In this document: in pieces, positions 1 to 64,000 of the stretch
Layout: the number at the start of each line of letters is the position of its first letter
How positions within the stretch are numbered: the first letter of the stretch is position 1
Assembly: GCF_001715975.1 (NCBI RefSeq)
Contig: NZ_MARB01000010.1
Location: forward strand, 1 to 64,000
Length of the DNA stretch: 64,000 bases
DNA from: Candidatus Thiodiazotropha endolucinida
GTDB lineage: Bacteria; Pseudomonadota; Gammaproteobacteria; Chromatiales; Chromatiaceae
Reading direction: 5' to 3'
Notes under the pieces: model-generated
The model's input: the letters and a program-made list of their open reading frames with translations, nothing else
Told to the model about the DNA's origin: nothing
Database searches by the model: none
Program-made: the position numbers and the translations under genes

Positions 1-132
1 TTCATCGATCATCGACTGTGGTTCTCCTACAGGGGACTTCCACCCCATCAGTTCATGCCCATGCTGGGCGTACACAAAAACTCGCACCACCTGGCTGTTG
101 TCGCCAGCCAGGCGGTGTGAATGGCTGAGTCT

Positions 133-1443
133 TCAACGACCCTGTTTACGCAAATTCTGCACACTAAAAATACCCGGCGGGTTCTCCTCCGGATTGATTA
201 CGCTCTTGAACTGCAAGGTGGTGCAGTGCATGGCTTGCTCGTCGAGAAACACCGCAAAGTCATCGATCGCCACACCGGTTCCCTTATTGCGCTCGATGTG
301 ATTGTCGGAGTGGGTTTTACCGATCGGAAAGTACTTCCAGGGATCGCCTTTCTTGTCATAGGAGAGCAGCACAGACATGATGCCGGTCTGGGCATCGAGA
401 TAGATGATCCGCTTGCTCAGGGGATGATTCGAATCCTTGGGACGTCCCTCCACCACATAGGCCTTGCGCAGCTGCCAGGTCACCTTGGGGAAGCAGCCGC
501 CCTTGCCGGTGACGTCGACGAAGCGGAATCCATCGGGGTCATTCGCCGGCTCGCTGGAGAGCGCCATCTCATTATGGTTGTAAAAGGGTAACAGCACGTT
601 CTTGGTCTCGAGGTATTTCCATTCGTAGTCCGAGACCCGCCCGTTATAGCCCTCGAAATCCTCGATCATGGCATCGGTACCCAGGAAGGCGTCTGTGATC
701 TGACCGGTGGCCAGACGGCGGACCCGACGCTGAAAACCCAGATAGAGCCAGGCGTCGTCACGTTTCAGATCATCCTCATAGCGATGGATCAGCAACTGGG
801 TGTTGGCCAGATCGAACGGTTCCAGGACCTTGCTGTAGATGGAACGAAAAATCTGACCCGGGTTCGGCTCGATATCGGGTTTGGGATCGAACTGGGAGCG
901 ATGCTTCCAGTTGAGAAAGTGCCAGTCGAACTTGAGCACTCGCTCTACCTTATCATTTTTCATATTACGAAAGGTCCACCAGAAGGGTTTGATGGTCTCG
1001 CTGTCGCCGGCATTGAAGCCCCGCTGAAAATTCCATACCACCTTCAGCCCCGCATCGGGGTCATCGACATCGGGTTCCTGGGGAAACGGCCGTCCGGCCA
1101 CGAAGCCCTGCAACAGCCCCCGCTCTGTCAGTTTGACGCTGGCGGAATGGGCGCGGGTCGCCGCCACATAGCCAGGGTGCAGATCGAAGGAGGTGGTGGG
1201 CGTGGTTTTTATCGTGTACCAGCCCTGCTTGATATAGCGGTAGACAAAATCATCGAGAATCGCCTTATAACCATCAACATTCTTCTGGGTGATCTCTACA
1301 CCCGGTTGATAGCCTTCGGCCGTGGGCAGGCCGTTTTTGTAGGGATAAAAGGATTGTTCGATCACGGCATCGTCCATGGCGCCGTACACAGTGCCGCACA
1401 ACAGCACCGACAAACCCATAAGGGCGGTATAAAGCGTTTTCAT
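133..1443 (-). CDS. DUF1329 outer-membrane-linked periplasmic protein
   Basis: The 436-residue protein begins with a signal peptide (hydrophobic stretch near residues 7-17, likely cleavage after VYGA). The rest is rich in Trp, Tyr and charged residues and matches the DUF1329 family by overall pattern, with motifs such as WNFQRGFN, DWHFLNWKHR and a C-terminal YDKKGDPWK. DUF1329 proteins are LolA/LolB-like secreted proteins of unknown ligand. They are usually encoded beside a DUF1302 protein and an RND permease, and that is the arrangement here: the DUF1302 gene lies 26 bases upstream on the same strand. I infer a periplasmic or outer-membrane lipid or hydrophobe carrier. It is the last gene of its operon. 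Confidence 0.85.
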   Translation of the reverse strand: MKTLYTALMGLSVLLCGTVYGAMDDAVIEQSFYPYKNGLPTAEGYQPGVEITQKNVDGYKAILDDFVYRYIKQGWYTIKTTPTTSFDLHPGYVAATRAHSASVKLTERGLLQGFVAGRPFPQEPDVDDPDAGLKVVWNFQRGFNAGDSETIKPFWWTFRNMKNDKVERVLKFDWHFLNWKHRSQFDPKPDIEPNPGQIFRSIYSKVLEPFDLANTQLLIHRYEDDLKRDDAWLYLGFQRRVRRLATGQITDAFLGTDAMIEDFEGYNGRVSDYEWKYLETKNVLLPFYNHNEMALSSEPANDPDGFRFVDVTGKGGCFPKVTWQLRKAYVVEGRPKDSNHPLSKRIIYLDAQTGIMSVLLSYDKKGDPWKYFPIGKTHSDNHIERNKGTGVAIDDFAVFLDEQAMHCTTLQFKSVINPEENPPGIFSVQNLRKQGR

Positions 1444-1469
1444 CTGCGCGCTCCTCCTGCGGACATTAG

Positions 1470-3473
1470 TTAGAACTGGTAACGGACGGTCAATTGGAAC
1501 TCATCCTCGTTTATCGCACTGCCGATGGGACCCGAGCGAAAGCGACCCAGCGGTTCGAAGCCGCTCAGGCCGGTACTGCTCATCTGCGGCGCGGGAAACG
1601 GGAAGGGCGAATAGGGAACTGCCGAACGGTTGTCATCCGCCTCTATTGCACCGTCGCCGAACTTGAAGTTGAATCCGGCGGTAATCACCCAGTTATTGCT
1701 GGGCTTATAGGTCAGCGACGGCCCGGCGACACCGCTGCCCGCTTTGAAGTCCCAGGCGGTCAGCAGTTGAGGGGTCAGGCGATCGTTCATGTAGTTGCCC
1801 TGAATCAGCAGGGTGGCGATGTAGTTGTTTTCCCAGTCGACAAAGCCGACCTCGTTGGTCGTGGGCAGACCAATGTTGTTCGACATCGAAGTGCGGTGAT
1901 CCAACAGATGTTGTCCGAACAGCTGTGCCGAGATGAGAAAGGCCCGCCTTTCATTGAGGAACGGAATGAAGGTCGGCCGGTCGATACCGACCACCCATCG
2001 GACCACGTCCGATTCCGAGAACAGCCTTGAACTCAGGGTATCCGGGAACTCCTCGCCCCGGGTGTAGGCCGCCTCGATCCGGATCGCCGATTTCATCGAT
2101 TCGGAATAGATATCCAATGAACCGCCCAGCAGGGTGATCCAGGGGTATTCCACATCGAAGGCCAGGCTGTAGGGCCAGACTTGGTTTTCAACCGGTGGCG
2201 TGAAAGGGTTGTCCGATGCAATACCACCGCGCAGTGAAGGCAGCTGAGAACGGTAACGCAGGGCATTGACAGAAAACCCAACCCCCTTGTAAACACCTTC
2301 CATGCGCAGTCCCAGCTCGCCCGCATCCCAATCCGGCAGATTGACGTCCCGTATGCCGATGGTCTGGCTGGGGAAATCCACCGTCACCCCGGGGGCCGGG
2401 AAGTTACCGACGGTACAGCCGTTATCCCAGCAGTTCTTCAGGGCACGCAATGCGTTGCCGATGCCGAGGATGCGATAGGGCTGACCGCCTTGACCCAGGC
2501 TGTGTGGCCGGAATTTTTCCCACTTCCATACCACCTGGAAGTTCAGATCCTCGAATTGCTCCGTCGCTCCTTTACGATGCTCCACGGTCAAAATGCCCAT
2601 CGGAATCCGGCTGTCTTCCAACTCGTCGTAGATATTGTTACGTGAATAATCGACCGGGTTGATGACATCTAACACCCGGAACAGATCGGTGCGTCCCCAC
2701 ACCACCTGTTGGCGTCCGAAGGTGAATGTCAGTTCCTCATTGTTCTCCATGGGCACGGTCCCGGCCACGTAGAGTTCTCGCAGAAAATCCGCACGATCGT
2801 TGAACTCGGCAAAACGCAGCTCATCCAGATCCTTGTCCCCGATGCCCTCTTCGCAGCCCCGGTCATCCGTATCGCAGGGGCGCACCGGTGTCGCCAACAT
2901 GACACCGTTATCCTCATAGTCGTAGACATCCTCGGCGGCCAGCACTAGACCGTCGTTGGGATTGTCCGGCCCGGCGATCGCCGTCCCGCCGGCCAGGGGA
3001 TTGGCACCGGGCAATGGGATGGCGCCATCACCGAGACCCAGGGGACCGAACGTTCCGGCATACACCGGCGAGTCGGTCACCGGAAATCCCGGGGACCCGG
3101 GCAGCGAGGCAAAGAACGGGGTGTTGGCCGGCGCGGGAAAAGAGACCGCGCCCCCCGCCTCATCCCCAAAATCCTTCTCTTTCAGGTCGTACACCGCATC
3201 GTAACTGCCGCGGAAGGTGCCGTTGACGCTAAACTCGGAAAAAATGCCCCGCGCCCCCATATCCTTGGCGAACTCCACCTGACCGGTCAAGCGCTGCTTG
3301 GTCAGACCGACATCGTCCCGAACGTAGGTGGCGTCTTCGACAAAGCCCCTCACCACCAGTGTGCCGTCCTTGGATTGCCAGGCCAATGTCTGCAGCGGCA
3401 GCGCCGTCGCCACACAAAATGCGACCCATGGTATGACAGTGCTGACACCGCCTAGGACTGTTTGCTTACTCAT
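1470..3473 (-). CDS. DUF1302 family protein, probable outer-membrane beta-barrel
   Basis: The 667-residue protein has an N-terminal signal peptide ending near LQTLAWQ. The body alternates aromatic and polar residues and ends in LTVRYQF; a terminal Phe is typical of outer-membrane barrels. Motifs such as FGRQQVVWGRTDLFRVLDVINP are characteristic of DUF1302 proteins. The start codon overlaps the stop of the upstream RND permease by 4 bases (ATGA), so the two are translationally coupled. Family members are uncharacterised porin-like proteins encoded with DUF1329 partners. Role inferred: outer-membrane channel of a hydrophobic-substrate transport system. Confidence 0.85.
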   Translation of the reverse strand: MSKQTVLGGVSTVIPWVAFCVATALPLQTLAWQSKDGTLVVRGFVEDATYVRDDVGLTKQRLTGQVEFAKDMGARGIFSEFSVNGTFRGSYDAVYDLKEKDFGDEAGGAVSFPAPANTPFFASLPGSPGFPVTDSPVYAGTFGPLGLGDGAIPLPGANPLAGGTAIAGPDNPNDGLVLAAEDVYDYEDNGVMLATPVRPCDTDDRGCEEGIGDKDLDELRFAEFNDRADFLRELYVAGTVPMENNEELTFTFGRQQVVWGRTDLFRVLDVINPVDYSRNNIYDELEDSRIPMGILTVEHRKGATEQFEDLNFQVVWKWEKFRPHSLGQGGQPYRILGIGNALRALKNCWDNGCTVGNFPAPGVTVDFPSQTIGIRDVNLPDWDAGELGLRMEGVYKGVGFSVNALRYRSQLPSLRGGIASDNPFTPPVENQVWPYSLAFDVEYPWITLLGGSLDIYSESMKSAIRIEAAYTRGEEFPDTLSSRLFSESDVVRWVVGIDRPTFIPFLNERRAFLISAQLFGQHLLDHRTSMSNNIGLPTTNEVGFVDWENNYIATLLIQGNYMNDRLTPQLLTAWDFKAGSGVAGPSLTYKPSNNWVITAGFNFKFGDGAIEADDNRSAVPYSPFPFPAPQMSSTGLSGFEPLGRFRSGPIGSAINEDEFQLTVRYQF

Positions 3474-5917
3474 CTTGTCTCCCCTACGATCTTTCTTGGA
3501 TTATCGATCAGGCTCGCCTCAGTCTCCCCCGGACTTTCGACTTCCCGTTTAGTTTCGTTCCCACCGCTCGCATCTTCAGCCGCCTGCATGATGAACTTCG
3601 GCTTGAATTTCAAAATCCACGCCGGCACCAGGTTCATCGCCGCCACCGCATTCAGGATCAACATCACGATCAACAACAGTGCGGCGTCCGCCTGAAAACG
3701 CAGATCCGAGATGAACACCCACATCACCACACCACCGATCAGCGTAATTGCCGTGAATCCGATCGCCACGCCGGTGGTGCTGATGGCGTGTTTGACCGCC
3801 GCCCTGAGATCGCCAAGCCGCCCATATTCAGCCCGGATCCGGTCCATGATGTAGATGGAATAGTCGATCCCCACACCAATCCCCACCGCGATGATCGGTA
3901 CCGTGTTGACGTTGATGCCGATGCCGCTCACCCCCATGTAGGCATAGGTCAGGATGGTGGCGAAAGACATCGCCAGCATCATCAGCCATCCGGCATGAAA
4001 TGACCAGTAGAAAAAGGTCACCGAGCCGAAGATCAAGACCAACACCAGGGGAATCACCAGCAGATTGGTTTCGTAGGCCGCCTCGTTGATCGCCGCCGTC
4101 ACACCGATCAGGCCACCGGCCAGCTTGATCGTCAACCCCTCCACCTGGGCCGCCGACGAGTTCATCCACTGCTTGACCATGTGAATCGCCCGCCGAATCG
4201 TCGTCCCCTGGTGATCCTTGTAGTAGAAGACCAGATTGGCGCGCTGCTCATCGGTATCGGCAAACTCCAACAGGGCTCCGGGAATGGGGCTCGACATCAT
4301 ATACATGAACATCAGGCCACCGGTCACCCGGCTGTCTTCTGGTACGATCAGCCAGCGGGGATCGTCATAGTGGGTGATCCGATTGACTGCCATGATCAGG
4401 TCGGGCAATCCCTTGGCCGCCCCAAGCTCCGGATCGGTCAGCATATAGGCCTCGAAATCGGCCAGGGCCTTGACCACTTCAGGACGTTTGATGCCCCCTT
4501 TGTCTTCGGTATGGGCAATGATGTAGAGCTCTTCCGAACCGGGAAAGGCCTGATTGACCGCTTTAGAGGAGAGATTGTAATCATGCTCCGGATAGAGCAG
4601 CGGCGATCCGGGTTCAGCCTCGCCGATCTGCACCCGGGAGGCGAAATAGCCGCCGATGCCGTACAACAGCAGCGCGCCGATAAGGATGGCCGAAACGCCC
4701 TTAGGGCTGGTAACCCTACCCGCAGCCATCGGCAACATACGCCGCATCAGATTATGCGAGATCTCCGTTTTGCGGGGTGCCGGCAATATCTCCAACAATA
4801 CCGGCACCATGATGAGTACCGTCACAAGCACCGACAACGCCCATAGCGACGCATAAACCGCCAGCTTGTCGTTTATCGGCACCGAGCCCAGGGAGATCAA
4901 CAGCAGGCCGATGGCATCCGAGATCACACCAAGAGCGCCGGGACGAAACAGGTTTTCAAAGGCGCTGCGGGCTGCGGCCTTGCTGTCACGGTATGTCTGC
5001 AGGTCATGGTAGTAGCGTTCCACCAGTTGAATACCGTGCGACATCGCCCGGGCGGAGATCAGGAACGGTACCACCAGCATTAACGGATCCAGGTTGTAAC
5101 CGAGTAACGAAAGGGTGCCCAGCCCCCAGATAGTGGTCAACACGATACCCAGGGCCGGTAGCAGGATACCGTACAACTTGCGGAAATAGAGGATCAGCAG
5201 TAACAGCATAATCAGAACGGTGTAGAGAAAGATCTGCACCACCTGGTCGGTGTAGCTGGATACCCAGCCGACCAGAACAGGATTGCCGGTGGCATAGATC
5301 GTCACACCGGGAACTGACTCTTTGTTGCGAATCGCCTGAAGTTGCTCGAAGACCTTTTCGTAATTGAGCTCCCCCTCATTGAGGGTACCCCGGATCAATG
5401 CCGACTTCAGATCGGGGGCGACTAAAAGACCGAATACCGCGCGGTTGGCAATGACGTCGCTGCGCATCTTATGCAATTCATCATCCGTGTACTCAGCCAC
5501 GGAAGGATCAAAATGGGGGGCAGATTTAACCGTACCCTCCTCGTTCAGCCAGACTTTACGGGTATTGCGATGGGTCAGGCTGGTCACCAGATTGTGATTG
5601 ATGCCATACAGTGAATCCACCGCCTGGGTGATGCGGTGAATGCGTTGCAGCGTCTCGTTGCTGAAGATCGTCCCCTCGGTCACCTGCACTGCCACGATGA
5701 CATTGTTGGCGCCGCCGAAGGTATCGCGGATCTCGTTATGCAGTTGGATATAGGGATGCTGCTGGGGCAACAGGTCGGCAAAATCGGAGGCCATGCGCAC
5801 ACCGGGGATCTGAAAGGCGAAAAACAGGGTCACCGCCAGAATCAGCGCCAGCGTCACTCTCGGTGACGAAAAGATAACACCGTCGATCCGATGCAGCCTT
5901 GCGGTGAATCTGTTCAT
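3470..5917 (-). CDS. MMPL/RND-superfamily transporter permease
   Basis: This 815-residue inner-membrane protein has the two-fold RND layout. There is one TM helix at about residue 20-40, a large periplasmic loop, and a five-helix bundle near 230-400. A second helix, loop and bundle follow, with GIGVGIDYSIYIMDRI near residue 690. The repeated glycine-rich helices and the Asp in the second bundle fit proton-driven hydrophobe or lipid transporters of the MMPL/HpnN type. The C-terminal 40 residues are soluble and charged. It overlaps the DUF1302 gene and follows the YCF48-like gene by 33 bases. The substrate cannot be read from sequence; lipids, hopanoids or aromatic compounds are possible. Confidence 0.85.
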   Translation of the reverse strand: MNRFTARLHRIDGVIFSSPRVTLALILAVTLFFAFQIPGVRMASDFADLLPQQHPYIQLHNEIRDTFGGANNVIVAVQVTEGTIFSNETLQRIHRITQAVDSLYGINHNLVTSLTHRNTRKVWLNEEGTVKSAPHFDPSVAEYTDDELHKMRSDVIANRAVFGLLVAPDLKSALIRGTLNEGELNYEKVFEQLQAIRNKESVPGVTIYATGNPVLVGWVSSYTDQVVQIFLYTVLIMLLLLILYFRKLYGILLPALGIVLTTIWGLGTLSLLGYNLDPLMLVVPFLISARAMSHGIQLVERYYHDLQTYRDSKAAARSAFENLFRPGALGVISDAIGLLLISLGSVPINDKLAVYASLWALSVLVTVLIMVPVLLEILPAPRKTEISHNLMRRMLPMAAGRVTSPKGVSAILIGALLLYGIGGYFASRVQIGEAEPGSPLLYPEHDYNLSSKAVNQAFPGSEELYIIAHTEDKGGIKRPEVVKALADFEAYMLTDPELGAAKGLPDLIMAVNRITHYDDPRWLIVPEDSRVTGGLMFMYMMSSPIPGALLEFADTDEQRANLVFYYKDHQGTTIRRAIHMVKQWMNSSAAQVEGLTIKLAGGLIGVTAAINEAAYETNLLVIPLVLVLIFGSVTFFYWSFHAGWLMMLAMSFATILTYAYMGVSGIGINVNTVPIIAVGIGVGIDYSIYIMDRIRAEYGRLGDLRAAVKHAISTTGVAIGFTAITLIGGVVMWVFISDLRFQADAALLLIVMLILNAVAAMNLVPAWILKFKPKFIMQAAEDASGGNETKREVESPGETEASLIDNPRKIVGETR

Positions 5918-5950
5918 GATTCGAAATCCCCGCCGCCCGCTTCAGCCGGA

Positions 5951-6940
5951 CTATGCTGAAACAATATGCAAGGCGCCATAGCCTCCCCCAATCAGCAGCT
6001 TACCCTCCGCTAAAGGCGTCACCGCCCGGAGATAGAATCGTATCGGTTTGCCGTGATCGATTGGTTGCCAACCACTCCCGGGTTCGAGCTGCTTTCTCAA
6101 CAGCGTGCCGTTGCCGCCGACGACATACAAGACGCCGTCGTTCAGGGCGATGCCATACAGCGGCACCTCCGTGCCGGTCGCCTGCCGCTGCCAACTCCCA
6201 CCGCCATCACGGGTATGCAGAATCGTACCGGAAAGACCGACCACCCACCCCTCTTGCGGTGAAATGAATAGCGCATCCTGGGAGTAAAAATCATCCGCCA
6301 GTGGTGTCAGGGGCTGCCAGCTCTCCCCGCCATCCTGACTGTGCGCCAAGGCACCGAATTCACCGGAAACAAAAGCATGCTGCCCATCCAGGATCTGGAC
6401 ACCGGTAAAATGCAGATCCTCGCCCAGTGAGGTGGTACGCCATGAGACGCCCCGGTCCTTGCTGCTGAGAATGGTGCTGAAACCGCCTACCACCCAGAAA
6501 GTGCCCTCGGCATCACAGGTCATGGCCTGTAACGCTTCCTGGGTATCGATAGCGACAGCTTGCCACTGCCCCGGCAGACCGTCCCCCAGCCAAAGCTTGC
6601 GCGAGACATCCAGGATCGCGAAGGTCCCATCCGGACAGCGCGCAACATCGATGAGAAAGGGTTTATCTGTCAGGACTTCGCGCAGCCAGGTCTCACCCCC
6701 ATCCCGTGAGGTCAGCACCGCACCCATGGTACCCACCACCACGATGACTTCGTCACTGGCCGCGGCCGCCTGAAACATGTCGGAACGATGGGTGGCCTCT
6801 TTATGTTGCGCCGCAACCTCCTCAAGAAACAGCGGCGCTTCACAACCGAGCAAAGGGATGAAAACAATCAGCCAAAGCCAACCGCTAACCTCTGTCACCC
6901 ATTGTCTATTAATGCTAGTAGAGGAATTTTTCTTGATCAT
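5951..6940 (-). CDS. YCF48/BNR-repeat lipoprotein
   Basis: This 329-residue protein has an N-terminal hydrophobic stretch ending in the lipobox PLLGC, so it is probably lipidated. The mature part has about six repeats of the type SxDGGxxW (SRDGGETW, SKDRGVSW, SQDGGESW, TRDGGGSW), the BNR/sialidase beta-propeller signature. It resembles photosystem II assembly factor YCF48 (HCF136). In non-phototrophs, YCF48-like proteins are commonly encoded with DUF1302/DUF1329/RND genes, as here, where this is the first gene of the operon. A role in assembling or gating the transporter is inferred. Confidence 0.8.
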   Translation of the reverse strand: MIKKNSSTSINRQWVTEVSGWLWLIVFIPLLGCEAPLFLEEVAAQHKEATHRSDMFQAAAASDEVIVVVGTMGAVLTSRDGGETWLREVLTDKPFLIDVARCPDGTFAILDVSRKLWLGDGLPGQWQAVAIDTQEALQAMTCDAEGTFWVVGGFSTILSSKDRGVSWRTTSLGEDLHFTGVQILDGQHAFVSGEFGALAHSQDGGESWQPLTPLADDFYSQDALFISPQEGWVVGLSGTILHTRDGGGSWQRQATGTEVPLYGIALNDGVLYVVGGNGTLLRKQLEPGSGWQPIDHGKPIRFYLRAVTPLAEGKLLIGGGYGALHIVSA

Positions 6941-7036
6941 TTGACTGCATTATTCGTTGTCGCAAAAAATCCTACTATGCAATAACCGCGACGATAGGGC
7001 CTGTTTACACGCATCCAATCGGCTCTGCCGGGACTA

Positions 7037-7287
7037 TTATTCGTCCAGCAAGAGAGCACGTGCGGGGCGTTGTTCCACATGAGTGAATGATAATGCCGCT
7101 GGGCGGAAAAATAGCCCCAGGCATTTAAGCACCTGCAGAACCTTGCCTAACTCCATGGTGGGTTAACGTTTTCCAGCGCCGAGATGAAGCGGACGCCGAT
7201 CCCGCAGAGGGCGGCGAATTCAGCCTGGGCGGCACTTTGCGCCCTGTGTCGGGCAGATACGTTGCACCCCAGCTTCCCGGTGGAAGG
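7037..7287 (-). pseudogene. Frameshifted HipB-like (Xre-family) antitoxin remnant
   Basis: On the minus strand one frame reads QAEFAALCGIGVRFISALEN, which fits the helix-turn-helix core of HipB-type regulators. That frame stops at about 7147. A second frame then continues as TMELGKVLQVLKCLGLFF up to a stop at 7037, matching the usual continuation of the family (ERGKPTxELGKVLxVLxxLGL). One indel near 7160 would restore the whole domain. No hipA follows. The N-terminus upstream of about 7287 is not recognisable. I call this a decayed gene; a sequencing error is the alternative. Confidence 0.65.
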
Positions 7288-7560
7288 AATATTCCCGCAC
7301 GGTAATGTATTGACGCAATAACCTGGCGGCGACCTTGAAAATTCCCGTTCGGAAAATATAGGCGGCCTGGGCCCTCGTGGCAAGCATTTTCCCGTTCGGC
7401 AACAATTCAGACTGTTCATACGGGATGATCAGTTCGAAGAGTCAAAAGGGAGAGCGTTTATGGATCTGAGTTGCAGACTGTCCACTGCTACATATAGGGG
7501 AGGTCCTGACTTCCATGCCTAGCGATGATGAGGCTTGAGAAAGGCCATCAGGTCCCTTCG

Positions 7561-8124
7561 CTACCTTATTCTGACTCTCCTGTTGCGTTCTCTCCGCAGC
7601 CAAACCAGAAACCGCTGTTTGCCGAAAAGATTCACCAGTAATGAGCACAGTACCAATAACAGGTCAAGACACAGTGATTGACGCTCGATGTAATTTCGTT
7701 CCAGAAACTGTGTAACGCGAAAACCCTGTCCGGCATACAGCTGGGCCATGCCGGTGATGCCCGGTCTCAATCTGAACCGGGGCAGATTTTCGTCATACAG
7801 ATTCAGGCGACGGGCATCCTCCCGAGTCAGCGGCCGGGGACCCACCAGACTCATGGAACCTTTCAGCACATTGATGAATTGCAGGATTTCATCGAGGCCG
7901 GTCTTGCGTAGCCAACCGCCCACCCGGGTAACCTTGCCGTTGCGCATGCTGCGCAGTTTGTAGAGGGTGAAGGGTCTAAAATGCCGGCCGATACGCTGCT
8001 GGGCAAAAACAACCGGAGCGCCATCTTCGAGCAGTATCAACACCAGGATAATCAGCAGCAACGGTGCAAAGAGCGCCAATCCCATTGCCGCAAAAACCAG
8101 ATCGAAGGCCCGCTTCCCGCTCAC
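7561..8124 (-). CDS. Bacterial sugar transferase (initiating polyprenyl-phosphate glycosyltransferase)
   Basis: The protein is 187 residues if started at the GTG whose bases overlap the TGA of the upstream radical SAM gene (GTGA). A longer reading to 8271 would overlap that gene by 150 bases and adds no recognisable domain, so I prefer the short form, although I see no strong ribosome site. Family motifs are in order: KRAFD, one TM segment (residues 11-34), TLYKLRSM, LDEILQFINVLKGSMSLVGPRP and FRLRPGITG. Such small enzymes transfer a sugar phosphate to undecaprenyl phosphate to start glycan or exopolysaccharide synthesis. No other glycan genes are in the window. Confidence 0.85.
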   Translation of the reverse strand: MSGKRAFDLVFAAMGLALFAPLLLIILVLILLEDGAPVVFAQQRIGRHFRPFTLYKLRSMRNGKVTRVGGWLRKTGLDEILQFINVLKGSMSLVGPRPLTREDARRLNLYDENLPRFRLRPGITGMAQLYAGQGFRVTQFLERNYIERQSLCLDLLLVLCSLLVNLFGKQRFLVWLRRERNRRVRIR

Positions 8125-9536
8125 CGCTTTATCGGTGCATAATGTCTTGATTTTGTCGGATGAGTGGCGGCGCTCCGCTCTGTCATAAGCAGTGTTTCCA
8201 ATAGGGGACGAGCCACACCCAGTTGTTTCAAGTTGATTGCCGCGTTCCAGAACGGCTCGAATTTCTTCCACCCGGCGCTGTAACAGAACTGCCTGACTGC
8301 ATGGGACGGCCTATCGATATGCGCCAGGCTGGAGCGGAGAATCGAACTCCATTTGTAGAATGAACGGTAGGCCTCGTCATAACCGGCCTTGAGCGCCTCT
8401 GCGGTCATATTATTCGGCTGGAAAACCACCTCACGGGTGTTGTATCGGTCCCAGTTTTCCGTCAGCAGGCGCCCCTCCTTTTTCAGCTTGTCGAAAAGCC
8501 GTGTACCCGGATAGGGTGTCTGGATATGAAACGTGGCGGTGGTCATACCCATTTCCAGCGCCCAGTCCACGGTACGTTGAAAAACCTGCCCGTCATCTTC
8601 GTCCATACCGAACACGAAGCTGCCGTTGATCATGACTCCAAGGCCGGAGAGTCGACGGATCGCGGCCTTGTAGTCCCGGAGCGAATATTGACGTTTGTTC
8701 GCAGCCTTTAGATTGGTACTGTTTAATGTTTCAAAACCGACGAACAGGCTACGTAATCCCGCCTCCACCGCTTTATCGATCAGGTCGCCACGTAACACAG
8801 AATCGACGGTAGCGGCCCCCTGAAACAGACGCCCCATGCCGCGCATACCTTCGAACAGCTGACTGGCGAAGTAACGATGCCCCAACAGGTGATCGTCGAG
8901 GAAATAGAGATGGCGACCGGGCAGCGATTCGATCTCGGCCAATGCCCGGTCGACCCGCTGGGTATAGAATGAGCGTCCGCCGAGAAAGAATGCGTCCTTG
9001 TAACAGAAATCGCAATGGTGTGGACAACCCCGGCTCACCACCAGGGAGTTGGGCACCAGGTAGAGTTCCCGCTTGATCAGATCACGACGCAGATCAGGGA
9101 TCCGCTCAAACGACCGTCGAAGCGTGTAGTAGAGACGACGTGGTCTGCCACGTCGAAAGTCTTCCAGGAACTGGGAGAAGACCCCGTCTCCAGGTCCTAT
9201 CACGATGGTATCGGCATGTCTGCTGGCCTCGTGAGGCAAGGCGGTCACATGGAGACCGCCGAGTATTACATGACACCCCTTGCCGCGGTAGTGATCGGCC
9301 AGGGCATAGGCGCGATAGGCATTGGTGATATAGACCTGGATCACTACCAAGTCAGGCTCATCATCGAGGCTGATCTCCTCCACATGCTCATCGACCAGTT
9401 CCACCTCATCGTCGGAATTCATATGGCCAGCCAGCGTCGCCAGGCCCAGTGGTGGGAAAAGTGAATATTTGATCGGTCGCCAGAACGGACCTTTCGCCTC
9501 AATCAAGGACGGTAGAATGAACTTCGCTCTCATCAC
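8121..9536 (-). CDS. B12-binding-domain radical SAM protein
   Basis: The 471-residue protein starts with a Rossmann-like cobalamin-binding region (residues 1-130, with PPLGLATLAG, VVIQVYITNA and HVILGGLHVTALPHEA). A radical SAM domain follows with the cluster motif CPHHCDFC near residue 174. The family also includes methyltransferases and cyclases of lipid and natural-product pathways; the substrate is not predictable here. The stop overlaps the start of the sugar transferase, so the two probably act on the same product, perhaps a lipid or envelope glycan. No SPASM-type extra cysteine cluster is obvious. Confidence 0.85.
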   Translation of the reverse strand: MMRAKFILPSLIEAKGPFWRPIKYSLFPPLGLATLAGHMNSDDEVELVDEHVEEISLDDEPDLVVIQVYITNAYRAYALADHYRGKGCHVILGGLHVTALPHEASRHADTIVIGPGDGVFSQFLEDFRRGRPRRLYYTLRRSFERIPDLRRDLIKRELYLVPNSLVVSRGCPHHCDFCYKDAFFLGGRSFYTQRVDRALAEIESLPGRHLYFLDDHLLGHRYFASQLFEGMRGMGRLFQGAATVDSVLRGDLIDKAVEAGLRSLFVGFETLNSTNLKAANKRQYSLRDYKAAIRRLSGLGVMINGSFVFGMDEDDGQVFQRTVDWALEMGMTTATFHIQTPYPGTRLFDKLKKEGRLLTENWDRYNTREVVFQPNNMTAEALKAGYDEAYRSFYKWSSILRSSLAHIDRPSHAVRQFCYSAGWKKFEPFWNAAINLKQLGVARPLLETLLMTERSAATHPTKSRHYAPIKR

Positions 9537-9863
9537 GGACTCCTCTGCAGTGAGAAGTCAGCCTACAGACCCAGAATGGCGTAAAAAGGGCGAAATCATG
9601 GCAAATGATGGCAGCCCCACCACGAGATGGTGACGAGCAACGACTAACCTGTAATCTTCATAGCCCTTGCCGCAATGGGTGTCATTTTCACATTTACTAA
9701 CTAGCATACAGGGTTTCCGGCATCCACTTCTCCGACACCTCAAGACACACAACCAATTTCATCAGTGTTATGTCTCATGACAAGGAAACAACCCTTCTCT
9801 GCTAGCCACGCCTTGAACAAGGACAGGCTTGAAGCCCTGAAAGTCATCTATTTGGTTGCCGGG
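9537..9863. other. Intergenic, no gene seen
   Basis: This is the stretch between the radical SAM gene start and the AraC gene stop. Short open frames on both strands have no family resemblance or ribosome sites. It presumably carries the promoter of the radical SAM operon, but I cannot identify convincing -35/-10 boxes. Confidence 0.5.
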
Positions 9864-10781
9864 TTAAGCGTACTTACGCGTGTTACCCATCCGCGCCTGC
9901 CTGGGCGTTGTGCCGGTTATGGATTTGAACGCCTTGCGGAATGCAATGTGGGAATTATAGCCGCAGGCGTCGGCGATCTGTTCCACGCTCAAGTCTGTGG
10001 TCTCAAGCAGAACAACCGCCTCCTGCATGCGCCAGTTCGTCACATACTTCGCCGGGGTAATGCCGATCAGGGTATGGAACTTATCGGAAAAAGAAGACCG
10101 GCTCATACCTGCCAACCGGGCCAAAACGTCCAGACTGAGGTTCCGGGAGAAATCGGTATGGATCGCGGTCAAGGCCCTACCAATCTGAGGATCCCCGAGC
10201 GCGGCCAGAAAATGCTCCGAGAGACCCCGGGCAATACGGTCCCTCAAGACGTTGAGAAACAGCAGTCGCGCCAGGTCACGAAGCGCCGTGTTTCTTCCCG
10301 GGTAGTCATGATCCAGCTCCACAAGTGCGGCGTCGATGACAAAGCCAATCGCTGCGGTCGAGGGATTGTCGTGCACGTCCTTGATCAGGACGAGTTGCGG
10401 TAAATCGTTGAGTAACGGCGTTACCGCTCTGCTACGGAAGACATAGAAACCGCAGAGGATGCTGGCAAAATTTTCATCCTTCGTGCCACTCTCCTCGAGA
10501 TTGATGATATCCGGATTCGGCGGTGTGGCTTCGCTGGTCACCACATGCGGGAGGTCACGCGGGAACAGTACAAAATCCCCGGCCTGCAGGTGTTGGGGCG
10601 GCTGGCCTTCGATGTGCAACCAACCCATACCTCTTTCGATGAGATGGAACGGCACCAGCCCGCTACCCGAGGTATCGATGGCCCAGGAACCGCAGTAGTC
10701 ACTGTGCTTGAAGAGTTGCGCCTCAATCTGCATGCGATCCAGCAGTCGTGTGAGGGCGTCGTCGGGGATCTGGTTGTTCAT
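9864..10781 (-). CDS. AraC-family transcriptional regulator with cupin-type sensor domain
   Basis: The 305-residue protein has an N-terminal cupin-like half (residues 20-170, with FHLIERGMGWLHIEG and GDFVLFPRDLPHVV). The C-terminal AraC double helix-turn-helix covers residues 200-300, including LARLAGMSRSSFSDKFH and IADACGYNSHIAFRKAFK. It is transcribed divergently from the first cytochrome P460 gene across a 137-base gap, so it is the natural candidate to control the P460-msrB-thioredoxin reductase group. The effector is unknown; nitrogen-oxide or oxidative stress would fit the neighbours. Confidence 0.85.
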   Translation of the reverse strand: MNNQIPDDALTRLLDRMQIEAQLFKHSDYCGSWAIDTSGSGLVPFHLIERGMGWLHIEGQPPQHLQAGDFVLFPRDLPHVVTSEATPPNPDIINLEESGTKDENFASILCGFYVFRSRAVTPLLNDLPQLVLIKDVHDNPSTAAIGFVIDAALVELDHDYPGRNTALRDLARLLFLNVLRDRIARGLSEHFLAALGDPQIGRALTAIHTDFSRNLSLDVLARLAGMSRSSFSDKFHTLIGITPAKYVTNWRMQEAVVLLETTDLSVEQIADACGYNSHIAFRKAFKSITGTTPRQARMGNTRKYA

Positions 10782-10918
10782 GGCTTCAACTTGGACGATT
10801 AACTAATAATTGTGGACTAAAAAGCATAGTTTATCCGATAGACAGGGTCTAATCTTGTGCCACACCTCGGTTACAGAGCAATAGGCCGAGGATTCTTATA
10901 AGCCAAGGAGCACACAAA

Positions 10919-11482
10919 ATGATGACGATGACACGATTATTCTTTCCTCTCCTACTAGCAAGCTCGACGCTGGTCCAGGCAGAGATGACATTTGAGATTA
11001 GCGACGACGGTACTCTGAAACAACCCCAGAATTATCGGGAATGGATCTATGTCGGCACCCCGGTCACCCCGAATGACATGAACGACGGCAAGGCACCCTT
11101 TCCCGAATTTCACGCGGTCTACATTGATCCGAAGAGCTTTGACCATTGGAAGAAGACCGGTGCATTCCGTGACGGCACCATCCTGGTTAAGGAGCTGGTG
11201 AGTGTTGGATCCAAGCAGGCAGTGAGCGGAAAGGGTTACTTCATGGGTGATTTCATAGGACTGGAGGCTACGATCAAGAGTGCCAAACATTTCCCGAATG
11301 AACCCGGAAACTGGGCATATTTCAGCTTTACCGATCCGCAGCATGGCATGCTGAAGTCGACCGCGAAGGCCTTCCCGACCGAGGCCTGCAATGCCTGCCA
11401 TCAGGCAAGCGCCAAGACGGACTGGGTCTTCACCCAATACTATCCGGTGTTACGGGCTGCGGATGGTACAGCTGGGCGCTAA
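10919..11482 (+). CDS. Cytochrome P460 family protein, secreted
   Basis: The 187-residue protein has a signal peptide (cleavage near VQAE) and a single C-terminal heme c site, CNACH, near residue 160. The sequence YREWIYVGTPVTPND and the ...VYIDPKSFDHWKKTGAFRDGTILVKEL block are the cytochrome P460 core. Family members carry a Lys-crosslinked c-heme and oxidise hydroxylamine to N2O or NO in the periplasm; some act in NO detoxification. A good ribosome site (AAGGAG) precedes the ATG. It is followed by a paralogue. Whether this copy has hydroxylamine activity or the Lys crosslink cannot be shown from sequence. Confidence 0.88.
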   Translation: MMTMTRLFFPLLLASSTLVQAEMTFEISDDGTLKQPQNYREWIYVGTPVTPNDMNDGKAPFPEFHAVYIDPKSFDHWKKTGAFRDGTILVKELVSVGSKQAVSGKGYFMGDFIGLEATIKSAKHFPNEPGNWAYFSFTDPQHGMLKSTAKAFPTEACNACHQASAKTDWVFTQYYPVLRAADGTAGR

Positions 11483-11504
11483 GCCAGCCCGCGGCGGTCT
11501 CCTG

Positions 11505-11524
11505 CCGGTGCCTTTTTGCACCGG
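11505..11524 (+). terminator. Short GC hairpin between the two P460 genes
   Basis: CCGGTGC pairs with GCACCGG across a 6-base pyrimidine loop. No clear T-run follows, so it may be an mRNA processing or attenuation hairpin and not a full terminator. Confidence 0.35.
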
Positions 11525-11594
11525 TACAGGCCCGGACGGGTTGTCTACCCCATGACCGACTTTAACCAGTTATCCCAATTCACGAGGCGTCACT

Positions 11595-12155
11595 ATGTTC
11601 AACTCAAACAAAATCCCTCTTGCATGCATGCTTGGACTCGCCCTGGCTGTACCCGTTGGCGCATCCAGCGCGGAGACCTTTTCACCCTATGTCGACACTG
11701 AAGGTAAAATAAGCCTGCCCCAGGATTTTCGCCTGCGCATGGTTCATCTCGGTTCCTGGTTCGTACCGGAGGGTGACGCCAGCGGTTTCCACGACGTCTA
11801 TACGGAGGCGGCGTCCGCAACCGCTTACCGTGCGAGCGGTAAATTTCCGGACGGCGCCACACTGGTGAAGGAGCTGCGAGCATCCGATAGCGCTGATTAC
11901 ACCACCGGGAAAGGGGTCCACTCAGCCAGCACTCGGATCAAACAATGGTTCGTAATGGTAAAGGACGCCAAGGGACGCTTTACCGGCAATCCGACCTGGG
12001 GTGACGGCTGGGGCTGGGCTCTATTCAAGACGAATGCCCCCGAGGTCAACGCATCAAAGGACTATCAGGCCGACTGCCTGAGCTGCCACCTCCCCGCCAA
12101 GGAAACTGACCTGGTCTATATTCATGCCTATCCTACCTTGAGCGGTGCGCGATGA
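11595..12155 (+). CDS. Cytochrome P460 family protein, second copy
   Basis: The 186-residue protein has a signal peptide ending at ASSAE and a C-terminal heme motif CLSCH near residue 164. Shared P460 features are LPQDFRLRMVHLGSWFVPEG, FHDVYTEAASATAYRASGKF and DGATLVKEL. It is clearly paralogous to the upstream gene but diverged. It lies 112 bases downstream in the same direction and is probably co-regulated. Adjacent divergent P460 copies may have different partners or substrates, such as hydroxylamine and NO; this is inference. Confidence 0.88.
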   Translation: MFNSNKIPLACMLGLALAVPVGASSAETFSPYVDTEGKISLPQDFRLRMVHLGSWFVPEGDASGFHDVYTEAASATAYRASGKFPDGATLVKELRASDSADYTTGKGVHSASTRIKQWFVMVKDAKGRFTGNPTWGDGWGWALFKTNAPEVNASKDYQADCLSCHLPAKETDLVYIHAYPTLSGAR

Positions 12156-12298
12156 ACCCCGGGTCAATGGAGATATTGATGGACGACTGATGTTCAGCGC
12201 TGAAATCGGAGCCGATGGCGTGGCGCACTACCGATTAACCGGCCGGTACATCAATCTTCACCAACACCCCTGGCATTCCATCGAAGGAGATCAAGCAG

Positions 12299-12745
12299 AT
12301 GTTGACCTGGCGAGAAGTCATCCAATTCGCAAACCAAGGCAACCCGGCACCCGACCGCAAGGTGGAGAAAACCGATGCGGAATGGCGTAAACAGCTGACG
12401 CCGGAGGCGTTCCGTATTACCCGGCAGAAGGGGACGGAAAGAGCCTTCAGCTCGCAGATGTGCGGCCTGTTCGAACCGGGCCGATACGCCTGCGTGTGCT
12501 ACGACACCCTGCTATTCGATGCGCAACAGAAGTTCGACTCAGGCAGCGGTTGGCCCTCTTTCACCCAGCCCGTGCAAGAAAATGCCATCGCCTATCACGG
12601 TGACGACTCCCACGGTATGCAGCGGGTGGAGACCACCTGCAACACCTGCGACGCGCACTTGGGGCATGTCTTTCCGGACGGCCCCACTCCAAGTGGCCTG
12701 CGTTACTGCATGAACGCGGTGGCACTGAAAAAAATCCCCGATTGA
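12299..12745 (+). CDS. msrB: Peptide-methionine (R)-S-oxide reductase
   Basis: The 148-residue cytoplasmic protein has the MsrB fold signatures KFDSGSGWPSFTQP, VETTCNTCDAHLGHVF and the catalytic RYCMNAVAL near the C-terminus. It reduces methionine-R-sulfoxide using thioredoxin-type reductants. The second zinc motif CNTC is intact. The first appears as CVCY where relatives have CxxC, so one zinc ligand may be missing or shifted. A strong ribosome site (AAGGAG) precedes the ATG. The next gene is a thioredoxin reductase fusion, a plausible electron donor. Confidence 0.92.
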   Translation: MLTWREVIQFANQGNPAPDRKVEKTDAEWRKQLTPEAFRITRQKGTERAFSSQMCGLFEPGRYACVCYDTLLFDAQQKFDSGSGWPSFTQPVQENAIAYHGDDSHGMQRVETTCNTCDAHLGHVFPDGPTPSGLRYCMNAVALKKIPD

Positions 12746-12864
12746 GAAAGGGGGGTTCAAACCGGCACGCTTCTGGCGCGGCGGGCAGCAATGCAATAGA
12801 GATCCAGGCAGAGCGGCCGGTGTCTCGTCAACCAACAACAATCCGAGCAGGAGCAGAGAGTCCG

Positions 12865-14049
12865 ATGAACAAGATAGAGATCTATTCCAAATCCTGGTGT
12901 CCCTACTGCAACAAAGCCAAGGCCCTACTGAAGTCGAAGGATCTGGACTACAAGGAGATCGACACCACACACGACGAAGCGCTGGAACGGCAGATGGTCG
13001 AACGCTCGCAACGCCAGACAGTGCCGCAGATATTCATCAACGACGAGTCCATCGGTGGCTATGACGATCTGGCACAAATCAACGCCACTGGCGAACTGGA
13101 TCGCAAGCTTGGCATCGCCGAAACGACCGAGTTGCAACAGGTCTTCGATGTGGTCATCGTCGGCGCCGGGCCGGCGGGGCTTTCCGCGGCACTGTACGCC
13201 GCGCGCAAGAACCTGTCCGTGGCTGTTGTCAGTCTCGATATCGGCGGCCAGCTCGGCACAACAGCCGAGGTGGAGAACTACCCGGGCATGGCCTCGGTAA
13301 CCGGGCCTGCATTGGTGTCACAGTTCGAGGAGCATGCGGACAGTTACGGCATCACCAAGCTGATCGGCGAGCGGGTCACCGGGCTGTCGGTGAAGGATCG
13401 CTGCCGTATCGTCTCAACCGCCTCGGGCAAGGAAATCCACGGCCGCACCGCTATCCTCGCCAGCGGCGCCGACAAGCGTAAGCTCGATATTCCCGGAGAG
13501 AAGGCCCTGGCGGGCAAAGGCGTGGTCTACTGCGCGACCTGTGACGGCCCTCTGTTCAAGGGCAAGCGCGTCGCCATCGTCGGCGGCGGCAACTCGGCCC
13601 TGGAAGCGGCGATCGAGATGACCGGCATGGCTTCTCAGGTAACGCTGGTCTCGCGCGGGGACTGGTCGGGCGACGACATTCTCCAGGACAAGGTCAACGC
13701 CTCCACGGTGAAGGTACTCAAGGGCTTCGATCCGAGCGAGATCCACGGTAAGGAACGGGTGACCGGCCTTACCCTGGTTAACCGAGCCGACGGCAGCGAC
13801 CGCCATCTTGACCTGGACGGTGTGTTTATCGAGATCGGCCTGGCGGCGAGTTCCGACTATGCACTGGATCTTTTAGAGGCCAACCAACGTGGTGAGATCC
13901 ACGTGGACCGCGATCTGGAGACCGGCATGCGCGGTGTGTTCGCCGCCGGCGACGTCAACGACGGCCGCGATAAACAGGTGGTCATTGCTGCCGCTGATGG
14001 CGCCAAGGCCGCACTGGCCGCCTTCAACTACCTGGTCCACCAAGTTTAG
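12865..14049 (+). CDS. Glutaredoxin-thioredoxin reductase fusion
   Basis: From the ATG preceded by GAGCAGAGAG the protein has 394 residues; an upstream in-frame ATG adds about 41 unrelated residues. Residues 1-85 are a glutaredoxin with CPYC at 12-15 and TVPQIFIN. Residues from about 92 are a low-molecular-weight thioredoxin reductase, with an FAD-binding VGAGPAGLSAALYAARK, redox-active CATC near residue 228, NAD(P)-binding VGGGNSALEAA and a terminal GVFAAGDVNDG. Grx-TrxR fusions make self-contained disulfide or glutathione reductase systems. It is probably the donor for MsrB, encoded 119 bases upstream. The domain order is the same as in known Grx-TrxR hybrids. Confidence 0.9.
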   Translation: MNKIEIYSKSWCPYCNKAKALLKSKDLDYKEIDTTHDEALERQMVERSQRQTVPQIFINDESIGGYDDLAQINATGELDRKLGIAETTELQQVFDVVIVGAGPAGLSAALYAARKNLSVAVVSLDIGGQLGTTAEVENYPGMASVTGPALVSQFEEHADSYGITKLIGERVTGLSVKDRCRIVSTASGKEIHGRTAILASGADKRKLDIPGEKALAGKGVVYCATCDGPLFKGKRVAIVGGGNSALEAAIEMTGMASQVTLVSRGDWSGDDILQDKVNASTVKVLKGFDPSEIHGKERVTGLTLVNRADGSDRHLDLDGVFIEIGLAASSDYALDLLEANQRGEIHVDRDLETGMRGVFAAGDVNDGRDKQVVIAAADGAKAALAAFNYLVHQV

Positions 14050-14512
14050 TGGTAATACACATTCCCCAAGATTGATTAACCATTAGTATGGGGCTGTTTT
14101 AGCCCCCAAGAATTATTTGTACGTTGTCTGGAGTACTAAGGTGTGGAATATATCCTCGGCAGACCCAGAGTTTGCCTGGCGACCAATGCCGGAACATTTA
14201 TTCCAATGCTTTCAACGTAATGATTTCCCTTCTTTTAGCAGAAGTTAAAGAACATGCTTGGCATGTACTTCCTTTCGACGCATAACGGATATCACATCTG
14301 GCAGGTACGTCCATAAAATAAAATATAAGAGCACTGGGTAGAAACACTGCCTAAAGGACAAGGAATTATTGCTATGTGATCCAAAACCCGAGGGTTATAT
14401 TGGGCACTGATCCCAGAGGTCAATTCTGAGTTAATTTTTCCATTTGAAACTTCTTCTTGGGCACAAGATGGGCACAACTTGGGCACAGAGGTTTTTTTGC
14501 TGAGGCAACAAA

Positions 14513-14542
14513 AAAGCCAACCACCGTTAAGTGATTGGCTTT
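14513..14542 (+). terminator. Hairpin next to the tRNA remnant
   Basis: AAAGCCAA pairs with TTGGCTTT around a 14-base loop, with A-rich sequence on one side and a T-rich stretch downstream, so it could work in both directions. The same kind of stem (AAAGCCAGG/CCTGGCTTT) lies at the matching position beside the intact tRNA-fMet near 58.4 kb. Confidence 0.5.
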
Positions 14543-14558
14543 CAAGTTTTTTGATTGG

Positions 14559-14587
14559 GGGGGCTGGATTTGAACCAACGACCCTCG
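14559..14587 (-). repeat. Putative attachment-site copy: 3' end of tRNA-fMet
   Basis: On the minus strand this reads as the T-arm and 3' acceptor strand of a tRNA (GTTGG-TTCAAAT-CCAGC followed by C-rich acceptor). It matches 28 of 29 bases of the intact tRNA-fMet at 58482-58510, in the same orientation, including 25 identical bases in a row. No D-arm or proper anticodon arm can be folded upstream, so it is not a working tRNA. A 3' tRNA duplicate is the usual product of integrase-mediated insertion. Confidence 0.6.
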
Positions 14588-14733
14588 TAATGTAGATACC
14601 AGCCATCTATACGATGACCATTATCAATAGCAAACGCCAATACATTCAAGACGAACTTTACACCACACTGACTAGCGTTCACCTAGACACAATCGACAAT
14701 ATATTGAGGATAGTGCGCTCTGCCCATGGGCAA

Positions 14734-15984
14734 TTAATTCTTACTTGAAAGACTGACAGGAATATCCCCATTTGCCGTCTCTTCATCAACCAGGCAGCAA
14801 CTCGCCCCCTCTATGGAGGGCATATCGTACATTACCTTGCGCAGCAACCCCTCCAATACGCCACGTAATCCCCGGGCGCCCGTACCCCGGTCAATCGCCT
14901 GCTTGGCAATGGAGTTTAAAGCCTCCGTCGTGAAAGCCAGTTTCACTCCTTCAAACTCGAACAGACGCTGATACTGTTTGATCAGTGCATTCCGGGGTTC
15001 GGTCAATATTTTGACCAGTGCAGATTCATCCAGGTCGTGTAGGGCCGTGATGACGGGAAAGCGACCGATAAATTCAGGAATCAAACCGAAATGGCGCAGA
15101 TCATCGGGCTGCACCTCCTCGAAAAGACGCAGTTGGTCATAAGCCTGCTTCGGATCGGCGAAATCAACATGAAACCCGATACCCTTGCTTCTGCTATCCA
15201 GGCGCTTCGCCAGCAGCTTCTCCAGACCGGCGAACGCACCACCGACGATAAACAGGATATTACGGGTATCGATCTGCTGTTCATCACCCTGCTCCTTACG
15301 GCCTTTCGCACTCAGCTTAATCTTGGAGCCTTCAACCAATTTAAGCAGGGCCTGCTGTACCCCTTCACCTGATACATCACGGGTACCATGGGAACTCTCC
15401 CCGGCACGGGCCAGTTTATCTATCTCGTCGATATAGACGATACCCCACTCGGCCAACTCCCTATTACCTTCAGCACTGTCCATCAGCCTGGTCAAGATAC
15501 TCTCCACATCATCGCCAACATAACCCGCCTGGGTCAGAGTAGTGGCATCGGCGATCACGATAGGCACCCCAACCACCCGTGCCAGCGTACTGGCCAGCAG
15601 CGTCTTGCCGGTGCCCGAGGGACCGAGCAGCAGAATATTGGACTTTTCGATCTCAACATCCTGCTCACCCCCCTTCATCTTGGGATTCTCGCCCTCCATG
15701 CTGAGGCGCTTGAAGTGGTTATAGACTGCAACGGCGAGCGTCTCCTTGGCCAGGTCCTGGCCGACGATATAACGGTCGAGCTCCGCTTTCAGTTCGGCAG
15801 GCTTCAACAGGTTCTGCAACGGCTTGGCAGCAGCACGCTTGCGTCCCCAACTGCCCACGACCTGGGAGGCAAGGCGCACACACTCTTCACAAATGTGTCC
15901 CGCCTCACCCGCGATCAAGGGAAAGTCAGGACCCTGTTCCTGACCGCAAAATGAACAATGGGCTTTTGCAGTTGCCAAGCACAC
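14734..15984 (-). CDS. clpX: Nif-associated ClpX unfoldase
   Basis: The 416-residue AAA+ ATPase begins with the ClpX zinc domain (CSFC ... CEEC, residues 8-35). Walker A is GPSGTGKT near residue 119 and Walker B is VYIDEIDK. The IGF loop that docks ClpP is present (SKGIGFHVD). It is the last gene of the nifV-cysE-TPR-nifW-nifZ-nifM operon, the position occupied by clpX2 in Azotobacter vinelandii, where ClpX2 controls NifB and NifEN levels. No clpP is adjacent, so the housekeeping ClpP is presumably used. Assigned as a second, nif-regulated ClpX by context. Confidence 0.93.
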
Positions 15985-16000
15985 CCCCTATCGCTTCAGA

Positions 16001-16873
16001 TCAAGCATTGGAAACTTTCTGCAACGATGCCAACCACGCTTTCTGACAGTTACGGCTTTGACGCTGCTCGAGGATTTCACGGATTTTCGTTTTGACCTTG
16101 CTGATAGGTACGCGCTTGGCAGGCTGGATCATTTCACACAATAGAATGTGGTAACCCATCTCGGACGCTATGACCGGACTGATCTCATTCTCCTGCATAC
16201 TGAAGAGCATGGCATCGAGCTCCGGGTAGAGTTGTCCGCGCTTCACTTCACCCAGCTTACCTCCCTCCATCGCGCTGGGACACTCGGAGTATCGCTTGGC
16301 AAATTCTGGAAAACGGTTGGTACGCCCGGCCAGTTTCTCCAATATTTGCGCCATCCGCTCACGCGCCGTTTCCGCCGTATTCTCAGGAAAGTTCGGATTC
16401 ACCGTAATCAGGATATGTCTCCCCTGACGCTGCTCGGGGAGTTCGAATCGCTCGTGATGCATGGCGTAGAAAAGATTGACGTCGATATCGCTCACATCCG
16501 GACTATTTGCTGCAACGATCTGCAACACACTATCGAACATCAGTTCGCGATAGAGCGCCTGGCGCAGGCTCTCCTCGTCCAGGTCGTTAGCCTCGAGATC
16601 CTGCAGAAACTCATCCCTGTTGGCGTACCGGGAAGCCACCTCTTCAACGGAGAGGTCAAGCTGTTGTTCTGAGATAATCACGCCCTTGGCTTCCGGTGAG
16701 GCAAGCACCAGCGACTCCAGCTCGAAGCTCTTACTCGCGGTCGTGTAAACCTGCTGAAACTCCTCGGGTTCCAGCTGACCCGGGTTTCTCCCGAAGCGTT
16801 CCAGGGCATTACGCAGAAGATGGTAGTTGAACTCGGGTGATGTCTTGCTCTGTTGTCCGCCTAAAATCATCAC
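16001..16873 (-). CDS. nifM: NifM, peptidyl-prolyl isomerase for NifH maturation
   Basis: The 290-residue protein has an all-helical N-terminal part (1-130) and a parvulin-type rotamase domain in residues 140-265 (RQGRHILITV, FAKRYSECPSAMEGGKLGEV, LFSMQENEISPVI, GYHILLCEM). NifM is needed for folding and accumulation of active NifH in Azotobacter and Klebsiella. The start overlaps the nifZ stop by 4 bases (ATGA), so translation is coupled. No signal peptide is present, as expected for the cytoplasmic NifM. Confidence 0.93.
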   Translation of the reverse strand: MMILGGQQSKTSPEFNYHLLRNALERFGRNPGQLEPEEFQQVYTTASKSFELESLVLASPEAKGVIISEQQLDLSVEEVASRYANRDEFLQDLEANDLDEESLRQALYRELMFDSVLQIVAANSPDVSDIDVNLFYAMHHERFELPEQRQGRHILITVNPNFPENTAETARERMAQILEKLAGRTNRFPEFAKRYSECPSAMEGGKLGEVKRGQLYPELDAMLFSMQENEISPVIASEMGYHILLCEMIQPAKRVPISKVKTKIREILEQRQSRNCQKAWLASLQKVSNA

Positions 16874-17325
16874 GTCTCCTCATCCACAGCGTGCAGAAAC
16901 TCAAGCACTGGCTCCAACACCAGCAAGATCCGCCCATTGAACCGAGCATGGTATGCAGGACCGCCCGGGTGATCGCGCAACACCTTCTCTATCTCCCCTT
17001 CGTCCCCACTGCGTGCGATCACATCGCCCCGGATACTCAACGGGAGCTTCGGCGTTACCTTGTCTCTGAACTCGAAACGGGTCGGTATCCAGGGATCGGT
17101 CTCCAGTTGCAACTCCTGTTCACGGCAGCCGACCATGATCCCGTCGTCAATGAAATCCACCGAGTAGATCAGCTGATCCTGCAGAAAGGTGCCCACGTCA
17201 CGCACATACCCCACACTGCCTCGGCGTATCAGCAGACGCCCGGTGGGCTTACCCGGATAGGTACCGTCGTTGCGCAGGTTGCGGATCACCCGCACAGCTT
17301 CACCATATTCAAACTTTGGCAGCAC
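16870..17325 (-). CDS. nifZ: NifZ, nitrogenase P-cluster maturation protein
   Basis: The 151-residue protein begins with KFEYGEAVRVIRNLRNDGTYPG and has GSVGYVRDVGTFLQD, both typical of NifZ. NifZ acts in formation of the second P-cluster of the MoFe protein. The gene overlaps nifW upstream by 17 bases and nifM downstream by 4, inside the nifV operon. A separate truncated nifZ-like fragment lies near 23.1 kb. Confidence 0.93.
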   Translation of the reverse strand: MLPKFEYGEAVRVIRNLRNDGTYPGKPTGRLLIRRGSVGYVRDVGTFLQDQLIYSVDFIDDGIMVGCREQELQLETDPWIPTRFEFRDKVTPKLPLSIRGDVIARSGDEGEIEKVLRDHPGGPAYHARFNGRILLVLEPVLEFLHAVDEET

Positions 17326-17656
17326 CGCTCTCGACCTGGGTTGTGAGATCCATCAGCGGAATTTCGACACTGACCGGCTCATACATGTGGAAAACCTTGA
17401 ACACCTTTTCGGTGATCGCATCCGATTCGACGAAATCGCTGTAAGCGCTATTCAAAAACCCCGCATAGAGCTCCCTGCGCTCCGCATCATCTTCGGGCAT
17501 CGGCATCACGCCTTCGATGTAATCGTGGAATCGTTTCAGAATATGCAGGCGGTTAACATGAACCACCGAGGGATCGAAATCGATTTCGAAATACTCGAGA
17601 AAGTCCTCAGCACTGCTTAGCTCCTCAAGATCCAGGTCGAACTCACTCTCACTCAT
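17309..17656 (-). CDS. nifW: NifW, nitrogenase-stabilizing/protective protein
   Basis: The 115-residue protein has the NifW core ELSSAEDFLEYFEIDFDP followed by VVHVNRLHILKRFHDY. NifW binds the MoFe protein and helps its maturation or protects it from oxygen. Position between a TPR gene and nifZ is as in the gammaproteobacterial nifVWZM cluster. The residues after the core are acidic, as in homologues. Confidence 0.93.
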   Translation of the reverse strand: MSESEFDLDLEELSSAEDFLEYFEIDFDPSVVHVNRLHILKRFHDYIEGVMPMPEDDAERRELYAGFLNSAYSDFVESDAITEKVFKVFHMYEPVSVEIPLMDLTTQVESGAAKV

Positions 17657-17673
17657 CTCATCTCTCCCGTTGT

Positions 17674-18201
17674 CTAACTATGCATGGCCGTTTCGGGGCC
17701 TGCCCCGTTACGTAGCGCATCCTGTGCCACATCGATCAGTGCCCTGGCTCCCAATCGGTCTTTGCTATCCAATTCGACCACCTTTTTAAGGCGAGCCAGC
17801 GCCGACTCGTAAAGTCCCAGGCGCAGTTCAAGAAAACCGGCTCCCTTAAGCGCCAGCATGTAGAACCGTGTCATGGTCATGGAGATCAGCACACCGCCAC
17901 CGATCTCCATCTCGTTCAATTGATTCCAGTCTTCCGAGATCTCCAGCCGGCTGGCAAAAACCTTCAACACCCGGTCTGCAACGATCAATGCCTCTTCCAG
18001 GCGATGTTGGTAATAGAAGTAACGGTAGAGCGCTACCAGCACTATAGGATGCTCGGGTTCCAGGAAGTAGGCCCGCATCAGCAGCTGCTCTGCCGACCCC
18101 TTCCCATACTGCTCTGCTGCGCTATCCAGACAACGCTTCGCCTCAGCCTGCAGAGGCTCGTCGAAATAGAGGGCACCCTCTTCGAAGTCGAGCATATCCA
18201 T
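17674..18201 (-). CDS. Nif-associated TPR-like protein, function unknown
   Basis: The 175-residue, mostly helical acidic protein contains at least two TPR-like pairs (LEEALIVADRVLKVF near 70-84, and YESALARLKKVVELDSKDRLGARAL near 130-155). It has no catalytic motif or signal peptide. It lies 2 bases after cysE and 17 before nifW, so it is co-transcribed with assembly genes. I infer a scaffold or chaperone for nitrogenase maturation; its precise partner is unknown. Confidence 0.75.
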   Translation of the reverse strand: MDMLDFEEGALYFDEPLQAEAKRCLDSAAEQYGKGSAEQLLMRAYFLEPEHPIVLVALYRYFYYQHRLEEALIVADRVLKVFASRLEISEDWNQLNEMEIGGGVLISMTMTRFYMLALKGAGFLELRLGLYESALARLKKVVELDSKDRLGARALIDVAQDALRNGAGPETAMHS

Positions 18202-18203
18202 AT

Positions 18204-19019
18204 TTAAGTCCTCGACGCTTTCAAATCCACGGACGCAACGGGCTCACAGACCAGCTGCGCATCACAGTGATTGCATTCGTCATCAGGCACCTTTCCGCCA
18301 GGCAGGTAACCGTGCACACCGATCTCCTGCTCCAGCAGGCGAATACGCTCGAGCAGACAACCCACTGCCTCAGCGACGGGGTCTGGTATCAAGTGATGAT
18401 TGAGGTCGATGCCAGCCAGGGTCTCACCGGCGACGCGGCTGGACTGCACCACCTTTCCGGGTATGCCGACAACAGTCTTGCCCTCCGGTACCGGTGAGAT
18501 CACCACCGAGTTGGCACCGACCCTTGCATCTTTCCCCACGGTTATGGGGCCGAGTATCTTGGCGCCGGCACCGACAACCACCTTGTCGCCCAGGGTCGGA
18601 TGACGCTTCCCCCGGTTCCAGGAAACACCACCCAGGGTGACACCGTGATAGAGCGTGACGTCATCACCCACCACGGCGGTTTCGCCGATCACCACCCCGG
18701 CGCCGTGATCGATAAAGAATCGTCTGCCGATGGTTGCCCCGGGATGAATGTCGATACCGGTCCAGATACGTCCCAGGTATGAGATCAGGCGTGGCAGGTA
18801 ACGCCAACCGCTGGTCCACAAACGGTTGGCCATGCGATAGAGCAGGATGGCGTGAACGCCGGGATAGGTGGTGGTGACCTCCAGGCGGGTCCGGGCCGCC
18901 GGATCACGCTGAAAAACGCAAGACACATCCTCACCGATGAGTCTCCATAGGGAGAGCGGTTTCCCTGTCGGCGCCTTCTCATCCGCCAGGCCCGCACGAC
19001 TGTTCACTGAGACATCCAT
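18204..19019 (-). CDS. cysE: Serine O-acetyltransferase, nif-associated
   Basis: The 271-residue enzyme has the left-handed hexapeptide-repeat core ([38 protein letters not shown]) with the catalytic His in DHG. It acetylates serine for cysteine synthesis. Inside a nif operon it supplies extra cysteine for NifS-driven cluster assembly, as for cysE1 of Azotobacter. The C-terminal tail has a Cys pair (ECNHCD). The start overlaps the end of nifV by 16 bases. Confidence 0.92.
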
Positions 19020-20158
19020 TCCTTGTTCTCTCCATTCACTTCAATATAGAACCTTCGCAGGTCATGGGAATCGGGCGTGCTTTTGTGCTCAACCGCATGT
19101 TGACGCACCCGTTCCAGTACCGACTCTGCCTGTGCACGGGTCAACTGCATGCCGATTTCGGCATAGGCCTGGATAATGGCGTGACTGCCGGAGTGCTTAC
19201 CTAGGACGAAGCGATGGTCGCGACCCAGCTCCCGCGGATCGACACCCTGGTAGTTGCACCTGTCCTTCATCAGCCCGTCCACATGGATACCTGCCTCGTG
19301 GGTAAAGACACCGGCACCGACCAGGCTCTTCTGCCAGCCGACGTTACGACCGGATGCCAGCTCCACCAGTTCAGAAACCATCGAGTATCTTGCCATGTCG
19401 ATATCGCGGCCCTGATCGAAGAAACGGCGCAGCCCCATCACCACCTCCTCCAGGGGTGCGTTGCCCGCCCTTTCACCAAGACCATGTACGGTTGTATTCA
19501 CATGAGTGGCCCCGGCACGAATCGCCGCCAGCGTATTTGCCGTGGCGAGGCCGAGATCATCATGGGCATGCATCTCGATCTCCATGTCGGTCATGGACCG
19601 GAGATCGCCGATCACGGTATGGACCTGAAACGGTTCCATGGTGCCCACGGTATCGGCAAAGCGGAAACGGCTTGCACCGGCATTTTCCGCCTGCTCCACC
19701 ACTCGCCAGAGAAATTCAGCGTCAGCACGCGAGGCGTCCTCGCCGCCTACGCAAACCTCCAGCCCCAGTTCCAGCGCCTGTGCAACCCGCCGTTCGATCT
19801 GCTTCAACACCCAGTCACGATCACGTCCCAGTTTCTTCTCGATCTGCTGATCGGAAACAGGAATCGAGAGATCCACGCGATGAACACCCAGGCCACGGCA
19901 CTGCGCGATGTCGGACTCATGCATGCGGCACCAGACCATGAGCCCGGCGTTCTTCACCACCCCGGATACGGCCTGGATCGAAGTACGCTCCTCCACGCCC
20001 ATGGCCGGAATGCCCACCTCGAGTTCGGGAACGCCGATCTCATCCAGCGACTTGGCGATGGCCAACTTCTCTTCCAGGGAAAAGGAGACACCCGCAGACT
20101 GCTCACCGTCACGCAGCGTGGTGTCGTTGATGATGACTTTGTTTACCTGCTTTCTCAT
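19004..20158 (-). CDS. nifV: NifV, homocitrate synthase
   Basis: The 384-residue enzyme has the HMG-CoA-lyase-like TIM barrel with [18 protein letters not shown] at the N-terminus, [18 protein letters not shown], and the [19 protein letters not shown] signature. It condenses acetyl-CoA and 2-oxoglutarate to homocitrate, the organic ligand of FeMo-co. It is the first gene of its operon, 27 bases from its own sigma-54 promoter, and is followed by cysE, the TPR gene, nifWZM and clpX. Confidence 0.96.
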
Positions 20159-20184
20159 GGTTCACTCCTGTTGAAGAGTGACTG

Positions 20185-20200
20185 AGCAAGCACTGTGCCA
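20185..20200 (-). promoter_or_regulatory. Sigma-54 promoter of nifV operon
   Basis: On the minus strand this reads TGGCACA-GTGC-TTGCT, matching the -24/-12 consensus with GG and GC correctly spaced. Transcription would start near 20173, about 15 bases before the nifV ATG. Confidence 0.85.
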
Positions 20201-20273
20201 TCATTTTTATTATAATATTTTCAATGGGTTAAATGATTGAGAAAATGCTTTCGTTTGTCGACTGAATGATGTT

Positions 20274-20289
20274 TGTAGGAAACCTGACA
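20274..20289 (-). promoter_or_regulatory. NifA upstream activator site for nifV
   Basis: TGT-AGGAAACCTG-ACA is a perfect TGT-N10-ACA, centred about 108 bases upstream of the inferred start, the usual NifA distance. Confidence 0.75.
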
Positions 20290-20325
20290 AGGGATGAAGG
20301 ATAAGATCTCTATCAGTACATCCTG

Positions 20326-20357
20326 TCAAAGAAAATGCCGCAGCGATTGCTACGGCA
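20326..20357 (-). terminator. Terminator after nifS
   Basis: On the minus strand TGCCGTAGCAATCGCTGCGGCA folds into a strong stem-loop and is followed by TTTTCTTT. It lies 29 bases after the nifS stop and would end the iscA-nifU-nifS transcript before the nifV promoter. Confidence 0.75.
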
Positions 20358-20385
20358 AACATAGTACAAACCCAAGATGAGAGAG

Positions 20386-21597
20386 TTATGCGTAAGTCGG
20401 AGCGAAAACTTTTTCCGGCTCATCAACAGGACCGTTCTCGCCCCAGTAGGGGGAGAGCTTGCGCAGTTGTTCAACGATCGGCGGCACCGCCTCAATCACC
20501 CGTTCCACGTCTTCCATGGTGTTGTAGCGTGAGAGGGAGAAACGCACCGAACCGTGAGCTGCGGTAAAAGGGATATCCATGGCCCGCATGACGTGGGAAG
20601 GTTCCAGGGAACCGGAGGTGCAGGCCGAGCCACTGGAAGCGGCAATGCCCATCTTATTGAGCAGCAGCAGAATCGCTTCGCCCTCGATGTATTCGAAAGC
20701 GATGTTGCAGGTGTTGGGCAGACGGTTGTTGGGGTCCCCGGTGACAAAGCAGTGGGACACCTTTTCCAGGATACCCCGCTCCAGTCGGTCACGCATCGCC
20801 CTGACAAAACTCTTCTCATAATCCATCGCCTCCAGCGCCATCTCGCAGGCCCTGCCCAGACCGACAATGGATGCGGCATTTTCGGTACCTGCCCGACGTC
20901 CACGCTCCTGGTGGCCGCCCCGCAACAGAGGACGGAAACGCACGCCACGACGCAGGTAGAGCACGCCGATACCTTTGGGTGCGTGGAGCTTGTGACCGGA
21001 AAGGGAGAGCATATCGATGTTGGTCTCCTTCAGGTTGATAGGCAGTTTGCCCACGGCCTGCACCGCATCGGTGTGGAACATCACCCCTGCAGAGCGGGCC
21101 ATCTCAGCCATCTCCTCCACCGGAAAGAGCGTACCGCTCTCGTTGTTGGCCCACATGACGGAGACGATGGCCACGTTGTCGGAGAGCAGCTTGTAATACG
21201 CCTGAATATCCAGGCGCCCCTTCTTGTCCACCTTGAGATAGTGAACGGTGTAGCCCTCCTTCTCCAGGTGCTCACATAGCGTGAGGACCGCCGGGTGTTC
21301 CACCACGGTCGTGATGATCTCCTTACGATCGGGCTGCGCCTTCAATGCGGAGAGAATGGCGGTGGAGTCCGACTCGGTACCGCACGAGGTAAAGATGATC
21401 TCGGAGTCATGTTCTGCGCCCAGTAGCGTCTGAACCTGCTTACGCGCCTGCTTCAGGGCACGCCCCACCTTGTCGCCGAACTGGTGCAATGAAGAGGGGT
21501 TGCCGAACTGCTCGGTAAAGAAGGGGAGCATCGTCTCCACCACCTCCGGCGCCACCATGGTAGTGGCGTTGTTATCGAGATAGATTCCTTCAGCCAT
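20386..21597 (-). CDS. nifS: NifS, cysteine desulfurase
   Basis: The 403-residue PLP enzyme has YLDNNATT at the N-terminus, the PLP-Lys motif SLSGHKLHAPKGIG, and the active-site Cys in ASSGSACTSGSLEPSHV. It takes sulfur from cysteine for NifU-based cluster assembly. It follows nifU after 3 bases and is the last gene of the iscA-nifU-nifS unit, ending before a terminator. Confidence 0.96.
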   Translation of the reverse strand: MAEGIYLDNNATTMVAPEVVETMLPFFTEQFGNPSSLHQFGDKVGRALKQARKQVQTLLGAEHDSEIIFTSCGTESDSTAILSALKAQPDRKEIITTVVEHPAVLTLCEHLEKEGYTVHYLKVDKKGRLDIQAYYKLLSDNVAIVSVMWANNESGTLFPVEEMAEMARSAGVMFHTDAVQAVGKLPINLKETNIDMLSLSGHKLHAPKGIGVLYLRRGVRFRPLLRGGHQERGRRAGTENAASIVGLGRACEMALEAMDYEKSFVRAMRDRLERGILEKVSHCFVTGDPNNRLPNTCNIAFEYIEGEAILLLLNKMGIAASSGSACTSGSLEPSHVMRAMDIPFTAAHGSVRFSLSRYNTMEDVERVIEAVPPIVEQLRKLSPYWGENGPVDEPEKVFAPTYA

Positions 21598-21600
21598 GGT

Positions 21601-22491
21601 TCAACCTCCCATTGCCGCGCGGCGTGCCAGCTCTTCAGCGGGGAGCACCTGGATGAACTCGCCGAGCCCTTCAGCCAGGTGGGACTGGATACCGCCCAGG
21701 GTGGTGGCCGCCATCTGACAACCGGCACAGGCGCCGGTCATCTTGACGAAGATGTCGCGTCCGTCCACCTCGATCAGCTCAACGTCACCATTATCACGCT
21801 GCAGGTTGGGGCGGATCTCCTCGAGCAGTTCCTCGATACGCCTCATCCGCTGCAGGTTGGTCAGGTCCGACTTCGGTTTCTTGATCTCACCGGCCACTGC
21901 GGTGGGGTCGAAGGTTTCTCCCCTTTCGGCCAGCACCTTGGTAAGAATCTCCTCGATCCCTTCGTGGCAGGATGAACAGCCGCCGCCTGCCTTAGTGTAG
22001 TTGCTCACCTCTTCAACGGTACGCAGGTCATTGGCACGTACCGTCTCTTCAATCATCACCTCATCCACGGCAAAACACTTGCAGACAAGGGCGCCCTCTT
22101 CATGGTCATCCTTCCACACCTCACCGCGGTAGTTGGCCACCGCCGCCTGCAACGCTTCCCGGCCCATGACTGAGCAGTGCATCTTTTCAGGTGGCAGCCC
22201 ATCGAGAAAGTCGGCGATCTCCTGATTGCTGACATTGAGAGCGTCATCGATCTTCATGCCCTTGATGATCTCCGTCAGCGCCGAACTTGAGGCGATGGCG
22301 GAACCGCAGCCGAAAGTCTGGAAGCCGGCATCGAGGATGGTCTCGCTCTCCGGATCCACCTTGAGTGTCAACCGCAACGCATCGCCGCATGAAAGAGAAC
22401 CCACGTCACCAACGGCATTGGCATCATCCACTGCACCGGCATTGCGGGGGTTATAAAAGTGTTCCTGAACTTTTTCCGAATAGTCCCACAT
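21601..22491 (-). CDS. nifU: NifU, Fe-S cluster scaffold
   Basis: The 296-residue protein has all three NifU domains. The N-terminal IscU-like domain has [20 protein letters not shown] and [11 protein letters not shown]. The central permanent [2Fe-2S] domain (residues 132-185) has CKCFAVDEV and [11 protein letters not shown]. The C-terminal Nfu domain has CAGCQMA. It builds and transfers clusters for NifH and NifB. It lies 14 bases after iscA. Confidence 0.96.
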
Positions 22492-22505
22492 TGTGCTTCT
22501 CCCGG

Positions 22506-22844
22506 TCAGGCGGAAAACGATTTGCCACAGCCACAGCTGGCAGTTGCATTCGGGTTTTCAAACTTAAATCCGCTCCCTTCCATCGTGTCGAGGAAGTCTA
22601 CGGTGATTCCGTTGAGCATCGGCGCGCTATTGGGGTCGATAAAAATTTTCAGCTCACCGAGCTCGACAATGGTGTCGTCATCCTTCGCGCTCGCCTCCAG
22701 AGACACACCGTATTGCATCCCCGAGCAACCGCCGCCCGTAACCGAGATCCGAAGACCGGCAACCGGTGTTTCGGAACCCTTGATGAATCGGCTCACCGCC
22801 TTCTGTGCGCTTTCAGTGAGTGTCAGCATGATCTTTGTCTCCAT
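22506..22844 (-). CDS. iscA: Nif-type IscA, A-type Fe-S carrier
   Basis: The 112-residue protein has the three conserved cysteines of A-type carriers: [10 protein letters not shown] and the C-terminal ASCGCGKSF. It starts the nifUS operon, as iscA(nif) does in Azotobacter, and has a sigma-54 promoter about 40 bases upstream. Confidence 0.93.
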
Positions 22845-22880
22845 GGCAAATGTTTTGCATCGCTAGTTGACGTAAGGCGT

Positions 22881-22896
22881 TGCAAAGCCTGTGCCA
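22881..22896 (-). promoter_or_regulatory. Sigma-54 promoter of iscA-nifU-nifS
   Basis: The minus strand reads TGGCACA-GGCT-TTGCA, a full match at the -24 GG and -12 GC. Start expected near 22869, about 25 bases before the iscA ATG. Confidence 0.85.
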
Positions 22897-22963
22897 CGAC
22901 ATTGGAATCTGCCTTACACACTGAATTAATTGAATATTTTAAATTTCCTTCACAACCGGGAAA

Positions 22964-22979
22964 TGTTGTAAGCACGACA
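22964..22979 (-). promoter_or_regulatory. NifA upstream activator site for iscA
   Basis: TGT-TGTAAGCACG-ACA matches TGT-N10-ACA and sits about 100 bases upstream of the inferred transcription start. Confidence 0.75.
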
Positions 22980-23026
22980 ATCCGCAGGAGATTGGCTGGT
23001 AACAAACCGTACAATGGAGCACGACA

Positions 23027-23131
23027 ATGAATCTTGAAGATCTGCAACCGGGCGACGTGGTGTTCGCTGCCAGCCACATCTTTAACGATGGGGGTATACC
23101 CGATGTCCCGGCGGATGAACTGCTGGCCTGA
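23027..23131 (+). pseudogene. Truncated NifZ-family fragment
   Basis: A 34-residue frame, LEDLQPGDVVFAASHIFNDG then GIPDVPADELLA, looks like the first third of a NifZ-domain protein (GDVV ... IxNDGxxPG). It is cut by a stop codon, with no continuation recognisable in any frame. It is oriented away from iscA, across the NifA site. Read as a relic of a second nifZ; a functional small protein is possible but less likely. Confidence 0.5.
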
Positions 23132-23205
23132 AGAGCTGAAAACAGCCAACTGATTTCAGCACGTCCGGGGCTTGTTAAGCCCTGTTAATAGTAATCCAAT
23201 CGGTC

Positions 23206-23580
23206 CTAGTAGAGTGAAAATGGACCGGGGCGCTGTTGTCCCAGCCAATCGCCGCCAGGTATGACGGGGCGTCCGTTGCGGACTCCCCGGTAGGTATAGA
23301 TCCAAGCACTGCCCCATGGGGTCGGGATGAGCTTACGGTTGTACAGCCTGGGGTAGTCTTCGAGCCGGTCGAGCTGCGTGAACTGCTGACCGTTCACCCG
23401 GTAGATCTCGCCGACGATGGCCGTGTTGCCACCCTCCACGACGCCGGGATAGGCACCCAGGTGGATCATCCGGTACCTGGGCAGCGTCACATGCTCACCG
23501 CAATATTCTGCACCCGACATGAGATGGTGATTCACTTCACCCCGGCGCAAAGTGCCGTAGACAAAAACCCGATCACTCAT
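23206..23580 (-). CDS. Gamma-glutamylcyclotransferase-like (AIG2/YtfP) protein
   Basis: The protein is about 124 residues from MSDRVFVYG. The family signature VFVYGTLRRGEVNH is at the N-terminus, with the conserved LDRLEDYP containing the acidic catalytic residue, and the C-terminal WIYTYRG. Relatives break gamma-glutamyl-amine bonds. It lies 181 bases downstream of the nifENX-associated genes on the same strand and may be read through from them. Its link with nitrogen fixation is only by position. Confidence 0.8.
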   Translation of the reverse strand: MSDRVFVYGTLRRGEVNHHLMSGAEYCGEHVTLPRYRMIHLGAYPGVVEGGNTAIVGEIYRVNGQQFTQLDRLEDYPRLYNRKLIPTPWGSAWIYTYRGVRNGRPVIPGGDWLGQQRPGPFSLY

Positions 23581-23770
23581 AATGACCACTCATAGCCTTG
23601 AAAGACGGTGACTCCAAACGGATTCATTGGAACCAGTTAAGAGATACTGTCAAACATGCTACGCCATCAGAACACGCCGAAGAAATCACCTTCGTCATAT
23701 AAATCCGTCATTCGGGATCTTGTGGCAGTGGCTGACGCGGAATGCCATTACAAGACAGAGAGGGCCCCGC

Positions 23771-24157
23771 CTATTCAGGCATCGGGATCAACCTGGCCTC
23801 CACCTTGATCTTCTCGTGCCTGCCCCAGGCGTTGACGGCTTCCACAAACCACTTTTCCTTTTGCGGATGCTGTCTGACGATATCCTGCTCCACGAAAAAG
23901 GTGCCGTCGGCATGAAACAGCAGCGTACCTAACTTGAACCCGCGCACATCCAGCCAGTCGCCCACCAGGCTGTATTCGCAGCTGGCCGGGTCTCGCTCCA
24001 GCCGGTATACCGCCTGCTCAGGTGATTTCAGCGCCACCTCATCTGCTGCAAATCCCAGCTTGTCCACTTCGCTGCACATGCGTTGAAAGATCTTCCGTGA
24101 GAGATCCCTGATCTTGGCCGGACGAATGGAGAGGTCTTCGGACATTGCAGCAGTCAT
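23771..24157 (-). CDS. Conserved nif-cluster protein, function unknown
   Basis: The 128-residue soluble protein has no motif I can name. It shows alternating hydrophobic pattern with GFKLGTLLFHADGTFFVEQDI in the middle and one Cys (residue ~28) near the N-terminus. It follows the thioredoxin-like ferredoxin gene by 7 bases, at the end of the nifENX-fdxB unit. No membrane segment or signal peptide. Co-expression suggests a role in FeMo-co handling or electron transfer, not shown. Confidence 0.65.
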   Translation of the reverse strand: MTAAMSEDLSIRPAKIRDLSRKIFQRMCSEVDKLGFAADEVALKSPEQAVYRLERDPASCEYSLVGDWLDVRGFKLGTLLFHADGTFFVEQDIVRQHPQKEKWFVEAVNAWGRHEKIKVEARLIPMPE

Positions 24158-24164
24158 GACGCAA

Positions 24165-24491
24165 TCAGCCCCAGAACTCCTTGGACATCTGTAGGCGTGC
24201 TACCGGTTTGTCGTTCTGCAGGTGCTCGTCGAATATGGTAACCACATCCTCCTTCTGCACTCCGCCGTACATCACCCCCTCGGGATAGACCAGCACCGAC
24301 GGTCCTTCACTACAGGGGCCGAGGCACCCTGTCGTGGTGATCTGTACCTTCTCGAACAACTGCTTCTCCTGCAGATGCCAGAAGAACTCCTCGGCAACCT
24401 CGGTGCAGTTTTTCTGACCGCAGGAGGGACGGGGATGACCCAGCGGGCGGCTCTGGGTGCAGACAAAGACATGCTTTTCAGGTTTTGCCAT
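24165..24491 (-). CDS. Thioredoxin-like [2Fe-2S] ferredoxin
   Basis: The protein is 108 residues from MAKPEKHVFVC. That start has a ribosome site (GAGGTGA); the longer frame overlaps the fdxB gene. The cysteine pattern C-x-n-CGQKNC ... CLGPC and the tail VMYGGVQKEDV match the thioredoxin-like 2Fe-2S ferredoxins of Azotobacter and Clostridium pasteurianum type. Located 10 bases after fdxB in the nifENX unit. Probable electron carrier or regulator in cluster biosynthesis. Confidence 0.88.
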   Translation of the reverse strand: MAKPEKHVFVCTQSRPLGHPRPSCGQKNCTEVAEEFFWHLQEKQLFEKVQITTTGCLGPCSEGPSVLVYPEGVMYGGVQKEDVVTIFDEHLQNDKPVARLQMSKEFWG

Positions 24492-24501
24492 TACCGTCAC
24501 C

Positions 24502-24837
24502 TCACGCTGCAGCTGATTGAGGTTCGTGACTGAAACACTTCTTGGGACAGATGCGTGCACAGGAGCCACAACCGATGCAATCCATGGCGTTCTTCAGACT
24601 CATCACCATCGCGGTGTCATCGGAGAAGCCATCATCATCGTCATCGTAGTCGTCATAGTCGTCGTACTCATCGGCCTCCAGTCCCGGCACATCCTCGCGC
24701 TCGACCAGGTCGAATACCTCTCTGGGGCAGACCTTGAAGCAGCGACCGCAGCCGATGCAGTTGCCTTGATCGATCTCCATGACAAAGGCCGGCGTGTACT
24801 CTTCACCGCCACGGGTCACACTTGTAATGAAACTCAT
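24502..24837 (-). CDS. fdxB: Nif-specific ferredoxin III (2x[4Fe-4S])
   Basis: The 111-residue protein carries CIGCGRCFKVCP near residue 28 and CIGCGSCARICP near residue 87, two classic 4Fe-4S motifs. Between them is an unusually acidic segment (DEYDDYDDYDDDDDG) that lengthens the usual spacer. FdxB-type ferredoxins accompany nifENX and may donate electrons for FeMo-co synthesis. Nine bases after the CCE_0567-like gene. Confidence 0.92.
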   Translation of the reverse strand: MSFITSVTRGGEEYTPAFVMEIDQGNCIGCGRCFKVCPREVFDLVEREDVPGLEADEYDDYDDYDDDDDGFSDDTAMVMSLKNAMDCIGCGSCARICPKKCFSHEPQSAAA

Positions 24838-24846
24838 CGTACTTCC

Positions 24847-25062
24847 TCAACTCATCTCTGTTTCAGCGGCCCTGAAGGCGGCGTCGGCCTCCGACCATGC
24901 CTTGCAGGCGTCATAGGTCGCCTGCGCCATCGCCGGGATCTCTTCAAAGGCGCCGGGCAGCCGATCCTCGACCAGGTCGTGAAGCTCGCCCGCCTTCTCG
25001 GTGGCGATACGCTTGGCCTTTCTGACCGCTTTTTGCATCGCTTTCAATTCTTCTTCAGTCAT
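24847..25062 (-). CDS. CCE_0567-family small helical protein
   Basis: The 71-residue all-helical protein (EELKAMQKAVRKAKRIATEKAGELHDLVEDRLP...) matches the small nif-associated CCE_0567 family, reported as a metal-binding helical hairpin dimer. It sits between the NifX-associated gene and fdxB, its usual place. Function in nitrogen fixation is not known. Confidence 0.85.
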   Translation of the reverse strand: MTEEELKAMQKAVRKAKRIATEKAGELHDLVEDRLPGAFEEIPAMAQATYDACKAWSEADAAFRAAETEMS

Positions 25063-25073
25063 CTGCCCGCTCC

Positions 25074-25547
25074 CTACATACCGGCCACTTTCGGATACTG
25101 CCCGACGATCTCCAGGGCCACCGACAGCAGCTTGTCCGCCTCGTCCTTCATCTTGGAGAGTGTTGGAAAACCAAAGCGGTGAACATCGCGCAGAGTCCTG
25201 TCCATCACCACCAGTTTACCCACGGTGATAATGGCGCGACCAAAACCTTCATGGGTCAGGTTGAGCATCGGCACCGCCATCAGGCCGCACTCTTTCTCGA
25301 TCATGGCAGAGAGGGCGTTGTAGAACGCCTTGACCCGTGACATGACGATCTCATCAGGATCACCCACTACAGGAATCTCCTGCTTCTTCTCTTTGGTCAG
25401 CACGAATGGGTCGAGGATTTTCTCCACCGGCCACTCATCGTAGGTACCGTAGGTATCCACAGCACGCATCTGGCGTACCATCTCTTTGGCAAAGTCGGTA
25501 CCCAGTACCGGATCTTCGTTGCTGATCGCCAATGCCGCTTCGTTCAT
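25074..25547 (-). CDS. NifX-associated nitrogen fixation protein (DUF269)
   Basis: The 157-residue protein has FAKEMVRQMRAVDTYGTYDEW, LVMDRTLRDVHRFGFPTL and a terminal VGQYPKVAGM, the DUF269 family found next to nifX. Predicted soluble. It is part of the nifE-N-X unit and is assumed to act in FeMo-co assembly; the biochemical role is not established. Confidence 0.92.
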   Translation of the reverse strand: MNEAALAISNEDPVLGTDFAKEMVRQMRAVDTYGTYDEWPVEKILDPFVLTKEKKQEIPVVGDPDEIVMSRVKAFYNALSAMIEKECGLMAVPMLNLTHEGFGRAIITVGKLVVMDRTLRDVHRFGFPTLSKMKDEADKLLSVALEIVGQYPKVAGM

Positions 25548-25573
25548 CGTTCAACTCCTGTTCAATCTAAAAT

Positions 25574-26041
25574 TCATAACGCCGTAATCTGTTGTACTGG
25601 GGAGAACGCCACGTCGCTTGAGACGATACGCAACAGGCTGGGCCTGAACCGCCGGCGCGTTCCTTGCCTTGAGGTGTGCCAGCGAACCAGCACAAAGCCG
25701 GCAGCCAGTCCGACAATGGCAAGCAGGGCCTGAGCGCCTTCATCGACACCCATCACATTACCCGTGGCCGACACGGCAAACATCGCCAGCAACGGAAACA
25801 GGTAGGCCCAAACCGAAGCCCTCACCAACAACTCGTCGGGGATGTCGACGACGACCCTGTCCCCAACTTCGGCACAGAGGGTGTTCTCCAGTTTGAGCCG
25901 GTTGCGCTTCATGCCGAACAGTTTCGACACCACCGAAGTGGTGCAGCTGCTGCCACACTGGGAACAACCCGTGCGCGACCGCGTCTCCACCCACAAATAG
26001 TCAGTGTTGGCTTCGACAACCATGGCACTCTCTTCCAGCAT
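25574..26041 (-). CDS. RseC/MucC-family (SoxR-reducing system) membrane protein
   Basis: The 155-residue protein has the RseC N-terminal layout, MLEESAMVVEAN then RTGCSQCGSSC with four cysteines. Two TM helices follow (about residues 77-95 and 100-118) and a basic C-terminal tail. RseC proteins are linked to the Rsx/Rnf complex. Here it sits 5 bases after nifX, so it is probably made together with nitrogenase assembly proteins and may serve the nif-linked Rnf complex encoded at 52.9 kb. Confidence 0.85.
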   Translation of the reverse strand: MLEESAMVVEANTDYLWVETRSRTGCSQCGSSCTTSVVSKLFGMKRNRLKLENTLCAEVGDRVVVDIPDELLVRASVWAYLFPLLAMFAVSATGNVMGVDEGAQALLAIVGLAAGFVLVRWHTSRQGTRRRFRPSLLRIVSSDVAFSPVQQITAL

Positions 26042-26046
26042 CGCCC

Positions 26047-26532
26047 CTACTCCTCCCAGCCTTCCTCTTCCATCTTGTCGAAACGCGCCGGGTCCACAGG
26101 CATAGTGCTGGCGATCGCCTTGGCCAGCCAGCTGCCGGGGCCCTGGCGCAGTTCTTCCTGCAGGTTTTCGAGCAGCTCCCGTATCTCGGAACCCGGTGAC
26201 ACCTTCACCGGCTGTATCCCCTGGGCCTTCAACTGCTGAATCGCCGATGCGCCCACGGCCTGGCTATAGACGGCGATGCACCCATCAAGCGCCGCGATCT
26301 TTGCAGCCAGCTTGTCTTCGTTGCCATCCATGGCCAGTGCGCCAAACTCGCTGGCCTCGACGAAGCAGACCTTATCCCGGTCCACCGCATAGATGGCGAA
26401 TGACTGAGCCGCACCGAAGTGCTGATCCACGTGCTTCATGTCACTGGTGGCAAAGGCCACCTTGAGGGCCGTCGTCATCCACTGCTCCTCAGTGTTGCAG
26501 CCCACCAGCTGAAGTCGCCGCTGTAGCGTCAT
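26047..26532 (-). CDS. nifX: NifX, FeMo-co/NifB-co carrier
   Basis: The protein is 161 residues from [10 protein letters not shown], preceded by GGGAG. It overlaps the end of nifN by 44 bases. A second candidate start (MTTALKVAF) has an even better GAGGAG site but would drop the conserved N-terminal lead. Core motifs are [33 protein letters not shown], and [17 protein letters not shown]. NifX holds cofactor precursors during transfer between NifB and NifEN. Confidence 0.92.
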
Positions 26533-27913
26533 GGGTGCTCTCCCGGTATTCAGGTTTCTGGGCATAGATGGAGCGGTAGGGCTGTATCTCGCCCTTCTCC
26601 AGGCTGAGTATGATGTTGGCGATATCGAACAGGGCCTGGCGGGTACCGCGATAACCGATCCAGCACTTCTGATAACCGCCCAGGGTGTCGTACTGCGGGA
26701 AACCGGCGCGCAGCAGCGGAATGCCCAGACGCTGTGCACTCTCCACACCATGGGAATTTGCAATCAACAGCTCCGCCCCGTCAGCTTGCGCCATCCTCTC
26801 CAGGTCTTCCAAGTCCCCCACCTTTACCTTTTCGGCCGGCACCTGTTGGAGCACCGGCGCATTGACCGGCGACACAGCGGTAACCGTTTCGGCCCCCACG
26901 CCTTGAAGCATCTGACTGAACGCATTGAGCAGGTCGGGATCGGCCGCCACCGCAATGCGCGCCATGCCAGTCATGAAGTGGCAATCCAACATGGCGTCCT
27001 GCAGCTGTGCACGCTGCCGTTCCAGTTTCTCAGGCACCGGCTCACCGGAGATCTGGCGCAGGGTGTCGAGCAGCTGATCCACGGCATCCAGTCCCATCAG
27101 GCGGTCGAGTCGATGGTCCGGCACACCGGTGAGCTTGTGCAGTTGGTCGGCCGCCTTCCACATGGAGCGTCCGATGACCAGGGTCGCCTTGGCATCTCCC
27201 AAGGTCGGCAGCTCGGTAACATCCGTTCCGCCGATGGTCAGGGGCGAGAAATCCTGCTTAACCAGGTGACCATCGAGGGAGTCCGACAGATCGGGAATGA
27301 CAACCGGACGCAGGCCGAAGGATTCGATGATCTCCTTCAACTCCTCCAGGTCTCCGGGAGTCAGGAAGGATCCCACCAGCACGTTTACTTGCCGACGGCG
27401 TCTGCCCGGTTGTGTACCGGCATCCCGGGCCGCCGGGACCGTAGTCGTGATGATCGCCTCCACCGCTTTAGCAAAGCCGGTCTCGAGACAGCCGGTATAG
27501 TCGGGGGTGGAGACGGGTACCACGGGTATGGCATCGAACTCGGGATGTTGCTTGCGGAACATCTTCAACGCCATGTTCACATCGCTGCCCTGGGTTTCCG
27601 AAAGTCCGGTGGTCGGCACGCCGAGCAGTGAAGGCTTACTCTTGCCCGCAATGGTTGCCAGTCCCTCGACAATACTCTCCTCGGAGCCCATCACCGTGGT
27701 CACCTGGTCCATGGCCGTGGTCTGCAGGGGAATCGGTTCACGGAAGTGGCGCACGAAAAACACCTTGCCGAAGGCGGTACAGCCCTGGGAGCCGTGAAGC
27801 ATTGGAATGGCACGGTTGAAACCGAGAAAGGCCAACGCCGCACCGATGGTCTGGCTCGCCTTCAATGGACTGACGGAGAGGGCTTTGTTACGTTTGATGA
27901 TTTCGGGCATCAC
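26489..27913 (-). CDS. nifN: NifN, FeMo-co scaffold beta-like subunit
   Basis: The 474-residue protein is NifK-like, with NPLKASQ-type start [28 protein letters not shown] and the switch segment [14 protein letters not shown]. It pairs with NifE as the NifEN scaffold on which NifB-co is converted to FeMo-co. The start overlaps the nifE stop by 4 bases (coupled translation), and its end overlaps nifX. Confidence 0.95.
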
Positions 27914-29310
27914 GCCATCTCCTCAGCATGTTTCTTGCGATGCCAGGGGGCCGGCTGGCGTACCGCCGGCCATACCGGGCTGTCGATGGTCAACACCAGT
28001 TGGCGCGCCAGCTCCACCATGCCCTCGTATCCGGCATAGCCGAATTCGCGCTCCTGGTTGATATCGAGAAAGGGAATTCGCGCCTTTAGGGCGGTGTACA
28101 TATTGCGTCCTCCGGCGATCAGCACATCCACACCGTTGTTTCGCACCATATCGATCAGCGCACGGGGATTGCCCTCTTCCAGCATCACCGCATCCTTGCC
28201 CATCAGTTCGCGGATGCGCGCCTTATCCTCTTCGGTGGACTTCTTGGTGCCGGTGGCGACCACTTCCATGCCGAGATCCTGCAAAGCCGCAATCACCGAC
28301 CAGGACTTCACCCCACCGGTATAGAGCAGTACTTTTTTACCGCTGAGCTGTGCACGCCAGGGATCGAGCTTCTCACTGATTTGTCTCTCTTCCCGCTCGA
28401 TCAACGCTTCAGTGCGCCGGGTAAGATCCGGGTCGTCGATCAAGCGGGCAAAATCTCGCAATGCCTGGGAGACATCGCGTACGCCGTAAAAACTGCCTTC
28501 AAACCAGGGGGTCTCGAACGCCTCCTGTAACTTGCGGGCGACATTGATCATCGCCTTTGAGCAGACCATCATGTTGACCTTGGATCGGTGCATGGTCTGC
28601 ACTTCGCGATAGCGTGCATCGCCAGAGAGCGTACAGAGCACCCGCAGCCCCAGTTCATCCAGCAAGGGCAGCACATGCCAGAGTTCACCAGCGATGTTGT
28701 ATTCGCCAACCAGCGCAATATCATGCACTTCGATACCCTCACGCTCTACCGAAGTTGGCAACGGATCAGGTTCACGGGTACCGCACACGTACTTCACCAT
28801 GGCCTCGCCCGCGATGCGATTGCCCAGGTTCTTGGTGCCGTAAAAACCGGCACAGTCCACGGGCACTACGGGGGTACCCCAGCGCGCTTCCGCTGCCTTG
28901 CAGACGGCACCGACATCGTCACCGATCAACGCAGGGACGCAGGTGTTGTAGACAAAAACCGCTGGCGGTGAATAGCTGTCTATGGCCTGCTTGATGGAGT
29001 GGAAGAGACGCTTCTCGCCACGCCCCATGATCACGTCCTGCTCGGTCAGGTCGGTGGTCATACCAATACGGAACAGGCGGCTGCCGCTGGAGCGCGTGCC
29101 CCGGTTATCCCAGGAACTGCCCGCACAAGCGATGGAGCCGTGAACGATGTGCGCCACATCGGCGACAGGCAGCAACGCGATCTGTGCCCCGTCGAAGGCG
29201 CAACCTCCGGCGGTTGCCCCGGGCTTGGGCTTGGCACAACCCGACTTGGCTTTCTTGTTGTGCGCACAAGCCGGTTCGTCCAGCAGGGCCGCGATATCTT
29301 TCTGCTTCAT
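27910..29310 (-). CDS. nifE: NifE, FeMo-co scaffold alpha-like subunit
   Basis: The 466-residue NifD-like protein has a Cys-rich N-terminus, then [28 protein letters not shown] and [19 protein letters not shown], the NifE signatures. It forms an alpha2beta2 scaffold with NifN. It is first in a long unit (nifE-N-X-rseC-like-DUF269-CCE_0567-fdxB-ferredoxin-orf) with its own sigma-54 promoter. Confidence 0.95.
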
Positions 29311-29348
29311 GGTATGGCATGACTCGTTGTCTACATTGCCATATCTGT

Positions 29349-29364
29349 TGCAATGCGCATGCCA
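29349..29364 (-). promoter_or_regulatory. Sigma-54 promoter of nifENX operon
   Basis: The minus strand reads TGGCATG-CGCA-TTGCA, close to consensus. Start expected near 29337, 27 bases before the nifE ATG. Confidence 0.85.
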
Positions 29365-29410
29365 CCCATGTAACAGATTGTTTTGTTTATATATTTAAGG
29401 TTTTTATCTT

Positions 29411-29426
29411 TGTCGTGTTTGTAACA
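29411..29426 (-). promoter_or_regulatory. NifA upstream activator site for nifE
   Basis: TGT-CGTGTTTGTA-ACA fits TGT-N10-ACA, centred about 82 bases upstream of the inferred start. Confidence 0.7.
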
Positions 29427-29643
29427 ATGTCGAGTGGAGTGAAGTATCTGCGACTAAGAGAGTGGATTAACCAGCTCATCGGCCTATCAAGTGTGAGCAA
29501 GATTACCGCATTGTCGAAAAGACACCGACTGATCCACTACCCAGCTCAATATCGTTTCCGGTAAATCCTGTACCGGGGCAACAGAAACAGAGGGTGATGA
29601 CTCACCATCAAATACAGCATCGATTGCGTAAGAAGAGAGAGGT

Positions 29644-29681
29644 AAAAAAGCTGTGAGGCGCTTGTCCGGTTCTAGCGCCTA
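29644..29681 (-). terminator. Probable terminator of the nifHDK operon
   Basis: On the minus strand AGGCGCT ... AGCGCCT forms a stem overlapping the last stop codon and is followed by CACAGCTTTTTT. It separates the nifH-driven transcript from the nifE promoter. Confidence 0.5.
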
Positions 29682-30626
29682 AACGCCATAAGGCTTCGCC
29701 TCCCACTCCCTCAGCACTTTGAGATCACGCTTGGGCAGATAGTCGTAAGCACCCATCAGGTCCTGCAGTACCGCATCGGCCAAGGTATAGTTCGATGCCG
29801 CGCTGCCCAGCATCATGAAATACCAGGCAAAGGGATAGCCCAGGACTCTGTCGTAGCCGTGTACGGCATTGGCCAGTTCTGCACCACTGAGACGATTGGC
29901 AGACGGCAGATCCGGCAATTGCCCCGAAAATACACTGACCGGTTTGGTATTGATGCGTGTCTCACCGTCCCTATCGGTAAACTCACGCAGGGCTAGCACC
30001 CAGTGTCTACAGAAGGGTTCACTTTCGCATGCGCTACTTGCCATCCAGTCCTTGAAAAAACGCTGCAGTTTCTGGTGCGTACCGTTGCCCGTTGGTTGCT
30101 CGGTAACCAGCTTGTCTATGGGTGTCATACGGCGAAAGCGGTAGTAGGATCTGCCGATCGGTTCCGGTTCGAGGCGCGGGTAGTCCAGAGGATCGAGAAA
30201 TTCATCAATGCTGTCCGGATACCAGTCGCGCTCCACCAGGGGACGGTCGACCACCTCTTGTAGTTCTTCGATTTCCAACTGCATGAACGCTTGCGGGTCT
30301 TTACCGGTGGGTGCGGTGAAGTAATGGGTATTGCCGGCAAGGCGGGTAGCGAAATAGCCCAGTCCCAGGTACTTGCTGACCAGGTTGTCCACGTCACCCT
30401 GGGACTCTCGCTCTGCCCAGTGAGAGATATTGTCACTCACCTGCCGGTAATCGCCATCCACCACACCGCCCAGGCGATGCCAGTTGCCACGGCTCAACAC
30501 ACACTCGAATGGAAATTCAGGCATCAGCGCTTTGAGTTTTGCCTTCAGGCCGTCGATGCCTTCAGCGGTATCACCCGCTTTGCAGAGCAAATTAAGCTGT
30601 TCGATACGGGTGAGCATAGCCTCCAT
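29679..30626 (-). CDS. Conserved nif-operon protein, function unknown
   Basis: The protein is 315 residues from the ATG that overlaps the upstream stop (TGATG); a GTG 48 bases earlier is possible. It has no catalytic motif that I can place. Notable parts are WHRLGGVVDGDYRQVSDN, KYLGLGYFATRLAGNTHYF, SSACESEPFCRHWVLALREF with two Cys, and TRINTKPVSVFSGQLPD. No signal peptide; predicted cytoplasmic. It ends the long nifH operon and is coupled to the TrpD2-like gene, which suggests the two act together. Confidence 0.75.
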   Translation of the reverse strand: MEAMLTRIEQLNLLCKAGDTAEGIDGLKAKLKALMPEFPFECVLSRGNWHRLGGVVDGDYRQVSDNISHWAERESQGDVDNLVSKYLGLGYFATRLAGNTHYFTAPTGKDPQAFMQLEIEELQEVVDRPLVERDWYPDSIDEFLDPLDYPRLEPEPIGRSYYRFRRMTPIDKLVTEQPTGNGTHQKLQRFFKDWMASSACESEPFCRHWVLALREFTDRDGETRINTKPVSVFSGQLPDLPSANRLSGAELANAVHGYDRVLGYPFAWYFMMLGSAASNYTLADAVLQDLMGAYDYLPKRDLKVLREWEAKPYGV

Positions 30627-31621
30627 CAACCTGCCTCCCGGTCCTGGTCCACATAGTGACGGTTCAGCCACCACTCTTGTGCCATGCGATGAGCTGCTGT
30701 CGCTTCGGTTTCCAACCCAAGGCCCTTGATCAGCATGGCCAGGGTACCGACCACTGCAGCTTCGCCGTAGCGGTCCTCTTCCTCACCCTCCCATACGGCG
30801 CGGAAATGGTTGAGATTGAGGCGGTCCGGCTTTACCTCACTGCCGGTCCTGTACAGGCAGTCCCATGAGTCCTGCCAGCACACGCCATCGCTGATACCGT
30901 AGAGCGCCACGCTGCGGTCGGGAATGCGTTCGAACTCACCACCCTCCCCTTTACATACGAGTAGATTGGGTTGTTCCAACAGGGCGGCGGCCTGTTGATG
31001 GATCTCGGCAAAATTGGGGTGAAATACGCCTATCACCGAGAGCGGAGCGGCTAAGGGGTTGAGCATGCGGGCAACCGTATGCAGCGGTGGCCTGAGGCCG
31101 AAGATCTCGCGCGTGGTGAGCAGTTCTGCGGTCAACGGCGACAGCTTGCTGACAGGGAGGTAGCTGAAGCCGGTTTGCTTTATCTGCTCACTGGCTTCCT
31201 GTAGAGACCCGGCGGTATCCATGTCCAGGGCATCCAGGGCCAGGGGCACATAGACTCTCTCATCGCTGCGGCTCATGCCGTGCATCAACACCGGGTAGCC
31301 GCGCCCGGCCATCACCAGCGCCGCCAGCACGAACCAGGGCAGTTGGCGTCGCTTGCCTGCATAGGCGGCCCAGTCCACAGCGGGTTGAGAGCCTGAACCG
31401 TAACCTGGCAGGCTCTCTCTCAGCGCCTGGGTAAACCCTGCGATCTCTTCCGCGGTCTCCTCTTTCACCCGCATCAGCATCAGAAAGGCGCCGATCTGTT
31501 CCGGTTCAACGTCGTAGCAAGCGATCATCTGCATCGCTTCGTAGGCCTGCTCGCGGGTGAGGGATTGCATACCATTACGGCCTTTGCCCAGGATCTGAAT
31601 GTATTTCGCGAAAGGATGCAT
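30626..31621 (-). CDS. TrpD2/YbiB-like glycosyl (phosphoribosyl) transferase-fold protein
   Basis: The 331-residue protein begins KYIQILGKGRNGMQSLTREQAYEAM, like the N-terminal helical domain of anthranilate phosphoribosyltransferase relatives. It continues with EEIAGFTQALRES and RPPLHTVARMLNPL. It lacks a convincing full PRPP-binding GTGGD loop (the place reads LMHGMSR), so it resembles the TrpD2/YbiB group, which binds nucleic acid and is not a tryptophan enzyme. Such genes recur in proteobacterial nif clusters. Its role there is unknown. Confidence 0.8.
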   Translation of the reverse strand: MHPFAKYIQILGKGRNGMQSLTREQAYEAMQMIACYDVEPEQIGAFLMLMRVKEETAEEIAGFTQALRESLPGYGSGSQPAVDWAAYAGKRRQLPWFVLAALVMAGRGYPVLMHGMSRSDERVYVPLALDALDMDTAGSLQEASEQIKQTGFSYLPVSKLSPLTAELLTTREIFGLRPPLHTVARMLNPLAAPLSVIGVFHPNFAEIHQQAAALLEQPNLLVCKGEGGEFERIPDRSVALYGISDGVCWQDSWDCLYRTGSEVKPDRLNLNHFRAVWEGEEEDRYGEAAVVGTLAMLIKGLGLETEATAAHRMAQEWWLNRHYVDQDREAG

Positions 31622-31645
31622 AAGTGTGCTACCTTCTGTATCAGT

Positions 31646-32392
31646 TCATTCCGTCTTTAGTCGCTCTTTAACCGCCGTCCGGACATCCTCGTCTTCGTCG
31701 TCGATCAAGGCACCGAGTCGGCTCAGCGGGGCGCGCTGGATAGCGGTAAGCCGTACGCGCCAATCACCGTCATGCAGTAAGGGTTCGAGATAGTCGGAGT
31801 CGACACGCTCGGCCACCACCAGGCGGATCTCTACCGCCTCGTCGTCGATCATCAGACCCAGGCTCTCATCGGGTAGCCTGCCGGCCACGGTTTTACGCAC
31901 TTCACGGTCGGGATCCTTGATCATGCGGAACAGCCGACCCGGCTTGAGCCGTTTGGCCACATACTGGCGTACCAGACAGTCCTCGTCGGTCACCAACTGC
32001 TCCAACAGGTTTTCGGGCAGCCTGTCTGCAACGGTAATCCTGACCTCGCGATCGGGATCAGTAATCAGCGGCCCCAGGTTTTCAACCGGCAGGCGGTAGG
32101 CCAACACACGACGGACCACCTCGTCAGGATCGTCGATCATCTGCAACAGGTGCTGTTGGGACAGGTAGCGTGCAGCGATGGCACGCCGCTCCCAAAATTC
32201 GTCGCCTGCGTAGTGCTCTGCCAGGTCGGGGTTGATGTTGAAGAAACGTGCGATCTGCCTGCCGCTGGAGGCCCTGACACAGACATCCCCCGGGGTGCAG
32301 CGTCCCGCGCGAAGGCGGTCGCTCCTGTGGGGACAGCGCGCACAATCCGCGACGGGGGTGACATCCTTCTCCTCCATCACGGCAGCGTTCAT
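31646..32392 (-). CDS. LRV (leucine-rich variant) Fe-S protein
   Basis: The 248-residue protein has an N-terminal cysteine cluster, CARCPHR ... CTPGDVC, fitting the [4Fe-4S] site of Azotobacter LRV. It is followed by seven or eight 24-residue helical repeats of the type DPDREVRxTVAxRLPxExL. LRV proteins are found beside nifY and nifT, but their role is not known; a sensor or assembly adaptor is possible. Start overlaps the next-upstream gene by 4 bases. Confidence 0.88.
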   Translation of the reverse strand: MNAAVMEEKDVTPVADCARCPHRSDRLRAGRCTPGDVCVRASSGRQIARFFNINPDLAEHYAGDEFWERRAIAARYLSQQHLLQMIDDPDEVVRRVLAYRLPVENLGPLITDPDREVRITVADRLPENLLEQLVTDEDCLVRQYVAKRLKPGRLFRMIKDPDREVRKTVAGRLPDESLGLMIDDEAVEIRLVVAERVDSDYLEPLLHDGDWRVRLTAIQRAPLSRLGALIDDEDEDVRTAVKERLKTE

Positions 32393-32658
32393 ACGTCCTC
32401 GATCTCGGCGACCACCAGACCGCTCGCAACCTCCATATCCTGAGTAAATCTGAGGCAGTGGTTGCTGCTGTCCACCAGGTAGAGGTTGAATCCAGCGTGC
32501 TCGTATACGGGGCGTGCACCGATGACGTCGTCATCCATGCAGTAGGTGAAATGGATATCGCTGTAGCGCTTGCGCAGTTGCTGGTCGACATCGCCGGCGA
32601 TGACGGGCTGGTTGCTCAGCCACTCGCCAATCTCCTGAAATTGCTGCTGGTTGATCAC
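32389..32658 (-). CDS. Small conserved nif-cluster protein (DUF6129-like)
   Basis: The 89-residue protein has FTYCMDDDVIGARPVYEHAGFNLYLVDSSNHCLRF, with two cysteines and a mixed alpha/beta pattern. It overlaps nifY upstream and LRV downstream by 4 bases each, so all three are translationally coupled. I recall similar small proteins between nifY and lrv genes in other diazotrophs; function unknown. Confidence 0.7.
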   Translation of the reverse strand: MINQQQFQEIGEWLSNQPVIAGDVDQQLRKRYSDIHFTYCMDDDVIGARPVYEHAGFNLYLVDSSNHCLRFTQDMEVASGLVVAEIEDV

Positions 32659-33362
32659 GCCGTCGCCTCCTCCTGTTCAAAACGGATGCGCTCTTCGGGG
32701 CTCTGCCCCATGACCTTGGCGAGCCATGGCGGCGCCTTGCTGCCGATCACCGCTTGCAGCTTTGTGATCTCGTCAATGGCTGGTCCCATCTGGGGTTTCT
32801 TGATTGGGTGCGCGCCTACCCTGACCATCTTGGCCGCAGCAGGGCCACCAATGGAGGCAACGAACAGTACCTGGCAGTCAGCAATCAGTGAGGCACGATA
32901 GCCGTTCTTGTCACCATCGGCCTGGGTATCATCAATTTCGCGAATCTCTATCAGGCGGTTTTCCTTATCGGAGACCTGGTAGATAAGAAAGCGTTTACAG
33001 GAGCCGAAGTGGCCATCAAGCATCTCACCCTTGTTCGAAGCACAGGCGACACGGATACTGCCAGGCATGTCGCCATCACTGTAGGCCGAAACTTCTGGCA
33101 GGGGCTCCGCACTCAGTGAGGTCTCTCCCTTGAGATAACCAAGAGCACTCTTCAAAGCGGTGGTATCAACATCAGCGAGCTCACCGTCACGAGCGGACTT
33201 CAGCGCCTTGACAGTCAGCCCAGATAGTTTCTTATCAGTGGGAGGCAAACCAATCGCATCATCCAGCACGCTGAGCATTCTGGCGGCATTGGTGTCCGGC
33301 AGTTCACGGACTGCCAAACCAATTCGGAGTGCGATGTCGTTACTGATGGCGGATGCATTCAT
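32655..33362 (-). CDS. nifY: NifY, FeMo-co/apo-MoFe binding protein
   Basis: The 235-residue protein has an N-terminal helical domain (1-90) and a C-terminal NifX-like domain, IRVACASNKGEMLDGHFGSCKRFLIYQV, ending in PPWLAKVMGQSPEERIRFE. The two-domain layout separates NifY from NifX. It binds apo-dinitrogenase and cofactor. Located downstream of nifHDKT and the small ferredoxin, as in Azotobacter. Confidence 0.92.
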   Translation of the reverse strand: MNASAISNDIALRIGLAVRELPDTNAARMLSVLDDAIGLPPTDKKLSGLTVKALKSARDGELADVDTTALKSALGYLKGETSLSAEPLPEVSAYSDGDMPGSIRVACASNKGEMLDGHFGSCKRFLIYQVSDKENRLIEIREIDDTQADGDKNGYRASLIADCQVLFVASIGGPAAAKMVRVGAHPIKKPQMGPAIDEITKLQAVIGSKAPPWLAKVMGQSPEERIRFEQEEATA

Positions 33363-33417
33363 AGAGAGGCTCCTGAATATCTGGTTCGAATGAAAGCTAT
33401 CTTCCTAGCTCTCACCC

Positions 33418-33448
33418 CAACCCTCTCCCCTGTTTTGGGGAGAGGTTG
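33418..33448. repeat. CCTCTCCCC/GGGGAGAGG palindrome
   Basis: A 9-bp inverted repeat with a short T-rich loop lies between the ferredoxin and nifY. Its wording (ccaaccctctcccc ... ggggagagg) is that of small palindromes dispersed in many gammaproteobacterial genomes. It may set mRNA stability between nifT-fdx and nifY. Confidence 0.6.
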
Positions 33449-33458
33449 ATCATGATGA

Positions 33459-33653
33459 TTAAGCTGGAATAATGCAGTCGTCTTCCATGCAGACATCGAG
33501 GCACTGGGGTACGTCAAACTCATCTTCGCACTCGGTGCAGCTTTCCGCCTCGATCATGTAGACACCCTTGAAAGGCTTGATAGAGTTGGTGGGACACACC
33601 GGCTCGCAATCACCGCATGCAGTACAAACTTCTCTTACAATCGCTAAGGCCAT
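33459..33653 (-). CDS. 4Fe-4S dicluster ferredoxin
   Basis: The 64-residue protein has CTACGDCEPVCP and, in the second half, CTECEDEFDVPQCLDVC with the longer spacing of Alvin/YfhL-type ferredoxins. It lies between nifT and nifY, 22 bases after nifT. It probably carries electrons to nitrogenase or its assembly proteins. Confidence 0.92.
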   Translation of the reverse strand: MALAIVREVCTACGDCEPVCPTNSIKPFKGVYMIEAESCTECEDEFDVPQCLDVCMEDDCIIPA

Positions 33654-33675
33654 GATTGGACTCCTTCAAATAGAT

Positions 33676-33888
33676 TCAGGCACGTTTGAAACGTAGGGTT
33701 GTCGGGAACGACGGCCGCGGAGTGATGGGATCGATGTAGTACTTGGAGCCATCGGTCAGCTCCACTTCACCGCCCCAGGCGTCCTCGGTATCGGTTTCGA
33801 CGTGGGCAATCTCGTCTTCCTGATCCTTCTTGGCGATGTAGAAGAGAAGCGCGCCACCGTCTTTCACACGTATCATCACATTGGGCAT
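33676..33888 (-). CDS. nifT: NifT/FixU
   Basis: The 70-residue protein has the family features PNVMIRVKDGGALLFYIAKKDQE and the tail GGEVELTDGSKYYIDP. It is directly downstream of nifK as usual. Role unclear; deletion is nearly silent in Azotobacter. Confidence 0.92.
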   Translation of the reverse strand: MPNVMIRVKDGGALLFYIAKKDQEDEIAHVETDTEDAWGGEVELTDGSKYYIDPITPRPSFPTTLRFKRA

Positions 33889-33951
33889 AGGTTGCTCCTT
33901 TGGACTGCGGGTCCGGCAGTAACCGGACCCGCATGACTGCTGACAGGTCGA

Positions 33952-35523
33952 TTAACGAACCAGGTCGTAGTTGTAGTCGGTAGTACCCATGCCACGGGTC
34001 TCTTCATCGAGACGCTCCAGTACGCTGTTGACCAGGGTCTTCAGCATGTAGATAGCACCCTCGTAACCCAGGGTGGTGTCACGATGCATGTGGTGACGAT
34101 CGAAGATCGGAAAACCGATACGTATCAGCGGTACCTCATGCTCCTTACCCTTGTGCAGGGTGTCGCGCTGGATGAACTTGCCGTAGGAGTTACCGATCAT
34201 GAAGTCCGGCTTGTTGGTGAACATCAGTGAACGGAAGTGCCACAGATCCTTACCGATGTGAACTTCGCTGTTCTGACCATAAGGAGACTCGGAGAGAACT
34301 TTCTCCATCGCCTTCTTCCAACGCTTGTTGGCGTGGTTGCAAAGAATCTGTGTCGGCTCCGCACCGAGCTCCATCAGGAACTTCGCCATACCCATGACGA
34401 AGTCGGCATCGCCGTAGAGACCGAACTTCTTGCCGTGCAGCCAGGCGTGGCTGTCGGTCATCATGTCCACCAGAATGCCGCGCTCGCGGGTCAGGGACTC
34501 GGAGATCGGCTTGCCGGTCAGTTCGGAAACCTTCATCAGGAAGGCGTCGGTGGCTTCCAGACCCATGGGGATCTGCACGTCGGTAGCAGGCTGCTTCCAG
34601 GTGTTCTTGGTGAACTTGCGGCTCTTTACCGACTGCCAAGGCTGCAGGAACAGTGTGTCGATAGCGTTGGGGGCATCCTTCACCTCGTCGATGGTGGTGC
34701 CACCGTCAAACATGCGGTACTCGCCGTCAGCGGGCGTATCCAGCACCTCGCTGGGATCGCACAGCAGGCTGTACTCGACACCCATCTCTTCCATCATGCG
34801 TTTCATCACACGATAGTTGCCCAGGTAGGTCTCGAAGCCGGGCACGATGTTGATCTTGCCGTTGCTGCCCACCTCTTTGTCTTCCATGTGGTTGAGAGTG
34901 AAGTAGCGCTGGATGCCCTCGAACATGTTGTCCCAGCCGGTGGTGTGAGAGCCGACAAAACTGGGGGTATGGGCGAAAGGTGTGGGGAAGTCCTGTTCGA
35001 TGTGGCCTTCCTTTTTGGCGTTGCCGATGAAGGCGTTGAGGTCGTCACCGATAACCTCGGCCATGCAGGTGGTGGATACCGCGATCATCTCGGGCTTGTA
35101 GAGCGCCTTGGCATTCTCCAGGCCGTCGAACATGTTCTTCTGTCCGCCGAATACCGCCGCGTCTTCGGTCATGGAGTCAGACACACAGGCCACCGGCTCC
35201 TTGAAGTGACGGTTGAAGTAGGTACGGAAGTAGGCCACGCAGCCCTGTGAACCGTGTACGTATGGCAGGGTCTTTTCAAAGCCTAAAGCACAGAGCACGG
35301 AACCCAGAGGCTGACACGCCTTGGCCGGGTTTACGGTCAGCGCTTCACGGTTGAAGTTGATCTCCTTGTACTCTTCGGTGGTGGTCCACTGAAAAGTCGC
35401 TTCGATCTTGTCCTGGGGGACCTTCTCTTCGAACAGCTCCTGTTTGTTCTTCAGGGTATCGGTGTACTCCTCCTGACGAAACAGGGGATAACTCGGTTTA
35501 ATGTCGTCTACAACTTGACTCAT
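33952..35523 (-). CDS. nifK: NifK, nitrogenase MoFe protein beta subunit
   Basis: The 523-residue protein has the P-cluster cysteines in NPAKACQPLGSVLCALG and YVHGSQGCVAYFRTYFNRHF. The typical TEDAAVFGGQKNMFDGL block follows. It pairs with NifD as the catalytic alpha2beta2 dinitrogenase. A ribosome site (GGAGAG) precedes the ATG. Confidence 0.98.
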   Translation of the reverse strand: MSQVVDDIKPSYPLFRQEEYTDTLKNKQELFEEKVPQDKIEATFQWTTTEEYKEINFNREALTVNPAKACQPLGSVLCALGFEKTLPYVHGSQGCVAYFRTYFNRHFKEPVACVSDSMTEDAAVFGGQKNMFDGLENAKALYKPEMIAVSTTCMAEVIGDDLNAFIGNAKKEGHIEQDFPTPFAHTPSFVGSHTTGWDNMFEGIQRYFTLNHMEDKEVGSNGKINIVPGFETYLGNYRVMKRMMEEMGVEYSLLCDPSEVLDTPADGEYRMFDGGTTIDEVKDAPNAIDTLFLQPWQSVKSRKFTKNTWKQPATDVQIPMGLEATDAFLMKVSELTGKPISESLTRERGILVDMMTDSHAWLHGKKFGLYGDADFVMGMAKFLMELGAEPTQILCNHANKRWKKAMEKVLSESPYGQNSEVHIGKDLWHFRSLMFTNKPDFMIGNSYGKFIQRDTLHKGKEHEVPLIRIGFPIFDRHHMHRDTTLGYEGAIYMLKTLVNSVLERLDEETRGMGTTDYNYDLVR

Positions 35524-35593
35524 GATCTCTCTCCTCCCGCGCCACCAATCTGTGGACTAGCGGGTCAGATGAATTGAATAGATTGTTCCTGGT

Positions 35594-35620
35594 CGCAGGT
35601 TGGGCTTGGCCCAACCTGCG
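35594..35620 (-). repeat. Perfect 12-bp hairpin between nifD and nifK
   Basis: CGCAGGTTGGGC-TTG-GCCCAACCTGCG forms a perfect stem with a 3-base loop. No T-run follows on the minus strand, so it is more likely an mRNA stabiliser or processing signal than a terminator. Confidence 0.75.
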
Positions 35621-35630
35621 TTCCACAGGA

Positions 35631-37112
35631 TCAGGCCCCGGCAGCGGCAGCCTCAGGCGTTTCCTCGGTCTTCAACCAGGGCGCCTGGATCTTGCTCCAG
35701 CAGGGGTTGTTCAGGGTCATGTCCATATCACGGGCGAAGATGGCGAAGCCGTCATAGCCGTGGTAAGGACCTGAATAATCCCAGGAGTGCATCTGGCGGA
35801 AGGGTATGCCCATCTTCTGGAAGATGTACTTCTCCTTGATCCCGGAGCCAATCAGGTCTGGCTTCACCTTCTTGACGAACTCTTCGAACTCATAGCCGGT
35901 GACGTCGTCGTAGATCAGGGTGGCGTTACCCATCTCCTTGATGGTGCGGTCGTAGTCGTCGTTGTGGGCGAACTCGTAACCGGTACCGACCACTTCCATG
36001 CCCAGATCCTCGTAGGCGCCGATAACATGACGGGGACGCAGACCACCCACGTAGAGCATCACCTTCTTGCCTTCGAGACGGGGGCGGTACTTAGCGATAA
36101 CCGCTTCGTACTCGGCCTGGTACTTCTCAATCACCTTCTCTGCATTGGCCTGGATGGTCTCGTCGAAGAAAGCCGCAATCTTGCGCAGGGACTCGGCGAT
36201 CTTGGTGGGACCGAAGAAGTTATACTCCATCCAGGGAATACCGTACTTCTCTTCCATGTGACGGGAGATGTAGTTCATGGAGCGGTAGCAGTGAATCAGG
36301 TTCAGCTTGGCTTTGGGTGTGTTCTCCATCTCGGCCAGGGTGCCGTCACCGGACCACTGGGCGATCACGCGCAGACCCATCTCTTCCATCAGGGTACGGG
36401 ATGCCCAGGCGTCGCCACCAATGTTGTAATCACCGATGATGGTGACATCATAGGGAGTGGACTCGAAGCTGGTGTCACCGTCACGGTTGCCCAGCACCCA
36501 GTCGCGCACGGCGTCATTCGCAATGTGATGCCCCAAAGACTGGGACACCCCACGGAAGCCTTCGCAACGGACGGGGACAACCGGTTTTTCGATCTCTGCG
36601 GTGGTCTTCTTGGCGACCGCTTCGATGTCGTCACCGATCAGGCCGATGGGACACTCGGACTGCACGGTAATGCCCTTGTTCAGGGGAAACAGCGCTTCGA
36701 TCTCTTGCATGATCTTGGACAGCTTCTTGTCACCGCCAAAGACGATATCCTTCTCCTGGAAATCGGAGGTGAAATTCATGGTGCCGAAAGTGTTCACACC
36801 GGTGGTACCAACATAGTAGTTACGACGACCGGCACGGGAGTACTGGCCGCAGCCCACGGGACCGTGTGAGATATGGATCATGTCCTTGATAGGACCCCAT
36901 ACCACACCCTTGGAACCGGCGTAGGCGCAACCACGGATGGTCATAACACCAGGCAGGGACTTACGGTTGGAGGTGATGCACTTCTTGGATTGCTCAACCT
37001 CTTGATCGTTGACCGTGAGATGCTTCGCACGATCCTTCTTGGCTTTCTCTGGATAGACCTCAAGCACCTCTTGAATAAGGGCTTCGGTCTCTTCGCGTGT
37101 CATAGCTGACAT
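35631..37112 (-). CDS. nifD: NifD, nitrogenase MoFe protein alpha subunit
   Basis: The 493-residue protein has P-cluster Cys in [17 protein letters not shown] and [11 protein letters not shown], the Cys near [16 protein letters not shown], and the FeMo-co ligand regions further on ([16 protein letters not shown]). Active-site subunit for N2 reduction. Encoded between nifH and nifK in the standard order. Confidence 0.98.
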
Positions 37113-37182
37113 AATGGTCTCCTTCTCCTGCCACCACTAATCTGTGGATGCACAGGCTATGGAAATAACAGTGAACTGGTTT

Positions 37183-37208
37183 GTACCGGCTACCGGGGCG
37201 GCCGGTAC
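37183..37208 (-). repeat. Hairpin between nifH and nifD
   Basis: GTACCGGC pairs with GCCGGTAC around a 10-base loop. Hairpins here are known in diazotrophs to leave more nifH than nifDK message; the same is inferred. Confidence 0.6.
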
Positions 37209-37224
37209 ATTACTGACAACCTGA

Positions 37225-38127
<903 letters not shown>

Positions 38128-38173
38128 TCAGTTTGTGACTGAATGGTATGAATTCATTCGACAAGCATCAGTG

Positions 38174-38189
38174 AGCAAAGGGTGTGCCA
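38174..38189 (-). promoter_or_regulatory. Sigma-54 promoter of nifHDK
   Basis: The minus strand reads TGGCACA-CCCT-TTGCT, full agreement with -24/-12. Start near 38162. Confidence 0.9.
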
Positions 38190-38286
38190 AAAAATAATAA
38201 TCTTCTTAATTTATTGTTTTTATTGATTTATACAGTTTATTGCAGGGCTGTTTCCGAAGTCAGGTTTACGACAAACCCCGGTTAAA

Positions 38287-38302
38287 TGTATGGATGAAAA
38301 CA
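38287..38302 (-). promoter_or_regulatory. Possible NifA site upstream of nifH, overlapping draT start
   Basis: TGT-ATGGATGAAA-ACA matches TGT-N10-ACA about 133 bases upstream of the nifH start. It contains the draT ATG, so a chance match is possible. Confidence 0.5.
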
Positions 38303-39135
38303 GACAACAGACCACGACATCGGCCTCCCTTCCCGCCCATGCGCGTCTGCCCATCAACCACTGCAATCTGCCCTCGGTGATCCTTGGCAGCCTCACCTTC
38401 CAGCACCACCCCACACCGCTGCGCCTGGATGGCGTGGAGCAACTGCATGCCGCGCTGTTCGAGAGTCTCGATCCGGTTGCGGATGCCGATACCCGGGCCG
38501 GACATTTCATGGACTATATGCGTTCGGGCTTCCTGCTGGACAATCTCGATGAGGCGGGATTCGATGAACAGAAGCGCGGCATTAAAAGAGGCAAGGCAGA
38601 CTACCTTCGAACACTTCGTGGCTGGTTGTTCGATGCTGACGGCAAGGAGGCCGCTGTGCTTAAGAGCTGGGTCGAATCACGGTTCGGGCTGCTGCCCCTG
38701 AATCACAGGGGGCCGTTGGGCGTTGGCGCGGAAGACAACTACCACGCCTACCTGTCGGCCCGAGCCAAAGGGCTCTACAACACCAATGCCCTGGAGTCAC
38801 AACTCGACCTGCTCTACAGCTACTGTCAATACGAAGTGACCAGGCAATATCCTAGTGAGCACCACGTCACCCTCTACCGGGGCATCAACCGTATCGATGA
38901 ACACGAAATACTGCATCAACCCGCCAAGGACGTTTATATCCTAACGCTGAACAACATCAATTCTTTCAGCAGCAATCGGGAACGGGCGGATGAGTTCGGT
39001 GACTATATCCTCGAGGTCAAAATACCGCTCACAAAGCTACTCTATTTTCCCGGACTGCTGCCCAATGCCCTGAAGGGCGAAGAGGAGTACCTGGTGATTG
39101 GTGGTGTCTACGAAGTGAAGGTGAGCTTGCTTTAG
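38290..39135 (+). CDS. draT: DraT, dinitrogenase reductase ADP-ribosyltransferase
   Basis: The 281-residue protein has the DraT core NHCNLPSVILGSLTFQHHP, GVEQLHAALFESL, HVTLYRGINR and a later INSFSSNRERADEFGDYI. The last fits the arginine ADP-ribosyltransferase R-S-E arrangement. It uses NAD+ to inactivate NifH in response to ammonium or energy loss. Transcribed divergently from nifH across 189 bases. I see no sigma-54 promoter in front of it, unlike its partner draG, which lies in the nifB operon. Confidence 0.92.
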   Translation: MDENRQQTTTSASLPAHARLPINHCNLPSVILGSLTFQHHPTPLRLDGVEQLHAALFESLDPVADADTRAGHFMDYMRSGFLLDNLDEAGFDEQKRGIKRGKADYLRTLRGWLFDADGKEAAVLKSWVESRFGLLPLNHRGPLGVGAEDNYHAYLSARAKGLYNTNALESQLDLLYSYCQYEVTRQYPSEHHVTLYRGINRIDEHEILHQPAKDVYILTLNNINSFSSNRERADEFGDYILEVKIPLTKLLYFPGLLPNALKGEEEYLVIGGVYEVKVSLL

Positions 39136-40157
39136 CCTGTATTTCTCACACCTGTTCTTAGCGAGATGGCTTCATGGCTCATATCACATTCAGAATGTGA
39201 ATGGATGACATGGTCGATTCAAGAAATGGATGGGATTTTTCGAGGCATCGTCACCAAATACCTAGGTAACTACACGGCTTGGAGTAAGACATTAGACAGG
39301 TATCCAAATCTAACCGTAGAACATCTTTTTCTTTCTGCACAGTAGCAATACCAAGATCAAGTCTTTTTGTCTCTTTACGGCCAGTAGCGGAAGATTCAAC
39401 TGTATATGCATAAGAAATCTTGCGCTGAAAAGCAGACCTAATTTTTGCAGTGCAATAGACTGTAGGTTACCCACAGAGTGAACTAAATAAGTAAACTGTC
39501 ACCGGAATTCTCCCCAGACCGTCGTCCTCGATAAAACCTATGCGAGCCCCCGGCATAGCCGGTGGTTTACACAATTCAATTAAATTGTTAAATGTGAAAT
39601 GGAAAATTCCACAGTCTCACGAGCCATAGCCCGATACGCTTGAGAGAAAAGTAGACCGCTCTATTGAGAAATACTTGATGGCAACCTAAACGGATACTGC
39701 TTACGGATCCGTGTTGTACACTGATCACAGATCTATTTTACTCGGATAGGACAGTTTTACATTAAAGGTGCTTAGTGTGAATTTGTTCTATATCCTTATT
39801 TCTTGATCTAGCGCATTGTAAATAATGTATATATTTAGATCATTGATGCTGGGAGGCGGCATATCAACAGAATTCCTATTTTTCCAGTTTGTTACTTAGT
39901 TGGAAATTAGGTGATGGAGTAAATGCTCTATTACTAGTCACTGTATTTGAAGTGCTGCTTTTGGCCCTGATATGGTATTGGAAGACATGTAAAAATCAGT
40001 TAGAGCTATTGAAACTCAACAACAGAGTTAATAATAACTAAAAAAAGTTTTATATATATTGCATATTTCTATGGGTAGATGTCAGAAAATATACAGGTAT
40101 TAAATATCTACCAATGTATATGAATACCATACTATAACTCGAATTGAAGGATTCAAA
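39136..40157. other. AT-rich intergenic region, no clear gene
   Basis: About 1 kb with base composition drifting from GC-rich to strongly AT-rich. It holds a perfect 17-base palindrome TCACATTC-A-GAATGTGA at 39184-39200 and a hairpin at 39545-39566. A short frame near 39889-40041 has one membrane-like helix (VNALLLVTVFEVLLLALIWYW) but lacks an ATG start and seems cut by frameshift. Likely degraded foreign DNA. Confidence 0.5.
39545..39566. repeat. REP/IS200-like hairpin
   Basis: GCCCCCGGC-ATA-GCCGGTGGT forms a stem with one mismatch. Its form recalls the hairpins at the ends of IS200/IS605 or REP-type elements. No transposase is present. Confidence 0.35.
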
Positions 40158-40880
40158 ATGAGAATTACAGTTTTATTAATCATAATACTATTATCTTTTT
40201 ATGGATGTTCGACGGGGGAGAATGAACCGTCCAAAAAAATGATCATAGATTCATTGGAGGATATATTACCAGGCTATATAAAAATAAAAGATATTCATAT
40301 TGAAATATCTAAAAATATACGTAGTCGCGTAGAGCCTTTAATTAGATCTAGATTTTCAGCTGATGCAATTTTGGAAAGTGACTTTGTCCACAGGGATAAA
40401 TATAAAGACAAATACGGTGAAAATTTTAAAATCTACGGAATATCCAAATCAGATTACAACTTAAACAAGTGGCAGATTGGTTTTGAAAAAATACAAATCG
40501 AACAAAAATTTTATGGTTCTCCGCTTTACACAGAGTCACTGATGGGTGGCTGGGAAGGTGTGTATGTGTGTGGAGGTGAGGAAAGAGGGCTTAAGTTACG
40601 AATTTATAGTACAGAAAATAAGAAAGTAGAAGCTTTATTTAATTTTTACCCTTTAACTAAAGAATCTAAATTTAAAGTAGGTTCATTTATGATGAAAGGT
40701 TCTGTATATAATTGGGGTGGATTTAAATTTACTGCGGAGAAATGGATTGAAAGACCAAAAAATTACCACACATTAGATTTAAAAGGACAAATAGATAGTT
40801 CAGGTAGTAAGCTAATAGGAACAATACCATTTCAAAATAATTGCTCAACATTCGAATTAACAAAAACCATGGGCGGATGA
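40158..40880 (+). CDS. Putative lipoprotein, AT-rich orphan gene
   Basis: The 240-residue protein starts with a hydrophobic leader and a Cys at residue 17 (LLSFYGCSTG), a plausible though loose lipobox, so it is probably lipidated. The rest is Lys/Ile-rich with no family I recognise; there are aromatic clusters such as MGGWEGVYVC and GGFKFTAEKWIERP. The codon use is strongly AT-biased, unlike all neighbours, which indicates recent transfer. AAGGATTC upstream is a weak ribosome site. No link to nif genes beyond position. Confidence 0.7.
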   Translation: MRITVLLIIILLSFYGCSTGENEPSKKMIIDSLEDILPGYIKIKDIHIEISKNIRSRVEPLIRSRFSADAILESDFVHRDKYKDKYGENFKIYGISKSDYNLNKWQIGFEKIQIEQKFYGSPLYTESLMGGWEGVYVCGGEERGLKLRIYSTENKKVEALFNFYPLTKESKFKVGSFMMKGSVYNWGGFKFTAEKWIERPKNYHTLDLKGQIDSSGSKLIGTIPFQNNCSTFELTKTMGG

Positions 40881-41434
40881 AGATAGGTGACACCCATATT
40901 ATAACATTGATATCTCGTTAACTTGTGAGTAGTAAATCAAGTGTCTGCGGTCACCAAAGTAAAGTAGCAAGAAATTGAAAAAATAAACTCAATAACTGCA
41001 ATAACCGGGGACCAATAAACGGGGACAGACCACGGTTTCCTTAGTCAGCTATAAGCCTAACTCCGGACCTCGTGTCAAGGCGGCGTCAACATCGCCATTG
41101 GTCGCATAGTTGACGTTCTTGATGACCCACATGGCTACACGAATTTCAACACTTCACGGTAACAGAACCAAAAAGAATGTGTTGTATAAGGCTGCAGCAT
41201 ACACAAATAATGTACTGAGAAAGGGCAATACCCACTTATCACTTATTTCGTTATCGAAATGGATAATTTGATCAGCCACTTCGTAGAAACCGACTCCGCA
41301 CCTGGCACCTCTTCTAAAATAACTAAAAAACAACAATTCTCTGCCACTATTCATGCCTACCGGGTCATTCGGATAAATAAAGCAACAGTTAGAGCGCACA
41401 CAGTTCCGTGACAACTCAACAACAACCCAGCAAT
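40881..41434. other. Intergenic with repeat remnants
   Basis: No supported gene; a 139-codon frame on the minus strand runs across a sigma-54 promoter and is rejected. The stretch AAACGGGGACAGACCACGG near 41.02-41.04 kb resembles the sequence commonly flanking REP-associated transposase genes. ATTTCG/CGAAAT at 41245-41260 is a small palindrome. Confidence 0.5.
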
Positions 41435-41450
41435 TGTCAGAAACCTTACA
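41435..41450 (+). promoter_or_regulatory. NifA upstream activator site for the SIR2-like operon
   Basis: TGT-CAGAAACCTT-ACA matches TGT-N10-ACA, about 80 bases upstream of the inferred start. Together with the promoter below it places this operon in the nif regulon. Confidence 0.7.
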
Positions 41451-41495
41451 CACCGAATCACGCATAACCGAATGTTTCCATAGTCTTTCTTCACT

Positions 41496-41511
41496 TGGCC
41501 TGGCTCTTGCA
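41496..41511 (+). promoter_or_regulatory. Sigma-54 promoter of the SIR2-like/hemerythrin operon
   Basis: TGGCCTG-GCTC-TTGCA keeps the essential GG and GC at the right spacing, with two departures from consensus in the -24 box. Start expected near 41523, 26 bases before the ATG. Confidence 0.75.
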
Positions 41512-41548
41512 ATGGGTAGTGGCAACCATCGATCAAAGGAGCCCGAAA

Positions 41549-42415
41549 ATGCCCGAGTCAAGTTTGCAGGCACTAGTCAGCGGTATCGCCGCAGGTGAGA
41601 TCGTGCCCTATCTAGGTCCAGGCGCCCTGAAAAGCGCGCGCAATGTTGAAACCGGTGAACCGATTCCTGCAGACAGTGACAGCCTGATTCTCGCCATGAA
41701 CAACGGCAAACCCATGGCGCCACGTCTCATGTATGAATTTCCTCGAGCAGCCATGGATATCGAACTGAAACGCGGACGCACCGCACTGCACCGTTTCCTG
41801 GAATCCACCTATAGTACGACCCAGTGGACCCGCGCGCCGATTCACGATTGGCTGGCTGGCATCAAGCCATCCTATGTCATCGACATCAATCGCGACACCC
41901 AGCTCCAGGACAGCTACGCCGATACGCCCCATACCCTGATACGCGGCATTGCCCGCGTGGGTGGTACTGATTACCGTTTCTGCATCCATCACTACGACGG
42001 GGAAACCTACTCCGAAAACGAAATCGCACAGGACGAGGTCGATACCAGCCTTCCCATACTGTTCAAACCCATGGGCAGTCCCAAGCCTGATCCGACCTAC
42101 ATCGCCTCGGATGCAGACTACGTTGATTACATTACCGAGCTGATGGGCGGATTCGCCATACCCGATTTCGTCAAGAAATATCGCATTGGCAAGCAGTACC
42201 TCTTCATCGGTCTGCGTATGACCCGTGACACCGAACGCATGGTGCTGTCAGACATGATCTACGCCGCATCCGAGCCCAAGGGTTGGGCATTGATCCCCGC
42301 ACCGAATGATAAGGAGCGCCGTTTCTGCAAACGTCTGGGCATCGAGATCATCGAATCTGATGTGGAAGATCTTCTTGCAGCGGCTGCCGAAACCTTTGCC
42401 GAAGGAGCAGCCTGA
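41549..42415 (+). CDS. SIR2-like NAD-binding-fold protein, nif-regulated
   Basis: The protein is 288 residues from the ATG preceded by AAAGGAG. Weak SIR2-family features are present. An N-terminal IVPYLGPGAL takes the place of GAGxS. A middle region runs PSYVIDINRDTQLQDS. A C-terminal block runs LPILFKPMGSPKPDPTYIAS then DADYVDYITELM and QYLFIGLRMTRDTERMVL, as in SIR2-like domains that end in FxGxSxxD. The catalytic His of true sirtuins is not evident. It may bind or hydrolyse NAD+, or only sense it. It heads an operon with a small Cys protein and hemerythrin under a sigma-54/NifA promoter, between draT and draG, both NAD-related. Confidence 0.78.
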   Translation: MPESSLQALVSGIAAGEIVPYLGPGALKSARNVETGEPIPADSDSLILAMNNGKPMAPRLMYEFPRAAMDIELKRGRTALHRFLESTYSTTQWTRAPIHDWLAGIKPSYVIDINRDTQLQDSYADTPHTLIRGIARVGGTDYRFCIHHYDGETYSENEIAQDEVDTSLPILFKPMGSPKPDPTYIASDADYVDYITELMGGFAIPDFVKKYRIGKQYLFIGLRMTRDTERMVLSDMIYAASEPKGWALIPAPNDKERRFCKRLGIEIIESDVEDLLAAAAETFAEGAA

Positions 42416-42417
42416 GC

Positions 42418-42651
42418 ATGGGGAAGTTCGTACCCTGTCAGGGTAAGCACGCCTGTCGCGACAATGAGCTTAGCTGCCTTACCTGTGGACGGGGACTACA
42501 TGAAATCGAAAAGCTTCGACTACTGATGGATCAGCTCGCATCACTGGCCATTGACTATGACTACGAGAATGTTGATGAGTACAGCAGTTACGTAGCCAGG
42601 AAGCTGGAGAAGATGATTGTCTATCGGCGGGATAACGAACAGACAGGCTGA
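42418..42651 (+). CDS. Small cysteine-rich nif-operon protein
   Basis: The 77-residue protein has an N-terminal cysteine group CQGKHACRDNELSCLTCGR (C-x6-C-x6-C-x2-C) and a helical acidic remainder. The pattern could bind zinc or an Fe-S cluster. It starts 2 bases after the SIR2-like stop and ends 26 before the hemerythrin ATG. I recognise no named family with confidence. Confidence 0.7.
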   Translation: MGKFVPCQGKHACRDNELSCLTCGRGLHEIEKLRLLMDQLASLAIDYDYENVDEYSSYVARKLEKMIVYRRDNEQTG

Positions 42652-42677
42652 TATCCATTATATACAAGGATAATTAC

Positions 42678-43097
42678 ATGACTCTTCTGATCGACCCTGA
42701 CAACCCGCGTTATTACCTCGAGTTTGATTCAATGGACAAGACCCATCTCGAATTCATCGAGCTGGTCAATAAACTGGGTAGTGCTGACAGGGAAGCGTTC
42801 AAAACTCTATTCGAGCAGCTTGTGGCGCACACCAATGCCCACTTCAAAGCCGAGAACAAACTGATGTATGAAAGCGGCTTTCCCGCCATACGAGAACATA
42901 TAGGGGAGCATGAGCGCATCCTGGGCGATCTGAACCGAATGGAAATACGGTTGGCCTCTGGCAATACATTGCTTCCACGTGCCTATGTAAAAGATCACCT
43001 GCCAGGCTGGTTTGATCTGCATGCACAAACCATGGACAGCGCGTTGGCAGCACACCTAAAAACCCAACCACAAAATACGAATCGAATTGACAGCTGA
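42678..43097 (+). CDS. Hemerythrin-like protein
   Basis: The 139-residue four-helix protein has the di-iron ligand set: His in MDKTHLEF, HTNAHFKAENKLM, EHIGEHERIL and HLPGWFDLHAQTMD. Bacteriohemerythrins bind O2 reversibly and can deliver or scavenge it, or sense it. Third gene of the NifA-controlled SIR2-like operon. Oxygen buffering for nitrogenase is inferred. Confidence 0.9.
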   Translation: MTLLIDPDNPRYYLEFDSMDKTHLEFIELVNKLGSADREAFKTLFEQLVAHTNAHFKAENKLMYESGFPAIREHIGEHERILGDLNRMEIRLASGNTLLPRAYVKDHLPGWFDLHAQTMDSALAAHLKTQPQNTNRIDS

Positions 43098-43145
43098 ACA
43101 TTCAACCTGAAATTCTCATTGGAATACTGCCCTTATGGTTCCAAA

Positions 43146-44075
43146 TCAGCCGGACATGTCCGCCAATTTCAGAAGCGCAAGGGTCTGACCGTGACAGGCA
43201 GCTTTCACATCCTTGTTCAAAGCCTTTAACCAGTAACCGGGAATCGCATCGACACCGTAGAACGCACCAGCCAGCATACCGGCAATGGCACCGGTGGTAT
43301 CGGCATCCCCTCCCCGGTTAACGACGTCGACAAGAACCGATTCAAAATCATCATTATTGAAAAAGGACTGAAATACCGCCTGCAGGGTTTCAACGATCCA
43401 TCCGCTCGGATTTTCTACCTGTCTGCGGTCAAAGCGGTAAACACGGTGATTTTCCACCAAGCCATTTGCGATATCGAACAGCGCCTGTTTCGACGCGTTT
43501 TTGAAAGCCATGCACAGCATTTGCAGAAGCGCTTCGGTGCCTGCATCGGCCTGGCCATTGTGGTGAGTAATATGGGACTGGGTACGCGATGCAACGAAAA
43601 GTTTATCCCATCCGGCATTCCAATAGGCAATGGCCACCGGCAATGATCGCATACAGGCACCGTTCCCTGCATCGAACTTATTTTCTGGGACCGAAGTTTC
43701 TCCGCTGTTGCGGTAGTGGACGATTCCCCGTCTGACGGTGTTGCCAATATCCACCGGTTTGCCGCGCATCCATTGACTGAATGCTTCTGCAACCGCTTTG
43801 GCCTCGACTTTACCGCTTTCGATGATCGACTGACCCAACGCCAGGCTCATCTCGGTATCGTCGGTCACCTGACCGGGTTTCAGGCGCAGCCAGCCGCCTC
43901 CGCAAATCCTGTCGTGAACACCGTGTTTCTCCCTGATCTCCCTGGGAGTGAGAAACTCTGTTGTGGCACCCAGAGCATCACCGACTGCAAGTCCCAGGTA
44001 GGCCCCAAATGCTCGCTGCTCCAACGTTATATCTTTTCCCGCTACATGCCGTGCTGTGAGATCGGGAGCAAACAT
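43146..44075 (-). CDS. draG: DraG, ADP-ribosyl-[dinitrogen reductase] glycohydrolase
   Basis: The 309-residue enzyme has GAYLGLAVGDALGATTEFLTPREI, the metal-binding GQVTDDTEMSLALG, and near the C-terminus NRGGDADTTGAIAGMLAGAFYG, the dinuclear Mn site of ADP-ribosylglycohydrolases. It removes ADP-ribose from NifH. It is the last gene of the nifB-driven operon, 5 bases after nifQ, and not adjacent to draT. Confidence 0.95.
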   Translation of the reverse strand: MFAPDLTARHVAGKDITLEQRAFGAYLGLAVGDALGATTEFLTPREIREKHGVHDRICGGGWLRLKPGQVTDDTEMSLALGQSIIESGKVEAKAVAEAFSQWMRGKPVDIGNTVRRGIVHYRNSGETSVPENKFDAGNGACMRSLPVAIAYWNAGWDKLFVASRTQSHITHHNGQADAGTEALLQMLCMAFKNASKQALFDIANGLVENHRVYRFDRRQVENPSGWIVETLQAVFQSFFNNDDFESVLVDVVNRGGDADTTGAIAGMLAGAFYGVDAIPGYWLKALNKDVKAACHGQTLALLKLADMSG

Positions 44076-44080
44076 ATGGA

Positions 44081-44656
44081 TTAGACTTCAGGCCCGAAAC
44101 AGGCTGCATAGTCGGCGCAGACTTCGCAACTGGGTGCGCGACAAGTGTAGATGCCTTCGGTCTCACACAGCTGCTTGTAGAGGAATTTCTTCCACTTCAT
44201 GTCCTGGGTATTGCGAATAGCCAGAGGACGGAAATTTTCGAGCATCAACCGGGTCAAATCCGATCGCTCCCAGAGCCCGAGATCCTGCCAGAGGTGATCG
44301 CTACCCAGGCATCCGGCAATGACGATGTCGGTCATCCAGGTTTCCGACTGGCTGTGGGTGGTACGAGATGCCAAAAGCAGTTTGCGCAGATCATCCATCT
44401 CTGCCCCGCGCTCCGAATCGAATTCGGAACCGATACCTAGCATTTCGCTCGTATCTAAGTTTGGAAAATGGTGTTGCACCATACGCCTGAATGCATGCTC
44501 ACCCATACCCAGCCATTCAGGCATGACGCCCTCGCCAGCCATCCAGGAGGCCAGAATACGCGCCAGGGTCTCCTCCAGGGGATCACCCCGACGCGCGGCC
44601 ATCACCCGGGTAAAAGCAGCTTGGGAGCTCTCTATTGCGAAGGCTGCAACTGCCAT
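44081..44656 (-). CDS. nifQ: NifQ, molybdenum donor for FeMo-co
   Basis: The protein is 191 residues from the ATG that overlaps the ferredoxin stop (TGATG). The C-terminal Cys motif CRAPSCEVCADYAACFG holds the Mo-Fe-S cluster of NifQ. The core has WMTDIVIAGCLGSDHLWQDLG and LARILASWMAGEGVMPEWLG. It feeds Mo to the NifEN scaffold. Confidence 0.93.
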   Translation of the reverse strand: MAVAAFAIESSQAAFTRVMAARRGDPLEETLARILASWMAGEGVMPEWLGMGEHAFRRMVQHHFPNLDTSEMLGIGSEFDSERGAEMDDLRKLLLASRTTHSQSETWMTDIVIAGCLGSDHLWQDLGLWERSDLTRLMLENFRPLAIRNTQDMKWKKFLYKQLCETEGIYTCRAPSCEVCADYAACFGPEV

Positions 44657-45012
44657 CACACAGCCTCGTACTCGACGACGATATCCTCGTCCCTGGGTAT
44701 GAACTGGCAGGCCAGACGCCATTTGCTGGGCAGGTCGTCCACGATCAACTGTTCCAATTCATCCTTGCTGATCTTGCCCAGTTCACGCAGCACCTGCTTC
44801 TCCTTCTCTTCCAGGTGGTAGCCCATGGGTGCCTTGTCGTCGGGGTAGGTCACCTGGATCGCACAGCTGCCGCAATTGCCGTCGCCGCAATCGAAGTTGA
44901 TGGGTATTTTGTTGGTCTTGGCGATCTTCAATACGGTCTCTGTAAAGCTGCCTGCTACGGCGTAGACCGTCTTGTCCTTGTATTCGGGATTTGAAAATGT
45001 AATCAGTGGCAT
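44656..45012 (-). CDS. Plant-type [2Fe-2S] ferredoxin like Shethna FeSII
   Basis: The 118-residue protein has CGDGNCGSC and a later LACQ, giving four Cys ligands, plus KEKQVLRELGKISKDELEQ and DEDIVVEYE. The extended middle segment and the tail resemble Azotobacter FeSII. FeSII binds oxidised nitrogenase and protects it from oxygen. The match is from memory of FeSII features; an ordinary electron-carrier ferredoxin remains possible. Confidence 0.85.
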   Translation of the reverse strand: MPLITFSNPEYKDKTVYAVAGSFTETVLKIAKTNKIPINFDCGDGNCGSCAIQVTYPDDKAPMGYHLEEKEKQVLRELGKISKDELEQLIVDDLPSKWRLACQFIPRDEDIVVEYEAV

Positions 45013-45029
45013 CGAACTCTCCTCCCCAT

Positions 45030-45320
<291 letters not shown>

Positions 45321-45406
45321 TCACCTTGCTGTTTATGTTGAATGCCTGGTGTTGCCAGGCGGTTGTACTGTGTGCTTCGCTAACTTACTGTTTGCCCGAT
45401 CCGGAC

Positions 45407-46690
45407 CTACACAAGGTCTGCAAATTCGATAATGCGCTTTTCGGTGCTTTTGCCGGTTAACACCTCGGCGATCTGCAGACCAAATGAACGGCAAGCCTTC
45501 AACTCCTCCTCTGTCGGAATCAACTTGACTCTCAATCCCTCTTTGGGGATGTGCATCTTCAATCCGCGCATGCGGTCCTCTATCATTCGCACCGCCTCGC
45601 CGCTCCAGCCATAGGACCCAAAGGCCGCACCCAGCTTTCCCTTGAGATTGATCACCGCCAGGGACGAGAGCAGGTCCCATACCGGCTTGACCGCATCACC
45701 ATTGATGGTGGGGGAGCCGAACAGCAGTGCATCGGCCTCTTCAATGAGGTCCACGAAAGGTTCCGTCTCCCCGCCTTCCAGGTCATAGAGAGAGACCCTC
45801 ACACCGTCGATATCACTGGCGCCCTCGGCAATCGTTTCTGCCATGCGCGCGGTGTTGCCGTAGGAGCTCATATAAAAAATGATCATCGACTGGTCGCTGC
45901 TGCCGATCTCCGCGGAGAGGCTCGAGGTGGAGAGCTCCCGGTAGTGGGTGACATAGCGCCGGGGCCGCTCACGCAGGATCGGCCCATGGGTCGGTGCGAT
46001 ATGTTTCAGCTTGAGCGGTTCGATCAATTTGAGTGCGTCCATGACATGCTTTTTGAACGGACGCATGATGTGCGCATAGTAGTAGTCAAACGAGAAACGA
46101 AAGTCGCCGACCTGATCGTTGAACAGCCGTTTGTCGCAGTAGTGACAGCCGAACACATCACCGGAGAAGAGTATCGCCTCCTCTTCCAGGTAGGTGCACT
46201 GGGTATCGGGCCAGTGCAGAAAAGGGGTATGCAGGAAGCGAAGCGTGCGATCGCCCAGCGCTACCGTATCGCCAGTATTGACGGTGGTGTATTCGAACGT
46301 TCCCGTCGTCGGTTTCAGCAACGCCTTGAGCATGGAGGTGGCGCGTTGGGAAATATAGAGCTTGGCCTGGGGCGCGCGGCGCATCAGTTCGGGCAGTGCG
46401 CCGGTATGGTCAGGCTCCAGATGATTAAGTACGATCGCTTTGATCTCGCTGTAGTCGACTTCGGACTCCAGCCGTGCAAAAAATTCATCGCTGAAGTTCT
46501 CCTTCACGGTGTCGATCACCGCCACCCCATCACTACCTTTCACCAGATAGGCGTTGTAGGTGGTACCGTTTGCGGTACTGAGAATAATATCGAACGTACG
46601 CAGCGTGGGATCGAGCGCACCGATCCAGTAGACACCGTCGGCAAACTCCACGGCATCACGATGGGCGGATACGTCGATCCGGCTGTTCAT
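45407..46690 (-). CDS. fprA: Flavodiiron protein (FprA-type)
   Basis: The 427-residue protein has an N-terminal metallo-beta-lactamase-like di-iron domain (LNHLEPDHTG, SGDVFGCH, APTHGPI) and a C-terminal FMN flavodoxin domain (FYMSSYGNTARMAETIA, FGSPTINGDAVKPV, FGSYGWSGEAV). It reduces O2 to water or NO to N2O. In the nifB operon it probably guards nitrogenase, using a nearby ferredoxin as donor. It overlaps nifO by 4 bases. Confidence 0.95.
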   Translation of the reverse strand: MNSRIDVSAHRDAVEFADGVYWIGALDPTLRTFDIILSTANGTTYNAYLVKGSDGVAVIDTVKENFSDEFFARLESEVDYSEIKAIVLNHLEPDHTGALPELMRRAPQAKLYISQRATSMLKALLKPTTGTFEYTTVNTGDTVALGDRTLRFLHTPFLHWPDTQCTYLEEEAILFSGDVFGCHYCDKRLFNDQVGDFRFSFDYYYAHIMRPFKKHVMDALKLIEPLKLKHIAPTHGPILRERPRRYVTHYRELSTSSLSAEIGSSDQSMIIFYMSSYGNTARMAETIAEGASDIDGVRVSLYDLEGGETEPFVDLIEEADALLFGSPTINGDAVKPVWDLLSSLAVINLKGKLGAAFGSYGWSGEAVRMIEDRMRGLKMHIPKEGLRVKLIPTEEELKACRSFGLQIAEVLTGKSTEKRIIEFADLV

Positions 46691-47109
46691 GCCGATGCCT
46701 CACACACGGGGTCGGCTCCCTCCATAGGGCAGGACTGGAAATCCGCTTCCGGATCCAGGTGGATATCCAGTGCAGCCAACACCGGGCCATCAACGAAGCC
46801 CGCCTGTTTGAGTTCACCCAGCTGCATCAGTGGACGTCGTATCAATATAGGTTCGGTAAGCATCAGGGAGAGCGCCTGCGCCTCATCCAGTTCATGGATG
46901 TTGAACCAGCCATCCTTCAGTTGCGGCGCACTCAGGTTGAACCACTCCGCTATCGGCGTATTGAAAAAGTATGGCCGCAGGGAGTCCTTGGTCCACGACT
47001 CACGCAACAGGTCGCGAACATCGAGCTGGTGGCCGAAGCTCTCCAATAGCGTCTTCTGCTGCCGGTTACCGATACACCCCGGTTTTTCGTAGAAGATCAG
47101 CAGGCTCAT
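46687..47109 (-). CDS. nifO: NifO, ArsC-like nitrogenase-associated protein
   Basis: The 140-residue protein has the ArsC-like thioredoxin fold start IFYEKPGCIGNRQQKTLLE and TEPILIRRPLMQLG. The arsenate-reductase CX5R loop is replaced (only GCIGNRQ), as in NifO. NifO affects molybdate partition between nitrogenase and nitrate reductase in Azotobacter. The C-terminus ends with two extra cysteines. Confidence 0.88.
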   Translation of the reverse strand: MSLLIFYEKPGCIGNRQQKTLLESFGHQLDVRDLLRESWTKDSLRPYFFNTPIAEWFNLSAPQLKDGWFNIHELDEAQALSLMLTEPILIRRPLMQLGELKQAGFVDGPVLAALDIHLDPEADFQSCPMEGADPVCEASA

Positions 47110-47321
47110 GGTTCCGCCTTGCTCCTGCTCTCCTGCAGGTACATGTATAGGGCAGATTGCCGATGCCAGAGCCGGTCGGATATGTGCACACCCTCGGGTT
47201 TGTCTGGGGTTACCGGTTTACTGCAGCTACGGACCATGCGCCATAACCAACGATGAGCCAGAGCTGATAACGCTCGCGGCTTATCCGTCGTCCGGTGCGG
47301 TGATCGAAGTGCGATGCCCAT
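47106..47321 (-). CDS. Small basic protein in the nifB operon, unknown
   Basis: A 71-residue frame fills the gap between fdxN and nifO and overlaps nifO by 4 bases (ATGA). It is basic with a Trp-rich part (HRWLWRMVRSC) and a tail DRLWHRQSALYMYLQ. Tight packing argues for a real gene; I have no family for it. Confidence 0.5.
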   Translation of the reverse strand: MGIALRSPHRTTDKPRALSALAHRWLWRMVRSCSKPVTPDKPEGVHISDRLWHRQSALYMYLQESRSKAEP

Positions 47322-47335
47322 TGTCGCGCCTCCCG

Positions 47336-47614
47336 TTATCTTGCCTGGATCTCGGCCATGACCTCGGCCATGCGTTCCGGCGGTATACCGGTCAGCGAGC
47401 CCGGCGGGTTGGCCGCATCGCCGAACGGGTTGAGAATCGCCCCTTCAATGGGACAAATGCTCACGCACTGGGGATCGGCATAGTCACCCTCGCACTCGGT
47501 GCACTTCTTTGCATCGATCAGGAAGTGGGGTCGGTCTTCGTGGATTGCCTTGCTGGGACAGAGCGGTTCGCAGGCCCAACAGTTCACACAGCTTTCGATT
47601 ATTTCGTATGCCAT
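47336..47614 (-). CDS. fdxN: FdxN-type 4Fe-4S ferredoxin
   Basis: The protein is 92 residues from MAYEIIESCVNCWAC. The longer frame upstream is out of frame with nifB and ignored. Motifs are CVNCWACEPLCP and CTECEGDYADPQCVSICP. It is directly downstream of nifB, where FdxN supplies electrons for NifB-co synthesis. A C-terminal extension of about 30 residues (GSLTGIPPERMAEVMAEI) follows. Confidence 0.92.
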   Translation of the reverse strand: MAYEIIESCVNCWACEPLCPSKAIHEDRPHFLIDAKKCTECEGDYADPQCVSICPIEGAILNPFGDAANPPGSLTGIPPERMAEVMAEIQAR

Positions 47615-47624
47615 TTCAAACTCC

Positions 47625-49124
47625 TCAGGCGCTGGCCTGTATCCCGGTTTTGGCAACATCCTTCTCCGGCAGTCCCTTCTCCACCATCTCCGCATAGACC
47701 GCAGCCACCGCATCCTCGATGGGTTCCATGGCGTGCTCACCGTTGGGCTGTATGCCGGCATACTCCAACTGCTCCCACGGCTCGTAACCGATCTTGGAAC
47801 AGAGCACCGCCTCACAACCGTCGAGGATACGAATGATCTTTTGCAGCGTGGTCTCGGCGTCGCCGCAGGTATCTCCGCCACTGCAGTAGAGATCCACCTT
47901 GCGGTGACCGATGAAGCGTATGTCGGTCATTGAGGCCTCATAAATGAGGAACTCCCTGGCGTGACCGAAGTGCTGGTTGATGACACCACCGCCAGAGGTC
48001 GCCACTGCCATCAATACGGGTCGCGTCTCTCTCTTCAGGGTCTTGATGGAGGAGAGCGAGACGAAGGTCTCGCCGGTATGACTGCGTTGCGCTTCCAGAG
48101 TGGCTAACGCCGCCTCCTGGTACGCCGCACGTTTCTCCATGGCCGCCTCGTAGTCGATCTGCATCTCCTCGACCTTGTCCATGGTGAACTCGTCGCCCCG
48201 GTCCTCGCCCAGCATGCCGACGGCATCAGCACGGCATTGGCGACAGTGGCGCATCATGTTCATGTCGCCGGCACACTTGTCCTGCAGTTCCTGTAACTCG
48301 TCATGGGTGGGGCCGCGCTGTCCCATGACCCCGTAGAAGGTGCCGTGCTCCTCCTCGGCGATCAGCGGCATTACGTTATGCAGAAACGCGCCCTTCTCCT
48401 TGACGATCTTGCTCACCGCCTCCAGGTGCTCATCGTTGACACCGGGAATCATCACCGAGTTAACCTTGACCAAGATGCCACGCTCGGTGAGCATCTCCAG
48501 ACCCTTCTGCTGCTGCTCGATCAGGATCGTGGCGCCTTTGCGACCGTGAATCCGGCGGTTGTTCCAGAAAATCCAGGGATAGATCTTGGCGCCGATGTCG
48601 GGGTCGACGCAGTTGATGGTAATGGTGACGTGATCGATATTGTGCTTGCACAGTTCATCTACCTGTTCCGGCAGTGAAAGACCGTTGGTGGAGACGCAGA
48701 GTTTGATGTCGGGCGCCTTCTCCGTGAGCTGCCTGAAGGTTTCGAAGGTACGCGCCGGGTTAGCCAGCGGATCGCCGGGACCGGCGATGCCGAGTACCGT
48801 CATCTGCGGAATATTGGCGGCAACCGCCATCACCTTTTTCACCGCCTGGTCAGGCGTGAGCAGTTCGGAAACCACGCCGGGACGCGACTCGTTGGAGCAG
48901 TCGTACTTGCGGTTGCAGTAGTGGCACTGGATATTGCAGGCCGGCGCTACCGCCACGTGCATGCGGGCAAAGTGGTGGTGGGCATCTTCCGAGTAGCATG
49001 GGTGATCCTTGACCTTGTCGCGGATGTGATCCGGCAGGTGCGAGAGCTGGTCACCACTACTACCACAGCCGGATGAACTGCACCCCCCTTCCGCATTCTG
49101 GCCAATTACTGTCAATTCCATCAT
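47625..49124 (-). CDS. nifB: NifB, FeMo-co core (NifB-co) synthase
   Basis: The protein is 499 residues from the first of two ATGs after GGAG; the open frame extends 63 codons further but crosses the promoter. The radical SAM motif is CNIQCHYC, with [12 protein letters not shown]. The C-terminal NifX-like domain has [21 protein letters not shown]. Builds the 8Fe-9S-C core. First gene of the operon fdxN-orf-nifO-fprA-fdx-FeSII-like-nifQ-draG. Confidence 0.96.
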
Positions 49125-49180
49125 CACATCTCCAAAACAGTGCCCCGCCAGGGGTCGATAACTGGGTATGGAGGCTACAT

Positions 49181-49196
49181 TGCAAAGGGCGTGCCT
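49181..49196 (-). promoter_or_regulatory. Sigma-54 promoter of nifB operon
   Basis: The minus strand reads AGGCACG-CCCT-TTGCA with correct GG/GC spacing. Start expected near 49168. Confidence 0.85.
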
Positions 49197-49257
49197 AATA
49201 TTTTTCGAAACATATGATATTGTTTTATATATCAAAATAATCACAGACAGAACGATA

Positions 49258-49273
49258 TGTAAGGTAGTCGACA
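49258..49273 (-). promoter_or_regulatory. NifA upstream activator site for nifB
   Basis: TGT-AAGGTAGTCG-ACA fits the consensus. A near repeat TGT-AAGGTGTACG-ACT lies 33 bases further upstream at 49291-49306, perhaps a second weak site. Confidence 0.75.
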
Positions 49274-49355
49274 AGACAATTGAGGGGTTGTGTAAGGTGT
49301 ACGACTTAAGCAATGCAGGCGCAGCGCTTTCTGCGCCTGCAGGGAAATGAATGAA

Positions 49356-50915
49356 TCAGATCTGCCTGACTCTGATATTGAGGGTCTGGATTCGATAGCC
49401 GATCTGACGGGGAGTCATACCCAACAGGCGTGCCGCCTTGGCCTGCACCCACCCGGCCTGTTCAAGCGCAGCGATAACGCGCTCTCGTTCGTCCAGTTCA
49501 GGATCATCGATATCAACTCGATTGGCGGTTGAAAGTGTAACCGCCGGGGGAGGATTCCCCTGTAGTCCGGTTAGGTTGATTGCGTTTTTATCGATCTTAC
49601 CGTCGCTGCTCATCACAGCCGCACGTTCAAGACAGTTTTCCAGTTCGCGTACATTGCCGGGCCAGTCGTAACGCATGAGCGGACCCAGGGCAGAGTCCTC
49701 CACCGCCAACTCGCGCCCCTGGCTCTTGGCAATCTTGGATACCAGGAAGCGTGCCAGGTCAGGAATATCTTCGCTGCGCTCCCTGAGCGGCGGCGTATTG
49801 ATCGGCATGACGTTGAGGCGGTAGTAGAGGTCTTCACGAAAGCTGCCTTCCTGAACTTCCGACTCCAGATCCTTGTTGGTGGCGGCCACGACACGGACAT
49901 CGACCACCTGGGTCTTGACGCCACCCACCCGTTCAAACTCCCCCTCCTGCAATACCCGTAGCAGCTTTGCCTGAAATGCGGGCGAGATCTCCCCAATCTC
50001 ATCGAGAAAGATGGTACCGCCATGGGCCTGCTCGAAGCGCCCCTTGCGCTGGCTCACTGCCCCGGTAAACGCTCCTTTCTCATGACCGAAAAGTTCAGAC
50101 TCCAACAAGGTATCCGGTAGTGCTGCACAGTTGAGTTTGATGAACGGACCGTTTGAACGGGGCGAGTTGTAGTGAATCGCATTGGCGATCAGCTCCTTAC
50201 CGGTGCCGGACTCACCGCGGATAAGTACCGTGGTATTCCACTTGGCCACCTGTCTCACCTGATCGAATACCAGGCGCATGCTGGAGGTATGACCGACCAT
50301 GTTGGAAAAGCCGTGCTCGCCACGTACCTTGCGGCGCAGTGAGTCACGCTCGCTTTTAAGGGCCAGTTGTTCATCCTCAACCTTGCGTGCGAGTCGTACA
50401 CTCTGGCCGATGAGATTGGCCACCATCTGCAGAAAGCGCTTGTGTCTATCCAACGCGCCACTGCCAACAAGGGGCTGAGCTGCCAGGACACCTGCCGACA
50501 TCTCGCCGATCATTATAGGCACACCGATAAACGACAGGTCAGCATCATAGACACCAAGGCGGTCGAGAAATCTATCTTCCTCTGAGATCCGTTCGACAAC
50601 CAGCGGGTTGCCGCTCTCCATGATGGCACCCACAACACCTTCTCCCGGCTTATAGCGGATCGCATTCAATGGCTGCGGATTCTCATGAAGTGCAGTGACC
50701 AGCAGGTCGCCGCTATCCGCATCCAGCAGGCAGATCATGCCGTGGCGCATGCCGGATGTATCATTGAGAACCTTGAGCACCTCCGCCAGGGTATCGCGAA
50801 AATCGAGCGAACGGCTCAATACCTGGCTAACCAGGTAGAGGCTCTCCAGTTCACACTCCAGTATCGTACTGTACCGGCTCTCGGTCTCCGTTATGTTTTC
50901 ATCAATCAGGGCCAT
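49356..50915 (-). CDS. nifA: NifA, sigma-54-dependent activator
   Basis: The protein is 519 residues from the ATG preceded by AAGGAGG. An N-terminal GAF domain covers residues 25-170. The AAA+ domain covers 205-435 with Walker A GESGTGKE, the sigma-54-contact GAFTGA and a Walker [11 protein letters not shown]. The C-terminal Fis-type helix-turn-helix is [17 protein letters not shown] (as [11 protein letters not shown]). It activates the nif promoters through TGT-N10-ACA. It starts 5 bases after nifL, so it is made with its antagonist. No oxygen-sensing Cys linker is seen, as expected when NifL is present. Confidence 0.96.
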
Positions 50916-50919
50916 AACT

Positions 50920-52551
50920 TCAACCTCCTTCCGTGCCATTCACGGGGAGTCTGACTGTAACGCGACAGCCACCCAGGAAATCGGCATCGATCTCGACAGA
51001 TCCGCCGTGACCAATCGCGACCTCCTGGGCCATGGTCAATCCCATCCCTGCATGTTCACCGGCATGGGTCCAGCCACAGAAGAAAGGTTCGAACGCCTTG
51101 ATGCGTTGGCTTTGCTGTATCCCCGACCCGTTATCCATCACCTCAACAACCAGCTCATGATTCTCTTCACGCGTCTCCAGACGTACCTCCCGATAAGGCC
51201 TTCCCGCCTCGTTTACCGCTTCGATCGCATTGTCGATCAGGTATTTGAACAGTCCCCGCAGTGAGTTGGCCCTGCCGGATAGAGACGGCAGAACGGCTGT
51301 CGGTCGCCAATCCACTACCACGCCTGTCGCCAGCAGCCTGTCTGTAGACAGCTTGATAACCTCGTGAACGATCTCATTGATATTCACCGTAGAGGTCTGC
51401 TCCAGGGTAGGACTCGGCAGGGAACCGTGAAGACTGTCCATCGCCTCGTTACCACTCTCCAACGCCTGCTGAAGCACTTCACGCAGACTGCTCTTAGCGC
51501 TACCGCCATCCGGCATGGAGATGGCGGCCTTGATTACATTCAATGGCACCTGAAGCTTGAAGATTGCACCGGATATCGCCTCCCGCATGGTCTGCACCAT
51601 CTGCTGCTCGGCCATGTTGGCGCGAATCATGTTGAGCCGCGCTTCATTGATACGTCGGCGACTGGACGTCACCTCGTTGGCGATCAGCAACAGGCAGCAG
51701 CGGGATGCACCGGTCTGTTTGAAGTAGTTGTTGGCCGCTTCATCCAGTTCTGCCACACGCACACCGGAACAGGCGAACCAGCGGGGCGAAGCCCCCCCTG
51801 GCGGGTCGAGCCTCACATCGATATTGCCAAATCCCTTACCGACCTGGCAGACGTTGCTCAGGTCAAAACCGAGTTGTTGTTCCAGGGCATCCAGAAAGAG
51901 TGTCGCGGGCTCCACACCCCTGAAGTCCCCAAGCAGCGCTTTATAGGCATGATTGTCCATGAGCACCTTGCGCTCCGCATCCACCATGGCAACCACCATT
52001 GGCACGGCGTCCAGGGCAGCCTCCGTCAGCTCCTTCTGAAACTTGAGGCGCTGTTCAAGTTGGTGCATCTCGGTGATATCCCGGTGCATACCGAGGTAAT
52101 AGGCGATCTGGCCATTTGCACTGAACACCGGTGAGATGATGAGTTCCGCCAGGTACTCCTCACGGCTCTTTCTGTGATTGACCAGGGTACCGTGCCAAAC
52201 CCGCTTATCCTTGATGGTTTCCCAAAGATCCTGGTAGACGGAGATGGGGGTCGATTTACTGGAAAGTACCGACTCATTCTGACCGATCACTTCGTCACGC
52301 AGATAGCCGGACAACCGCTCAAATGCTGAATTTACATAGAGAATACGGGCAGTTGAATCAGTGATGGAGATGGCCACCGGGGCCTGCTCGACGGTCTCCA
52401 GGAAGAGTTTCGGAGGCAGGAATTCCCGGGTACCCGCCAAATCGAACGCCTCGATGATCTCATCAGGCGTCCCTTCCGGCGGAGACTCCAAAAAGCGGCT
52501 GATGGCATCGATGATCTCGCCATTGGCTAGGGTGGTATTTCGCTGGCTCAT
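50920..52551 (-). CDS. nifL: NifL, redox/nitrogen-sensing anti-activator
   Basis: The protein is 543 residues from MSQRNTTLANG. PAS1, the flavin-binding sensor, covers residues 45-150 (VEQAPVAISITDSTARILYVN). PAS2 covers 165-290. A central helical region follows. The C-terminal GHKL ATPase-like domain carries MDNGSGI and GMGLTMAQEVA. It inhibits NifA when oxygen or fixed nitrogen is high. It is the first gene of nifLA. Confidence 0.93.
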   Translation of the reverse strand: MSQRNTTLANGEIIDAISRFLESPPEGTPDEIIEAFDLAGTREFLPPKLFLETVEQAPVAISITDSTARILYVNSAFERLSGYLRDEVIGQNESVLSSKSTPISVYQDLWETIKDKRVWHGTLVNHRKSREEYLAELIISPVFSANGQIAYYLGMHRDITEMHQLEQRLKFQKELTEAALDAVPMVVAMVDAERKVLMDNHAYKALLGDFRGVEPATLFLDALEQQLGFDLSNVCQVGKGFGNIDVRLDPPGGASPRWFACSGVRVAELDEAANNYFKQTGASRCCLLLIANEVTSSRRRINEARLNMIRANMAEQQMVQTMREAISGAIFKLQVPLNVIKAAISMPDGGSAKSSLREVLQQALESGNEAMDSLHGSLPSPTLEQTSTVNINEIVHEVIKLSTDRLLATGVVVDWRPTAVLPSLSGRANSLRGLFKYLIDNAIEAVNEAGRPYREVRLETREENHELVVEVMDNGSGIQQSQRIKAFEPFFCGWTHAGEHAGMGLTMAQEVAIGHGGSVEIDADFLGGCRVTVRLPVNGTEGG

Positions 52552-52604
52552 GGCCGACTCGCACCTGCAAAAAGAGAGGAAAAATTGAACATGCCTCTCT
52601 CCTC

Positions 52605-52620
52605 TGCAAATCCCATACCA
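52605..52620 (-). promoter_or_regulatory. Possible sigma-54 promoter of nifLA
   Basis: The minus strand reads TGGTATG-GGAT-TTGCA, keeping GG and GC at the required spacing. Start near 52592, about 40 bases before the nifL ATG. Confidence 0.65.
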
Positions 52621-52704
52621 TGCCCAAAAGCGGTCTGACGGCGGGAGCGTCACCGACTTACCACGAAATTCTGTAGGCAATGCGACAAGCAGGAAGTCGA
52701 TGAC

Positions 52705-52720
52705 TGTAGGAAAAACGACA
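52705..52720. promoter_or_regulatory. NifA site between nifL and rnfA
   Basis: TGT-AGGAAAAACG-ACA is a perfect TGT-N10-ACA. It is about 121 bases from the inferred nifL start and about 190 from the rnfA start, so it may serve nifLA, rnf or both. Confidence 0.65.
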
Positions 52721-52874
52721 AATCTGTCGCTCCCAAGAACAGACTAAGCGTTTGGCACAGCCTGCAACCACGCTGGGCTATGCGCTGATCAACAAGATTT
52801 CATCTTTCTTTTCAGTGCCATATAACACCCAACCCGATGCAATAAATAGCCAACCATAAAAACCGGGAGGGGTT

Positions 52875-52890
52875 TGGCATATTTCTTGTT
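52875..52890 (+). promoter_or_regulatory. Sigma-54 promoter of rnf operon
   Basis: TGGCATA-TTTC-TTGTT has the -24 GG and a T where the -12 box normally has C. Start near 52902, just before the rnfA ATG. Confidence 0.6.
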
Positions 52891-52918
52891 GAAGGGATTA
52901 CCATCGAAACCGTTGACG

Positions 52919-53506
52919 ATGGATCAAATGGAATACTTCCTCATCATTCTCTCCACGGCGCTGGTCAACAACGTGGTACTGGTCAAGTTCCTTGGGCTCT
53001 GTCCCTTGATGGGCGTATCGAACAAACTCGATTCCGCCCTGGGCATGGGCTTGGCGACCACCTTCGTGCTGACCCTGGCCGCCTTCGCAAGCTGGCTGCT
53101 GGAGCACTACGTCCTCACACCCCTGGATCTGGGATTCCTGCGCATCCTGACGTTCATCCTGGTGATTGCGGTGGTCGTGCAGTTTACCGAGATGGCTGTA
53201 CGAAAAACCTCACCCGCCCTCTACCAAGTGCTTGGCATCTTTCTGCCGCTGATTACCACCAACTGCGCGGTACTCGGTGTTGCGCTGCTCAACGTGCAGC
53301 AGGAGAACAGCTTTCTTGAAAGCCTGCTCTACGGCTTTGGCTCCGCCATGGGCTTCACCCTGGTGCTGGTGATGTTTGCCGGCCTGCGTGAGCGGCTGGC
53401 CCTGGCCAATGTCCCCGCAGCATTTGCGGGCGCACCTATAGCCTATGTCGTCGCCGGCCTGATGTCACTTGCCTTTATGGGCTTCGCCGGATTGACAACG
53501 AACTAA
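52919..53506 (+). CDS. rnfA: RnfA, Rnf complex membrane subunit
   Basis: The protein is 195 residues from MDQMEYFL; an ATG 9 bases later is the other option. Six TM helices; family text [20 protein letters not shown] and [16 protein letters not shown]. Rnf uses the ion gradient to drive NADH-to-ferredoxin electrons for nitrogenase. First gene of rnfABCDGEH, matching Azotobacter rnf1. Confidence 0.95.
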
Positions 53507-53519
53507 GGGGGGTTGCTGC

Positions 53520-54050
53520 ATGACCGCTGCAATATTGATCATCACCACATTGGGAATCGTCATGGGAACCATGCTGGGTGTTGCGGCCAGGTACCTGGCT
53601 GTGGAGGGCAATCCTCTGGTTGTCGAGATCGAAGAACTTCTGCCCGGATCCCAGTGTGGTCAGTGCGGTTACCCCGGCTGTACCCCTGCAGCAGAAGCGG
53701 TGGCCAACGGCGAAGCACCTGTGACCCTGTGTCCTCCCGGCGGCAAAGCGTTGGTGGAGTCACTGGCTGAAAAGCTGGGCGTCAGTGTTGATCTCTCCGA
53801 AGTGGATGAGAAGCATCCCATGATCGCCTTTGTACACGAAAACTTCTGCATCGGGTGCACAAAGTGTTTCAAACGTTGCCCTACCGACGCCATTCTGGGC
53901 GGCCCCAAGCAGATACACGCCGTGTTTTCCGATGCCTGTACCGGTTGCGAAAAGTGTGTCGATGTCTGCCCCACCGAGTGCATCGAACTGCGTGTAATCA
54001 AACCGACGCTGCAGACCTGGTACTGGCCTGAACCCTCCAAGGCGGCTTGA
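53520..54050 (+). CDS. rnfB: RnfB, Fe-S subunit
   Basis: The 176-residue protein has one N-terminal TM helix, a [14 protein letters not shown] domain ([4Fe-4S]) near 45-60, and two ferredoxin motifs [12 protein letters not shown] and [12 protein letters not shown]. Delivers electrons to ferredoxin. It begins 13 bases after rnfA. Confidence 0.95.
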
Positions 54051-54051
54051 T

Positions 54052-55557
54052 ATGGGTGCCACTGCATTTACCAAACTGTTCAAGATTCGCGGCGGCGTTC
54101 ACCCTGACGACCGCAAGTTGCTAAGCGCAGAACAGCCGATTGAAAACCTGCCCATGCCGGAGTTGCTGCATATCCCGTTGCAGCAGCACATAGGCGCAGC
54201 AGCTATTCCCATGGTACGGCGCGGCGAGATGGTGAAGAAGGGACAGCTGCTTGCCAGAAGCCAGGGCGCCATCTCCGCGCCGGTACATGCCCCCACCTCC
54301 GGGCGCATCATGGGCGTGGGCGGATATCCTGCGCACCACGCCTCGGGGCTGTCGGTTAGAACCATCACCTTGAAACCCGACGGAAAGGACGAGTGGTGTG
54401 ATAGCACTCCGCCTGTCAAAGACCCGTTCACCCTCTCGCCCGAAGAGATCTCAAAGCGTGTCGCGGAGGCGGGTATCGTCGGTATGGGCGGTGCGACCTT
54501 TCCCTCGGCGGTGAAGCTGAACCTGCGCAAACGCTATGCGCTTCACACACTGGTGATCAATGGCGCCGAATGCGAACCCTACCTCACCTGCGATGACCGC
54601 CTGATGCGTGAACAACCGTCAGAGATACTCGATGGTGTGGCGCTGATGGCCAGCGCCCTGGGTGTGGAACAGGTGCTGTTCGCGATTGAGAACAACAAAC
54701 CCGAAGCCCAGGCAGCTATCGCAGAGGGAACGCAAACACACCCAAATATCACCATGGTGGGACTCCCAACCCGCTACCCCATGGGATCGGAAAAACATCT
54801 GGTCCAGACGCTCACTGGAAAAGAGACACCGGCGAGGGGACTCACCGCTGACATCGGTATCGTGGTGCACAACGTGGCGACCGCTCTGGCCGTCCATGAC
54901 GCCCTGCGCCATGGCCGCCCCCTGATCTCCCGGGTAGTGACCGTCAGCGGCAATGCCATCAATCAGCCGCGCAACCTTCGCGTCCCACTGGGAACCCCCC
55001 TGGAGAATCTCATAGAGCACTGTGGCGGATACAAGCAGGAACCGGCCAGACTGATCAGCGGCGGCCCAATGATGGGGCAACCCCTGCCCAGCACCCGCGT
55101 ACCCGTGGTCAAGGGAAGCAACGGGCTTCTGGCACTCACACAGGACGAGATCCAGGCCGCGCCCGAGATGCCCTGCATTCGTTGTGCAAGCTGCGTACAG
55201 GCCTGCCCTTGCGGCCTGGTGCCTTTGGAGATGGCAGCCAATATTCGCGCGGGTAGTCTCGACAACTCAGTGAATCTCGGCCTGCTCGACTGCATTGCCT
55301 GCGGTTCCTGCGCCTATATCTGCCCCTCCCACATTCCCCTGGTGCAGTACTTCAACTATGCGAAGGGCGAACTGGCATCGCGACAACGCATGCAGCACAA
55401 ACAGGGCGAGACCAAACGGCTTGCCGAGGCCCGCAGCCAACGCATGGAAGCCATCAAGAAGGCGAAACGCGAAGCGATGATGAAGCGCAAGAAGGAGATG
55501 GAAGCCAAGAAAAAACGAGAGGCTGAAGCAAGCGCTGCGGCAGAGGCTCAGGTATGA
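54052..55557 (+). CDS. rnfC: RnfC, NADH-binding subunit
   Basis: The 501-residue peripheral subunit has the barrel-sandwich start, GIVGMGGATFPSAVKL (flavin/NADH fold), and Fe-S motifs CIRCASCVQACP and CIACGSCAYICP near 375-430. A Lys/Ala/Glu-rich helical tail of about 60 residues ends it. NADH enters here. One base separates it from rnfB. Confidence 0.95.
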   Translation: MGATAFTKLFKIRGGVHPDDRKLLSAEQPIENLPMPELLHIPLQQHIGAAAIPMVRRGEMVKKGQLLARSQGAISAPVHAPTSGRIMGVGGYPAHHASGLSVRTITLKPDGKDEWCDSTPPVKDPFTLSPEEISKRVAEAGIVGMGGATFPSAVKLNLRKRYALHTLVINGAECEPYLTCDDRLMREQPSEILDGVALMASALGVEQVLFAIENNKPEAQAAIAEGTQTHPNITMVGLPTRYPMGSEKHLVQTLTGKETPARGLTADIGIVVHNVATALAVHDALRHGRPLISRVVTVSGNAINQPRNLRVPLGTPLENLIEHCGGYKQEPARLISGGPMMGQPLPSTRVPVVKGSNGLLALTQDEIQAAPEMPCIRCASCVQACPCGLVPLEMAANIRAGSLDNSVNLGLLDCIACGSCAYICPSHIPLVQYFNYAKGELASRQRMQHKQGETKRLAEARSQRMEAIKKAKREAMMKRKKEMEAKKKREAEASAAAEAQV

Positions 55558-56639
55558 ACGAAGCACCACTGATTTCGGGACCCTATAGCCACGCCAGGTC
55601 GAGCATCAGCCGCACCATGGGGCTGGTGATGCTGGCGCTGCTACCTGCTACGTTGTTCAATCTCTACCTGTTTGGCTGGCCGGCCATTTTCCTTTTTATC
55701 ACGACCCTGATCGCAGCAATCGTCGTAGAGGCGATCTCCCTGCGGATCTCAGGACGCCCTGCACGACCTTTTCTACTCGATGGCTCCGCCCTGCTCACCG
55801 GCTGGCTGCTGGCCATGACCCTGCCACCCTGGGCACCCTGGTGGATCGGCGTGGTGGGGGCGCTGCTCGCCATTGTCGTGGGCAAACAGATTTTTGGTGG
55901 CATCGGGCAGAACCTGTTCAACCCGGCCATGGTGGCACGGGTCGCATTGCTGATCTCTTTCCCCCTGGAGATGACTCTGTTCAATCCACCTGTTCCGCTG
56001 TTTTCCACCCAGGCACCGGGATTCCTGGAAAGTCTCGGCATCACTTTCGGCAACTCCAATCATCTGGATGCCATCAGTAGCGCAACGGCGCTGGGGCATT
56101 ACAAAACAGAGCTGAGCAGGGGTCTCAGCATTATGGAAGCCGCCGGCGGCACTGACACACTCTGGCAACTTACGGCCGGTACGGCAGCGGGCAGCATGGG
56201 CGAAACATCGGCGCTACTGCTCCTGCTTGGCGGCCTGTTCCTGCTCTACAAGCGTGTCATCACCTGGCATATCCCCCTCGCCATGCTCGGCACCCTCGCC
56301 CTCTGTGCAGGTTTTTTTCACCTGATCGACCCTGACGCCTATCTAGGCCCGCTGACTCACCTGATGTCGGGTGCAGCCATTCTCGGCGCTTTTTTCATCG
56401 CCACCGACCTGGTCACCTCACCGACCTCGATCCGTGGCCAGCTGATCTTTGGCGCCGGCTGCGGCTTGCTGGTCTATGTCATCCGAACTTTCGCCGGCTA
56501 CCCGGAGGGCGTTGCCTTTGCCGTGTTGCTGATGAACGCCTGCACGCCGTTGATCGATCACTATTTCAAACCCCGGATCTACGGACGTGACAGCAAAGGC
56601 GAGCCTTTAAGTTATGTGCAAAAGGGAGGCGAATCCTGA
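55554..56639 (+). CDS. rnfD: RnfD, covalent-FMN membrane subunit
   Basis: The 361-residue protein has about eight TM helices and DAISSATALGHYK, the likely FMN-threonine site. Overlaps rnfC and rnfG by 4 and 1 bases, so translation is coupled. Confidence 0.95.
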   Translation: MNEAPLISGPYSHARSSISRTMGLVMLALLPATLFNLYLFGWPAIFLFITTLIAAIVVEAISLRISGRPARPFLLDGSALLTGWLLAMTLPPWAPWWIGVVGALLAIVVGKQIFGGIGQNLFNPAMVARVALLISFPLEMTLFNPPVPLFSTQAPGFLESLGITFGNSNHLDAISSATALGHYKTELSRGLSIMEAAGGTDTLWQLTAGTAAGSMGETSALLLLLGGLFLLYKRVITWHIPLAMLGTLALCAGFFHLIDPDAYLGPLTHLMSGAAILGAFFIATDLVTSPTSIRGQLIFGAGCGLLVYVIRTFAGYPEGVAFAVLLMNACTPLIDHYFKPRIYGRDSKGEPLSYVQKGGES

Positions 56640-57313
56640 TGGGTACACCAGTTGAACCCCAGTACCGCAAGCGCATCGGCTACCAGGCGATGCTGCTGGG
56701 CGGATTCTCCACCCTGGCCACGGCACTACTGGTCGCCGGCAACATAGCCACCAAGGATGTCATTGCCGAACGCCAGAGAGATGACATGCTCGCGTCGCTT
56801 AGCGCAGTCGTACCGTCAGGCAACTACGATAACAACCTGCTGGAGAACCCCCTGACGCTGGAACGCCCCGATGGTAAGCCGCTGTCCGTCTACCGGGGCA
56901 CCCGCGGCAACCAGGTGACATCCATGGCCTACGAAATCAGCGAACAGGGCTATGCCGGAGAGATTCGCCTGATCATAGGACTGGATGCCCAGGGAAAAGT
57001 ACTGGGCGTTCGCGTGCTCTCACATACCGAAACCCCGGGACTGGGTGACAAGATCGAGCTGGAGAAAGACAACTGGATTCTGGCGTTCAACGGACTCTCC
57101 CTCGGCAATCCCCCACGGGAAAAGTGGAAAGTGAAAAAAGACGGCGGTCAATTCGACGCCTTCAGCGGTGCGACCATCACACCCCGTGCCGTTCTAAAGG
57201 CGATTGAAGACGGGCTGGTTTTTTACCAGGAGAACTACACAGCACTACGGCAACCACCCGTGATCAACACAAGCACCGTCACCCACAGCGGAGTGAACAG
57301 CCATGAGCAGTGA
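56639..57313 (+). CDS. rnfG: RnfG, covalent-FMN subunit
   Basis: The 224-residue protein has one N-terminal TM helix and a soluble domain with DAFSGATITPRAV, the FMN attachment motif SGAT. Near it is SHTETPGLGDKIE. Transfers electrons between Rnf subunits. Confidence 0.95.
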   Translation: MGTPVEPQYRKRIGYQAMLLGGFSTLATALLVAGNIATKDVIAERQRDDMLASLSAVVPSGNYDNNLLENPLTLERPDGKPLSVYRGTRGNQVTSMAYEISEQGYAGEIRLIIGLDAQGKVLGVRVLSHTETPGLGDKIELEKDNWILAFNGLSLGNPPREKWKVKKDGGQFDAFSGATITPRAVLKAIEDGLVFYQENYTALRQPPVINTSTVTHSGVNSHEQ

Positions 57314-57995
57314 TTATGGTCGTATCGCCAAAGACGGCATCTGGAATAACAATATTGTCTTTGCCCAGGCACTTGGGCTCTGTCCCTTGCTCGCGGTCAC
57401 GGGCACCGCGAGCAATGGCCTGGGAATGGGCCTGGCGTCCACGTTGGTGATGATCGCATCCGGTCTTCTGATCTCCCTGTTCAGGGGCGTCATCACCCCC
57501 CAGGTGCGTATCCCGGTCTTCGTATTGATCATCGCCGTCCTGGTCACCCTGGTGGATATGTTCATGAATGCCTGGATGCACGATCTACACAAGGTGCTGG
57601 GGTTGTTCATCCCCCTGATAGTCACCAACTGCGCCATCCTGGGCCGGGCCGAATCCTTCGCATCGCGCAACAACATACTCCCTTCCCTGTTTGACGGTTT
57701 GATGATGGGCGCCGGCTTCACCATGGTGCTGGTGGTGCTGGGCGCGGCGAGAGAGGTACTCGGCAGCGGTACCCTGTTTGCCAATGCCGCCCTGCTGCTC
57801 GGTCACTGGGCTTCATTCATGGAGTTGACGCTGATCCCGGACTACAAGGGATTCCTGCTGATCATCCTGCCTCCTGGCGGCTTTGTTGTGCTTGGATTTT
57901 TGCTGGCCGGAAAGCGACTTGTGGATAAGATTTTAAGCAATCGTCAGAAGCGTGTAACAACACCGGAAGATTCGGCTACTGCCGCACCCACCTAG
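57303..57995 (+). CDS. rnfE: RnfE, membrane subunit
   Basis: The 230-residue RnfA-like protein has six TM helices; GIWNNNIVFAQALGLCPLLAV and LGLFIPLIVTNCAILGRAE. It overlaps rnfG by 11 bases. Confidence 0.95.
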   Translation: MSSDYGRIAKDGIWNNNIVFAQALGLCPLLAVTGTASNGLGMGLASTLVMIASGLLISLFRGVITPQVRIPVFVLIIAVLVTLVDMFMNAWMHDLHKVLGLFIPLIVTNCAILGRAESFASRNNILPSLFDGLMMGAGFTMVLVVLGAAREVLGSGTLFANAALLLGHWASFMELTLIPDYKGFLLIILPPGGFVVLGFLLAGKRLVDKILSNRQKRVTTPEDSATAAPT

Positions 57996-58006
57996 AGGTC
58001 CCCGAC

Positions 58007-58267
58007 ATGAATATTGGCGTCGCCTATGCCGACCGATTCAAGCAGGTCTGGTTGAAACTGGAAGTACCGGACGGCAGCACGGTACTCGAAGCGATCGAGC
58101 ACTCCGGCATGCTGGAGCAGTTTCCGGAGATCGACCTGGATAAGCAGAAGGTAGGTATCTTCGGCAAGGTGACCAAACTGGATGCGACCGTTGAAGAGGA
58201 TGCGAGAATCGAGATCTACCGAGAAATCACAGCCGATCCTGAGCTGGTGGAGAGACGGGATGAGTGA
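58007..58267 (+). CDS. rnfH: RnfH, Rnf-associated protein
   Basis: The 86-residue ubiquitin-fold-like protein (VAYADRFKQVWLKLEVPDGSTVLEAIEHSG) matches the RnfH family. It ends the rnf operon, and no nif gene lies after it. Confidence 0.9.
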   Translation: MNIGVAYADRFKQVWLKLEVPDGSTVLEAIEHSGMLEQFPEIDLDKQKVGIFGKVTKLDATVEEDARIEIYREITADPELVERRDE

Positions 58268-58367
58268 ACGTGAAAACCCATAAACAACAGGCAGTTTACA
58301 ACACCTTGTACTCTACTGAGACCGAAGATCAAATCCTTCACTTTTTGTGAAGACACGACGATGTCAT

Positions 58368-58428
58368 GGACTACAGATGGGCCAAAATTGGGCCACAGTA
58401 AGGCAATAGAAGATGGATCGAAAGAAAT
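58368..58428 (+). repeat. GGGCC(A)A repeat module beside tRNA-fMet
   Basis: ATGGGCCAAAATTGGGCCACAG resembles ATGGGCACAACTTGGGCACAG at 14468-14488, and both are followed by an A-rich stretch and a similar stem, then tRNA 3' sequence. The module may be the ends of decayed integrase genes reading toward the tRNA; this rests on similarity of the two sites only. Confidence 0.4.
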
Positions 58429-58464
58429 AAAAAAGCCAGGGACTCGTAAGTACCTGGCTTTCTT
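58429..58464 (+). terminator. Terminator after rnfH, beside tRNA-fMet
   Basis: AAAGCCAGG pairs with CCTGGCTTT around a 12-base loop, followed by TCTTAATTTT. It ends the rnf transcript or works from either side. Confidence 0.7.
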
Positions 58465-58474
58465 AATTTTCATT

Positions 58475-58551
<77 letters not shown>

Positions 58552-58612
58552 TCAAGGAGGGGGCATACTACCCGTCTTGCAGCTGGATGACAAGTCCTTT
58601 ACTGCAGAAAAC

Positions 58613-60061
58613 TCAGTTGCCGATTGCACTGCTGCAAAGCGAGAGTAATCCGGCCGGAAACAGGCCTAAAATCAGCATCGCCAGACCATTTAGGGAAAGC
58701 ACCACTTGAGTATCCATACCCACCGTCAGCGGCGATTCGTCCACCGGCTCATCGAAATAGATCAGCTTGATGACCCGGATGTAATAGAAAGCCCCGATAA
58801 TGGAAAAGAAAACCCCCACAACGGCCAGCCAGGTCAGATTGACCGAGACTACGGCGTCGAGCACAAACAGCTTGGCGAAGAAACCAACGGTGGGAGGCAC
58901 GCCTGCCATGGAGAACATCAACAGCAGCATCATGCCGGCAAACCAGGGGTTACGCTGGTTGAGCCCCTTGAAGTCATCCAGGTTCTCCGCCTCGAAGCCT
59001 TTACGGCTGAGCGCGATCACCACACCGAAGCCGCCAGCCGACATCAGCGCATAGACCAGTGTATAGAACATCGCCGCGGTATAACCCTCTTTGGTACCTG
59101 CCAGGATTCCGAGCAGGATAAAACCCACATGGGAGATGGTGGAATAGGCCAGCATGCGTTTGATATTGGTCTGGGCGATGGCGATCAGATTACCGATGGC
59201 CATGGAGAGCACCGAGAGGATGATCAGCATCCCCTGCCAACCCTCCCAGCCGGCATGCAGATCGGCCAGACCATCCACCAGCAGGCGCATCGCCAGCGCG
59301 AAAGCGGCAATCTTTGGTGCGCTGCCGATAAACAGGGTAACCGCGGTGGGCGCACCGTGATAGATATCGGGCACCCACATGTGAAACGGAACCGCACCCA
59401 GCTTGAAGGCCAGGCCGATCACCAGAAAGACGATACCGAACACCATTACCAGTCGATTCAAGTCGCCCTTATCCACCACCTGCGCCAACTCGTCAAAGCG
59501 GAGCGTGCCGGTGGCGCCGTAGATCATCGAGATACCGTAGAGCAACATGCCTGAGGCGAGTGCGCCCAGGACAAAGTACTTCATGGCCGCCTCTGCGCCA
59601 TGGGGTGAATTTCTGTTAAAGGCCACCAGGGCATAAAGGCAGAGCGCCAGCAGTTCCAGGCCCAGATAGATGGTCAGGAAACTGTTGGCGGAGGTCATGA
59701 TCATCATGCCCAGCACCGCGAACAGGCCCAGGGTATAGAATTCGCCCTTGAACAGATCCCGATCGCGCAGATAGTCCTTTGCGTAGAGAAAGGCAAGAAA
59801 GCTGATAACCAGTATCCCCAGCTTCAACAGATCGCTCATCGGATCGCGTATGTAGCTACCGTCAAAAATGATCTGGGTACCCGGCTGGGAGACGAGCAAG
59901 GTAACGGCCGCGGTGATCATCAGGCCCACCTGGGTGATACCGTAACTGACGATACGCTGGCTCTCGCGGATGAACAAATCGACCACCAGCACCACGCAGG
60001 CCAGGGTCAGCAGAGATATTTCCGGCAGTACCGGGATCAGTTGTGTTGTATCGAATTGCAT
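58613..60061 (-). CDS. nuoN: NuoN, NADH dehydrogenase I subunit N
   Basis: The 482-residue antiporter-like subunit has about 14 TM helices with [22 protein letters not shown], the conserved Lys helices and the ending [11 protein letters not shown]. Part of complex I proton channels. Last nuo gene, 62 bases before the tRNA-fMet. Confidence 0.97.
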
Positions 60062-60090
60062 TTGAACGCTACCGAGTCGGGCTCCGCCAG

Positions 60091-61611
60091 TTAAAGTTTC
60101 GACACTGCGATATGCTGCAGCAGGTTATTGACGGAGGCATCCATTACCTCAACCAGGGGTGCCGGCCACAGACCCAACAGCAGCACTGCCGCCGCCAGAG
60201 TACCCAGCACGATATATTCACGTTGATTCATATCCTCCAACGCCGCCACGCCCTCATTGGTGACATCGCCGAAGACCACCCGCTTGACCATCCACAGGGT
60301 GTAGGCGGCACCGATAATCAGGGTGGTGGCCGCAAGGAAGGCATACCAGAAATCGGCGCGGAAACTGGCCAGGATGACCATGAACTCGCCGACGAAGCCG
60401 GAGGTGCCAGGCAGTCCCGCATTGGCCATGGCAAAAAAGACCATGAAGGCGCCGAAGACCGGCATGGTGTTCACTACCCCGCCATAGTCCTTGATCTCGC
60501 GGCTGTGGAGCCGGTCATAGAGCACGCCGACACAGAGGAAGAGGGCCGCCGAGATGAAGCCGTGGGAGACCATCTGCACCATTCCACCCTGCACACCCAA
60601 GGCAGCACCGCTGCCTGCGTTGTTCTGGCTGATGATGAAGACAATGAAGAAACCCAGGGTGACGAAGCCCATATGGGCAATCGACGAGTAGGCGATCAGT
60701 TTTTTCATATCCTGCTGGATCAGGGCGACGAAACCTATGTAGACCACCGCAATCAAGGACATGCCGATGATCAGCCAATCCAGGGTATGACTGGCGTCCG
60801 GGGTGATCGGCAAGCTGAAACGCAGGAAACCGTAACCGCCGATCTTCAACATGATAGCCGCCAGGACTACCGACCCACCGGTAGGCGCCTCCACATGGGC
60901 ATCAGGTAGCCAAGTATGCACCGGCCACATCGGTACCTTAACCGCAAAGGCCAGGAGGAAAGCGATGAAGATCAGGATCTGTTCGGTCAGGTCCAGCTTA
61001 AGGGTATGGTAACCGAGGATATCAAAGCTACCCGACTGAAAGTACATGTAGATCAGGGCGACCAACATGAACACCGAGCCCAGGAAAGTATAGAGGAAGA
61101 ACTTGATGGTGGCATAGACCCGATTCGCCCCTCCCCAGATCCCGATGATGAGAAACATCGGAATCAACATGGCCTCCCAGAAAACGTAGAAAAGCATCGC
61201 ATCCAGGGCCGAGAAGACACCCACCATCACCCCCTCCATAATCAGGAAGGCGGCCATGTATTGTGAAGGACGATACTTGATCACCTCCCAACCGGCGATG
61301 ACCACCAGCGGGGTAATGAAAGTCGTGAGGATGATCAGCGGCATGGAGATGCCGTCAATGCCCATGTAGTACTCTACATCGAAGGAGGGTATCCAGGGCA
61401 CCCGCTCCACGAACTGCATCGATGAGGTCGAACTGTCGAAGGCGAACCAGAGCGGCAGGCTGACGATAAAGGTCAGGATGGCGATAATCAGGGCGGTCCA
61501 CTTGGTTGCGTTCGCCTCACGGTCGCCACTGGCGAGCACCATGAAACCTCCGATGATCGGAAGCCAGACCGTAAGACTTAAGATAGGCCAATCAGCAATC
61601 ATGCTAGACAC
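60091..61611 (-). CDS. nuoM: NuoM, NADH dehydrogenase I subunit M
   Basis: The 506-residue protein has about 14 TM helices, with [29 protein letters not shown] and [29 protein letters not shown]. Antiporter-like proton channel, between nuoL and nuoN. Confidence 0.97.
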
Positions 61612-61614
61612 CCT

Positions 61615-63603
61615 TTATAAAAAAACGAACCAGGTCAGCAGCAACAGCAGACCCAGAATCATGGCAATGGCATAGTGGTAGAGGTAGCCGCTTTGCAGAT
61701 GGCGTACCACCGAAGCGAGCCAACCCACCGAATAGGCGGAACCGTTCACCGCCAATCCGTCGATAAGGCCGCGATCACCCGCCAGCCAGAGAAACTTGCC
61801 CAGTCCGCGGCTGCCGGCAGCGAAGACTGCCTGATAGGCCTCGTCGAACCAGTACTTCTTGTCCAGCAGGGTATGGAGGGGTGACAGGGTCGACTTGATC
61901 TTTTCGGCAAGGGCCGGGTTCAACATGTAGATGTAGAAGGCCAAGCCCAGGCCGGCCATGGCCAGATAGAACGCAGGGCTCGCATAAGTATGCGCCAGCA
62001 TGCCATTGCCGCTGTGGACTATCGCCTGTACCGCGGCCAGCGTATCGTGCTCCGGCAGGACATAGAGCACATCCTTGAACCAATCGCCAAAGAGTATCGG
62101 ATCGATGGTCAGGTAGCCGATGAACACCGAGGGAATAGCCAGCAGGATCAGCGGTACGGTCACCACCTTGGGCGATTCGTGGATATGCTCCTTGGCGTGC
62201 TCGTCCCGGGGACCCTCACCATGGAAGACCAGGAAGAACATGCGGAAGCTATAGAGAGCGGTAACGAAAACACCGGCCAGCACCAGCCAATAGGCGTAGG
62301 TGGAACCCGCGATAGTAGAGTGGTGCACCGCCTCGATGATGGCATCCTTGGAGAAGAATCCGGAAAAGAATGGAAAGCCGATCAACGCCAGGGAACCCAG
62401 TAACGAGGTCCAGTAGGTGATCGGCATGTACTTGCGCACGCCACCCATGTTGCGGATGTCCTGGTCGTGATGCATGCCGATAATTACCGAGCCGGCGGCG
62501 AGAAACAGCAGTGCCTTGAAGAAGGCGTGGGTCATCAGGTGGAAGATACCTGCGGCGTAGGCGGAGGCGCCCAGGGCCACCATCATGTAACCCAGCTGCG
62601 ACAGAGTCGAGTAGGCCACCACCCGCTTGATGTCATTCTGCACGATGCCGATCAGACCGGTGAAGAAAGCGGTTGTGGCGCCGATCACCAGGACGAAGCT
62701 GAGCGCGGTCTCCGAGAACTCATAGAGGGGCGACATGCGTGCCACCATGAAGACACCGGCGGTGACCATGGTTGCCGCGTGGATCAAGGCGGAGATGGGT
62801 GTCGGGCCCTCCATGGAGTCGGGCAGCCAGACATGCAGCGGTACCTGCGCCGATTTTCCCATAGCACCAATAAACAGCAGAATGCCGATCACCGACATCA
62901 GCGACCAGCTGCTGTCGCCCCAGATCTGAATCTGGGTGTCGGCCAGCCCCGGCGCCTTGGCGAAGACCTCTGCATAGTCGAGGCTGTTGGTGTACATGGC
63001 GATGGCGGCGATGCCGAGGATGAAACCGAAGTCACCCACGCGGTTGACAATGAAGGCCTTCAGGTTGGCGAAGATCGCCGTCGGCCGCACCGACCAGAAG
63101 CCGATCAGCAGATAGGAGACCAGGCCCACCGCTTCCCAACCGAAGAACAGCTGCAGGAAGTTGTTGGACATAACCAGCATCAGCATGGAGAAGGTAAACA
63201 GTGAAATGTAGCTGAAGAAACGCTGATAGGAGTTGCGCCCCGCCAGGCTGGTCTTGGGCCAGTTGTGCTCGTCGTCGGCCATATAGCCGATGGTGTAGAT
63301 ATGGATACAGAAGGAGACGAAGGTGACCACACTGATCATCACTGCGGTCAGCTGATCCACCAGGAAGCCCACCTCCATGTTGATGCCGTCGCTTACCATC
63401 CAGGTATAGACAGAACCGTTGAAGACTTCGGCATTGTCGAACATGAAGCCCTTGAGTACATAGAGCGAGAGCAACGTCGAGATGCCAACGCCTGTGCTCG
63501 TCACCCAGTGAGACCAGCTGCGGCCGATGGAACCACCGAAAAAGCCGGCTATGACGGCGCCCACCAATGGCGCCAGCACAATTGTAAGATAGATATTTTC
63601 CAT
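61615..63603 (-). CDS. nuoL: NuoL, NADH dehydrogenase I subunit L
   Basis: The 662-residue protein has about 16 TM helices; QVPLHVWLPDSMEGPTPISALIHAATMV and QNDIKRVVAYSTLSQLGYM. The long C-terminal lateral helix region is present. Third antiporter-like channel of complex I. Confidence 0.97.
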   Translation of the reverse strand: MENIYLTIVLAPLVGAVIAGFFGGSIGRSWSHWVTSTGVGISTLLSLYVLKGFMFDNAEVFNGSVYTWMVSDGINMEVGFLVDQLTAVMISVVTFVSFCIHIYTIGYMADDEHNWPKTSLAGRNSYQRFFSYISLFTFSMLMLVMSNNFLQLFFGWEAVGLVSYLLIGFWSVRPTAIFANLKAFIVNRVGDFGFILGIAAIAMYTNSLDYAEVFAKAPGLADTQIQIWGDSSWSLMSVIGILLFIGAMGKSAQVPLHVWLPDSMEGPTPISALIHAATMVTAGVFMVARMSPLYEFSETALSFVLVIGATTAFFTGLIGIVQNDIKRVVAYSTLSQLGYMMVALGASAYAAGIFHLMTHAFFKALLFLAAGSVIIGMHHDQDIRNMGGVRKYMPITYWTSLLGSLALIGFPFFSGFFSKDAIIEAVHHSTIAGSTYAYWLVLAGVFVTALYSFRMFFLVFHGEGPRDEHAKEHIHESPKVVTVPLILLAIPSVFIGYLTIDPILFGDWFKDVLYVLPEHDTLAAVQAIVHSGNGMLAHTYASPAFYLAMAGLGLAFYIYMLNPALAEKIKSTLSPLHTLLDKKYWFDEAYQAVFAAGSRGLGKFLWLAGDRGLIDGLAVNGSAYSVGWLASVVRHLQSGYLYHYAIAMILGLLLLLTWFVFL

Positions 63604-63621
63604 AACCGTTTTTCTTTTAAA

Positions 63622-63779
63622 TCCGCAAATGAACGCAAATTAACGCTAATGATTCGTTTGTTGCTTCATCTACAAATCAGCTTTACCTGTGATAAAAATG
63701 TTCGTTGATAAACCCATGCCCCGAAAATGAACTCCACTCACAGAAACAACATTTGCGTTCATTAACGTTCATTTGCGGA
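63622..63779. repeat. Small inverted-repeat element between nuoL and nuoK
   Basis: TCCGCAAATGAACG at 63622-63635 is inverted exactly as CGTTCATTTGCGGA at 63766-63779. Related GAACGCAAATTAACG words sit near both ends. The span is about 158 bases with no gene, so it looks like a MITE-like dispersed element splitting the usually tight nuoK-nuoL junction. Confidence 0.6.
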
Positions 63780-63790
63780 CTGATTAATCC

Positions 63791-64000
63791 CTACCCTCTC
63801 AATACATCCATATCCTCAACATTGATGCTCCGCTTGCTGCGGAACAGCACCACCAGAATAGCCAGGCCGATAGCAGCCTCGGCAGCGGCCACAGTGAGGA
63901 TAAAGAATACAAAAACCTGTCCGGCGGTATCGCCAAGAAAATGGGAGAAGGCGACAAAGTTGATGTTCACCGCCAACAGCATCAGCTCCACACACATCAA
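63791..64000 (-). CDS. nuoK: NuoK, NADH dehydrogenase I subunit K (partial)
   Basis: The C-terminal 69 residues of NuoK are present: [18 protein letters not shown], then [31 protein letters not shown]. The remaining N-terminal codons lie beyond the window's right edge. Conserved Glu residues of the family are visible. Confidence 0.95.

Follow-up and report, generated by a model that had tools for sequence, protein, structure and literature searches.

Results

A three-gene operon between draT and draG

The window analyzed here, a 64,000-nucleotide stretch of DNA from Candidatus Thiodiazotropha endolucinida (contig NZ_MARB01000010.1), carries three tightly spaced genes on the forward strand. 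The first (41549-42415), designated pnfA-like for reasons given below, encodes a 288-residue SIR2-fold protein with a match to Pfam family SIR2_2 (PF13289). The second, an open reading frame starting 2 nt past the stop codon of the first (42418-42651), encodes a 77-residue four-cysteine protein characterized by a structure model and a remote likeness to DUF1289. The third (42678-43097) encodes a 139-residue protein that is, as predicted originally, a genuine hemerythrin (PF01814, E 2.5e-10; TIGR02481, 63.7 bits against a cut-off of 51.75). A NifA upstream activator-like site (TGT-N10-ACA, 41435-41450) and a sigma-54 (-24/-12) promoter-like site (TGGCCTGGCTCTTGCA, 41496-41511), both in forward orientation, precede the operon, the latter 53 nt 5′ of the pnfA-like ATG. 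As the sigma-54 site overlaps an alternative TTG start at 41495, the ATG at 41549 is the favored initiation codon. No terminator-like sites were found between 41200 and 43400.

The pnfA-like gene and its predicted NifA-sigma-54 promoter diverge from nifH (37225-38100, reverse strand), with draT (38290-39135, forward strand; DRAT family) in between. The draT gene lies 2.4 kb upstream from the operon, across an AT-rich stretch (28-44% GC). The segment from 39136 to 41300, where GC content drops to 28%, harbors a single lipoprotein-like open reading frame (40158-40880). At other loci the distance between draT and pnfA varies, from about 0.2 kb (L031) to about 7 kb (L056). On the 3′ side, the hemerythrin gene is followed by draG (43146-44075, reverse strand; TIGR02662) and then nifQ, both convergent with the operon.

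Conservation of the predicted NifA/sigma-54 promoter

Taken alone, the NifA motif is not significantly enriched in the window (18 occurrences against 12.4 expected, with 8 of 100 shuffled sequences containing as many). The combination of sigma-54 and NifA sites was found 5′ of 55 out of 80 SIR2 genes (that of the window and those of the 79 best related loci listed), compared to 53 of 698 other long open reading frames in the same loci and to just 2 of 384 once the frames matching nif markers of the window were removed. The pair is also kept in 13 of the 19 testable loci where linkage to nif was not apparent (0.16 expected from shuffles), "not linked" meaning here that the available locus DNA, in several cases a short contig, contains no nif marker of the window. 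This suggests that pnfA is still part of the NifA regulon when located outside the cluster. A wider count over 106 loci (66 with the pair, 0.95 expected) includes near-duplicates (L031/L072 and L035/L083) as well as ten loci of the second branch of the family (branch B, see below) or of other type; we relied on the 80-locus count. The TGT-N10-ACA motif was found in none of nine branch B loci within 400 nt 5′ of the gene, as expected since these genes sit inside an operon. These data confirm the original prediction of three tightly packed genes following a sigma-54 promoter and a NifA site.

A SIR2 fold with a likely defective NAD-cleaving center

The assignment of the first protein as SIR2-like is borne out by the SIR2_2 match (36 bits, where the cut-off is 24.5; E 9.2e-9) and by a structure model with a SIR2 (sirtuin/NADase) fold (pLDDT 94). 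The solved folds closest to the model are those of anti-phage NADases of the ThsA/KomC/DSR2 group, classical sirtuins being further away. A profile of the family reached KomC in the PDB at E 1.3e-5. Searching PDB sequences with the single protein returned only matches with E > 0.5, which were judged to be chance. None of five family proteins, representing both branches, matched an NCBIfam model above its cut-off, the best score for the window protein being 13.9 bits against a cut-off of 296.

Two residues of the NAD pocket, N114 and D116, are retained in the window protein and in all 79 rows of the branch A alignment. The catalytic His found in active SIR2 NADases and deacylases is replaced by Met at position 175 of the window protein; the 79 rows have Met (55), Leu (21), His (2) or Thr (1) at this position. 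The Ser of the GAGxS loop is likewise lost, the corresponding segment reading LGPGAL with Leu at position 27, and Leu occupies this place in 79 of 79 rows. Position 175 was deduced from profile-profile alignment and from a downstream D-x-D-Y motif; it was used in preference to the HMMER local alignment, which ends with the region of the KomC His near profile positions ~150. The replacement of the His by Met in the window, and by Met or Leu in 76 of the 79 rows, makes it unlikely that the protein is an NAD-using enzyme, as had been proposed. Judging from these residues, the protein is likely to be a pseudoenzyme in which the NAD-cleaving center is partly lost. A SIR2 site able to bind its ligand but not to cut it would be expected to look like this, with the Asn and Asp retained and the His lost; among PDB titles is one of DSR2 H171A together with NAD+.

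Variations around this theme were observed. Unlike the other 77 of the 79 rows, the two Marinobacterium proteins (L097, L129) pair the pocket Asn with a His in the catalytic position (sequence FKPHG). In branch B, the pocket Asn is replaced by Trp in 8 of 8 rows and in 14 of 14 rows of a larger set, 7 of which have His at the catalytic place. Thus, catalysis may be possible in part of the family. The invariant columns of the family contain no Cys, hence no set of conserved cysteines that could ligate an Fe-S cluster. The genome from which the window originates encodes a second SIR2_2 protein (L155, contig C18, a 618-residue frame) where the catalytic His is replaced by Asn (KVNG).

Relationship to PnfA of Pseudomonas stutzeri

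The SIR2-like protein is very probably a member of the PnfA family and a nif accessory protein. The published work is described here as it appears in passages of the papers cited. The pnfA gene of Pseudomonas stutzeri A1501 (PST1325; Yan et al. 2010, PMC2820453) is divergent from nifH, depends on NifA and RpoN and encodes a protein of about 31.7 kDa. Homologs were reported in diazotrophs only, Klebsiella being without one, and a second subfamily, with 20% identity, was described; it probably corresponds to our branch B. We equated PST1325 with branch A from its place beside nifH, its size, its SIR2 annotation and the published list of homologs. A non-polar pnfA mutant retains 23% of nitrogenase activity at 0.5% O2 and loses nitrate-supported fixation, with nifH transcription unchanged; the mutant was complemented. 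Under argon, where the wild type itself has low activity, the mutant is wild-type-like. The authors suggested a role in electron transfer or oxygen protection and proposed a similarity to UspA/ETF-alpha; a SIR2 fold does not figure in the passages available from that paper. This phenotype supports the initial idea that the operon is tied to oxygen or respiration. It also means that the statement that no function was known for the trio was right only in part, as a mutant phenotype of the SIR2-like gene had been published for another species.

Elsewhere, PST_1325 is named a SIR2 family protein (PMC11332353) and increases roughly 9-fold in E. coli carrying the nif island of P. stutzeri (PMC6053447); PST_1324 is located at a cluster edge (PMC4174501). 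In Rhodobacter capsulatus (R. capsulatus), Rcc03262 was not found in a nifA mutant, and a SIR2 gene forms the end of the nifB1-nifZT operon (PMC6925177). ZMO1821 lies in the nif cluster of Zymomonas (PMC8594446), and a nif operon of Rhodovulum includes a SIR2-like protein (PMC9412634). In the largely open-access literature searched, we found no paper testing the biochemistry of PnfA.

The family is nearly confined to nif genomes

When the SIR2-like protein was searched against 369 genomes of the class, 28 had a match, and 27 of these were counted as members; the one left out (G164, locus L055, 31 bits) is an ordinary SIR2_2 protein with the His intact. Eighteen genomes have a branch A protein (61-100% identity to the window protein) and nine a branch B protein (23-30%). 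A member is present in 26 of the 31 genomes with nifD (30 over the cut-off plus G240, where nifD is split in two pieces) versus 1 of the 338 without; in this sole exception (G079, 81% complete) nifH adjoins the gene. The five nifD genomes without PnfA are G057, G068, G177, G194 and G322. A profile search of 32 genomes (the 31 with nifD and G079) detected a single copy in 27, the two branches never occurring together. In a sample of 299 genomes of the phylum, 18 matched and 16 were counted, each above 260 bits, whereas G414 (26 bits) and G461 (23 bits) were left out. Fourteen of the 16 have nifD over the cut-off and two (G425, G603) have lower nifE-like matches; conversely, PnfA is absent from 25 of the 39 genomes of this sample with nifD over the cut-off. 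Altogether, every member resides in a nif genome, both in the class (27 of 27; 26 with nifD, one with nifH) and in the phylum (16 of 16), the two samples overlapping in G013 and the genome of the window.

In a tree with 16 SIR2_2 proteins from non-nif contexts, branches A and B fall together on one side (support 100/97, with a long-branch warning); support for branch B alone as one side of a branch is just 74/89. The comparison set was picked by the Asn motif, which left 16 of 23 loci usable (the other seven had no match or no motif), and the His of these 16 proteins was read off the alignment.

The closest relative found, at 93% identity, comes from a Candidatus Thiodiazotropha sp., in keeping with a probable origin of the window in a lucinid-clam symbiont. 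Among loci in named records, the best 80 of a longer list are all branch A; 55 contain nifH, D, K, E, N or B and 60 contain any nif marker of the window. With a branch B query, 75 plasmid records match, 55 of them from Rhizobium; 17 of the 20 plasmid matches listed are annotated "SIR2 family protein". In the two plasmid records whose annotation was examined, those of R. etli CFN42 (p42d) and S. fredii NXT3, the branch B gene ends a nifA-nifB-ferredoxin-nifZ-nifT run. In Methylococcus sp. EFPC2, it lies among iscA-like, nifZ, nifT, nifS-like and bolA genes, and one neighbor is annotated "4Fe4S-binding leucine-rich repeat protein". The window also encodes, at 31646-32392, what we take to be a leucine-rich-repeat-variant-like protein, homologs of which occur near both PnfA branches in many loci.

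The hemerythrin and the four-cysteine protein are optional partners

The nif association of the SIR2-like gene thus held up in other genomes; linkage of the trio did not. Among the best loci listed, 70 have at least 1.5 kb of downstream sequence: the Cys protein is present in 13, the hemerythrin in 19 and both in 6. Either partner is found in 26 loci and neither, within 1.5 kb, in 44. The trio is therefore not a fixed unit, and the two proteins are frequent yet optional partners of PnfA.

The hemerythrin scores below the cut-off of the NCBIfam bacteriohemerythrin model NF033749 (63.6 against 84). Residues H23, H55, E59, H74, H78, H115 and D120, presumably the seven ligands of the di-iron site, do not vary in any of the 17 rows aligned. 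Hemerythrins of the nif type (above 140 bits with their own profile) occur in 9 of the 32 nif genomes, all of them with PnfA. They are encoded beside pnfA in six genomes and elsewhere within the nif cluster in G125; in G284 the gene lies about 11 kb away from one resembling nifE, and in G303 it is on a short contig. The genome of the window has eleven matches to this profile, ten on other contigs. Our literature search returned no paper in which hemerythrin is connected to nif genes together with either SIR2 or draT.

The cysteines of the second protein (C7, C13, C20, C23) are arranged as C-x5-C-x6-C-x2-CGR, which corrects the C-x6-C-x6-C-x2-C spacing given initially. The model (pLDDT 90.8) shows two long helices preceded by an N-terminal loop rich in Cys; Foldseek returned nothing better than E 4.3. 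DUF1289 (PF06945) is the top Pfam match for 6 of 6 relatives, all under the curated cut-off: the best relative scores 24.8 against a gathering score of 27 and the window copy has no match. Proteins of the nif type (above 85 bits) are found in 8 of the 369 genomes, all with PnfA. Six genomes have only a 60-71 bit paralog (G057, which has nifD and lacks PnfA, and five without nifD), G084 has both types, and short 22-25 bit matches occur in 11 genomes. At the seven places where the paralog is encoded, five of them in nifD-less genomes, no common neighbor was seen; a single neighbor was identified by family, a bacteriohemerythrin encoded by a convergent gene adjoining the paralog in G219, which is without nifD (L137:2864-3674).

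Discussion

A possible role in sustaining nitrogenase during respiration

We tentatively favor, at somewhat short of an even chance, a model whereby PnfA acts without catalysis, as a nucleotide-binding adaptor by which nitrogenase is kept going in cells that respire. The operon would constitute a nitrogenase accessory unit under NifA-sigma-54 control. PnfA, related by its SIR2 fold to bacterial NADases but with parts of the NAD-cleaving center gone, would bind a pyridine nucleotide or an ADP-ribose-like ligand, as the pocket Asn and Asp kept in branch A lead us to think, and would dock on nitrogenase or its electron donors. Nitrogenase might thereby stay supplied or protected during respiration. 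The hemerythrin, present here and in about a quarter of related loci, would bind O2 and perhaps NO; along with the small Cys4 protein in some loci, it could act as a local gas-handling or adaptor part. NO from nitrate respiration could explain the nitrate failure of the published mutant. The best-supported part of the model is the identity of the family and its role in respiring cells; the mechanism is what we infer. Should the two branches serve one purpose, it is perhaps not NAD binding that they have in common, given the Trp that replaces the pocket Asn in branch B. Also speaking against the adaptor are the nifD genomes lacking PnfA (5 of 31 in the class, 25 of 39 in the phylum, and Klebsiella according to the passages of PMC2820453), the 44 of 70 loci with neither partner, and G057, where a Cys paralog exists without PnfA.

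Alternatively, PnfA might be a maturation, stability or repair factor of the nitrogenase metalloclusters, similar to NifZ, NifT or NifW, with respiration merely raising the need for repair. We regard this as a serious competitor of the adaptor model, if on balance less likely than not. Such a role would suit the branch B genes that close the nifA-nifB-ferredoxin-nifZ-nifT runs of R. etli CFN42 and S. fredii NXT3, the iscA-like, nifZ, nifT, nifS-like and bolA surroundings in Methylococcus sp. EFPC2 and the SIR2 gene closing the nifB1-nifZT operon in R. capsulatus (as described in passages of PMC6925177); moreover, the Cys4 partner could carry metal. It fits poorly with the lack of Cys among invariant PnfA columns and with the wild-type-like behavior of the P. 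stutzeri mutant under argon (passages of PMC2820453), unexpected for a general maturation factor, even if the latter test is weak because the wild type is itself low under these conditions. In a further reading, which we consider rather unlikely, a relative of anti-phage NADases would have lost catalysis and become a sensor for NAD(H) or ADP-ribose that serves nitrogenase specifically, with the hemerythrin as O2/NO probe, and would gate or shield nitrogenase according to respiratory state. If so, post-translational control of nitrogenase would exist apart from DraT/DraG, in organisms ranging from lucinid symbionts to rhizobia.

It is improbable that PnfA is an active sirtuin-type deacetylase acting on lysine acetylation of nitrogenase or NifA. 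This role was proposed for ZMO1821 on the grounds that it is annotated as SIR2 and increases during N2 fixation (passages of PMC8600466), and the His present in half of the larger branch B set (7 of 14) would agree with it. Against it are the change of the catalytic His, which in branch A has given way to Met or Leu in 76 of the 79 rows, the loss of the GAGxS Ser in all 79, the replaced pocket Asn in every branch B row (8 and 14 in the two sets) and a fold more distant from classical sirtuins than from the NADase group. We likewise give little credence to the original proposal that the operon belongs to the DraT/DraG ADP-ribosylation switch, reading NAD and oxygen. DraT uses NAD, and the operon is located between draT and draG in the window and in several relatives; yet draT is present in 12 of 27 PnfA genomes and missing from 15, and of the 5 nif genomes that lack PnfA, 4 have it. 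The upstream draT is thus a neighbor that the system does not require. That a phage-defense SIR2 NADase was lodged in the nif region, also suggested originally, is very improbable: anti-phage NADases are the closest solved folds, but there is no PADLOC match, catalytic residues are changed, the promoter is of NifA type and the family is nearly strictly associated with nif.

Most of the nif genomes sampled in the class encode a PnfA-type protein (26 of the 31 that have nifD), and 75 plasmid records, mostly rhizobial, match; these proteins are usually annotated just as "SIR2 family", one paper assuming a deacetylase (PMC8600466, in the passages available). In P. stutzeri, about three quarters of nitrogenase activity is gone at low O2 when pnfA is mutated (passages of PMC2820453). 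A SIR2 pseudoenzyme, linked to a hemerythrin in some genomes, would offer a testable route to understanding how nitrogenase operates alongside respiration, a question relevant to moving nitrogen fixation into aerobic hosts. What is likely new here is the placement of the PnfA fold with the SIR2 NADases and the reading of the family, from models and alignments, as putative pseudoenzymes.

Comparison with known systems

ThsA, KomC and DSR2 are only 11-18% identical to the window protein in the rows listed, and they differ from it in that the window protein has the catalytic His and the GAGxS Ser replaced and lies in a nif rather than a defense context. The nif-linked hemerythrins form a group distinct from other bacteriohemerythrins (above 140 bits versus at most 109 in the 32 genomes). 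The four-cysteine protein shares the C-x2-C-G-R-x3-E[IV] motif with DUF1289 and differs from it by a long helical C-terminus. Rcc03262, ZMO1821 (both likened from published descriptions, seen in passages) and the rhizobial SIR2 proteins are encoded in nif operons or clusters like the window gene, the rhizobial branch B proteins showing about 30% identity with the protein of the window. As for PnfA of P. stutzeri, the available passages of PMC2820453 name no hemerythrin or DUF1289-like partner; the NifA-sigma-54 promoter and the divergence from nifH that they describe are shared with the gene in the window.
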